From positions 1 through 37,974 of the forward strand of contig NZ_PKOJ01000012.1 in assembly GCF_002860325.1 (NCBI RefSeq): DNA of 37,974 nt. The letters are read 5' to 3'. Source of the DNA: Neptunicoccus cionae (GTDB lineage: Bacteria; Pseudomonadota; Alphaproteobacteria; Rhodobacterales; Rhodobacteraceae). The notes beneath the pieces are model-generated. The model ran no database searches and was not told the DNA's origin. It saw nothing but the letters and a program-made list of their open reading frames with translations. Each line of letters begins with the position of its first letter. Within the stretch, counting starts at the first letter, position 1. Shown here piece by piece: positions 1 to 37,974 of the stretch. The position numbers were made by a program, and so were the translations under genes.

Positions 1-77
1 CGGCCGTTAAGCACTGTAGCGCTGATGGTACTGCGTCTTAAGACGTGGGAGAGTAAGTCACTGCCAAACCTAGTAAG
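1..77 (+). rRNA. rrf: 5S ribosomal RNA, 3' part only (starts upstream of the window)
   Basis: The first bases hold the typical 3' half of an alphaproteobacterial 5S rRNA: a GATGGTACTGCGTCTTAAGACG-like stretch, then GTGGGAGAGTAAGTCACTGC and the closing strand AAACCTAGTAAG, which would pair with the missing 5' end. The 3' end is placed near 77 from that closing strand and is approximate. The 16S and 23S genes would lie to the left of the window. A strong terminator follows at 124-149. The identification comes from remembered family sequence, not a covariance model. Confidence 0.8.
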
Positions 78-123
78 TATTAACAAAACAAAACGCTCTC
101 AAAACGATCACAAAAACACAAAC

Positions 124-149
124 CGGCCGCCCAAAAAGGGCGGCCGTTT
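124..149 (+). terminator. Intrinsic terminator after 5S rRNA
   Basis: A perfect 9-bp stem, CGGCCGCCC (124-132) and GGGCGGCCG (138-146), encloses an AAAAA loop and is followed by TTT. It lies about 47 bases after the 5S end and most simply ends the rRNA operon. The tRNA-fMet further right is therefore probably transcribed from its own promoter. Confidence 0.8.
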
Positions 150-269
150 GCGTTCAAAAGGGGGGGCTCCCCAATCCCTGATACCCACCGGACTCTATTT
201 TAAAATTCCGGGCTTTTGATATGGTCCTCCGTGCAGGCTTTTGTCAGATTGTGGTCGGGAGGATTTCAT

Positions 270-1502
270 ATGACGGTATTAATCGCAGGGGCGGGAATTG
301 GTGGCCTGACACTGGCACTCAGCTTGCAGGAGCAGGGGATTCCGTTCCGGATATTCGAAGCGGTGCAAGAAATCGCCCCGCTCGGCGTGGGGATCAACCT
401 GCAGCCCCATGCTGTCCGGGAACTGACCGAAATGGGGCTTGCGGATCGCCTTGACACGATCGGCATCCAGACCAAAGAAGTTGCCTATTTTTCCAGTCAG
501 GGCGGATACATCTGGGCCGAAGCGCGCGGCAGGTTTGCCGGCTACAACTGGCCGCAATATTCGGTTCATCGTGGCAAGTTGCAAATGATGTTACTTGATG
601 CACTGCAAGAACGTGCCGGGCGGAATATCGTTGAAATAGGGCGCAGGGTTGTTGGATCAACGGATCTGGACGCTGGGGTGCAATTGTTGTTCCAGGACGG
701 CTCTATAGTGACTGGGGCGCTTTGCATTGCTGCCGATGGGATCCATTCTGCCCTGCGTGCGCAGAATGTCCCTCACGAAGGTCCACCCAAATGGGGTGGA
801 ACGATCATGTGGCGCGGCACGACCCTTGCTGACCCTTTCCTGAGCGGTGGGACCATGGCGATGGCTGGAAGGAAGGATCAGAAATTTGTGGTCTACCCGA
901 TTGAAACACAACCCGACGGGCGGCAGTTGGTAAACTGGATTGCAGATCTGACAAAACCGGCAGATTACCTCTGGAACCGGGAGGATTGGAACCGACAGGG
1001 CCAATTGGCAGATTTCCTTCCGTACTTTGAGGACTGGAAGTTTGACTGGCTGGATATTCCCGAGCTGATCTGTGGGTCTACGGCCGTATTTGAATACCCT
1101 ATGGTAGACCGTGATCCGCTGGAGAGCTGGACTTTCGGTCGTACTGTCCTTTTGGGCGATGCGGCCCATGCAATGTATCCTATCGGATCCAATGGGGCGA
1201 GTCAGGCCATTCTGGACGCCCGTGTCCTCACCCAGAGTCTGCGAGACCACGGGCTAGCAGAATCCGCGCTACAGCAGTATGAAACCACCCGGCGGGAGAC
1301 CGTAAACTCGATTGTTCTTGCCAACAGGGGAGACGGGCCGGACAAGATTCTGGATGAGGTGGCAATGCTTGCACCGGACGGATTTGATCACATCAATGAT
1401 ATTCTAAGTGACGATTCCCTTTCAAAAGTGGCCGCTCAATACAAAACGATAGCCGGTTTCGATGTTGAAGGCCTGAACGGGCGGCCCTCGCTGGTACGCT
1501 AG
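270..1502 (+). CDS. FAD-dependent aromatic-type monooxygenase
   Basis: A 410-aa protein of the group A flavin monooxygenase family (FAD_binding_3; salicylate/3-hydroxybenzoate hydroxylase relatives). Members use NAD(P)H and O2 to hydroxylate aromatic or related substrates in the cytoplasm. The N-terminal dinucleotide fold has GAGIGG at residues 7-12. The middle has the DG motif (AADGIHSALR), and the C-terminal half has the flavin-binding GD motif (LLGDAAHAMYP, then GSNGASQAILDA). The ATG at 270 is preferred over an in-frame upstream start because GGGAGGA sits just ahead of it and the fold begins at once. It stands alone between the rRNA terminator and tRNA-fMet, with no pathway partners nearby, so the substrate cannot be named. 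Confidence 0.85.
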   Translation: MTVLIAGAGIGGLTLALSLQEQGIPFRIFEAVQEIAPLGVGINLQPHAVRELTEMGLADRLDTIGIQTKEVAYFSSQGGYIWAEARGRFAGYNWPQYSVHRGKLQMMLLDALQERAGRNIVEIGRRVVGSTDLDAGVQLLFQDGSIVTGALCIAADGIHSALRAQNVPHEGPPKWGGTIMWRGTTLADPFLSGGTMAMAGRKDQKFVVYPIETQPDGRQLVNWIADLTKPADYLWNREDWNRQGQLADFLPYFEDWKFDWLDIPELICGSTAVFEYPMVDRDPLESWTFGRTVLLGDAAHAMYPIGSNGASQAILDARVLTQSLRDHGLAESALQQYETTRRETVNSIVLANRGDGPDKILDEVAMLAPDGFDHINDILSDDSLSKVAAQYKTIAGFDVEGLNGRPSLVR

Positions 1503-1545
1503 GCAAAAAATGTGAAGAAACTGTCAAGAAATCTTCATTTAGCCG

Positions 1546-1573
1546 TTGAACCTCTCCGCCAAGAGAGTTACAT
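1546..1573 (+). promoter_or_regulatory. Candidate sigma70 promoter of tRNA-fMet
   Basis: TTGAAC (1546-1551) and TTACAT (1568-1573) are 16 bases apart, placing a start a few bases before the tRNA at 1586. The elements are only moderately close to consensus. The position fits, because the rRNA operon is terminated far upstream and a protein gene intervenes. Confidence 0.4.
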
Positions 1574-1585
1574 CACACGCATTGG

Positions 1586-1674
<89 letters not shown>

Positions 1675-1690
1675 GATATCAGTCGCTTAA

Positions 1691-1713
1691 AAGCCACCCT
1701 CGGGTGGCTTTTT
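1691..1713 (+). terminator. Terminator of tRNA-fMet, copy carried by the island
   Basis: AAGCCACCC (1691-1699) and GGGTGGCTT (1702-1710) form a hairpin followed by a T run. The right end of the island has a matching hairpin with a TTCG tetraloop (8647-8666). The element thus appears to supply its own version of the terminator along with the tRNA 3' end. Confidence 0.8.
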
Positions 1714-1966
1714 GCGTTGGTGGGTTGTCCGTGGAAGAGTTGTGGAAGAATGCGGGGGTGGAATCGATTGCTGTAATTCTGCAACAGTTTGAATGGTCAC
1801 TTTAATGCTGACCGCTGACATGAAAATTTGACATAAGGGCGGCGAGCCGACATTCGCTGCAGCGGCATAGAACATGGTGCAGTCCAAACAAAGCAGACGT
1901 TCCAACCGGTATCTTCGCTGATATCTAATTTCCTCGCATCTCAATCGATTAGTGTCTTCGTCCTAA
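1714..1966. other. Non-coding left margin of the island
   Basis: About 250 bases between the tRNA terminator and the end of the nuclease-like gene hold no supported gene. The 85-aa open frame on the minus strand has no ribosome binding site and runs into the terminator hairpin. No clear U-tract terminator for the RT operon was found. Cytosine/guanine-rich patches near 1840-1910 differ from the A+T-rich cargo and could be decayed sequence. Confidence 0.5.
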
Positions 1967-2671
1967 CTAGCGGGAGATTTCACCACTAGAAAAAACTTGC
2001 ACAATCATTGCGAACAGATCTTCTGCGGAACGACCAGAGATATCGACGCAAAGCTGACCGACAGACATTTCGAATGACAGTCCTCGTCTTGGGTTCACTA
2101 GGCCAACGGAAGGGATTTCAGCTTCTCGCGATGCTGAGTTCAGCGCTGTGTAGGTCAAAAGCTGTCTTAGGTCGGCACCTCTAAATGACCTATCGACGGT
2201 CTTAACTTCGAACAGCGTCGATTTAGTCAAAATGTCGCCCTCTGAAGCGTCTACAAATCCACATCCCTTGAACAACGGACGTGTTCTTACCGGTAGATTA
2301 GCTCCTTTAAAGAACGCGACTAGCCTTTTCTCAATTTCTGCGGCCTCGGCTTTCTCGCTTTGCTGCAATGGCGTGTCCAGATCGACGCCCTGTCCGAGAA
2401 AAGGTTTGAGTCTACGTTTCGTATCGATCCATGCGTTTTCCTGTAACTCCGCCGGATCTGTCGGATTTCCTGCAGATCGGATAACTTCCACCATCATTGA
2501 AAAGGCAAATTCAGCGATCAGTGCCTTTCGGCCTGTCTTATCAGATTTCATGGGTGCATCGAACCGATCGAGATGCTCGAGGTTCAACCGCCGAGTAAAA
2601 TGCTCCAGCATAGGGGCGGCTTCAGCCCAAAAAGCGTTGTACGTTGACGAGAAGGTTGCGGCGTCAATCAC
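1967..2671 (-). CDS. PD-(D/E)XK-like nuclease partner of the reverse transcriptase
   Basis: A 234-aa protein of no family I can name. The C-terminal half has a PD-(D/E)XK nuclease-like signature: Asp146 in EGDILTK, Glu155-Val-Lys157 in LFEVKTVD, then a helix with Gln170 and Tyr174 (RQLLTYTAL) as in Mrr/RecB-like folds. A conserved-looking GLVNPRRGLSF strand-turn follows at 190-200. The N-terminal 120 residues are mostly helical, with no motif seen. The GTG start overlaps the RT stop codon (GTGA), implying translational coupling and joint function. The fold assignment is by motif only, so it could be a DNA- or RNA-binding relative without activity. In an anti-phage system it would be the likely effector or a partner acting on the RT product. 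Confidence 0.7.
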   Translation of the reverse strand: MIDAATFSSTYNAFWAEAAPMLEHFTRRLNLEHLDRFDAPMKSDKTGRKALIAEFAFSMMVEVIRSAGNPTDPAELQENAWIDTKRRLKPFLGQGVDLDTPLQQSEKAEAAEIEKRLVAFFKGANLPVRTRPLFKGCGFVDASEGDILTKSTLFEVKTVDRSFRGADLRQLLTYTALNSASREAEIPSVGLVNPRRGLSFEMSVGQLCVDISGRSAEDLFAMIVQVFSSGEISR

Positions 2672-4305
2672 AACGGAACACTCCAGTTCTGCTGTGCCTG
2701 CATCTTTTCACCGGCCCACTTCAGTACGAGCATCTCAAACGGATCAAATTCTTTTTTCATATGATCTCGCCAATGCTTACCTTCGTCCTTCAAGATGAAA
2801 GATGAAGCAATGAATGCGCGTCTCTCGGGAGCGCTCAACTCTCGATACCGATTTTTGAGATCGGAAAGCCAATACCACTCACCCCATCGGGCCATTACTA
2901 GAATTATGTCTCGCCGAATTAGCTCCGAAGGCCGATTATCAAACAACTTTTGGAGCAAAAACTGGACCTGAGGCGTATTGCTATGAGCTAAGACACGGAT
3001 CGCGAAGCTCGTGTGCATGTCTACCCTAAAGACGTGGGAGTCTTGATCGATAAGTTGTTGGATTTTGGCCAATACGGCATTTTGTGTCCCTTCTTCAAGG
3101 TGATCAAATTGATCGTCGATCATCATGAGCACCGATGAGAAAATTGGGTAAAGGACATCGCAGTTGTCCATCACCGACAATACCGCATCCTGCTTTGACT
3201 TACCTTCCAAAAACTTGATTGCGGAAATAATCTTCCGAGCGAGAGACGTGTGAACCCTGCTCTTGGCCAACTCCTCTTTGAGCATGCCTATAATATCAAA
3301 TTTTCGGACCTCTGCCTTGAGCGCTTCGTAGTCATCGTCTGCGGTTGGGGAATACGGATCAAACCTGAGCGAAAAGCGCATCAGGGTAGCCCGTGAGTGA
3401 TCGATTGCCGCATCAGCGGCCTGCTCCTCATCGGGCTTTTGTTCATCTTTGATCGGACTTGTGGCTTTGAATTCTGTCGAACTCATAATCCTAGTCTTTG
3501 ACTTCTGCAGCGTAAGCCCCTGATTTATGAATAGCTTCTCAGAGAGGAAAATGAGATTCCGATAAGCGTCCTCTTTCGTTTGAGCAAACAGGTGGTAGTC
3601 ATCTGCAAACCTAGTGAATACTATACCTTTCGATTGGAGTAGCCGATCAACTTGGTTGATCGTAATCTCGGAGAGAAGTCGAGCTGCTGGTCCGCCAATG
3701 GGCAAGCCAAAAGAGTTTGTATTGGAGAAATTTGACAGGAAACTCATTATTCTCTTTGGATACGGAGTTTCTCCAGCGACTTGCCGAAGAGCGTTCTCAA
3801 GCCGGTGGTGACCTAGCCTAGGATAAAACTCTGAAATATCACATATGACAGTAAATGGATGAACTTCGGCCAGCTCCAATGACTTCTTCATGAATTGAAA
3901 CCAACCCACCTCACGTGAGAAGACGTCCCCAGTTTCCGTGTTTGGCTCAAATCGATAGGAAAACACCGCCTCATTCTTACGATCAATCCTGGCACGCTCA
4001 ATCGATTCACCAATTGCTGTAACTGAAGCAAGAAAATGAGCGTTCCACATAGGGTCAATTTGAGTGGCCCATCGAAAGCCAGAATAGGTGACTGGCGTCA
4101 ACGAACTGACATTCTTAGGTGGAAACTGATTCAAGTATTGCTCAAATTTCTCATCATACTCAATCACCAGCTCGACTGCCTCTGTCTCCTTGTCAAAAAA
4201 CGCATGGTTTTCAAACGGAAATGGAAATATGTCAGTATCGCCGTGTTTGATGACATTCTGAACAGCTAGTTTTGCCGCTTTCTTGAACTCGGCTTTGGTG
4301 ACCAT
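2668..4305 (-). CDS. Reverse transcriptase, putative anti-phage (UG/Abi-like class)
   Basis: A 545-aa protein with a reverse transcriptase domain in residues about 80-270. Motif A is CDISEFYP with Asp156, motif B is GLPIGGPAARLLSE (200-213), and motif C is FADD (233-236), which replaces the usual YADD. A LQKSKTRIM motif-D/E-like segment follows. Residues about 320-545 are helical and HEAT-like, as in the AbiA/AbiK/Abi-P2 and 'unknown group' defence RTs, whose C-termini are alpha-helical repeats. No group II intron maturase, integrase or retron hallmarks are seen. ATG 4305 is chosen over TTG 4311 because GAGGAAA lies just upstream. It overlaps the downstream nuclease-like gene by 4 bases. A role in phage defence is inferred from class and location; the exact RT group cannot be assigned by eye. 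Confidence 0.85.
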   Translation of the reverse strand: MVTKAEFKKAAKLAVQNVIKHGDTDIFPFPFENHAFFDKETEAVELVIEYDEKFEQYLNQFPPKNVSSLTPVTYSGFRWATQIDPMWNAHFLASVTAIGESIERARIDRKNEAVFSYRFEPNTETGDVFSREVGWFQFMKKSLELAEVHPFTVICDISEFYPRLGHHRLENALRQVAGETPYPKRIMSFLSNFSNTNSFGLPIGGPAARLLSEITINQVDRLLQSKGIVFTRFADDYHLFAQTKEDAYRNLIFLSEKLFINQGLTLQKSKTRIMSSTEFKATSPIKDEQKPDEEQAADAAIDHSRATLMRFSLRFDPYSPTADDDYEALKAEVRKFDIIGMLKEELAKSRVHTSLARKIISAIKFLEGKSKQDAVLSVMDNCDVLYPIFSSVLMMIDDQFDHLEEGTQNAVLAKIQQLIDQDSHVFRVDMHTSFAIRVLAHSNTPQVQFLLQKLFDNRPSELIRRDIILVMARWGEWYWLSDLKNRYRELSAPERRAFIASSFILKDEGKHWRDHMKKEFDPFEMLVLKWAGEKMQAQQNWSVPL

Positions 4306-4513
4306 TATCAAATTTCCTCAATGCAACGCCTGATACTTATCAACCATGACGATAGTCATCTTGTGAGATCGCATCAACTCCATCGCTTTCCGAAATAGGT
4401 TCGGTTGTCCAAATGGTCAGTTCGCCGAGGCCAAGATTCTCTTCAGCGGCCAGTGCCGGCAAAGCAGGCTGCGACCGCAGCAACGTGACCGGTCGATGAA
4501 GGGTCAGGCTAGG
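4306..4513 (-). other. Leader region upstream of the RT; possible non-coding RNA
   Basis: About 200 bases without a gene lie between the zinc-ribbon ORF and the RT. The segment 4385-4513 is G+C rich with several short self-complementary patches (for example GCTGCGACCGCAGC near 4469-4482), unlike the A+T-rich RT gene. Several defence RTs use a structured RNA encoded next to the RT as template or scaffold, so this is the natural place to look. No conserved RNA is recognised, and it may instead be decayed DNA. Confidence 0.35.
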
Positions 4514-4657
4514 TCAATCGCAAGCATCGCATAGGGCCGATCCGTCATCAGGAATAGGGGCAGAGCAGTGAAGGCACCTAGGTGAATTTTCCCATTTCTT
4601 GGTTTTCTCTAATTTGCGTTGCTCTTCGGCCCATTTTCTTGTCGCTTCATTAGACAT
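4514..4657 (-). CDS. Small zinc-ribbon protein, 47 aa
   Basis: A 47-residue protein: a charged, Lys/Glu-rich helix (residues 5-22), then CLHC (28-31) and CDAC (43-46), a four-cysteine zinc ribbon with 11 residues between the pairs. ATG 4657 is chosen over a longer in-frame extension because AAGGAG lies 7 bases ahead of it. It lies on the same strand as, and about 210 bases upstream of, the RT. It could belong to the same transcript as a small regulator or accessory factor. No family or function is recognised. Confidence 0.65.
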   Translation of the reverse strand: MSNEATRKWAEEQRKLEKTKKWENSPRCLHCSAPIPDDGSALCDACD

Positions 4658-4810
4658 TCTGTTACTCCTTACTTTACACAAAAGAATCTCAAATTTCTCT
4701 GTCAGCGACAATGGTAGCAAAAATTTGACACATCAATTCAATACACGACAGTTCAGGAAAGTCCGTTGCGTAAAGTAGCGGCGAGGAGTTGAGGACATCT
4801 CTGCTCCTCC

Positions 4811-5959
4811 CTAAACCCAACAATATTTCCCTGCTGCCTTTTGCAGACGTTCACCTACTGTTTTCGGATGTTCTTCACTCATGTCCCGAAGCGTTGCGGT
4901 GTGCCGATCCATAAAGTCAAAGAACTCGTTTTCCCCGACCTCCGAAATTGCCGCGCGGGTGAAGAATAGGCCCAAAATCTGGCGGTCGAGTTCTCGCATT
5001 TTGGCGGTTCGGTTAGCGAGCACTACGTCTGACGGGGAAACACCGCTACGATGCTCGGTCAGGTCTGTTGTGACTGTCTCTGCAAACGTTTGCCATAGCT
5101 CATGCGTAGGCCAACGGGCGCGGTTGCTGTCGTGGGTTGGGATGGTGTAGCGCATCCGTTGGACAGCATCTCTGAAGGCATCTCCGAGCTTTGCGCGAAC
5201 GTCTGCCCAAGAATGGATTTCAAATTTATTACGCAGTTGCTTTGATCCAAGCCTCAGCTCGAAACGCCAGACTTGGCTGGTTGATTGGTCGGTAAGGTCG
5301 AGCGGGTCTTCGCCACATCTTGCGCGTTCCGCATTCCAGATGGTAAGCCAGCCGTGCTTGGCTTTTTGCATGACTTCAAGCCGCTTGTCGTAGATTGCCA
5401 ACTGACGGTTTGCAATTTTTCCAGCACGAAGCCCTGTTACACGCGCACCGCGGGCCTCCGTGGTGGTTTCGTCAACTCCGGTATCTTCTGTTGTGCTGGT
5501 TCCGGGCGGGGCAATCAAACAACACCGATCCGGTTCGAACCACGGCGCCAGAAAATCCACAGCAAAGTCGGTTCGGGTCACGCGCAGTTGGTGTTCACCA
5601 TAAGGAATTTCCAATGCCTCCATGACTTCCCGAAAATGTTGCTCGGCATGATCTAGGCCTCCCGTGGCCAAACCAAAGGCACGGAAATCTACGGTTATGG
5701 CAGGGTTGAAAGCTATGCGGTCTAAAGGGTCTTGGAAAAGCCAAATAGCGCCTGTTTCCCCCGTACGAGCTAGGAAATTCCTGCCTCTACTGGGGCTAAC
5801 GAAAAGAACAGTTTCTCCAAACTGGGTATAACAATCTTGCCCAATCTTTTTTGCGAACTCTCTTGCAGCTGCAAGTTCTGCCCGAAGAGTTAGGGGGATT
5901 TCAGCTTGGACTGTGAATTTCAGACCATCAAAGCCCCTGTGTAGTATTTGTACGCTCAT
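4811..5959 (-). CDS. Replication initiation factor (Rep_trans-like)
   Basis: A 382-aa protein resembling the rolling-circle replication initiation factor family (Rep_trans) found in small plasmids, filamentous phages and integrative elements. The visible signatures are RTDFAVDF (129-136), LAIYDKRLE (187-195) and VWRFELRLGSK (230-240), in the family order Asp-rich strand, YDK motif, R-x-E-L strand. Members nick and bind the origin to start replication of the excised circle. The start at 5959 has a weak AAGAGA ahead of it. The leader to the right holds several inverted repeats that may be the origin. The catalytic tyrosine cannot be assigned with confidence. Confidence 0.75.
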   Translation of the reverse strand: MSVQILHRGFDGLKFTVQAEIPLTLRAELAAAREFAKKIGQDCYTQFGETVLFVSPSRGRNFLARTGETGAIWLFQDPLDRIAFNPAITVDFRAFGLATGGLDHAEQHFREVMEALEIPYGEHQLRVTRTDFAVDFLAPWFEPDRCCLIAPPGTSTTEDTGVDETTTEARGARVTGLRAGKIANRQLAIYDKRLEVMQKAKHGWLTIWNAERARCGEDPLDLTDQSTSQVWRFELRLGSKQLRNKFEIHSWADVRAKLGDAFRDAVQRMRYTIPTHDSNRARWPTHELWQTFAETVTTDLTEHRSGVSPSDVVLANRTAKMRELDRQILGLFFTRAAISEVGENEFFDFMDRHTATLRDMSEEHPKTVGERLQKAAGKYCWV

Positions 5960-6152
5960 TTTCTCTTATTCCCATTTATGTATTCGTAGAGGGGGGTGTT
6001 ACAATGCCCCCCTTAATCGCGCCTTCTCGCGCGAATGGTTCGCCTGCAAATTGGCGAGCCGCGTGTCATGCGCTCGCTCGCGCGCTTGGGGCTGTCCGCC
6101 CCTGCGCACAGCAAACGCCTGCCACGCGGTGCTAATATTCCCACTTGGGTCA
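5960..6152. promoter_or_regulatory. Hairpin-rich region upstream of rep, candidate origin or control site
   Basis: This gap between rep and the AlpA-like gene contains consecutive inverted repeats: AGGGGGG/CCCCCCT (5990-5996 and 6007-6013), GGTTCGCC/GGCGAGCC with one G-T pair (6037-6044 and 6053-6060), and GGGGC/GCCCC (6088-6092 and 6098-6102). Tracts of GCGC/CGCG lie between them. Rolling-circle initiators act on hairpins like these, usually near their own gene. The same hairpins could instead act as leader structures controlling rep. Confidence 0.45.
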
Positions 6153-6374
6153 TCACGATGAACTGCACTCAGAGGTATGCCCACGGCGGCGGCTATCAAT
6201 CCAATCCGTCAAGTCACGGATGCGGTACCGAACGCTTCGACCGATTTTGTAATGAGGTGGGCCGTATCCGGTCACGCGCCATTTTTGCAGGGTGCGAACC
6301 GACTGGCAAAGCTGATCCGCTGCCATGCGTTCGTTGACAAGCTCGCTGGACGTTGCGCCACTTAAATCTTGCAT
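6153..6374 (-). CDS. AlpA-like excisionase / MerR-type HTH regulator
   Basis: A 73-aa protein with a single winged-helix DNA-binding unit of the AlpA/excisionase class: MAADQLCQSVRTLQKW (recognition helix region), then GPPHYKIGRSVRYR and DLTDWIDSRR, the canonical 'wing and C-terminal helix' pattern. Such proteins direct integrase toward excision or activate island genes. It sits upstream of rep on the same strand and could control both rep expression and excision. The start at 6374 has GGAAAGGA upstream at somewhat long spacing. An internal Met at residue 17 also begins the core domain but lacks a ribosome site. Confidence 0.8.
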   Translation of the reverse strand: MQDLSGATSSELVNERMAADQLCQSVRTLQKWRVTGYGPPHYKIGRSVRYRIRDLTDWIDSRRRGHTSECSSS

Positions 6375-6452
6375 CTTTTTTCAATCCTTTCCTTCGGGTT
6401 GCGATAGTCGCCACCTTAGAAAAGGATTGCAGAAGTTGTCCTGCTGGAACGT

Positions 6453-6490
6453 TGGCGCAATTAGCGCTCGGAATGGAGCTAATTGCGCCA
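6453..6490. repeat. 13-bp perfect inverted repeat
   Basis: TGGCGCAATTAGC (6453-6465) and GCTAATTGCGCCA (6478-6490) flank 12 bases. The right arm overlaps the stop codon of the 239-aa gene. No U tract follows on the minus strand, so it is not a textbook intrinsic terminator. It lies in front of the AlpA-like gene and could be an operator or an RNA hairpin separating the int and alpA-rep transcripts. Confidence 0.7.
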
Positions 6491-7198
6491 GTGCGCGTTT
6501 TGGCGGTCGGCTTTGATCCGCTTTTTCATCGCGTTGAGAACAGTTTTTTCGGGTGTTTCCGGTGAAAGCTCGGCAAATACAGCAACGCAGAACCTTGCGG
6601 CTTTGGACGTGGCCACTCCGTTGAGTTCATCGCGTGTGAAGTCTCGGGAGAGAGAAATGCACCAAAAATTCCGAATATCTTCGATCCAAACGTCTAAGTA
6701 CCGGTTGCCTTGCGGTCCAGTTTTTTGCTTGCCCAAGCCAAACTGACGTATGTATTCCGCTGCGTCGGCAAGGAAATAGGCTTGTCTGCGTAATGTTTGT
6801 ACATTGAGAAATGAATCCGCGCGTTCAGGTGGTCTGTAGGGCTTGTCTAAGTGTCCGTCATAGGCATAGTCGGCTTCGTAATCTTCGCATTTCAAATAAT
6901 AGTCTCTTTCATTGTCGTAATACGACGCACTTTCTAAAATGTCTTGGTAAGGCTCTTTAATCGTTTCCAAAAATGCTGATAGCTTGGCGACTTCACTAGC
7001 TATCCGTTGAAGCTCTTTGTGTTGGTCTGATACCGAACCAAGATTTGCCGCCTCTTTTCGCCGTTGGACAAATCTCCCGCACACTTCGTTAAGCTGTGAT
7101 TTTAGTAGTGACGTATTAACGGCTGGAATATCAAATTCGATGAAAAGAGATTCAATGAATGCGTCAGGAAGTGTCCCTTCAAAACTCTCATGTTCCAA
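6479..7198 (-). CDS. Island protein of unknown function, 239 aa
   Basis: I do not recognise this family. The protein is soluble and probably mostly helical. It has an acidic, tyrosine-rich middle (ESASYYDNERDYYLKCEDYE, about residues 90-110) and a basic C-terminus. It starts at TTG 7198, with AAGAGGT about 7 bases ahead overlapping the integrase stop codon, so it is probably translated with the integrase. That coupling suggests a role in element maintenance or recombination. No signal peptide, membrane segment or metal motif is visible. Confidence 0.65.
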   Translation of the reverse strand: MEHESFEGTLPDAFIESLFIEFDIPAVNTSLLKSQLNEVCGRFVQRRKEAANLGSVSDQHKELQRIASEVAKLSAFLETIKEPYQDILESASYYDNERDYYLKCEDYEADYAYDGHLDKPYRPPERADSFLNVQTLRRQAYFLADAAEYIRQFGLGKQKTGPQGNRYLDVWIEDIRNFWCISLSRDFTRDELNGVATSKAARFCVAVFAELSPETPEKTVLNAMKKRIKADRQNAHWRN

Positions 7199-7210
7199 TA
7201 TTTTGACCTC

Positions 7211-8398
7211 TTAAGACACGATGCGGACAATCTTTGTCGGCGGGTTATTGATGCCAAGAGCCAGTTGCAGAGACGCGGCGTTTTCCTCTGCTGCTTTCAA
7301 GATCGGCTCATCCGCTAGATGAGCGTAACGCATGGTTGTCTGCAACTGCGTGTGGCCCAAAAGTTTGCCAACCATCTGGATTGGCATACCCGACGATACA
7401 GCATTTGAAGCGTAGGTATGGCGTAAGTCATGAATCCTAGTGTTGGGCAATCCGGCGCGTTCTCGGATACGGCGCCAAGGGTGTTGCAGGTCCGTGATGT
7501 GGCGCCCAGCAACAGCACCGCAGATCACGTAAGGATTGTCTAACTGGCGCGGCAAGCCTCCCAATACGTCACGCGCTGCTTGCGGTAAGGGGATACGCCG
7601 AGCGCCTGTTTTAGTATCCGGCAATTCCATCCGCTGAGGTGTGATGTAATCCCATTTCAGCGTTTGAATTTCGCCCAATCGGCACCCTGTTAGGATAAGA
7701 AGGCGGAAGGCGGCGATCACATACACCGTTTCTGATCCGTCCTGCTCACAAGTTGCAAGCGCCGCGCCGAGCCGCTGAAGCTCGTTTTGGCTTAGAAAAG
7801 CTTCGCGCTTCTTTTCGCGGAACTTAGGAACATGCCTGCACGGGTTGGACCCGTCCGGCCGCAGCCCCCAGACCTCTGCAAGATTGAACATCTTGGAAAG
7901 GACGCCCAACACGCGGTTTGCCTGATAGGGTGTTGCCTTCAGCTTGTGATGCAATGCGGATATGTCTTTGCGTTCTACATCGACAACTTTGAATGCGCCA
8001 ACTGCAGGCTTGATGAAGAGAGACAGGCAACGCTTGTATTCCGCAGCAGTTGAGGGCTTGCAACGTTCAAGAACGTGCATTTCAAAGAACCGGTCGCAAA
8101 GCGCATTCATGGTCGAGGCGCGGCGATGAATGCTTATGTCTTCAATGGGATTTTCGCCCATGGCCGCCTTACCAAGAAGATCCTTCGCTTTGGACCGCGC
8201 CTGATCCGGCGTCAGAACACCGTGCCGACCAATTGAAGCGCGACCCGTGCGACCGCCTTTGGGATACTGGACCTGATAGGTTCGCGCCCCTGAAGGCAAT
8301 ATGCGAACGCCGAACCCTTTCACTTCGCTATCCCATGCAAAGTAGTCTTTGGCTTTCGGTGTTAATCCCTCAACAAAACGCTTCGTCAATTTCGGCAT
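7211..8398 (-). CDS. int: Tyrosine recombinase (P4-type integrase)
   Basis: A 395-aa site-specific integrase with the usual three parts. The N-terminal arm-binding domain (DUF4102 type) contains FAWDSEVKGFGVRILPSG. A SAM-like core-binding domain covers about residues 95-180. The catalytic domain has the Arg in LTGCRLGEIQ, HDLRHTYAS with the His-x-x-Arg pair, LLGHTQLQTT, and the nucleophile Tyr in MRYAHL. ATG 8398 is preferred to TTG 8404 because GAGGAG lies 7 bases before it. It lies just inside attR and recombines the tRNA-fMet site to integrate or excise the island. Confidence 0.95.
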   Translation of the reverse strand: MPKLTKRFVEGLTPKAKDYFAWDSEVKGFGVRILPSGARTYQVQYPKGGRTGRASIGRHGVLTPDQARSKAKDLLGKAAMGENPIEDISIHRRASTMNALCDRFFEMHVLERCKPSTAAEYKRCLSLFIKPAVGAFKVVDVERKDISALHHKLKATPYQANRVLGVLSKMFNLAEVWGLRPDGSNPCRHVPKFREKKREAFLSQNELQRLGAALATCEQDGSETVYVIAAFRLLILTGCRLGEIQTLKWDYITPQRMELPDTKTGARRIPLPQAARDVLGGLPRQLDNPYVICGAVAGRHITDLQHPWRRIRERAGLPNTRIHDLRHTYASNAVSSGMPIQMVGKLLGHTQLQTTMRYAHLADEPILKAAEENAASLQLALGINNPPTKIVRIVS

Positions 8399-8573
8399 TT
8401 TCAATCTCCTCTGCGGCCTGCTGTTGGAAGCGAATTGGAATTTTCACGGGCCAAACCGTGGCGTAAGAGGTAGAAAAGCGCAGTAGGTTCGGTCAATAAA
8501 AAAACATCAAAAACAAGAAGATAGAGTAAATCGGAGCAAGCGGGAGAAGTCCGTCGAAGTGGTCAAAGGCGCT
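8399..8573. other. Region between integrase and attR (candidate arm sites)
   Basis: These 175 bases carry no gene. They include a short CACGG/CCGTG hairpin (8445-8460) and an A-rich tract near 8497-8530. Integrase arm-binding sites and the int promoter normally lie here, but no repeated arm motif could be defined by eye. Confidence 0.4.
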
Positions 8574-8630
8574 CTCATAACCTGAAGGTCGTAGGTTCAA
8601 ATCCTACCCCCGCAACCAAAATACTGATTT
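8574..8630 (+). repeat. attR: 57-bp direct repeat, right end of the island
   Basis: This is the second, perfect copy of the tRNA-fMet 3' segment, starting inside the anticodon loop. It has no tRNA 5' half and cannot be a functional tRNA. On the usual integration model it is the original chromosomal 3' end, displaced by the insertion. The flanking sequence, including the terminator, is therefore chromosomal. Confidence 0.93.
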
Positions 8631-8646
8631 AAGATCAGTCGCTTAG

Positions 8647-8670
8647 AAGCCACCTTCGGGTGGCTTTTTG
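8647..8670 (+). terminator. Displaced chromosomal terminator of tRNA-fMet
   Basis: AAGCCACC, TTCG, GGTGGCTT (8647-8666) forms an 8-bp stem with a UUCG-type tetraloop followed by T bases. It is the chromosomal counterpart of the hairpin at 1691-1713. The differences around the loop help show which flank belongs to the element. Confidence 0.75.
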
Positions 8671-8833
8671 CGTTGGTGGGTAGGTTGTGGCAATCCGGTG
8701 TATGAATCCGGCAGCGTTTGAACCGGATGATTGAGGCACCAATCAACCGGTCTTTCCAACCATGCAAGGATTTAACCCTGCCGGGCGCAGAGAGTGGCAG
8801 CGGCCCCCGTTGCAGGATCGCTGATGGCAATGC

Positions 8834-9463
8834 CTAGCCTTGCGGGATTTCGCCCATCACTTTGGGGACGTGATAGCCTTTTTGAACAGCTTCCCGTGCC
8901 AGAAGGCGTTGGTACCAGGCGCGCACAGACGGATACTCTTCAAGACTGATTTGTTGCCATTCATGCCGCGACACCCACGGCCAGATTGCCATATCGGCTA
9001 TAGAGTATTCGTCGCAGATGTAATCCCGCCCGGTCAGACGCTTGTTGAGCACATCGTACAGCCTGCGGACCTCTGTCCGGTAGCGGTCCTCTGCGTAGGG
9101 GGCTTTGCCGGGGTTGAAATGCAGGAAATGGTGGGCCTGTCCGGCCATCGGTCCCAGCCCGCCCATCTGCCACATCAGCCATTCCATAACACGCGCGCGC
9201 CCTGTGGAATCCGTTGGCAGGAACTTGTTATATTTATCAGCAAGATACCACATGATGGCACCGGATTCCATTAAGGCTACATCGGTTTCCCGATCGACAA
9301 TGGCAGGGATCTTGTTGTTGGGGCTGATTGCCAGAAACTCGGGTGTTTTCTGTTCATCCTTGCCGATGTTGATCGGATGGGCGGTATATTCCACACCCAG
9401 TTCTTCTAGCAGGATGGACACTTTGCGCCCGTTGGGTGTTGTCCAAGTGTATAGGTCTATCAT
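8834..9463 (-). CDS. yfcG: Glutathione S-transferase, YfcG-like (disulfide-bond reductase)
   Basis: A 209-aa nu-class GST close to E. coli YfcG in length and motifs. The N-terminal thioredoxin-like domain has YTWTTPNGRK (5-14), where YfcG uses a Thr/Asn pair rather than a catalytic Tyr or Ser. It also has SPNNKIPAIVD and ESGAIMWYLAD for glutathione binding. The helical C-terminal domain contains WQMGGLGPMAGQ and YSIADMAIWPWV. YfcG-type enzymes reduce disulfides with glutathione. AGGAGT precedes ATG 9463. It is the last gene of the minus-strand TAXI operon, 88 bases after the FAD dehydrogenase, and might protect against or process a reactive intermediate. Confidence 0.88.
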   Translation of the reverse strand: MIDLYTWTTPNGRKVSILLEELGVEYTAHPINIGKDEQKTPEFLAISPNNKIPAIVDRETDVALMESGAIMWYLADKYNKFLPTDSTGRARVMEWLMWQMGGLGPMAGQAHHFLHFNPGKAPYAEDRYRTEVRRLYDVLNKRLTGRDYICDEYSIADMAIWPWVSRHEWQQISLEEYPSVRAWYQRLLAREAVQKGYHVPKVMGEIPQG

Positions 9464-9551
9464 CTGTTAAAACTCCTGTTCGGGCGTCAGCACCGGGCTG
9501 GGATGGTCTGATTTTCGATCATCTTGATACGTTAGAGGTCAGGGCGCAATC

Positions 9552-10997
9552 CTATAGAATTTTTCCCGGATTCATCAGGTTATCCGGATCAAGAGTGGAC
9601 TTGATCTGTTGCATCAAACTGATGGCAACCGGATCTTTGTAGCGGCGCAGCTCGTCCCGTTTGACCTTGCCGATGCCGTGCTCTGCTGAAATCGACCCGC
9701 CCATCCGGTGAACAATGTCGTGTACGATGCGATTAAAGGCTGGATATTCGGCAAGGAAATCGGCGTCTGACATGTCCAGCGGCCGTGACAGGTTGAAGTG
9801 GATGTTACCGTCTCCGAAATGGCCAAAAGGGCAGGGCCGCAGGCCGGGCATATAGGCGACGACGGCTTCAGTCGCTTCGCGGATGAAATCGGCCACCCGT
9901 GAGACCGGCACGGCCACGTCATGCTTGATCGACGCACCTTCCGGTTTCTGGGCCTCGGAGAGATGTTCGCGCATATCCCAAAGCGCATCCTTCTGGGCCT
10001 CGGATGCGCCTATGGCTGCGTCCAGAATTTCAGAGGCTTCAAATGCGGCCCCGAGTGCGGTTTCCAGCCGTCCGTCCAGATCATCTTCGGGGTTGGCACT
10101 GGTGAGTTCGACAAGGCAGTAAGCAGGATGGGCTTCGGCCAATGGGTCGGTGCAGCCGGCATGATCAATGACCATCCGGAGACCAAGGCGTTCAATGTAT
10201 TCAAACGTTGAAAGTGTATCTGCGTTTTGCGCCCGCACCCGGCTGTAGAGCGCCAGCGCGGTGTCCGGCCCGTTACAGGCAACCATTGCTGTGGCCCGCT
10301 GCACAGGTTTGGGAGAGAGTTTCAGAACGGCGGCTGTGATAATGCCCAAAGTGCCTTCAGCCCCGATAAACAGGTTGCGCAGATCATAGCCGGTGTTGTT
10401 TTTGCGCAGCGCGTTCAGATCGCTCAGGATGCGCCCGTCCGGCAGGACCACTTCAATCCCCAAGACCAGATCGCGCATGTTGCCATAGCGCAGAACAGCG
10501 GTGCCCCCTGCATTTGTCGACAGGTTGCCGCCGATCTGGCAGGACCCTTCCGATGCCAGCGAAAGCGGGAATAGTGCGCCACCATCATCGGCGGCCTGCT
10601 GGATATTGGCGAGTATACATCCGGCGCCCACAGTCATTGTCGCGTTTACCGGATCGAAGTCGAAAATCTTGTTAAGCCGGTCTGTCGTCAGGATCACTCC
10701 ACCGTCAGGCACGCCGCCGCCCACCAGTCCGGTATTGCCGCCCTGTACCACAAGGGGCACACGGGCGTCGCGGCACAGCCGGACACATTCTGCGACTTCG
10801 GTTGTCGAGGCAGGGCGTAACAGGGCCAGTGCAGTGCCCTTGAACAGGCCTCGGTCCTCAATCAGGCGTCCGGCAAATTCGTCGGGATCGGTCTGCACGT
10901 AAGCTGAACCGATCGCCCCCGCCAGTTTTTGCAGCAGGTCTTTATAAGCTGCTGCAGAATCTGGGACGGGTCTCTCTTTGGACATGGCGGGGGTCAT
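9552..10997 (-). CDS. FAD-linked 2-hydroxyacid dehydrogenase (GlcD / D-2-hydroxyglutarate DH family)
   Basis: A 481-aa flavoprotein of the vanillyl-alcohol-oxidase superfamily. The N-terminal PCMH-type FAD domain shows VVQGGNTGLVGGG and EGSCQIGGNLSTNAGG. The C-terminal FAD-oxidase domain shows FGHFGDGNIHFN and the near-terminal AEHGIGK, both typical of D-lactate/D-2-hydroxyglutarate/glycolate dehydrogenases. It would oxidise a D-2-hydroxyacid to the 2-oxoacid and pass electrons to quinone, ETF or cytochrome. It starts directly after the stop of the upstream ThDP enzyme (TGAATG), so the two are coupled. A second Met at residue 5 is possible. The exact substrate is unknown. Confidence 0.88.
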   Translation of the reverse strand: MTPAMSKERPVPDSAAAYKDLLQKLAGAIGSAYVQTDPDEFAGRLIEDRGLFKGTALALLRPASTTEVAECVRLCRDARVPLVVQGGNTGLVGGGVPDGGVILTTDRLNKIFDFDPVNATMTVGAGCILANIQQAADDGGALFPLSLASEGSCQIGGNLSTNAGGTAVLRYGNMRDLVLGIEVVLPDGRILSDLNALRKNNTGYDLRNLFIGAEGTLGIITAAVLKLSPKPVQRATAMVACNGPDTALALYSRVRAQNADTLSTFEYIERLGLRMVIDHAGCTDPLAEAHPAYCLVELTSANPEDDLDGRLETALGAAFEASEILDAAIGASEAQKDALWDMREHLSEAQKPEGASIKHDVAVPVSRVADFIREATEAVVAYMPGLRPCPFGHFGDGNIHFNLSRPLDMSDADFLAEYPAFNRIVHDIVHRMGGSISAEHGIGKVKRDELRRYKDPVAISLMQQIKSTLDPDNLMNPGKIL

Positions 10998-12698
10998 TCA
11001 GGCGGTTTCCTTCGCGCGGGCATTTTCGCGCAATTTGGAAATGGTCGTGCGGCTTGAAATCTGGTCGGGATTTGTAACCAGTTCGATAAGGGCAGGGCGG
11101 CCTGCTGCGCGGGCGCGCTCAAATGCGGCAGCAAAATCCGCTGTGCGGGTGACCCGTTCTGCGTGGGCGCCAAGACCTTCGGCCATCCGGCAGAAATCGT
11201 GGTTTTGAAGGGTTGTGCCTGAAATGCGTTCCGGGTGGTCACGTTCCTGATGCATGCGGATCGTGCCATAAATACCGTTGTTGAACAAAAGCACGATGGG
11301 ACAACCGCCGTATTGCGCGGCGGTCGCGAGTTCGTTGCCGCTCATCATGAAGCCGCCGTCCCCGACAAAGGACAGAACAAGACGTTCCGGCTCTAGAACC
11401 GAAGCCGCGACGGCTGCTGGAACCGAATAGCCCATAGCACCACAGGTTGACCCTACAATCCGGCCCGGACGTCCGAAGCGTAGATACCGCTGGGCCCAGC
11501 CTGTGTGATTGCCTGCATCTAGTGTAACCACAGTGTCCTCGGGCAGGCTGTCGCGGATCTGGCACAGCGCTGCGCCCATATCCAGTTCCCATTCCTGACT
11601 GTCGGGCATTTCGGTATCGGCAAGGTAATCCGCATGCAGTTTACCGCACCAGTCCGACCAGTCATCCGCACGGCCCAGATTGACGCCTTCCAGCGCGTTT
11701 GCCGTTTCAGCAGGCGAAGCTACCAAGCCCAGATCAGGGGAATAAACCCGTCCGATTTCATTGGCATCCGGGTGCAGGTGGATCATACGCACCGCGGGAT
11801 CGGGCGGGGTGATGGTGGAATAGGTTTTGGTCGTCATCTCGCCCAGACGGGCGCCGATCACGATCAATAGATCGGCTTCTCTCTGGCTTGCATAAAGGCT
11901 GGTCGGGGTAGAGGTGCCGAAATCTCCCGCGTAAACAGGGGACAGGTTGTTGACGATATCCTGCCTGCGGAATGAACAGGTTACGGGAATATTGTTTGAC
12001 TCTGCAAAGGTCGTGATCGCACGGGCAGCTTGGGCATCCCATCCCGAACCTCCAAGCAGCAGCAAAGGTTTGGAGGCTGTCGAAATTTCTGCGCGAATAG
12101 CCTCAACATTGGCTGAAGACAGCGCGGCCTGCGTTGGCGTGTAGGCGCGTGCATCCGCAATGCTCACCACATCGGTCAACATGTCTTCGGGCAGGGAAAT
12201 CACAACCGGTCCGGGGCGTCCTGACGTAGCGACGCGAAAGGCGCGGCTCATGTATTCGGGGATGCGGCGGGCATCGTCGATCTGCGTTGCCCATTTCGCG
12301 ATAGGCCCGAACATGGCGCGGTAATCGACTTCCTGAAATGCTTCGCGGTCGGTTGTATCCCGTGCGATCTGACCGACCAGCAGGATCATCGGGGTGCTGT
12401 CCTGCTGTGCGATGTGAACGCCAATCGCGGCGTGACAGGCACCGGGGCCCCGTGTGACCATGCAGATGCCCGGTTTTCCGGTCATCTTGCCGTGCGCTTC
12501 TGCCATATTTGCGGCACCGGCTTCGTGGCGCGCGTTGATCAGTGTGAACCGGTCCTGCACATCATAAAGCGCATCCAGCACTTCGAGGTAGCTTTCGCCC
12601 GGCACGCAAAAAGCAGTGTCTGCACCGTGGATTAAAAGCTGGTCCACAAGGATCTGACCTCCCGTTCGAGGGCGCACGGTTTGAAGGTCTTTCAACAT
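10998..12698 (-). CDS. Thiamine diphosphate-dependent enzyme (acetolactate synthase-like)
   Basis: A 566-aa enzyme with the three ThDP-domain layout. The N-terminal PYR domain has the catalytic Glu59 in NARHEAGAANMAEAHG. A central domain follows (about 190-330). The C-terminal PP domain has the metal/ThDP motif from GDGGFMMSG to LLFNNGIYG. Acetolactate synthase, benzoylformate decarboxylase and glyoxylate carboligase share this fold. No small regulatory subunit gene is nearby, which argues against a biosynthetic IlvB. Its position between the permease and a 2-hydroxyacid dehydrogenase suggests it decarboxylates or ligates the 2-oxoacid formed in this pathway. That role is inference. Confidence 0.85.
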   Translation of the reverse strand: MLKDLQTVRPRTGGQILVDQLLIHGADTAFCVPGESYLEVLDALYDVQDRFTLINARHEAGAANMAEAHGKMTGKPGICMVTRGPGACHAAIGVHIAQQDSTPMILLVGQIARDTTDREAFQEVDYRAMFGPIAKWATQIDDARRIPEYMSRAFRVATSGRPGPVVISLPEDMLTDVVSIADARAYTPTQAALSSANVEAIRAEISTASKPLLLLGGSGWDAQAARAITTFAESNNIPVTCSFRRQDIVNNLSPVYAGDFGTSTPTSLYASQREADLLIVIGARLGEMTTKTYSTITPPDPAVRMIHLHPDANEIGRVYSPDLGLVASPAETANALEGVNLGRADDWSDWCGKLHADYLADTEMPDSQEWELDMGAALCQIRDSLPEDTVVTLDAGNHTGWAQRYLRFGRPGRIVGSTCGAMGYSVPAAVAASVLEPERLVLSFVGDGGFMMSGNELATAAQYGGCPIVLLFNNGIYGTIRMHQERDHPERISGTTLQNHDFCRMAEGLGAHAERVTRTADFAAAFERARAAGRPALIELVTNPDQISSRTTISKLRENARAKETA

Positions 12699-12724
12699 GT
12701 TGTCTGCTCCGTTTAGTCCTGAAT

Positions 12725-14605
12725 TCAGTTGTTTGTCGCGCTGGCCGCAGGGGCTGCGGCCCCGCGGTAGCGCAGTTTTTGTGCGGCAAAGATGGCTCCT
12801 GCGATGCTTAAGCCAAGCACGGTTACACGCCAGTCGGGGTAAATCAGGCAGAGTGCCGCGCCGAACAGGATCGACGCCAGCCAGACGGGTGTCCGCCCGA
12901 AGAAATACCGCTGCAGGGCGGCTGCCAGAAGGATCACGCCGATGGTTGCCTGCAACAGAACGATGACGATGCGTGTCAGATCGCCCTGCAACAGGATGGT
13001 CGGTTCATAGACAAACATGAAGGGTACGATAAACCCTGTGGCACCAAGTTTAACGGCGGCCCAACTGGCTTCCATGATGCGTGCATGCGACAGGGTATTG
13101 GCTGCGTAGACAGCCATCGCAACGGGCGGCGTAATTGCCGACAGGATAGCGAAGTAGAACACAAACAGATGCGCTGCCTCTACCTGAACACCAAGTTTGA
13201 CGAGCGCCGGAACCAGTAGCGCGACCTGCACGATATAGGCAGGTGTGGTCGGCATCCCCATGCCAAGAATGATGCCCGCAACCATGGACAGGAACAGCGC
13301 AATAATCAGTTTATCCTGTGCAGCTTCGATAACGAAATTGGAGAAGGTCAGCCCGAGACCGGTGATGTCAATCACACCGACAACGATACCGGCGCAGGCA
13401 CAGGCTGCCGCGATAGACAGCACATTGCGCGCGCCGCCTTCAAGGGCCTCGATGATATTGTTCAGGGTGACATAGTGCCGTGTCGTCTTGCGCATTGCGG
13501 CAACCGGAACGACCGACAGGATACCGCAAAGCGCGGCATAGGGTGCGGAATAGCCCAGCATCAATACGCCGACGATGATTATAAGCGGCAGGAAAAGGTG
13601 GCCCCGTTCGCTGAGCACCTTGCCCAAGGGAACCTGATCCTCTTTCGGGACAGACCCGATATTCAGCCGCTTTGCCTCAAAGTGGACAGCGGCAAAAAGG
13701 GCGATGTAAAACAGGATCGCGGGGGCAAGTGCGTATTTCGCGACAGTCAGATAGCTGACGCCGAGATATTCCGCCATGACAAAGGCGGCCGCGCCCATCA
13801 CAGGGGGCATGATCTGCCCGCCGGTAGAGGCCACGGCTTCAACGGCGCCGGAAAAGGCCGGCCGGAACCCCATGCGTTTCATCAGCGGGATCGAGAATGT
13901 TCCGGTGGTCATGACGTTCGCCACCGCGGAACCCGAAACAGAGCCGAACATGCCCGAGGTCACGCAGGCCACCTTCGCCGGACCGCCCGCCTGACGACCA
14001 GTAATTGCCACGGCAAAATCCATAAACAATTGGCCCACGCCCATCTTTTCAACGAGCGAGCCGAACAGGATGAACAGGACCATATAAGTGGCAGACACCG
14101 CGATCGGGATGCCGAAGATACCTTCGGGTGTCATGAACAGTTGTTCGAGGATCACCGAAGGCAGTGTGGATGTGAACAGAAACCCGTAGGCCATGAACAG
14201 AATTGCAGTGATGGGCAGCATCGGCCCCAACATCCGCCGTGTGGCTTCCAGCAGAAGGACTACCAGCGTTATGCCGACAGCGATGTCCACAGGCGTTAAC
14301 GGGTCTACATAGAGAAACCGTTGCGTGATGTAATTCAGGTTCAACGACGGATAAAGTGCCGCCAGAAAAGCCGCGATCCCGAACAGGATATCGTACCAGC
14401 GTGGCACATCGGTGCGCAGCCCTTTTCGGTCAACTGTGAGATAGATCAGCACCAGCGCAAGTGCCACATGGACGCCCCGCATGATGTAAGGGTTGGGTGG
14501 CCCTGCAAAGGCAACGTAGAGATGCCATAGCGCCATGCCGATTAGCATCAGCCGGGCTATACGGGCAATCAGTGGCATCTTGTCCGTGAGTATCGACAGG
14601 CTCAT
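12725..14605 (-). CDS. TRAP transporter fused permease (DctQM), TAXI type
   Basis: A 626-aa integral membrane protein joining the small (4-helix) and large (about 12-helix) TRAP permease subunits, as usual for TAXI-type systems. Hydrophobic segments run throughout. The DctM-like core has conserved glycine/proline stretches such as TGRQAGGPAKVACVTSGMFG, STGGQIMPPVMGAAAF and GMPTTPAYI. It uses a sodium or proton gradient to import the ligand delivered by the TAXI binding protein encoded just upstream. ThDP enzyme and dehydrogenase genes follow on the same strand with short gaps, indicating an operon for uptake and breakdown of the same acid. Confidence 0.92.
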   Translation of the reverse strand: MSLSILTDKMPLIARIARLMLIGMALWHLYVAFAGPPNPYIMRGVHVALALVLIYLTVDRKGLRTDVPRWYDILFGIAAFLAALYPSLNLNYITQRFLYVDPLTPVDIAVGITLVVLLLEATRRMLGPMLPITAILFMAYGFLFTSTLPSVILEQLFMTPEGIFGIPIAVSATYMVLFILFGSLVEKMGVGQLFMDFAVAITGRQAGGPAKVACVTSGMFGSVSGSAVANVMTTGTFSIPLMKRMGFRPAFSGAVEAVASTGGQIMPPVMGAAAFVMAEYLGVSYLTVAKYALAPAILFYIALFAAVHFEAKRLNIGSVPKEDQVPLGKVLSERGHLFLPLIIIVGVLMLGYSAPYAALCGILSVVPVAAMRKTTRHYVTLNNIIEALEGGARNVLSIAAACACAGIVVGVIDITGLGLTFSNFVIEAAQDKLIIALFLSMVAGIILGMGMPTTPAYIVQVALLVPALVKLGVQVEAAHLFVFYFAILSAITPPVAMAVYAANTLSHARIMEASWAAVKLGATGFIVPFMFVYEPTILLQGDLTRIVIVLLQATIGVILLAAALQRYFFGRTPVWLASILFGAALCLIYPDWRVTVLGLSIAGAIFAAQKLRYRGAAAPAASATNN

Positions 14606-14673
14606 GGGAAGTCTCCGCGGTGGTATCTGTGTAAATGCAATGGCGCGCCCGCGTCAGGCGGGGCGAGGGTACG

Positions 14674-14695
14674 GGCGGGGCAATGTTGCCCCGCC
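14674..14695 (-). promoter_or_regulatory. Intercistronic hairpin between TAXI binding protein and permease
   Basis: GGCGGGGCAA (14674-14683) and TTGCCCCGCC (14686-14695) are perfect complements. No U run follows on the minus strand. Such hairpins between a binding-protein gene and its permease often protect the upstream mRNA so that the binding protein is made in excess. Confidence 0.6.
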
Positions 14696-14717
14696 AGACA
14701 GTCGGGTCAGGTCCGGA

Positions 14718-15680
14718 TTATTCCATGCCTGCTACGCCACGTTCGGCGTAGAATTCCTTGGCTGCCGGATGGAACGGCACGCCAAGATCGGTTGCCATTG
14801 TTTCAACAGTCAGTCCTGCCATTGATTTTGTGACTGCTGCGAAGTTCTCGTTATTGTCTGCAATCGCGCCTAGCACCGCTTTGACAATGTCACCGTTATA
14901 ATCGCAGGCGGCGACCATATGGGTGTCATAGCTGATGGTGCGGATTTCTTCATCAAATCCGGGGTAAGAACCGGCAGGTACCGTCCGGTGCTGGAAGGCA
15001 GCGTTCTTTGCCTTGAACTTGGCGAAGGTTTCCTCGTCGATGTTTACCAGATTGATCTTGCGCGCCGAAGCCAGATCCATAACCGACCCTGTAGGCAGGG
15101 AAGAGCCCAGCGTGAAGAAGTCAGCATGGCCGTCTTTCATCTGGCTGGCAGAATCCGAGTAGGACGTGTGGGCCACCGCGCCGAGATCATCAAAGGTCAT
15201 ATCCTTGGTCGCCAGCAGTTCGCGTGTCAGGAACTCGCCTGTATTGCCAAGCTGCTGGGTTGTCAGTTTCTTGCCCTTCATGTCTTCGATCGAGGTGATG
15301 CCTGAATCCTGTAGGGCAACAACCTGAAAATACTGTGGATAGAGAACGCCAAGGTTGCACACATTTGTTGTGGCCTTGCGGAAAGGTTCCTTGCCCGAAA
15401 GGCTGTCCACCGTTGATGTAGAGTTGGCAAAGGCAATCGCAAAACGGCCCGCGTCAACACCAACCACGTTGGACACACCGGCGCCCGGCATAACTGTAAT
15501 GGTAACATCCGGGTTTTCCCGTTCCACCACTGCCTTGATCGCGCCACCGACCGGATACCACGATCCGCCCTGTTGCCCTGTCGCCATAACAAGTTCTTCG
15601 GCATGTGCGCCAAAGGCGGTTGCCGTCATAAGAATGGTTGCCGCCGTGGTGTGGCGGATGATTTTTTTATACGCGGACAT
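14718..15680 (-). CDS. TAXI family TRAP transporter solute-binding protein
   Basis: A 320-aa periplasmic protein of the TAXI family. The N-terminus has Lys/Arg/His residues followed by a hydrophobic stretch (TTAATILMTATAFGAHA), a Sec signal cleaved about residue 28. The family hallmark follows: MATGQQGGSWYPVGGAI and a GAGVSNV segment. ATG 15680 is chosen over an upstream in-frame ATG because GGGAGGA is 5-6 bases ahead and the signal peptide starts there. It binds the acid to be imported by the fused permease. It is divergent from a GntR gene, with a palindromic candidate operator between them. Confidence 0.92.
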   Translation of the reverse strand: MSAYKKIIRHTTAATILMTATAFGAHAEELVMATGQQGGSWYPVGGAIKAVVERENPDVTITVMPGAGVSNVVGVDAGRFAIAFANSTSTVDSLSGKEPFRKATTNVCNLGVLYPQYFQVVALQDSGITSIEDMKGKKLTTQQLGNTGEFLTRELLATKDMTFDDLGAVAHTSYSDSASQMKDGHADFFTLGSSLPTGSVMDLASARKINLVNIDEETFAKFKAKNAAFQHRTVPAGSYPGFDEEIRTISYDTHMVAACDYNGDIVKAVLGAIADNNENFAAVTKSMAGLTVETMATDLGVPFHPAAKEFYAERGVAGME

Positions 15681-15880
15681 GAAATCCTCCCGAATGCGTT
15701 GTCCATGCATACCGGTTCTGGCCGGATGCTCCTCCTGTGCTGGCACTTCTGCCATCGCCTCGCCAAACTGTTTGCATTTCACGAACTTGTCAATAAAAAA
15801 TACAAAATAGCATCGAAAACGGTGTTGTTGTAATGTTGAATACGTATATTGGACCTTATATTTGGCCGTTTGGTCAACAT

Positions 15881-15893
15881 TGACAACTTGTCA
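15881..15893. promoter_or_regulatory. Candidate GntR operator, palindrome TGACAA-C-TTGTCA
   Basis: A perfect 6-1-6 palindrome lies 42 bases before the gntR start and about 200 bases before the divergent TAXI operon. The half site AACTTGTCA (15885-15893) occurs again at 15784-15792, nearer the TAXI gene. The size and symmetry fit FadR/GntR operators, and the position fits autoregulation plus control of the divergent operon. This is a pattern call only. Confidence 0.5.
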
Positions 15894-15934
15894 TACAGGT
15901 GTATTTATGGCCTAATTGTTATACGGAGTGACGA

Positions 15935-16681
15935 ATGAGCGATCTGATCGACGGTTCTGTTCCCCTTGCGCGGGGAACGACGTTGGGTGAACAAGTAACC
16001 GAGGCATTGCGGGTCAACGTTACCGACGGATCATGGCCTGTCGGGGCGATGTTGCCGTCCGAAAGCAGCCTGGCGCAAAGTTTACAAGTCAGTCGCACTG
16101 TGATTCGCGAGGCGGTTTCGCGGCTGAAAGCGGAAGGTCTGCTGTCCAGCCAGCAGGGGCGCGGGGCATTTGTGGTCAGCGACCGGCCTCAAATGGGGTT
16201 TTCCATTGCCAAGCAGGACGTGGAAAGCCTGCGCAAGCTGACGCAGATCCTTGAACTGCGTATGGGGCTGGAGATCGAAGCAGCTGCACTTGCCGCAGAA
16301 CGGGCAGACGCAGACGCGCATAAGGAAATCAACGCAGCGGCGCAGGCCTTTGCTGACTCTACGGGCAGCGGCGCTGAAGGGGTGGAATCAGGGGTTGCGG
16401 CTGACATCCGGTTCCATCGCGCGATAAACGACGCGACTGGCAATGACTATTATCTAGGGCTGTTCAACTATCTGGGGGCCAGCCTGCGCGAAACCATTCT
16501 TGCAGGTCGGCTGAAAGCGGTAGAGCGTGGTGGCGAAAGCCGCGAGGCCGTGCAGGAACATCTCGACGTGGCAAATGCCATTCTGGCGGGGGATGCAGAT
16601 GCAGCACGAGAGTGTATGCGCAATCATCTGAAACTGTCCGGCGCGCGGTTGTTGGGAAATCTGAAAGGCGCGGAGTCGTGA
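15935..16681 (+). CDS. GntR/FadR-family transcriptional regulator (TAXI operon)
   Basis: A 248-aa regulator. The N-terminal winged HTH has LPSESSLAQSLQVSRTVIREAV, then a LKAEGLLSSQQGRGAFV wing. The C-terminal FCD-type helical ligand domain has FHRAINDATGN and the closing histidine in EHLDVANAI...NHLKLSG. FCD regulators usually bind carboxylic acids and repress catabolic operons. CGGAGT precedes ATG 15935. It is divergent from the TAXI transporter operon and overlaps larE downstream. It probably senses the transported hydroxy acid or a product of it. Confidence 0.9.
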   Translation: MSDLIDGSVPLARGTTLGEQVTEALRVNVTDGSWPVGAMLPSESSLAQSLQVSRTVIREAVSRLKAEGLLSSQQGRGAFVVSDRPQMGFSIAKQDVESLRKLTQILELRMGLEIEAAALAAERADADAHKEINAAAQAFADSTGSGAEGVESGVAADIRFHRAINDATGNDYYLGLFNYLGASLRETILAGRLKAVERGGESREAVQEHLDVANAILAGDADAARECMRNHLKLSGARLLGNLKGAES

Positions 16682-17457
16682 CCCTGCCACCAAGACTGGA
16701 AACTGCGCTGCTTGGACCAGAGTCCCTGACGGTTGCGCTTAGTGGCGGTATCGACAGCCTGACACTTTCCGCCGCTGCGGCACGGGTGCGCGGGGTGGAA
16801 GGTGTAACCCTTTGTCATGCCGTATCCCCTGCGGTGCCCGAAGCTGCGACCGGGCGGGTTCGCGCTTTTGCAAGGCAGCACGGTCTGGTTCTGCGGGTGG
16901 TGGATGCGGGGGAATTTGCCGATCCGCAATACCGCGCAAATCCGGTGAACCGCTGCTATTTCTGCAAATCCAACCTTTATGGCACGCTGGCCCGTATGGG
17001 CGATCAAGTGGCAGCAGGAACAAATACAGATGACCTGTCCGATTACAGGCCCGGTCTTGTGGCGGCAGATGAAAACAGGGTGATCCACCCGTTTGTCGAG
17101 GCGAGGATGTCAAAAGCGGACGTGCGGAAACTCGCACGTGCGCTGGGCCTCGGGGATCTGGCGGATTTACCTGCCGCGCCCTGTCTGGCCAGCCGCATTG
17201 AAACGGGGCTGCGGGTGGAACCCCGCGACCTGCAGATGATTGACAAGGCTGAAGCCCGTTTGCGGGCCGAACTTGGAAATGTAACCCTGCGCTGCCGCCG
17301 GATGAAGGCTGGTTGGGCTATAGAACTGGATCCCGTCGTTCTGGATGCAATGGATCAAAAGTCCCGTGGACGTTTGATAGATCTTGCCGCGCTGCCGGAT
17401 GAGGGGGAGGTAACTTTGCGGTCTTATAAACGAGGGAGCGCCTTTGTGCATGGATAA
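16678..17457 (+). CDS. larE: LarE, sulfur transferase for nickel-pincer cofactor
   Basis: A 259-aa PP-loop ATPase of the LarE family. LarE activates the pincer precursor by adenylation and then inserts sulfur, in the route to the nickel-pincer nucleotide used by LarA-type racemases. The PP loop SGGIDS is at 22-27, with TNTDDLSDYRPG at 115-126 and PCLASR at 168-173. Three cysteines, Cys93 and Cys96 (NRCYFCKSN) and Cys169, match the variant reported to hold a [4Fe-4S] cluster, rather than the single-Cys sacrificial form. GTG 16678 is chosen: it overlaps the upstream gntR stop (GTGA), and a longer frame would lie inside that gene. larB follows with a short overlap. Confidence 0.9.
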   Translation: MTLPPRLETALLGPESLTVALSGGIDSLTLSAAAARVRGVEGVTLCHAVSPAVPEAATGRVRAFARQHGLVLRVVDAGEFADPQYRANPVNRCYFCKSNLYGTLARMGDQVAAGTNTDDLSDYRPGLVAADENRVIHPFVEARMSKADVRKLARALGLGDLADLPAAPCLASRIETGLRVEPRDLQMIDKAEARLRAELGNVTLRCRRMKAGWAIELDPVVLDAMDQKSRGRLIDLAALPDEGEVTLRSYKRGSAFVHG

Positions 17458-18130
17458 ACCTGACGGACACCCGAGTGTAACCTTTGATCGTACCCGCGCC
17501 CGCCGTATCGGCATTGAAGAGGCAGCACTGTGTGAATTCAAAACGGTAGAGCAGATCGCGGCGATCCTGCGCGATGCCGTTCGTGAAAACCGCCGGCTTT
17601 TGCTGACACGGCTGACAGGGGCGCAATTCGATGCACTGCCGCCCGACCTGCGGGACAGCCTTGATTATTGCGTCTTGTCGCGCACTGCAATTGTGGGGCC
17701 GCTACCCGAACCGGAAACCAAAGTTAAAATCGCACTGGTGAGCGCGGGAACCTCTGATTCCGCACCCCTTGCAGAAGCGGCACGGGTGCTCGCCTATGCC
17801 GGGCTGGCAGCGGAAGAGATTGCGGATGTCGGCGTGGCGGGGCTCTGGCGTTTGCTGGCACATGAGAAGAAACTGTCCGAAATGGATGTTGTCATCGTTT
17901 TTGCGGGAATGGATGCCGCTTTGCCATCCGTGGTGGCCGGTTTGGTCCCGGGATTCGTGATCGCAGTGCCTACTTCGGTCGGCTACGGGGTCGCGACAGG
18001 GGGACGTGTTGCGCTTGATGCTGTACTTGCCAGTTGCGCACCGGGTGTGACAGTGGTCAATATCGACAACGGCTATGGCGCGGCGGCAGCGGCTCAGCGG
18101 TTTGCCAACATGATGCGCCGCCGAAAGTAA
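17450..18130 (+). CDS. larB: LarB, pincer nucleotide carboxylase
   Basis: A 226-aa LarB family protein. LarB carboxylates and hydrolyses nicotinic acid adenine dinucleotide to pyridinium-3,5-biscarboxylic acid mononucleotide, the first step of nickel-pincer cofactor synthesis. The N-terminus carries FDRTRARRIGIEEAALC. The PurE-like C-terminal half carries VSAGTSD, FAGMDAALPSVVAGLV, PTSVGYG and NIDNGYGAAAAA. ATG 17450 lies after GAGGGAG and overlaps the larE stop by 8 bases. A TTG at 17444 is an alternative. Order and overlap with larE imply an operon. larC and a larA homologue are about 9 kb to the right. Confidence 0.92.
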   Translation: MDKPDGHPSVTFDRTRARRIGIEEAALCEFKTVEQIAAILRDAVRENRRLLLTRLTGAQFDALPPDLRDSLDYCVLSRTAIVGPLPEPETKVKIALVSAGTSDSAPLAEAARVLAYAGLAAEEIADVGVAGLWRLLAHEKKLSEMDVVIVFAGMDAALPSVVAGLVPGFVIAVPTSVGYGVATGGRVALDAVLASCAPGVTVVNIDNGYGAAAAAQRFANMMRRRK

Positions 18131-18147
18131 ATCGGGCGGGACGTAAA

Positions 18148-18876
18148 ATGGGGGAGTGTATGGAAAATGCCAATCTGAAAATCCGTAAACGACAGACGCT
18201 GGCTGACCAGCTTTATGGCCAGATACTGGAACAGATCGTTTCCGATATTCTCAAGCAGGATGAAAAACTGCCATCGGAGCACAAGATCGCATCTGCCTTT
18301 GAAGTGTCCCGTCCTGTGGTGAGAGAGGCGCTGCGCAAGTTGCAGGAGGACGGTCTGGTGGAATCGCGCCGTGGTGTCGGCACCTTCGTGCGCCGCAAGC
18401 CACCCGAAAAACTGATCCAGTATACCGCAGCGGATTCTGTTGCAGGGCTGATGCGCGCGATGGAAGCCCGCATGACCATAGAGGCTGCAACCGCGCGACT
18501 GGCGGCACAGCGGGCCGGCCCCAAAGACCTCGCCCGTCTTGAGAAGGCTTTGGGAGAACTGGAAGCATCCATGCAGGCCCGCACGCCACTGGTAGACGCC
18601 GACTATGCGTTTCACCGCGCGATTGCGCAGGCCAGCGGTAATGCGGTTTTTGTGGATATGCTGGATTGTGCACGCCCTACGATTGAACAGGCAATTGATG
18701 TGGCACAGAAGCTGACACGCGAAGGCGCGCAATCGCGCATTGATGCCGTCGCACGGGAACATCGCCAGTTGTACGAGGCGATTGTCGCGGGCGATGGTGA
18801 AGCCGCTGCGCTTTGCATGTCCTATCATCTTTTACAGGCGCGACACCGCATTACCGATCACGCCCGTATCGAATAA
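18148..18876 (+). CDS. GntR/FadR-family transcriptional regulator
   Basis: A 242-aa FCD-type GntR regulator. The winged HTH has LPSEHKIASAFEVSRPVVREALRK and LQEDGLVESRRGVGTFVRRK. The ligand domain has ADYAFHRAIAQASGN and the later REHRQLYEAI...YHLLQARH metal/acid-binding histidines. The start is ambiguous: ATG 18148 is listed, and ATG 18160 has a GGGGAG very close ahead. It follows larB by 17 bases on the same strand, so it may be cotranscribed with larEB. The NIPSNAP gene follows. Ligand and targets are unknown. Confidence 0.87.
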   Translation: MGECMENANLKIRKRQTLADQLYGQILEQIVSDILKQDEKLPSEHKIASAFEVSRPVVREALRKLQEDGLVESRRGVGTFVRRKPPEKLIQYTAADSVAGLMRAMEARMTIEAATARLAAQRAGPKDLARLEKALGELEASMQARTPLVDADYAFHRAIAQASGNAVFVDMLDCARPTIEQAIDVAQKLTREGAQSRIDAVAREHRQLYEAIVAGDGEAAALCMSYHLLQARHRITDHARIE

Positions 18877-18906
18877 ACACTCACTCAATCTTCGTCAGGA
18901 CATTCC

Positions 18907-19224
18907 ATGATCTACGACCACCGTACATACGTTTGCCGCCCCGGCACTATCAAGAAACATCTGGCTTTGTACCAGAAACACGGCTGGTCCGCGCAGCAAC
19001 GGATACTGGGGCAATGCATTCTCTATGCGCAGGTTGAAACCGGAGACGTGAATTCCTTCGTGCACATCTGGGCCTATCAGGATGCGGCCGACAGGTCCGA
19101 ACGGCGCAAGCAGCTGGCCGAAGATCCGGAATGGCAAGCCTATCTGGCGAAAAGTGCCGAGGCAGGTTATCTGGTCAGTCAGAACAACAAGATCCTGACG
19201 GACGCCCCTTTCTTCGAAAAGTAG
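18907..19224 (+). CDS. NIPSNAP family protein
   Basis: A 105-aa small dimeric alpha+beta-barrel protein. It begins MIYDHRTYVCRPGTIKKHL, the NIPSNAP signature (a strand with Arg-Tyr followed by a helix-forming segment), and continues with VHIWAYQDAADRSERR and EWQAYL typical of the family. Bacterial members occur in catabolic operons, and their chemistry is generally unknown. AGGA precedes the ATG by 7 bases. It sits 30 bases after the GntR gene and converges on the hydroxyacid dehydrogenase gene. Confidence 0.85.
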   Translation: MIYDHRTYVCRPGTIKKHLALYQKHGWSAQQRILGQCILYAQVETGDVNSFVHIWAYQDAADRSERRKQLAEDPEWQAYLAKSAEAGYLVSQNNKILTDAPFFEK

Positions 19225-19239
19225 CGCCCCTCCCTTGGA

Positions 19240-20199
19240 TCAGGCGACGATGCAGTCGTCGTCGATCGCAAGGCCCTGATCAAAGGCGCGGATGTTATCG
19301 GCCCAATGCCCGACCATCCGGGCCAGATTGTCATCTGTGCGCCCGCCGATATGGGGCAATGTTACGACGTTCTCCAAGCGCAGAAGCGGGTTTGACTGTT
19401 CTACCGGCTCGGTGCTGAACACATCCAGACCGGCCCCTGCAAGCTGGCCGTTTTCAAGCGCCGCGATCATGGCGGCTTCGTCAATGATCCCGCCGCGGGA
19501 TGTGTTAACCAGATAGCTGCCCTGTTTCATCCGCGCCAGTTCACCTGCGCCGATCATGTGGCGGGTGTCTTGTGACAGCGGCAAGTGCAGGCTGATCAAA
19601 TCGCAGGTCGTCAGAATTTCATCCAGTGAAGCGTGTCGTGCAAGGCTTGTGTCCACAGCGCCGGAACGCCGGTAGTAAAGCGTGTCGCAGCCAAAGCCTG
19701 TCAGGCGCTGCGCGACCTCTTGGCCGATCGCACCAAAGCCGATCAGCCCGATGCGCAAGGCGCCCAGATCCCTGAGGTCTGACAAAAGACGCCCCGGAAG
19801 CCAGTCTCCGGCACGGGTTGCAATATGCATCTGGGGCAGCTTGCGGATTGTGCACAGCATCAGCCCCAACGTAAGATCCGCTACAGTGGGTGCATTTACA
19901 CCGGGGCTGCGCGCAACAGGAACCTTGCGCGCTTGTGCAGCAGTCAGATCGATACCATCGGTACCGGTACCCCATTGATGAATGAACCGCACCGCATCCG
20001 CATGTGCCAGCGTTTCGGCAGACAACCCCAGCGCCCGTGCAACGATATAGGGCGCGCCCTGTACCGTTGCCGCAAGATCGGCAGCCGAAGCCGATGGCGC
20101 GAACCGCAGGTCGAGGTTGCCAGCAATGCTGCGCACCTTTTCCTGCATCTCCTCTGTCATCGGGTCGAGAACTGCGACAGGGCCGATCATTCGTGTCAT
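19240..20199 (-). CDS. NAD(P)-dependent D-2-hydroxyacid dehydrogenase
   Basis: A 319-aa enzyme of the D-isomer-specific 2-hydroxyacid dehydrogenase family (glyoxylate/hydroxypyruvate reductase-like). The Rossmann motif GFGAIG is at 154-159. The catalytic trio is Arg235 (NTSRGG), Glu264 (FSTEP) and His283 (LPHIGG). It would interconvert a 2-oxoacid and its D-2-hydroxyacid in the cytoplasm. Its start overlaps the stop of the upstream aldehyde dehydrogenase (ATGA), so both are one operon. In context it may reduce glyoxylate or a related product of sugar-acid cleavage, which is inference. Confidence 0.9.
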   Translation of the reverse strand: MTRMIGPVAVLDPMTEEMQEKVRSIAGNLDLRFAPSASAADLAATVQGAPYIVARALGLSAETLAHADAVRFIHQWGTGTDGIDLTAAQARKVPVARSPGVNAPTVADLTLGLMLCTIRKLPQMHIATRAGDWLPGRLLSDLRDLGALRIGLIGFGAIGQEVAQRLTGFGCDTLYYRRSGAVDTSLARHASLDEILTTCDLISLHLPLSQDTRHMIGAGELARMKQGSYLVNTSRGGIIDEAAMIAALENGQLAGAGLDVFSTEPVEQSNPLLRLENVVTLPHIGGRTDDNLARMVGHWADNIRAFDQGLAIDDDCIVA

Positions 20200-21737
20200 T
20201 GATCCGCTCCGGCGAGGTCATCCGGAAGGATCGTTGTCGGGACGTTTTGATAGGACACCGGCCGCAGAAACCGGCGGATTGCCATGGTGCCGACCGATGT
20301 TGCGCCAAAGTTGGTTGAGGCAGGGTAGGGGCCGCCGTGGACCATCGCATCGCAGACCTCAACGCCGGTGGGGAAGCCGTTGACCAGCAGGCGCCCGGCC
20401 TTCCGCTCCAGTATGGGGAGGAGGGCGCGGGCGACATCGGCATCGCCATCGTCCATATGGATCGTCGCGGTCAACTGGCCTTCGAACCCTTTCGCAAGGG
20501 TTTGCATTTCGTCAGTGGAGTCCACCCGCACGACCAGGCCCAGCGGGCCGAAGACCTCTTCCCCCAAGGCATGATCCTGCAAATAGGTGTCAGCGTCGGT
20601 CTCGAAAAGGTTGGGGCGTGCATTGCGTCCCTCACTCTCGGTTGTCAGCAGGGGGCGGACTGCATTGCGGCCGACAAAACGGGCTTTACCGTCCTTATAG
20701 GCTTGTGCGATCCCGTCTGTTAGCATGACCTGCGCATCGGCAGACTCTAGCGCAGCCTTGGCCGCGTCGACAAAAGCATCGCCTTCTGCCCCTTTCTGCA
20801 CAACCGCGATACCGGGGTTTGTGCAGAACTGCCCTGCTCCCATAGTGAGAGATCCGGCCCAGCCTTCACCGATTTGGGCGGCGCGGGTGTGTGCGGCTTC
20901 GGGCAGGATAAACATCGGATTGACCGAACCGAGTTCGCCGAAAAACGGAATCGGTTCCGGGCGCTGGGCGCAGAGATCAAACAGGGCACGCCCCCCGCCG
21001 AGCGATCCGGTAAAGCCGACCGCCTTGATCAGGGGATGCTGGACCAGCGCCTGCCCGACATCCCGTTTGCCGCCCTGAATCAGCGAAAACACACCCGGGT
21101 GCACGCCACATGTTTTCATTGCTGCTAGGATCGCCTCTGCCACAATTTCGCCTGTGCCGGGATGGGCGGAATGGCCTTTGACAACAACTGGGCATCCTGC
21201 TGCCAGTGCTGCGGCCGTGTCTCCGCCTGCGGTAGAGAATGCGAGTGGAAAGTTTGATGCGCCGAATACGGCAACGGGGCCGATCGGGCGTTGCATCAGG
21301 CGTATTTCAGGGCGGGGCATCGGCTGGCGGTCCGGCAGGGCCACATCGGTGCGCCGGTCCAGATAGGCCCCCGACAGGATATGTTCTGCAAACAGGCGAA
21401 GCTGGCCTGTTGTCCGTCCCCGCTCCCCTTCCAGTCGGGCCGTCGGAAGGCCGGATTCACGGCTGCCGATTTCAGTAATTGCATCCGCGCGCGCCTCTAT
21501 TTCATCGGCAATTGCGTTCAGAAAGGCCGCGCGTTCCGTGCGAGTGGCATAGCCGAAAGACCAGAACGCATCTTCTGCCGCAGCGCAGGCGGTATCAACC
21601 AGATCCGGTGTGCCGACTGAGAACTGATGGCTTGGACCTGTGGCTGGTTCATTGGCGAATGTGGTTTCGCCAGCCACCCATTTACCTGCGATGAGGTGTT
21701 TTCCATGGGGTTCGAAATGTGAGGACGGGGCGTTCAT
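20196..21737 (-). CDS. Alpha-ketoglutarate semialdehyde dehydrogenase (2,5-dioxovalerate DH)
   Basis: A 513-aa aldehyde dehydrogenase of the NADP-using subgroup that oxidises 2,5-dioxopentanoate to 2-oxoglutarate. The features are GPVAVFGASNFPLAF and GHSAHPGTGE in the cofactor region, FFGELGSVNPMFI with the general-base Glu, and GAGQFCTNPG with the nucleophilic Cys. That combination is typical of the KGSADH subgroup. ATG 21737 is chosen because AAGGAG lies 8 bases ahead. A longer frame exists but lacks a site. Together with the IlvD-type dehydratase and DapA-family enzyme at 22840-25502 it completes a non-phosphorylative pentonate pathway. Confidence 0.88.
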   Translation of the reverse strand: MNAPSSHFEPHGKHLIAGKWVAGETTFANEPATGPSHQFSVGTPDLVDTACAAAEDAFWSFGYATRTERAAFLNAIADEIEARADAITEIGSRESGLPTARLEGERGRTTGQLRLFAEHILSGAYLDRRTDVALPDRQPMPRPEIRLMQRPIGPVAVFGASNFPLAFSTAGGDTAAALAAGCPVVVKGHSAHPGTGEIVAEAILAAMKTCGVHPGVFSLIQGGKRDVGQALVQHPLIKAVGFTGSLGGGRALFDLCAQRPEPIPFFGELGSVNPMFILPEAAHTRAAQIGEGWAGSLTMGAGQFCTNPGIAVVQKGAEGDAFVDAAKAALESADAQVMLTDGIAQAYKDGKARFVGRNAVRPLLTTESEGRNARPNLFETDADTYLQDHALGEEVFGPLGLVVRVDSTDEMQTLAKGFEGQLTATIHMDDGDADVARALLPILERKAGRLLVNGFPTGVEVCDAMVHGGPYPASTNFGATSVGTMAIRRFLRPVSYQNVPTTILPDDLAGADQ

Positions 21738-21804
21738 GGGCAAGCTCCTTGATATTTCTATTGGCTCAAACGGGCTGAAGTAGGTTTGCAATTTTACATC
21801 TTCT

Positions 21805-21822
21805 GCACTAATATTTCAGTTG
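21805..21822. promoter_or_regulatory. Candidate GntR operator, TAATATTTCAGTTG
   Basis: ACTAATATTTCAGTTGG lies between the divergent aldehyde dehydrogenase and gntR genes. It shares the core TAATATWTCA with elements at 22767-22786 and 27015-27035. It is the weakest of the three, with only CTG/CAG outer arms. Confidence 0.35.
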
Positions 21823-21907
21823 GCGGCGGAGGTCAACTGCCCTGTGCTGCCTTGCCGGAGGGAGCAGCCGGCTGTAGAGAAAACAGGCGTGCAGGGGGTG
21901 TATCGGG

Positions 21908-22612
21908 ATGGCAAAGCTGAATTTTCAACGGATCGGAGCCACCGGAACTGCGAGGGCAGGCTCCGCTGCGGAACGGGTTCTTGAAGATTTGCGCAGCCGG
22001 ATAATCTCTCTCGATCTGCCTCCGGGGACAGCACTGCTGCGCAACGAACTGGCTGAACGTTACGGGGTCAGCCAGACTCCCATCCGCGATTCGCTTAAAA
22101 GGCTGGAGCAGGAAGGATTGGTCTGGATTTACCCGCAATCCAGAACTCTGGTGACAAAAATTGATATCCCACAAATCCATGAAGCCCATTTTCTGCGGGT
22201 AGCCGTCGAGGTCGAGGTGACGCGCAGGCTGGCGCTGGGCGATGCAAATGAAGCAATCGCGCGGGCCGGTTCCGTATTGCGTATGCAAGAGGCAATCAAA
22301 TCCGAAACCGGCCAGATCCGCATGTTTCAGGAGTTGGACGAAAGCTTTCATCAGGCACTTTACGAAGGGGTCGGTCAGGGAAGCATCTATGAAATGATCC
22401 GTTCCCGTTCCGGCCACCTGAACCGGATGCGCCGCCTTGATCCGCCGGATGCTGCAAAAATCGACTACATCCTGAAAGGGCATCACGCAATTCTTGACGC
22501 CATCGTAGCCAAAGACCCCGACGCGGCAGCACAGGCGGTGCGGGACCACCTCAGTCGGACAGTTTTGGGTCTTGAAGGCCAGCGCGAACGCTATCGCGAC
22601 TATTTCAGCTAA
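21908..22612 (+). CDS. GntR/FCD transcriptional regulator, paralogue A
   Basis: A 234-aa regulator with a winged HTH (LRNELAERYGVSQTPIRDSLKRL) and an FCD-type domain (MFQELDESFHQALYEG, GHHAILDAI, DHLSRT). It is clearly a paralogue of the regulator at 26223-26996: both share IYPQSRTLVT and FQELDE segments and a similar recognition helix. It is divergent from the aldehyde dehydrogenase operon. A TAATATTTCAGTT element, similar to elements in front of the dehydratase and larA, lies between them. GGGGGTG precedes the ATG. It probably represses the pentonate genes until an acid intermediate binds. Confidence 0.88.
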   Translation: MAKLNFQRIGATGTARAGSAAERVLEDLRSRIISLDLPPGTALLRNELAERYGVSQTPIRDSLKRLEQEGLVWIYPQSRTLVTKIDIPQIHEAHFLRVAVEVEVTRRLALGDANEAIARAGSVLRMQEAIKSETGQIRMFQELDESFHQALYEGVGQGSIYEMIRSRSGHLNRMRRLDPPDAAKIDYILKGHHAILDAIVAKDPDAAAQAVRDHLSRTVLGLEGQRERYRDYFS

Positions 22613-22766
22613 CGCCGGTTGGAATAACGGCGCCGTCTTTCCTGCGGCCTGTCCGGTCTGCCTGAGGCCACTTTTCCACAGTCTTTTAAGAGTGTCTTGT
22701 AACCCTGTCGCAGTACTGGGGTGGGGTGATTTTTCAATTCCCGCTGAAACAGTCTCGACAATTCAT

Positions 22767-22786
22767 CTGATACTGTAATATATCAG
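22767..22786. promoter_or_regulatory. Candidate GntR operator, CTGATA-N8-TATCAG
   Basis: A 20-bp palindrome with 6-bp perfect arms is placed 53 bases before the dehydratase start. It contains TAATATATCAGTTG, shared with the two other intergenic regions next to the paralogous GntR genes. The rest of the 227-base gap (22613-22839) shows nothing else definite. Confidence 0.5.
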
Positions 22787-22839
22787 TTGAGGGCGAGGAG
22801 TGAATCTGTGCCTGTTACCAACGTCCGGGGAGGGAATGT

Positions 22840-24579
22840 ATGAGCCAGAAAAAGAAAGCAGCAGACCAATTGCGTAGCACCCGCTGGTTTGGTCCGGACG
22901 ACCTGCGCAGTTTCGGGCATCGTTCCCGCATGATGCAAATGGGGCTGGGGCCGGAAGACTGGGAAGGCCGCCCTGTTATCGGCATTCTAAACACATGGTC
23001 GGAGATGAACCCCTGCCACCTGCATTTCCGCGACCGCGCAGAAGATGTGAAAAAAGGTATCGCTCAGGCGGGCGGGTTGGGTCTGGAAATCCCGACGATC
23101 TCCATTGACGAGAGTTTTACAAAGCCGACCTCGATGCTCTACCGCAACATGATCGCGATGGAGACCGAGGAAACCATTCGTTCCCACCCGCTGGACGGGG
23201 TTGTGCTGATGGGGGGCTGTGACAAGTCCACACCCGGCCTGACAATGGGCGCAATCAGTGCGGGTGTTCCGTTTATCTTCCTGCCAGCAGGTCCGATGTT
23301 GCGCGGCAACTATGCGGGCCGCGCGCTCGGGTCCGGTTCGGATGCGTGGAAGTTCTGGGACGAGCGGCGCGCCGGTACGATCACTGCCGAAGAATGGGTC
23401 GGCGTCGAAGGCGGTATTGCGCGGTCTTATGGCCATTGCATGACGATGGGCACGGCGTCCACCATGACCGCAATTGCCGAGGCAATGGGTCTGTGCCTGC
23501 CCGGTGCGTCTTCGATCCCTGCGGCAGATGCCGGACACAAACGGATGAGCGCATCCTGCGGCCGTCGCATAGTGGATATGGTCTGGGAGGACCTGACACC
23601 GGACCGGATTATCACGCCCGCTTCCGTGCGGAATGCTGCAATTGTTGCAATGGCGACAGGTTGTTCAACGAATGCGGTTGTACATCTTTTGGCAATGGCG
23701 CGTCGGGCGGGTGTTGCCTTGGAACTGGATGATCTGGATGCCTTGGGGCGCACCACGCCCCTGATCGCCAATGTTCGCCCTGCGGGCAGTGATTACCTGA
23801 TGGAAGACTTCTACTTCGCAGGCGGATTGCGGGCCTTGATGGATCAACTGGGGGACAAGCTCGACCGCAGCGCAATCACCTGTACCGGAAAGCCGCTGGA
23901 AGAAGGGATCAAAGGCGCGCCGGTTTACAACGACGATGTGATCCGCCCCCTGTCAAACCCTGTTTACCATGAAGGGTCTCTGGCGGTTCTGCGCGGCAAT
24001 CTTTGCCCTAATGGTGCGGTAATCAAGCCGGCGGCCTGTGACCCGAAGTACCACCGCCACGAAGGCCCTGCGCTTGTGTTTGACAGCTATCCGGAAATGA
24101 AAGCGGCCATTGATGACGAGTCGCTCGATGTTACGCCCGACCATGTGCTGGTACTGCGCAATGCGGGTCCGCAGGGCGGGCCGGGTTTTCCCGAATGGGG
24201 AATGTTGCCAATGCCAAAGGCGCTGTTGAAGCAGGGGCACCGCGATATGTTGCGGATTTCCGATGCGCGGATGTCGGGCACATCTTACGGCGCCTGTGTT
24301 CTGCACGTTGCCCCTGAAGCCTTTGTCGGCGGTCCGCTCGCCCTGCTGAAAACCGGTGATATTGTTCGTATGGATCTTGAGGCACGCAGGCTCGACATGC
24401 TGGTGGACGAGGACGAAATCGCCGCCCGTCGTGCAGCATGGAGCGCGCCCGAACCACGCTTTGAACGGGGCTGGGGATACATGTTCCAACGTCACGTCGG
24501 GCAGGCCGACCAAGGCTGCGATTTCGACTATCTGGCAACCCAGTTCGGCCGTACTGCGGGCGAGCCTGATATATACTAA
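22840..24579 (+). CDS. Sugar-acid dehydratase, L-arabinonate dehydratase-like (IlvD/Edd)
   Basis: A 579-aa member of the IlvD/Edd family. It dehydrates a sugar acid (pentonate or related) to a 2-keto-3-deoxy acid using a [2Fe-2S] cluster and Mg. Cys59 (MNPCHL), Cys127 (GGCDKS) and Cys200 (YGHCMTMGTAST) fall at the positions of the cluster ligands I recall for the Rhizobium L-arabinonate dehydratase, which has the same length. SDARMSGTSYGA near residue 480 is the C-terminal active-site segment. GGGGAGGG lies 6 bases before ATG 22840. It starts a three-gene operon with the DapA-family and RraA-family genes. The true substrate could be another aldonate. Confidence 0.9.
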   Translation: MSQKKKAADQLRSTRWFGPDDLRSFGHRSRMMQMGLGPEDWEGRPVIGILNTWSEMNPCHLHFRDRAEDVKKGIAQAGGLGLEIPTISIDESFTKPTSMLYRNMIAMETEETIRSHPLDGVVLMGGCDKSTPGLTMGAISAGVPFIFLPAGPMLRGNYAGRALGSGSDAWKFWDERRAGTITAEEWVGVEGGIARSYGHCMTMGTASTMTAIAEAMGLCLPGASSIPAADAGHKRMSASCGRRIVDMVWEDLTPDRIITPASVRNAAIVAMATGCSTNAVVHLLAMARRAGVALELDDLDALGRTTPLIANVRPAGSDYLMEDFYFAGGLRALMDQLGDKLDRSAITCTGKPLEEGIKGAPVYNDDVIRPLSNPVYHEGSLAVLRGNLCPNGAVIKPAACDPKYHRHEGPALVFDSYPEMKAAIDDESLDVTPDHVLVLRNAGPQGGPGFPEWGMLPMPKALLKQGHRDMLRISDARMSGTSYGACVLHVAPEAFVGGPLALLKTGDIVRMDLEARRLDMLVDEDEIAARRAAWSAPEPRFERGWGYMFQRHVGQADQGCDFDYLATQFGRTAGEPDIY

Positions 24580-24587
24580 GGCCCCTC

Positions 24588-25502
24588 ATGACCCATGACT
24601 TGCAAAAAGCCCTGACCGGAATTTCAGGTATACTGGTAACGCCCTATGATGAAAGCGGTGAAATCGCGCCGCAACGTCTTGCCCCGATCCTTGACCGTGC
24701 GCTCGGGGCCGGAGTCCACATTCCTGTCGTCAACGGCAACACGGGCGAATTTTATGCGCTGACCACGGATGAAGCCTGCACGATGGTACGGGAGGTCGCT
24801 GAAATGGTCGACGGGCGTGCGCCGCTGCTGGCCGGTGTCGGGCGGGGTATCCGCGATGCCTGTGTGCTGGCCCGCGCCAGCGCGAAAGCAGGTGCAGATG
24901 CCCTGATGATCCACCAGCCGCCCGATCCCTTTGTCTCACCACGGGGGACTGTGGATTATGTCAAGGCAGTGCGGGACGCCTCCGGCGGGCTGCCGGTGAT
25001 GCTCTATCTGCGCAATGATGCGATGGGGCCGGAAGGGATCGCCCGCCTGTGTGAAATCGACGGCGTGAAAGGAGTGAAATGGGCCACCCCCAATCCGCTG
25101 AACCTTGCACGCGCCATAAAGGCTTGCCCGGATCACATCGTTTGGGTCGGCGGATTGGCCGAGGTCTGGGCCCCGCCGCTGTATGCCGTCGGAGCGCGTG
25201 GTTTCACATCGGGATTGATCAACGTCTGGCCGGAACGTTCGGTTGCTATTCATGCGGCGTTAGAGGCAGGCAACTATCCGGCCGCAAATCGCCTGATTGA
25301 CGAAATGCGCGTCTTTGAAGACATCCGCGCAGAAGAGCAGAACGGCACAAATGTAACCGGCGTCAAGGCTGCACTGGCAGCCATCGGGCTTGACTGCGGG
25401 GCAACCCGTCCGCCCTCTGCATGGCCGCTCACTGCGCCGCAGCAATCGGCGCTGGAAGAATTTATCAAGACAAACCAACTGACAAAGGAAACCGCGGCAT
25501 GA
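24588..25502 (+). CDS. DapA-family lyase (2-keto-3-deoxy acid dehydratase/aldolase)
   Basis: A 304-aa class I Schiff-base enzyme of the dihydrodipicolinate synthase family. It has GNTGEFYALT (50-59; the family's GTTGE loop), Tyr140 in VMLYLRN, and the Schiff-base Lys164 in GVKGVKWATP. In this operon it most likely acts on the 2-keto-3-deoxy acid made by the preceding dehydratase, either dehydrating it to alpha-ketoglutarate semialdehyde or cleaving it. It starts 8 bases after the dehydratase stop, with AAGG ahead, and overlaps the next gene (ATGA). The semialdehyde dehydrogenase at 20196 favours the dehydratase route. A biosynthetic DapA is unlikely here. Confidence 0.85.
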   Translation: MTHDLQKALTGISGILVTPYDESGEIAPQRLAPILDRALGAGVHIPVVNGNTGEFYALTTDEACTMVREVAEMVDGRAPLLAGVGRGIRDACVLARASAKAGADALMIHQPPDPFVSPRGTVDYVKAVRDASGGLPVMLYLRNDAMGPEGIARLCEIDGVKGVKWATPNPLNLARAIKACPDHIVWVGGLAEVWAPPLYAVGARGFTSGLINVWPERSVAIHAALEAGNYPAANRLIDEMRVFEDIRAEEQNGTNVTGVKAALAAIGLDCGATRPPSAWPLTAPQQSALEEFIKTNQLTKETAA

Positions 25503-26209
25503 ATCCGGAAACTCGCGAAAAACTGATGAACGTCTCCGTGGCAACACTAGCAACGGCGCTTTACAAACGTGGTCTGCGCAATCAGGTCGTACAGGGGGTC
25601 GGCCCCGTAAAGGCCAAGGGCAAGAACATGGTCGGACCCGCCTTTACCCTGCGCTATATGCCTGCGCGCGAAGATCGCAACCAGATCGAAGTCTTCCGCA
25701 ATCCCGATCATCCCCAACGGGTCGCCATTGAAACCTGTCCCGAAGGCCATGTGTTGGTTATGGACAGTCGTAAAGACGCCCGTGCTGCCAGTGCCGGTGA
25801 CATTCTGGTCACGCGCTTGATGAAACGGGGCGGTGCAGGGGTCGTCACAGATGGCGGGCTGCGGGATGCTTGCGTCATCGCGGAACTGGATATCCCGAGC
25901 TATCACACACGCCCGTCGAGCCCGACAAACCTGACTCTGCATGAAGCGATAGAACTGAACGTCCCGATTGGCTGTGGCGACGCGCCGGTCTTTCCGGGAG
26001 ACATTGTTGTAGGGGATGATGACAATGTCATCATCATTCCTGCGGAAATAGCAGAAGAGGTGGCGGATGAAGCTGTCGAGATGACCGCTTATGAGGCGTT
26101 CGTTCTGGAAGAGGTCAAGGCGGGTGCAGCCATCATCGGTCTTTATCCTGCGACCAAACAGGAAAATCTTGATAAGTTCGCTGAATGGCGCAAGCAGAAC
26201 GGCTGCTGA
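25499..26209 (+). CDS. RraA-family protein (HMG/CHA aldolase-like)
   Basis: A 236-aa member of the RraA/demethylmenaquinone-methyltransferase-like family, which includes class II 4-hydroxy-4-methyl-2-oxoglutarate aldolases and regulators of RNase E. Seen here are GPAFTLRYMPAR, VLVMDSRKDARAASAGDILVTRL and the active-site Arg122/Asp123 pair in TDGGLRDACVI with upstream Gly-rich loops, consistent with a metal-dependent aldolase or decarboxylase. Position in the sugar-acid operon points to a carbon-carbon lyase or oxaloacetate-decarboxylase-like role, not RNA metabolism. ATG 25499 overlaps the preceding stop, and AAAGGA lies about 10 bases ahead. Confidence 0.85.
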   Translation: MNPETREKLMNVSVATLATALYKRGLRNQVVQGVGPVKAKGKNMVGPAFTLRYMPAREDRNQIEVFRNPDHPQRVAIETCPEGHVLVMDSRKDARAASAGDILVTRLMKRGGAGVVTDGGLRDACVIAELDIPSYHTRPSSPTNLTLHEAIELNVPIGCGDAPVFPGDIVVGDDDNVIIIPAEIAEEVADEAVEMTAYEAFVLEEVKAGAAIIGLYPATKQENLDKFAEWRKQNGC

Positions 26210-26222
26210 ACCGGTCGGATAA

Positions 26223-26996
26223 TCAGGCTTTCTCCGGCTCGAAATAGTCGGGGAAGGCGGCCCTTTTCTCAGCGATCCGGTCAACTGTACGCTTGAGATG
26301 ACGGCGGAGTGCGTCAATGGCGCGGGTCTTGTCACGGGCTTCTATGCCATCAAGGATTTCAGTATGCCCTGCAATAACAGCCTGCGTGTTCAACTGCTCC
26401 GACTCTTCGGTTTTATCCAGATGCAGCCGGCGCAAACGCTCCAGATGGCCCGCTTGACTCCGCACAAGCCGCTGGCTTTGGACGTGGCCTGCAGCAGCAA
26501 AAAGCGTCAGGTGGAATATTTCGTCCAGTTCCTGAAAGATCGCAAAATCGCCTGCGTGGCCACCGATACCGGCCTGAAGCGCAACGATGCTGCGCAGCCG
26601 CGACAGGTGATCCGGATCAATGGTATGGGCCAGACGGCGGACGACTTCGGTTTCCAGCGCCATCCGCATAAACTGGGCTTCGCGTATGGAATCTGTATCA
26701 ATTTGCGTAACCAGTGTGCGCGACTGGGGATAGATCCGAACCAGCCCTTCCTTGGCAAGTTGCTGCAATGCATCCCGCAGCGGTGTCAGACTGACACCAT
26801 AAGTCGCCGCAAGTTCGGAACGGGACAGCGGCGTGCCCGGGGGCAGTTCCAGCCGCACGATACGATCGCGCAGCCCGTCATAAACCCCGCGCGCTGCAGG
26901 GCCGCCTTCAAAATCGGTTATCCGCGTCTCATTGGTGCGCAGGCCCGGCGGCAACAAGTGCCCGATCGTTGATTGCGAAGTCGCGGAATCATTCAT
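26223..26996 (-). CDS. GntR/FCD transcriptional regulator, paralogue B
   Basis: A 257-aa regulator related to the one at 21908-22612. The HTH is LSRSELAATYGVSLTPLRDALQQL, then IYPQSRTLVTQIDTDSIREAQFMRMALETEVVRR. The FCD-like domain has IFQELDEIFHLTLF and GHTEILDGI. It converges on the RraA-family gene and is divergent from the larA homologue. A TAATATATCA element sits in the intergenic region. It probably controls larA-larC and perhaps the pentonate operon. Confidence 0.88.
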   Translation of the reverse strand: MNDSATSQSTIGHLLPPGLRTNETRITDFEGGPAARGVYDGLRDRIVRLELPPGTPLSRSELAATYGVSLTPLRDALQQLAKEGLVRIYPQSRTLVTQIDTDSIREAQFMRMALETEVVRRLAHTIDPDHLSRLRSIVALQAGIGGHAGDFAIFQELDEIFHLTLFAAAGHVQSQRLVRSQAGHLERLRRLHLDKTEESEQLNTQAVIAGHTEILDGIEARDKTRAIDALRRHLKRTVDRIAEKRAAFPDYFEPEKA

Positions 26997-27014
26997 TGCG
27001 ATGCGCCTTTTGTT

Positions 27015-27035
27015 CTGATAATTCTAATATATCAA
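27015..27035. promoter_or_regulatory. Candidate GntR operator, CTGATA-N9-TATCAA
   Basis: The divergent gntR/larA region (26997-27192) contains CTGATAATTCTAATATATCAA, with the same TAATATATCA core as the palindrome before the dehydratase, though the arms are 9 rather than 8 bases apart. It lies about 20-40 bases before gntR and about 160 before larA. Confidence 0.45.
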
Positions 27036-27192
27036 TAGTGACAGTAAAAACTAAAGTCTTTTTTCGAACCTTGCAGACATGAACCCAGATAAGCCGTTCG
27101 GCCCAGTTTCCGATTTGTGTGAACGATCCCATGCCCGGTCCGTTTGCGGCGCTCTGACCGTTGGTAATACCGAATGACACGAGAGGAAAACC

Positions 27193-28509
27193 ATGAAGCC
27201 TAACTATGTCAAACTGGTCGAGAATACGCCCCTGCCGCGCATTGCATTATGCCGCCAGACCTTTGCGGCAAGCCGGATTGAAGACCCGACAGCCGCTGTC
27301 AAAGAGGCGATGGCCGCTGCAGCCTGCACGAACAAGATCAAACCGGGCATGTCTATCGCGATCACAGCAGGCAGCCGGGGAATCGCCTGTTTCCCCGAAC
27401 TTGTAACCGCGATCGTGGCAGAGGTTCGCGCTCGGGGCGGCGAACCGTTTGTTGTCCCCGCGATGGGCAGCCACGGAGGCGCCACAGCCGAAGGGCAGGC
27501 CGCCATGTTAACGAAGTTGGGTGTGACGGAAGATGTCATCGGCTGCCCCATCCGGTCTTCTATGAAGACGGACCGAGTCGGGGTGTTGGATAACGGAATG
27601 TCGGTAGAAATAGACAGCTATGCAAACGCGGCAGACGGGATCATCCTGTTTAACAGGATCAAGCCCCACACATCTTTCCGCGCTCCGAATGAAAGCGGTC
27701 TGGCCAAAATGCTGTCTATCGGGCTTGGAAAACAATCGGGCGCTGAACAATGCCATTCGCGCGGTATTGATAACGTTGGCATTTATTCGGCACTCATGGC
27801 GCAGGTGAAGCTGGAGCAGTGCAAGGTGCTGTTCGGCATAGGCACTGTGGAGAACGCCTATGACGAACTGGCGCGGATTGCGGTTCTGGACAGCGTTGGC
27901 ATGATTGAGGCCGAACAACCCTATTTGCGTGAAGCGATGGCGAATATGCCACGGTTGCCGGTCGGCCCTGTGGATGCGCCGACAGCTTCAGGCCCGCTGG
28001 ATGTGCTGGTTGTTGACGAGATCGGCAAGGAATTTTCCGGTACGGGTATGGATCCAAACATCACGCACCGGTTCTCCAGCCCGAAAATGAAAGCCCATTT
28101 GCAGATTTCACGGCTTGCCGCGCTGGGCCTGTCACCGCGGAGCAATGGGAACGGGAACGGGGCGGCGCGGGCGGACGTGATAACCGAGCGGCTTGAAACC
28201 GCCTTCGACCGCGAGGCGGTTTATGCAAATGCCCTGACTTCGCAGGTGCTGGTGCAGGCAAAAATCCCAATGGTTATGCCTTGCGACCGCACAGCGATAC
28301 AAACCGTTATCAAAACCTGCGGCGCAGAAGATATTACGCAAGTGCGCCTGTTGCGCGTGCCCAATACGTTACAACTTGAATATGTCTACGCGTCCGAAGC
28401 GATGCTGCCGGAACTGATGGAACGTCCCGGACTTGAAGTTATCGGTGATCCGGAGGAAATGCGCTTTGACAACGGACGTCTGACAAACCCGTGGCCAGAG
28501 GGGCACTGA
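27193..28509 (+). CDS. LarA homologue, nickel-pincer 2-hydroxyacid racemase/epimerase
   Basis: A 438-aa member of the LarA (DUF2088) superfamily. Catalytic-site equivalents are visible: His94 in MGSHGGAT, His159 in RIKPHT, Lys172 in GLAKML (the lysine that holds the pincer cofactor in LarA) and His188 in EQCHSRG. The Lys-to-His spacing of 16 is the same as in Lactobacillus LarA. The superfamily includes lactate, malate and phenyllactate racemases and a gluconate 2-epimerase. The substrate here is unknown. The sugar-acid operon next door suggests a sugar-acid epimerase rather than lactate racemase. GAGAGGA precedes the ATG. larC begins on its stop codon. Confidence 0.85.
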   Translation: MKPNYVKLVENTPLPRIALCRQTFAASRIEDPTAAVKEAMAAAACTNKIKPGMSIAITAGSRGIACFPELVTAIVAEVRARGGEPFVVPAMGSHGGATAEGQAAMLTKLGVTEDVIGCPIRSSMKTDRVGVLDNGMSVEIDSYANAADGIILFNRIKPHTSFRAPNESGLAKMLSIGLGKQSGAEQCHSRGIDNVGIYSALMAQVKLEQCKVLFGIGTVENAYDELARIAVLDSVGMIEAEQPYLREAMANMPRLPVGPVDAPTASGPLDVLVVDEIGKEFSGTGMDPNITHRFSSPKMKAHLQISRLAALGLSPRSNGNGNGAARADVITERLETAFDREAVYANALTSQVLVQAKIPMVMPCDRTAIQTVIKTCGAEDITQVRLLRVPNTLQLEYVYASEAMLPELMERPGLEVIGDPEEMRFDNGRLTNPWPEGH

Positions 28510-29681
28510 TGCCGCTTCATCTGCATTTTGATCCGGTTGGCGGTGCGGCGGGGGATATGTTTATTGCCTCTGTGCTCCACGCAATGCCGGAACTGACAGA
28601 TCAAGTCATGGCGGATGTGGCAGCTGTTTTGCCTGCAAGCGTCGGGCGGGCAGAGCTGCGAGAATATGTGGCCTCGGGTATCACGTCACGCCAGTTCAAA
28701 CTGGTGCTAGCGCCGGACGGAGCCAACGCGCGCCATGGGGTAGAGACCACCTACAGGGCGATGAAAGCCCTGCTGGAATCCGCTTCCCTTAGCGGGGGAA
28801 CGGCAGAAGCCGCGGTCGCAATCCTCCACCGGATTGCAGAGGCCGAAGCGCAGGTCCATGACATCCCGATAGAGCGTGTGCATTTCCACGAAATTGCAGA
28901 CTGGGATGCTTTGATGGACGTCACCGCCGCGGGCAGCATTTGCGCCGCGCTTGGGGATGCAACCTTTAGCGTTGCACCTTTTCCTTTGGGGGGCGGGCTG
29001 GTGGATACGGCGCATGGCAAACTGCCTGTGCCGGCTCCGGCCACCACGCTGATACTGGAAGGATATAACTGGCACGATGACGGTATTGCGGGGGAACGGG
29101 TCAGCCCCACCGGTGCCGCGATCCTTGCGCATATCACCAAAGGCAGCCACGGGACACGCCCGGCGGGCCGGTTGTGTGCATCAGGGGCGGGGGCCGGAAC
29201 ACGGGTGATGGATGGGTTGCCCAATATACTGCGTGTTACAGTGTTCGACAGGATTTCAGGCGGCATCACGCGCGATCAGACTGTACAACTGGCATGTGAT
29301 ATCGACGACATGACCGGCGAAGAGCTCGCCGCCGCAGCAGACAGGCTTCGCGCCGATGCAGGCGTAATTGATCTGATTATGCTGACAGGACAGGGAAAGA
29401 AATCGCGCCCTGTTGTGCGGATGGAGTTGCTCGTTCGACCTGATCAGGCAGAACGGATCGCATCTCTTTGTTTTGATCTGACCACCACGCTGGGTTTGCG
29501 CAGGTCTACAGTGGAACGGTTGATCCTACCGCGCAGTCACGAAACCACTGCAAAGGGTTTGCGCCGCAAACGTGCAGTCCGCCCCGGCGGTGAAACCGTC
29601 AAAGTTGAAAGTGACGACCTTCACAACACGGAAACTCTGGCCGCGCGTCGGGACTTGGCACGTCGTGGTGAACAGGACTAG
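28509..29681 (+). CDS. larC: LarC, nickel insertion protein for pincer cofactor
   Basis: A 390-aa LarC in one uninterrupted reading frame. LarC inserts nickel into the pincer nucleotide in a CTP-dependent step. Family features are HFDPVGGAAGDMFIASVL at the N-terminus, VHFHEIADWDALMDV and the His-rich metal area, GGGLVDTAHGKLPVPAPAT, and the C-terminal domain with CDIDDMTGEELA and LRRSTVERLILPR. In some species the two domains are made by programmed frameshift as LarC1/LarC2; here no shift is needed. ATG 28509 overlaps the larA stop (TGATG), with GAGGGG ahead, so expression is coupled to the LarA homologue. Confidence 0.92.
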   Translation: MPLHLHFDPVGGAAGDMFIASVLHAMPELTDQVMADVAAVLPASVGRAELREYVASGITSRQFKLVLAPDGANARHGVETTYRAMKALLESASLSGGTAEAAVAILHRIAEAEAQVHDIPIERVHFHEIADWDALMDVTAAGSICAALGDATFSVAPFPLGGGLVDTAHGKLPVPAPATTLILEGYNWHDDGIAGERVSPTGAAILAHITKGSHGTRPAGRLCASGAGAGTRVMDGLPNILRVTVFDRISGGITRDQTVQLACDIDDMTGEELAAAADRLRADAGVIDLIMLTGQGKKSRPVVRMELLVRPDQAERIASLCFDLTTTLGLRRSTVERLILPRSHETTAKGLRRKRAVRPGGETVKVESDDLHNTETLAARRDLARRGEQD

Positions 29682-29870
29682 GTGAGTTGGTCAAAGTAAA
29701 ATTGAGTTGATCGTACAGGGGCTGCCCTTGACCTGCGCAACCCGTTAGGGGGACAAGCGTATCCGGTAGGTCGTATATGACTGTGGTTTTGTAGGGATTA
29801 CGTCCCAAAGGATACCGGAGCGAAACGGCTGCCCCTGAAAAAATTATTTGGTCCACATAAGGAATGACCC
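29682..29870. promoter_or_regulatory. Intergenic region before the peroxiredoxin-like gene
   Basis: This 189-base gap has GTATCC (29759-29764) and GGATAC (29810-29815) as inverted half sites, the same hexamers found in the TRAP promoter at 31223-31268. It also has a GGGATTACGTCCC hairpin at about 29794-29806. No terminator for larC is obvious. Confidence 0.35.
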
Positions 29871-30389
29871 ATGTCTTCAGCTAAACCAAACGTCGGCGCA
29901 AAAATCGAAGAGATGAGCTTTCCGAGCCTTGGCGAATCCGGAAGTGTTACAGTCGGTCAGGCCAAGGATCGTTGGACCATGCTCTTTGTTTATCGAGGCA
30001 AGCATTGCCCGCGCTGTAAACGGTTTCTGAACAAGCTGAATGCAGCTTATCCGGCTTGGTCGGATGTAATGGATGTGGTCGTTGTATCATCTGATACAAA
30101 AGAGAAGGCTGCCGCCGATCTTGAAGAATTCGGCTGGGACTTCGAGCTTTGTTATGGACTGACGGTAGCGCAAATGCGTTCGCTCGGACTTTATGTTTCC
30201 GAACCTCTGTCAGAAGCCGAAACAACGGACCTGTTTGCCGAACCGGGCGCTTTCGCAATCCGTCCGGATGGTACATTGATGTTGGTTGATATTTCCAACG
30301 GTCCTGCTGCACGGCCTGATCTGGAAGAACTGCTGGACGGTATGAAGTTCAACATTTCCAACGATCGCCCTGTTCGGGGCACAGCCTGA
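29871..30389 (+). CDS. Peroxiredoxin-like (AhpC/TSA) protein
   Basis: A 172-aa thioredoxin-fold protein of the AhpC/TSA superfamily. The active-site region is VYRGKHCPRCKRFLNKL with Cys46 and Cys49 in a CxxC arrangement, then VVVVSSDTKEKAAADLEEFGWDF and the cis-Pro-like EPGAFAIRPDGT. It probably reduces peroxides or disulfides in the cytoplasm; there is no signal peptide. AAGGA lies 6 bases before the ATG. It is followed by a convergent GntR gene 13 bases away. Its link to the neighbouring TRAP system is uncertain. Confidence 0.83.
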   Translation: MSSAKPNVGAKIEEMSFPSLGESGSVTVGQAKDRWTMLFVYRGKHCPRCKRFLNKLNAAYPAWSDVMDVVVVSSDTKEKAAADLEEFGWDFELCYGLTVAQMRSLGLYVSEPLSEAETTDLFAEPGAFAIRPDGTLMLVDISNGPAARPDLEELLDGMKFNISNDRPVRGTA

Positions 30390-30402
30390 GCAGGCAGATG
30401 AC

Positions 30403-31071
30403 CTACTCGAAATAATGCGGGTGTGATTTGTGCACGAGAGCAATTGTCTCATCAAGGCGGGACAAGTGCTTTCGTACCGCAGCTTGTGCCAGCTGCTGGC
30501 TGCCTGAAGACATTGCTTCCGCGATCTCGCAATGGTCTTTCAGAATCGCTTCTGCTGCGCTGCCTTCTTCCAGGCTGAGCATGCAAAGACGGTCAACCTT
30601 TTGCTTGCACTCCAGCATGACCTCAAAGGCCATCGGATTGCCACTGAGCACATAGATCAGCTTGTGGAAATCATAGTCGAGCGCGTGAAATGTGTTCAGA
30701 TCCCCATCGGTGATTGCCTGCTCCTGCAGGGCCAGATTTTCCGCTAGTTTTGCTTCGCGTTTGTCGTCCCAAACCTCTATGGCACGATGTACGATTTCCA
30801 GTTCCACCGCCATACGGACCAGTCGGGCGAGCTCGACACGCTCCATCGAAAAGCCCCGCACTTCGGTCGCTTTCTGGGGGCGGATGATAAGCAGATCTTC
30901 ATTGCCAAGACGCGTGAATGCGTTGCGGACAGGTTGGCGGGATACCCCGAAACGGCGCGCGACTTCTGTCTCGGATAGCTTGGTTCCGGGAAGGATTTGG
31001 AGCGAAACAATCTCGTCATGTAGCGTTTCATAGACCGCATCGGTCGTTGTTCGTCTTACAATATCTTCCAC
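30403..31071 (-). CDS. GntR/FCD transcriptional regulator (TRAP locus)
   Basis: A 222-aa regulator. The HTH has LSETEVARRFGVSRQPVRNAFTRL and LIIRPQKATEVRGFS. The FCD domain has FHALDYDFHKLIYVLSG, KDHCEIAEAM and KHLSRLDETI with the acid-binding residues. It starts at GTG 31071; no ATG fits, and the ribosome site is weak. It is divergent from the DctPQM TRAP operon, across a 316-base region with GTATCC/GGATAC palindromes. It most likely represses that operon in the absence of its acid ligand. Confidence 0.88.
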   Translation of the reverse strand: MEDIVRRTTTDAVYETLHDEIVSLQILPGTKLSETEVARRFGVSRQPVRNAFTRLGNEDLLIIRPQKATEVRGFSMERVELARLVRMAVELEIVHRAIEVWDDKREAKLAENLALQEQAITDGDLNTFHALDYDFHKLIYVLSGNPMAFEVMLECKQKVDRLCMLSLEEGSAAEAILKDHCEIAEAMSSGSQQLAQAAVRKHLSRLDETIALVHKSHPHYFE

Positions 31072-31387
31072 GGATTCTAACTTTCGTCCTTTGGTTTCTG
31101 TTGTCAGACTTGCGCTTAAGTCCTTGAAATTTTTGCTAAAACTGTCCGTTCAAACGGGGACAAGCTTCGCAATACACCACGCCGCATCAAATGCTTTGTG
31201 CAGCAAAGTGTCAAGTCAAACTGGTATCCTAGACACCCACTATTGACAGAACTTGGATACTAGTGTCCTTATGGTGTGATCAGCGATTCTGGCTCTGGGA
31301 GGAAGTTAGAAGCTTTGCAGCTGGTATCCTCCCTGTATTGTGTTGAAGGCCAACTGCTGTGCAAAAATTAACGGGGGAGGAGAACCC
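31072..31387. promoter_or_regulatory. Divergent promoter region of the TRAP operon with candidate operators
   Basis: GGTATCCTAGACACC (31223-31237) and GGATACTAGTGTCC (31255-31268) are near-palindromes that resemble each other, and a third half site GGTATCC is at 31323-31329. TTGACA (31243-31248) sits between the first two. A downstream -10 near CCTTAT (31267-31272) overlaps the second palindrome, so a repressor bound there would block the promoter. GGGGGAGGAG before 31388 is the dctP ribosome site. Confidence 0.5.
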
Positions 31388-32362
31388 ATGACTTTCACGA
31401 AAACAGTATTTGCTGCTGCAACAGCAGTAGCTCTCATTTCCACATCGGCCGTTGCTGAAGGCTGGCGTGCGTGGAACATCCACAACGACGGCCACCCGAA
31501 CACAGCGGCGATGGATAAATTTGCCGAACTGGTCAAAGCTGGCACAGATGGCAAGGTTACGGTCGATGTATTCCACGGCGGTGTTCTCGGGTCACAGCCG
31601 GACGCGCTGGAGCAGGTCCGCATCGGTGCGATTGAAGTAGGCAACTTCAACCTTGGCCCGATCGGCCCGATGGTGAAAGAAGCCAATCTTGTATCACTTC
31701 CGTTCATCTTCAAAAGCGTGCCACATATGTTCCGTGTGCTTGAAGGCGACGCCGGTAAAGTGGTGACAGACGCAATGGGCGAAGCAGGCGTTCTGCCGCT
31801 GGCATGGTTTGATGCAGGCGCGCGGTCTTTCTACAGCCAGAAGCCTATCAATTCTCCGGCTGATGTCGAAGGTCTCAAGATTCGTGTTATGAACAATGAT
31901 CTGTATACCTCGATGATCTCTGCGATGGGAGGCAACCCGTCCCCGATGGCGTTCTCCGAAGTTCAGCAGGCTTTGAAAACCGGCGTTGTTGACGGCGCAG
32001 AGAACAACTTCCCGTCCTTCCGGAACGTAGGTCACTATGAAGTGACTACCCATTATTCCCTGTCCGAGCACCTGATCATTCCTGAATGTATCTGTGTGAA
32101 CACCGGCAAGTTCAATGCGCTGTCGGAGGATCTGCAAGCTGCAGTACGTGAAGCAGCTCAGGAAGCGGCACTCTACCAGCGGGAACTTTGGGCAATCGGT
32201 TCAGACGAAGCCCGCAAAGCGGTCGAGGCTGCTGGCATCAAGGTGAATGAAGTTGCAGACAAAGCCCCGTTCCAGTCCGCAATGGACTCTGTCTATGCAG
32301 ATTACCTTGCTGCCAATCCGGACATGAAGTCCTTGGTTGAAATGGCACAGGCCACCGAATAA
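31388..32362 (+). CDS. dctP: TRAP transporter solute-binding protein (DctP family)
   Basis: A 324-aa periplasmic binding protein. The signal peptide covers about residues 1-23 (TVFAAATAVALISTSAVAEG). Family marks are GGVLGSQPDALEQVRIGAIEVGNF, LPFIFKS, GLKIRVMNNDLYTSMISAMGGNPSPMAFSEVQQALKTGVVDGAENN and the Arg in LKIRV, which binds the ligand carboxylate. ATG 31388 is chosen for its strong GGAGGAG site and the signal peptide. It captures a carboxylic acid, probably a sugar acid given the downstream kinase and dehydrogenases, for DctQM. Confidence 0.93.
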   Translation: MTFTKTVFAAATAVALISTSAVAEGWRAWNIHNDGHPNTAAMDKFAELVKAGTDGKVTVDVFHGGVLGSQPDALEQVRIGAIEVGNFNLGPIGPMVKEANLVSLPFIFKSVPHMFRVLEGDAGKVVTDAMGEAGVLPLAWFDAGARSFYSQKPINSPADVEGLKIRVMNNDLYTSMISAMGGNPSPMAFSEVQQALKTGVVDGAENNFPSFRNVGHYEVTTHYSLSEHLIIPECICVNTGKFNALSEDLQAAVREAAQEAALYQRELWAIGSDEARKAVEAAGIKVNEVADKAPFQSAMDSVYADYLAANPDMKSLVEMAQATE

Positions 32363-32381
32363 GCGGCGCTGCCGTCAAAGA

Positions 32382-32412
32382 TCGCCCGGCTTTCTGTAAG
32401 AATGTCGGGCGA
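32382..32412 (+). promoter_or_regulatory. Intercistronic hairpin between dctP and dctQ
   Basis: TCGCCCGGC (32382-32390) and GTCGGGCGA (32404-32412) form a 9-bp stem with one G-U pair and a 13-base loop. No U run follows, so it is more likely an mRNA-stabilising or attenuating element than a full terminator. It mirrors the hairpin in the TAXI operon. Confidence 0.6.
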
Positions 32413-32432
32413 CAATCCACGGAGGACTTTCA

Positions 32433-32966
32433 ATGCGTGATCCCCAGAAAACACCGGCTCTGATCCGGACAATGGACAGATTATTCGATTTTCTTGCCCG
32501 CGTTTGTGTTCTTCTTGCCGGTGTTGCCATTGTCATTATGACAGCGATTTTCGCTTGGTTGGTTTTCGGGCGCTACGTTCTGAACGATACCCCCACATGG
32601 GTGGAACAGGTCTCGCTGCTTCTGGTGATGGTCATTGCTTTCATGGGGGCCGCCGCCGGTGTGCACAACCACACCCACCTGTCTGTCGTCATCTTCCGTA
32701 ATCTCGTGCCGACATGGGTGCGCACAGTTCTCGTCGTTGTCTCTGACATCCTGATGGCAGGCTTCGGGGGGATGATGTTCTGGTACGGGATCGAGTTGAC
32801 CAAGTTCAAATGGAATACGCTGATCCCGCTCATTCAATGGTCAGAGGGTTTGCGTTCCTTGCCTCTGACAATCAGCGGCGCACTGCTGTTTCTCTTTTCC
32901 ACCGGCCATTTGATCCGCCTCTTTTTCGGCCGGGACGAACGCCAAGACAACATAGACCAGGGATAA
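32433..32966 (+). CDS. dctQ: TRAP transporter small permease (DctQ family)
   Basis: A 177-aa inner-membrane protein with four hydrophobic helices (about 22-45, 58-80, 95-120, 143-163). It carries the DctQ signature region FGRYVLNDTPTWVEQVSLLLVM (split by helix 2) and GVHNHTHLSVVIF. It supports the large permease in gradient-driven acid uptake. GGAGG precedes the ATG by 7 bases. It is 2 bases from dctM. Confidence 0.9.
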   Translation: MRDPQKTPALIRTMDRLFDFLARVCVLLAGVAIVIMTAIFAWLVFGRYVLNDTPTWVEQVSLLLVMVIAFMGAAAGVHNHTHLSVVIFRNLVPTWVRTVLVVVSDILMAGFGGMMFWYGIELTKFKWNTLIPLIQWSEGLRSLPLTISGALLFLFSTGHLIRLFFGRDERQDNIDQG

Positions 32967-32968
32967 TT

Positions 32969-34255
32969 ATGGGACTTATGATTCTATTAGGGGTGTTCGC
33001 CCTGTGCGTTGTGATTGGAACGCCAGTGGCCTACGCGCTCGGTATTGCTGCCTTATCGGCGTTCTGGTTTGAAGGACTGCCTTTGTTTGTGGGCTTCCAG
33101 CGGATCGTATCGGGGATCAATGTGTTCTCGCTTATGGCCATCCCCTTCTTCATTTTCGCCGGAGAACTGATGTTCCATGGCGGCATCGCCATCAGGCTCG
33201 TAAGATTTGCACAGGCCGCTGTCGGCGCGGTGCGCGGCGGGCTCGGGATTGTGAATGTTTTCTCTTCCATGCTGTTCGGTGGCATATCCGGTTCTGCCAT
33301 TGCCGATATTTCTGCTTTGGGGTCGATCCTGATCCCTGTGATGAAAGACAAAGGCTATGACGCTGACTACGCGGTGAATGTTACGGTTACATCCTCTATT
33401 GCTGGCATTATCATTCCGCCAAGCCACAATATGATCATCTTCGCACTGGCGACCGGCGGGGCGGTTTCGATCTCCAAACTGTTTCTTGCAGGTGTTGTGC
33501 CCGGCATTCTGATGTGCTGCTGCCTTGCGGTCGCTGCCTATGTGGTTGCGGTACGTCGTGGCTACAAAGCCGAACAGTTTCCGGGTTGGACAGCGCTTGC
33601 AATCGCGTTCGTCGGCGCAATTCCCGGCCTTCTGACCGCAGTTATTATCGTCGGCGGTGTGTTGTCCGGTATCTTTACAGTGACAGAATCCGGCGCTTTC
33701 GGCGCGATGTATGCCTTCATCGTCACGCTCATCGTTTATCGCAGCCTGTCGTGGGAAGCGTTCAAGACCGCGGTTGTTTCCTCTGTGCGGACCACGTCTA
33801 TGGTAATGATCCTGATCGCCTGCGCCGGTGCCTTTGCCTATATGCTGACGTTCAACCGTGTACCGACCAAAACTGTTGAGTTTCTGCTCGGCATCACAGA
33901 AAACCCGATCCTGATCCTGCTTATGATCAATGCGGTTCTGCTGCTGCTTGGCATGATCATGGACATGGCGGCGCTGATCCTGATTTGTACGCCAATATTC
34001 CTGCCGGTCATGAACATGCTGGGCATCGACCCGCTCCAGTTCGGCATGATCCTTCTGGTAAATCTGGGACTGGGGCTGTGTACCCCGCCGGTTGGCACCT
34101 GCCTGTTTGTGGGCTGCGCTGTCGGAAAACTACCGATGGAGAAGGCGGTCAAGACCATCTGGCCGTTTTACCTCGCCATTTTTGCCGCGCTCATGTTGAT
34201 CACCTTCATACCTGCGGTGTCACTGACGCTGCCAAACCTGATCATTGGCCCATAA
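32969..34255 (+). CDS. dctM: TRAP transporter large permease (DctM family)
   Basis: A 428-aa integral membrane protein with about 11-12 hydrophobic helices. Family features include NVFSLMAIPFFIFAGELM, the GGISGSAIADISALGSILIP segment and the PPVGTCLFVG loop near the end. ATG 32969 follows the dctQ stop by 2 bases. The longer in-frame extension lies inside dctQ and is rejected. It forms the transport channel for the acid bound by DctP. Confidence 0.93.
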   Translation: MGLMILLGVFALCVVIGTPVAYALGIAALSAFWFEGLPLFVGFQRIVSGINVFSLMAIPFFIFAGELMFHGGIAIRLVRFAQAAVGAVRGGLGIVNVFSSMLFGGISGSAIADISALGSILIPVMKDKGYDADYAVNVTVTSSIAGIIIPPSHNMIIFALATGGAVSISKLFLAGVVPGILMCCCLAVAAYVVAVRRGYKAEQFPGWTALAIAFVGAIPGLLTAVIIVGGVLSGIFTVTESGAFGAMYAFIVTLIVYRSLSWEAFKTAVVSSVRTTSMVMILIACAGAFAYMLTFNRVPTKTVEFLLGITENPILILLMINAVLLLLGMIMDMAALILICTPIFLPVMNMLGIDPLQFGMILLVNLGLGLCTPPVGTCLFVGCAVGKLPMEKAVKTIWPFYLAIFAALMLITFIPAVSLTLPNLIIGP

Positions 34256-34273
34256 CAGACGGAGGATGACACA

Positions 34274-34693
34274 ATGCTGACAGTCAAACGTCTGGATATA
34301 AAAGATGCGCATAAGGTGATTGCCGGTGCGCGGGCCAAAGCCGAAGAAATCGCGGTTCCGATGTGTATCGCGGTTACGGATGAAAGCGGAAACCTTATCG
34401 CTTTCGAGCGGATGGATGGCAGCAAGACCACCAGTATCAATCTGGCGATTGATAAGGGCTTCACCGCGACCGGCATTAAAAAAGGGACCCATGTTCTGGG
34501 GGAAGTGAACCAACCCGGACAACCCGCTCACGGCATATCCTCAACGCTCGGCGGGAGGATGGTGACCATTGCCGGTGGCCTGCCAGTGCTGAGCGAGGGG
34601 GAAGTCGTCGGTGGGATCGGCGTCAGTTCGGGTTCGCCCGCACAGGACCTTCTTGTGGCAGAGGCCGGCGTGCTGGCGTTCTCCCACACATAG
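34274..34693 (+). CDS. GlcG/HbpS-like protein (DUF336)
   Basis: A 139-aa member of the GlcG/HbpS/PduO-C family. It has MCIAVTDESGNLIAFERMDGS, SINLAIDKGFTA, GGLPVLSEGEVVGGIGVSSG and the terminal AGVLAF. Family members bind haem or cobalamin, or have no known cofactor, and are common in glycolate/hydroxy-acid and TRAP loci. ATG 34274 is preceded by ACGGAGGA. Role here is unknown; it is cotranscribed with the TRAP permease and the following dehydrogenase. Confidence 0.87.
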   Translation: MLTVKRLDIKDAHKVIAGARAKAEEIAVPMCIAVTDESGNLIAFERMDGSKTTSINLAIDKGFTATGIKKGTHVLGEVNQPGQPAHGISSTLGGRMVTIAGGLPVLSEGEVVGGIGVSSGSPAQDLLVAEAGVLAFSHT

Positions 34694-34723
34694 ATAGAAC
34701 ACTAATCTTTCAAGGAGAAAGAC

Positions 34724-35596
34724 ATGACAAAACCCGTAATCGGTTTCATCGGCCTTGGCCTTATGGGCGGCAATATGGCTGAATGTTTGCAAACAAACGG
34801 CTATGATCTGGTTGTCATGGGCCGCAACAAAGAGGCCGTTGCCAAGACCGTGGCGCGCGGAGCTGTCGAGGTCGACACCCCCAAGAAACTCGCCGAGGCC
34901 AGTGATATTGTGATGCTCTGCGTAACCACGTCCGAGGTGGTGGAAAGTTTGATCTACGGAGATAACGGTATTCTGTCAGGCATCAAGGAAGGTGCGACCG
35001 TCATTGATTTTGGCACATCGATCCCGGCTTCGACCCGTAAAATCGGTGCTGATCTTTTTGCCAAAGGTGCAGGTATGATCGACGCACCGCTCGGGCGGAC
35101 ACCTGCCCATGCAAAAGACGGTTTGCTGAACATCATGGCGGCCGGAGACATGGAGACCTTTGAGAAGGTCAAGCCTGAGTTGGACGTATTGGGCGAAAAT
35201 GTTTTTCATCTCGGTGCTCTCGGCTCGGGGCATGTGACCAAACTCATCAACAACTTCATGGGCATGACGACTGTTTGCACCATGAGTCAGGCCTTTGCCG
35301 TAGCTGAACGGTCGGGCGTGGATCGCCAGCAGTTGTTTGACATCATGTCCGCAGGTCCGTCCAATTCGCCCTTCATGGCTTTCTGCCGGAAGTATGCGGT
35401 CGACGGGGTGAGCGATCTGGGTTTTTCGATCAATAATGCCAACAAGGATTTGGGATATTTCCTGAAACTGGCGGAGGATCTGGGCGCGCAAACAGAAATC
35501 GCGCAAGGCACTTCAAACAACCTTCAAGCCGCTATCAAAGCAGGACTGGGTGAAGGCAACGTGCCGGAAATCTACGACTATTTTCTCGAACACTAA
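34724..35596 (+). CDS. NAD(P)-dependent oxidoreductase (3-hydroxyisobutyrate DH family)
   Basis: A 290-aa beta-hydroxyacid dehydrogenase. The Rossmann motif GFIGLGLMGGNMA is at 7-19. The substrate loop APLGRTPAHAKDGLL (121-135) replaces the usual DAPVSGG. The catalytic Lys173 is in GSGHVTKLINN. Relatives act on tartronate semialdehyde, 3-hydroxyisobutyrate or other 3-hydroxyacids; the variant substrate loop means the substrate cannot be named. AAGGAG precedes the ATG. It follows the GlcG-like gene by 30 bases in the TRAP operon and probably oxidises the imported acid or reduces a semialdehyde product. Confidence 0.88.
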   Translation: MTKPVIGFIGLGLMGGNMAECLQTNGYDLVVMGRNKEAVAKTVARGAVEVDTPKKLAEASDIVMLCVTTSEVVESLIYGDNGILSGIKEGATVIDFGTSIPASTRKIGADLFAKGAGMIDAPLGRTPAHAKDGLLNIMAAGDMETFEKVKPELDVLGENVFHLGALGSGHVTKLINNFMGMTTVCTMSQAFAVAERSGVDRQQLFDIMSAGPSNSPFMAFCRKYAVDGVSDLGFSINNANKDLGYFLKLAEDLGAQTEIAQGTSNNLQAAIKAGLGEGNVPEIYDYFLEH

Positions 35597-35608
35597 CACC
35601 GCGCCGAG

Positions 35609-35627
35609 CCATCAAGCCAATTGATGG
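35609..35627 (+). promoter_or_regulatory. Intergenic hairpin after the dehydrogenase
   Basis: CCATCAA (35609-35615) and TTGATGG (35621-35627) form a 7-bp stem with a 5-base loop. There is no U run. It could be a stabiliser or weak pause between the dehydrogenase and the SDR gene. Confidence 0.4.
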
Positions 35628-35675
35628 AACGCGGGCGCACAACACGAATAACGAATACGGAAGGACGTTACTGTT

Positions 35676-36419
35676 ATGAAATTCAAAGGTAAAACAGCAA
35701 TTGTTACAGGCGGTGGACGGGACATCGGGCGCGCATGCGCTGTTGCGCTCGCAGCTGAGGGCGCAAATGTCGCCATCAACTATTTTGCCAGCAGTGCGGG
35801 TGCCGACGAAACGGTTGCCGAAATCGAAAAAATGGGCGGAAAAGCAATCGCCGTGCAGGGCGATCTGACAAAGCCTGCCGAAGTGACTGCGCTGGTGACG
35901 AAAACTGTAGAGGCTTTTGGCGGACTGGATATTCTGGTGAACAACGCCGGTGGCTTGATTGCGCGGTTCAAGATTTCTGAAATGTCCCTTGAACACTGGC
36001 AGGCGGTTATGGACCTGAACCTGACCAGCACCTTCCTGATGGTTAAAGCGAGCTTGGAACACATGTCCAGTGGTGCGATCATCAACATCGCCAGTCAGGC
36101 AAGCCGCGATGGCGGTGGGCCGGGTGCGACTGCCTATGCGGCATCCAAAGGCGCTGTGATGACGTTTACACGCGGGCTCGCCAAGGAATTGGGACCGGAT
36201 ATTCGGGTGAACGGTATCTGTCCGGGCATGATCGACACGGATTTCCACAACATCCATACACCGGATGCGGGCCGTCGCGGTCTGGAGGCTTCTGCGCCGA
36301 TGCGCCGGCAAGGTCTGTCCGAAGATGTTGCGAACCTTGTCACGTTCCTCGCGAGCGAGGAATCCTCCTACATGACAGGGAATAACGTCGACATTAACGG
36401 CGGCGTGCTGTTCTCCTGA
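35676..36419 (+). CDS. Short-chain dehydrogenase/reductase
   Basis: A 247-aa classical SDR. The cofactor motif TGGGRDIG is at 11-18, NNAG at 89-92, Asn115, and the catalytic Ser140, Tyr154 and Lys158 (YAASK). All active residues are present, and the length is standard. It would oxidise or reduce a sugar acid or keto acid with NAD(P). AAGGA lies about 11 bases before the ATG. It is in line with the TRAP operon and is followed by a strong hairpin before the kinase gene. Confidence 0.9.
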   Translation: MKFKGKTAIVTGGGRDIGRACAVALAAEGANVAINYFASSAGADETVAEIEKMGGKAIAVQGDLTKPAEVTALVTKTVEAFGGLDILVNNAGGLIARFKISEMSLEHWQAVMDLNLTSTFLMVKASLEHMSSGAIINIASQASRDGGGPGATAYAASKGAVMTFTRGLAKELGPDIRVNGICPGMIDTDFHNIHTPDAGRRGLEASAPMRRQGLSEDVANLVTFLASEESSYMTGNNVDINGGVLFS

Positions 36420-36423
36420 ATGT

Positions 36424-36463
36424 AACGGCAGCGTCCGCCAGTTTGCGGGCGCTGCCGTTGTTT
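36424..36463 (+). terminator. Hairpin terminator after the SDR gene
   Basis: AACGGCAGCGTCCGC (36424-36438) and GCGGGCGCTGCCGTT (36445-36459) make a 15-bp stem with one G-U pair and a 6-base loop. GTTT follows, so the U tract is short. It may terminate the TRAP operon partly, since the kinase starts about 30 bases later on the same strand. Confidence 0.65.
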
Positions 36464-36489
36464 GACTTCCAATGACCGGAAAGAAAAAT

Positions 36490-37407
36490 ATGCGTGTTCT
36501 CTCGATTGGCGAATGCATGGCCGAACTGGCCCCGCTGGCGGCGCCTGCCCAATACAGGATGGGGTTTGCAGGGGATACTTTTAATGCAGCGTGGTATCTG
36601 GCCCGCTTAACCCCTGATGCGTCCGTGTCCTATTTTACGGCAGTGGGCGACGATGCCATATCGGCACAGATGCTCGGGATGATCCGCGACAACGGGATCG
36701 ATACAAGCCATGTGCAGATCGTATCAAAACGCTCGGTCGGGCTGTACCTGATTACGCTGGATAAAGGAGAGCGCAGTTTCACCTATTGGCGCGGCCAGTC
36801 GGCGGCGCGGCAGCTGGCACAGGACGCAAGGGCCTTGTCAGGGGCGATGGATCAGGCCGATCTTATCTATTTTTCAGGGATAACACTGGCAATTCTGGAC
36901 GCGAAGGGGCGAGAGACCTTGGTTGATGCTGCGAAAGCCGCTCGTGCTGCCGGAAAGCTGGTGGCGTTTGATCCGAACCTGCGCCCGCATCTCTGGGATA
37001 GTCCGCAGGAAATGACTGAAACCATTATGCAGGGAGCTGCCGTCAGCTCTATTGCCCTGCCGTCGTTCGAAGATGAGGCGCAGTGGTTCGGCGACGGGAG
37101 TCCGGAGGCGACGCTGAACCGTTACGCACAGGCAGGTGCCGACACGATTGTCGTCAAAAACGGGGCCGAAGCGGTCCGTTACCGCGCAGGCCGTGATGAG
37201 GGGACTGTTATCGTACCGCAACTGGCTTCGGTCGTGGATACAACCGCAGCAGGGGACAGCTTTAACGCGGGAATTCTGGCGGGGCTGGCAAAAAGAGTAC
37301 CGTTGGTCGAAAGCATTTCCCTGTCGTGCCGTCTGGCGGGCCATGTGGTGCAGGGGAACGGAGCGCTTGTTCCTGTCGATCAAAGTCTGGTTGACGGGTT
37401 TGCCTGA
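36490..37407 (+). CDS. kdgK: PfkB-family sugar kinase, 2-keto-3-deoxygluconate kinase-like
   Basis: A 305-aa ribokinase-family kinase. The N-terminus is MRVLSIGECMAELAPL; residues near the middle include YFTAVGDDAISAQML and FDPNLRPHLW. The C-terminal PfkB signature DTTAAGDSFNAGIL carries the catalytic Asp. This pattern matches KDG kinases, which make 2-keto-3-deoxy-6-phosphogluconate. ATG 36490 is preferred to 36472 because GGAAAGA precedes it and the strand begins there. No KDPG aldolase is in the window. Its place next to the TRAP and dehydrogenase genes suggests uronate or aldonate catabolism. Confidence 0.82.
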   Translation: MRVLSIGECMAELAPLAAPAQYRMGFAGDTFNAAWYLARLTPDASVSYFTAVGDDAISAQMLGMIRDNGIDTSHVQIVSKRSVGLYLITLDKGERSFTYWRGQSAARQLAQDARALSGAMDQADLIYFSGITLAILDAKGRETLVDAAKAARAAGKLVAFDPNLRPHLWDSPQEMTETIMQGAAVSSIALPSFEDEAQWFGDGSPEATLNRYAQAGADTIVVKNGAEAVRYRAGRDEGTVIVPQLASVVDTTAAGDSFNAGILAGLAKRVPLVESISLSCRLAGHVVQGNGALVPVDQSLVDGFA

Positions 37408-37435
37408 CCGGAACCACCTTACCAGAACGCCTTTG

Positions 37436-37457
37436 GGCCGGGTTGTAAGACCTGGCC
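37436..37457. terminator. Candidate bidirectional terminator
   Basis: GGCCGGG (37436-37442) and CCTGGCC (37451-37457) pair with one G-U and an 8-base loop, between the convergent kinase and acyl-CoA synthetase genes. Weak flanking T/A runs make this uncertain. Confidence 0.4.
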
Positions 37458-37461
37458 TGAT

Positions 37462-37926
37462 TTAGAGGGTAAATTCCGGCAGCTTTATCCGCTGGATCTT
37501 GCCCGATGGTCCTTTAGGTAAGTCGTCCAATATGTGTATTCTGTCCGGCGATTTGAATTTGCCCAGCATGCCGACGCACACTTCGATCAGTTGCTCGGAT
37601 GAAAGAGTTGACCCGTCACAGAGTTTTACGGCAGCCTCGACACGCTCTCCGTAGGTCTTGCAGGGTCTGGCAAAGGCGGCGGCTTCGACCACGTCGGGAT
37701 GGGAATACAGCGCTTCATCTATTTCCCGTGGCGCGATGTTTTCTCCACCTTTAATTATCAGTTCCTTCAGGCGGCCGGTTACAAAAATGTACCCGTCTTC
37801 ATCCACATGCCCCAAATCTCCGGTACGCAGCCAGCCGTCGGGCGTAAACGTGGCCTGTGTGGCTTCGGGGTTGCGGAAATATTGAGCTGCTCCCCATTTG
37901 TCGGACAGGATCTGGCGTAAATTAAG
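37462..37926 (-). pseudogene. Acyl-CoA synthetase (AMP-binding) C-terminal fragment, interrupted
   Basis: About 154 residues match the C-terminal part of AMP-forming acyl-CoA ligases: YFRNPEATQATFTPDGWLRT, then GDLGHVDEDGYIFVTGRLKE, IIKGGENIAPREIDEAL, and the terminal Lys in GPSGKIQRIKL used for adenylation. Reading upstream on the minus strand, the frame meets a TAG at 37927-37929, just before the conserved GPNV..GY block that should precede YFRNPEAT. The sequence to the right no longer looks like a ligase, so the gene is cut there by an insertion, a deletion or an assembly join. The rest of the gene lies outside the window, if it exists. Confidence 0.7.
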
Positions 37927-37974
37927 CTACTCTCTGCTCCTGCTGATCGGGTTGTGTTCTGTCATTTCTCAGCC
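37927..37974. other. Unexplained sequence abutting the broken acyl-CoA synthetase
   Basis: The last 48 bases do not continue the ligase frame. They may be the end of an insertion sequence whose body is outside the window, but no family-specific terminal repeat is recognised and the other end is not visible. Confidence 0.3.

Follow-up and report, generated by a model that had tools for sequence, protein, structure and literature searches.

DRT8 is a reverse transcriptase (RT) system whose classification reportedly dates from Mestre et al. 2022. It is described as 'characterized' by a PD-(D/E)XK domain (PMC12596737) and is counted as defensive in two articles of 2026, where its mechanism is given as not established (PMC13213688, PMC13314766); a review also puts a 'Cap17' PNP-type protein with it (PMC10952713). 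The Class 1 UG/Abi RTs DRT4, DRT6, AbiK, Abi-P2 and AbiA are built as an RT followed by a helical C-terminal domain. Class 1 enzymes are reported to have helical repeats and, where studied, to make untemplated DNA (PMC13174585), and in AbiK and Abi-P2 priming is from a tyrosine (PMC9508834). DRT4 and DRT6 are each said to consist of a single gene (PMC13213688). In DRT1, a Class 3 system, the RT is paired with a nitrilase domain within one protein, and DNA synthesis is reported to activate that enzyme (PMC13275509).

The stretch of DNA analysed here, called the window, covers 37,974 nucleotides of Neptunicoccus cionae and carries, unlike these single-gene and single-protein systems, an RT gene overlapped by the gene of a separate PD-(D/E)XK protein (Table 1). 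The window begins at contig base 1 (G000:C4), where the sequence resembles, on inspection by eye, the tail of an rRNA operon. Judged from profile searches, the pair is almost certainly DRT8. Against the PADLOC models the best family for the RT was Drt8 (PDLC03783; 547.2 bits, E 1.3e-164), aligned over residues 8-534 and profile positions 4-492 of 493, with RT_UG21 second at 117.9 bits. The partner matched best to RTasPDDEXK (PDLC03797, labelled DRT; 224.2 bits, E 4.3e-67) over profile positions 1-226 of 226. The only Pfam family above its cut-off was RVT_1, on the RT, and neither protein reached the cut-off of any NCBIfam model. With profile matches over the full length and no variation of the named residues among the 15 RTs and 11 partners compared, the motifs of the two proteins are not due to chance.

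The first-pass annotation had read the pair as a defence unit of a UG/Abi-class RT and a nuclease, and this is sound in outline, the class of the RT being supported. Its suggestion that the unit may be a new DRT type was wrong, as PADLOC already holds Drt8 and RTasPDDEXK as DRT components and DRT8 is described with a PD-(D/E)XK domain (PMC12596737); the RT thus falls in a described type with the same partner. That the pair forms a new DRT type unrelated to the described ones is practically ruled out, since both proteins match the DRT8 models over their full length and by large margins. No essential difference from described DRT8 was found in the window copy, which sits in another host and on another island and would be expected to act against phage. 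No Cap17 PNP-type gene was recognised in the window. The number UG10 was considered for DRT8 and dropped, because UG10 is DRT7 (PMC13314766, and a reference line in PMC13174585). The pair is of an already described kind, and what is gained is one more well-formed DRT8 operon, not a new kind of system.

Table 1. Features of the DRT8 operon and its island in the window.
Feature	Position	Strand	Details
drt8 reverse transcriptase, 545 aa	2668..4305	minus	fingers/palm with D156, D235, D236 and helical C-terminal half (about 298-537)
DRT8 partner, 234 aa, predicted RecB/Cas4-like PD-(D/E)XK nuclease	1967..2671	minus	PADLOC RTasPDDEXK, invariant residues, model, fold matches
4-base overlap GTGA (RT stop TGA / partner start GTG)	2668..2671	minus	
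tRNA-Met(CAT), integration target; 3' part opens left repeat	1586..1662	plus	ARAGORN; Rfam tRNA 64.9 bits
Left end repeat (attachment site), exact 57 bases	1618..1674	plus	weaker similarity on to 1755
Right end repeat (attachment site), exact 57 bases	8574..8630	plus	weaker similarity on to 8711
Tyrosine integrase of the island	7211..8404	minus	Pfam Phage_integrase 77.2 bits, Arm-DNA-bind_3 46.5 bits; phrog_1 integrase E 2.8e-66
Island gene resembling replication initiation factors (Rep_trans), 382 aa	4811..5959	minus	Pfam PF02486 26.5 bits, below cut-off 29.6 (weak)
Island gene without family, 239 aa	6479..7198	minus	

The RT gene starts with an ATG at 4305, with an in-frame TTG at 4311, and its stop ends at 2668; a Shine-Dalgarno-like GAGGAA, read from the sequence, stands ahead of the ATG. 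Motif A (DISEFYP) spans D156-P162 and motif C (FADD) holds D235 and D236. Both motifs had been picked out at first reading, and the three catalytic aspartates as well as K270 are invariant in all 15 aligned RTs. The long helical C-terminus proposed at the same time is present in the AlphaFold model, where helices span residues 298-537. Block pLDDT values of the model were 81-95 from residue 361 on and 73-85 at 321-360 and were low, 39-62, at 281-320. The model aligns almost end to end with DRT6, DRT4, AbiK and Abi-P2, at 12-17% identity in the structural alignments, and suggests a Class 1-like architecture of RT and helical C-terminus. Tyrosine Y318 (3352-3354, minus strand), kept in 14 of the 15 RTs, falls in the loop, modelled with low confidence, that links the RT part to the helical part and is a candidate priming residue.

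The partner gene runs from a GTG at 2671 to a stop ending at 1967, and its GTGA overlap with the RT gene (2668-2671) stands as first noticed. The nuclease signature proposed for its product, D146, E155-V-K157 and Q170xxxY174, proved to be invariant in all 11 partners, as are E54, D167, R169, N193 and R195. This D...ExK...QxxxY arrangement is the motif of the RecB/Cas4-like PD-(D/E)XK group. The predicted structure (pLDDT 87.1) matched the folds of ACE1, MGME1, AdnA, Dna2 and AddAB, the nearest kinds being Cas4, MGME1, AdnAB/AddAB, Dna2 and RecB; the PD-(D/E)XK fold expected at first pass is thus seen in the model. As the protein combines the motif with such a fold, in the arrangement of ACE1, MGME1, Dna2 and AddAB, it is suggested to be a RecB/Cas4-like PD-(D/E)XK nuclease. 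By sequence, solved structures gave just two weak matches to it, an antitoxin (E 0.0099) and a ribosome-binding factor (E 0.38). A four-cysteine iron-sulfur cluster is typical of the Cas4, AddB and Dna2 nucleases. The window partner, in contrast, has just two cysteines in its 234 residues and therefore no such site, and it has no helicase domain. Cysteines number 1 to 6 across the 11 partners and reach at least four only in L009 and L011. Sub-lineages exist among the partners, as seven of the other ten share no more than 18-36% identity with that of the window.

Surveyed across genomes, the pairing proved to be recurrent, with the nuclease present in 11 of 16 distinct loci that hold a Drt8-matching RT, the window included. 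A scan of genome contigs gave seven loci out of 25 pattern matches, and the nuclease lies directly downstream of the RT in every one of them. The plasmid collection yielded six RT records at E 1e-30, of which five were fetched (H3 was left out, having the same species and identity as H2 and nearly the same position); the nuclease occurs in L023, L024 and L025 and is absent in L021 and L022. At E 1e-60 the RT was found in 4 of 398 genomes of the phylum panel and in 2 of 293 of the relatives panel, the window's own genome being counted in each. The phylum-panel loci L026, L027 and L028 showed no partner within about 5 kb on either side when searched with an HMM of 11 partners, and the second genome of the relatives panel was G206, counted as one locus with L008. 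Drt8 was the best family listed for all 16 RTs (for L009 the longer fragment of the interrupted frame was used, and one scan listed matches only below E 1e-40). RTasPDDEXK matched all 10 of the 11 partners that were scanned, and the remaining one, of L009, was matched by phmmer only (E 4e-43). Weaker Drt8-profile matches elsewhere in the window's own genome (G000 C1:1144333-1144686, C15:244508-245074 and C6:111-413; L002-L004) are presumably other reverse transcriptases.

When the search started from the partner, four genomes among 385 from the class matched at E 1e-10. The RT adjoins in the window's own genome, in G742 (its locus lies in L006) and in G206, and the match in G802 was a weak one of 47 bits in a 439-aa protein, with no RT match in its 3.3 kb locus. 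From the phylum panel the partner query returned only the window's own genome (1 of 398, E 1e-15); among 72,556 plasmid records it had two matches at E 1e-4, each adjoining an RT. Apart from the weak match in G802, every partner found thus had an RT beside it, whereas some RTs were found with no partner. In an RT tree of 15 rows (L009 was omitted as its RT is frameshifted), the ten nuclease-bearing rows lie on one side of a branch and the five nuclease-free rows on the other, with support of 93/95, just below the program's own mark of 95/80; L022 and L028 form very long branches that meet, and their placement is unsure. In 10 of the 11 pairs the partner frame offers a candidate start codon that overlaps the RT gene, by 4, by 11 or by more bases; in L009 the two genes are 10 bases apart. 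For the L025 nuclease, the annotated start of the record at 6694 is probably too late, since the open frame extends back to an ATG at 6574, which gives an overlap with the RT (L025:6574-6694). One DRT8 pair, in L010, whose RT is 49% identical to that of the window, lies in a metagenome-assembled genome of Acidobacteriota, which suggests transfer between phyla or misbinning. A phage-borne origin of the pair was rejected, as tblastn at E 1e-10 found no relative in 50,697 phage records and none of the 11 stretches of viral contigs that fit a peptide pattern encodes one.

By analogy with the Class 1 RTs, AbiK/Abi-P2 and DRT1, we lean towards a DRT8 operon in which untemplated, protein-primed DNA synthesis is coupled to a nuclease effector. 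That the RT works independently of a template is probable, and for control of the nuclease by the RT the chances appear about even. The RT would assemble into an oligomer and make untemplated DNA from a protein hydroxyl, as reported for AbiK, DRT4 and DRT1. Phage infection would then alter this synthesis, through the DNA adduct of the RT or its assembled state, and the altered synthesis would switch on the partner nuclease, which would cut phage or host DNA. The nuclease could instead act as a brake that trims or degrades the single-stranded DNA of the RT, toxic DNA building up once the phage inhibits or saturates it. Nucleases of the Cas4, MGME1, AdnAB/AddAB, Dna2 and RecB kinds, nearest to the modelled partner, act on DNA ends or single strands and would suit such a role, but exonucleases of this sort are already supplied by the host. 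The product of DRT9 is reported to be neutralised by host ExoI (PMC12483538) and that of DRT4 to be shielded from exonuclease by phage ORF55 (PMC13213688), in line with a brake; the RTs across the branch from the nuclease-bearing rows, however, do without the partner, and we consider the brake rather doubtful. Decidedly unlikely is a futile cycle, in which a Class 1 RT would constantly make protein-linked untemplated DNA and a dedicated RecB/Cas4-like nuclease would constantly trim it. Phage proteins that block RecBCD-like nucleases would tip this balance to toxicity, and the system would sense counter-defence against end-processing nucleases.

The flanks of the operon bear on the untemplated synthesis that we favour, as the RT might otherwise copy a conserved non-coding RNA, as in DRT2 and DRT9, with the nuclease processing or responding to the templated cDNA. 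Such templates are known for Class 2 DRTs (PMC12632851), and a segment of 43 bases that precedes the RT gene (4446-4488) recurs upstream of the pair in L007 (3347-3389), 84% identical and at another distance from the pair. Otherwise the DNA shared with L007, whose RT is 95% identical, reaches only from about 90 bases before the RT ATG to 131 past the partner stop. With L005 the similarity is confined to the genes, from the ATG to the region of the partner stop, and with L006 it extends from 17 bases upstream to 2 bases past the stop. Folding of the flanks was ordinary, no better than that of most shuffles (z -1.03 upstream, +1.78 downstream), and Rfam found the tRNA and no other match in the flanks and window. 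Across these three close relatives nothing convincing as a conserved non-coding RNA was found beside the RT gene besides the out-of-register 43-base repeat. These flank comparisons speak for, though do not prove, the absence of a dedicated RNA, and the modelled RT resembles Class 1 enzymes over almost its full length, so that templating by RNA appears very improbable.

The mobile island proposed at first pass is confirmed by the tyrosine integrase, the tRNA-Met gene and the exact end repeats. The repeated 57 bases consist of the 3' part of the tRNA-Met and the bases that follow it, the exact copies lie 6956 bases apart (the similarity including its weaker part is 138 bases), and the integrase is placed just inside the right end. 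The DRT8 operon is the cargo of this integrative island of about 7 kb in tRNA-Met. The GC content is 0.473 in the pair, 0.498 in the island and 0.570 in the window right of it. When the right flank was searched in 33 genomes of the genus, matches to the tRNA region and the genes were found in 32. The 239-aa island protein gave nothing at or above the curated cut-offs of Pfam and NCBIfam, and neither PADLOC, listed up to E 1, nor PHROGs, up to E 0.01, had a match to it. The sub-threshold Rep_trans match at 4811-5959 hints that the island could be an integrative element that replicates, or a satellite. In the stretches covered of the other 15 loci, tblastn at 1e-5 found no match to the island's integrase, Rep-like or 239-aa protein, so that the pair appears to travel from one element to another.

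Defence genes are found beside several of the distant relatives. In L024, a Sphingobium plasmid, a Drt1a gene (1230 aa, 1278 bits; 7467-11159, minus strand) adjoins the DRT8 pair, placing two DRT systems side by side. The L025 pair stands beside Lamassu LmuB/LmuC and the L022 RT beside Gabija GajA/GajB. An AbiEii-like gene lies near the Drt8-matching RT of L027, and in the Aminobacter plasmid L021 a type VII-A1 retron RT-DUF3800 gene (834 bits, 6767-8653) directly follows it. Among the neighbour proteins of relatives that were tested, 4 of 10 matched a defence family (two each in L022 and L025) and 6 did not; the five taken from the close nuclease-bearing loci L006, L007, L008 and L010 gave no match. 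In the window, PADLOC matched none of the seven proteins tested right of the island and none of the three other island proteins. Directly upstream of the nuclease-free RTs of L021 and L027 is a HerA-like (DUF87) ATPase (L021:2534-4786, L027:2508-4745), the two being 85% identical, and none was found in L022, L026 and L028; this ATPase and RT may represent one lineage.

The island that carries the operon has exactly defined ends, and the named nuclease residues do not vary among the 11 partners, of which one comes from a different phylum. As the mechanism of DRT8 is given as not established in the two 2026 articles (PMC13213688, PMC13314766), the fold assignment, the split between nuclease-bearing and nuclease-free RTs and the candidate residues can direct the choice of mutants.
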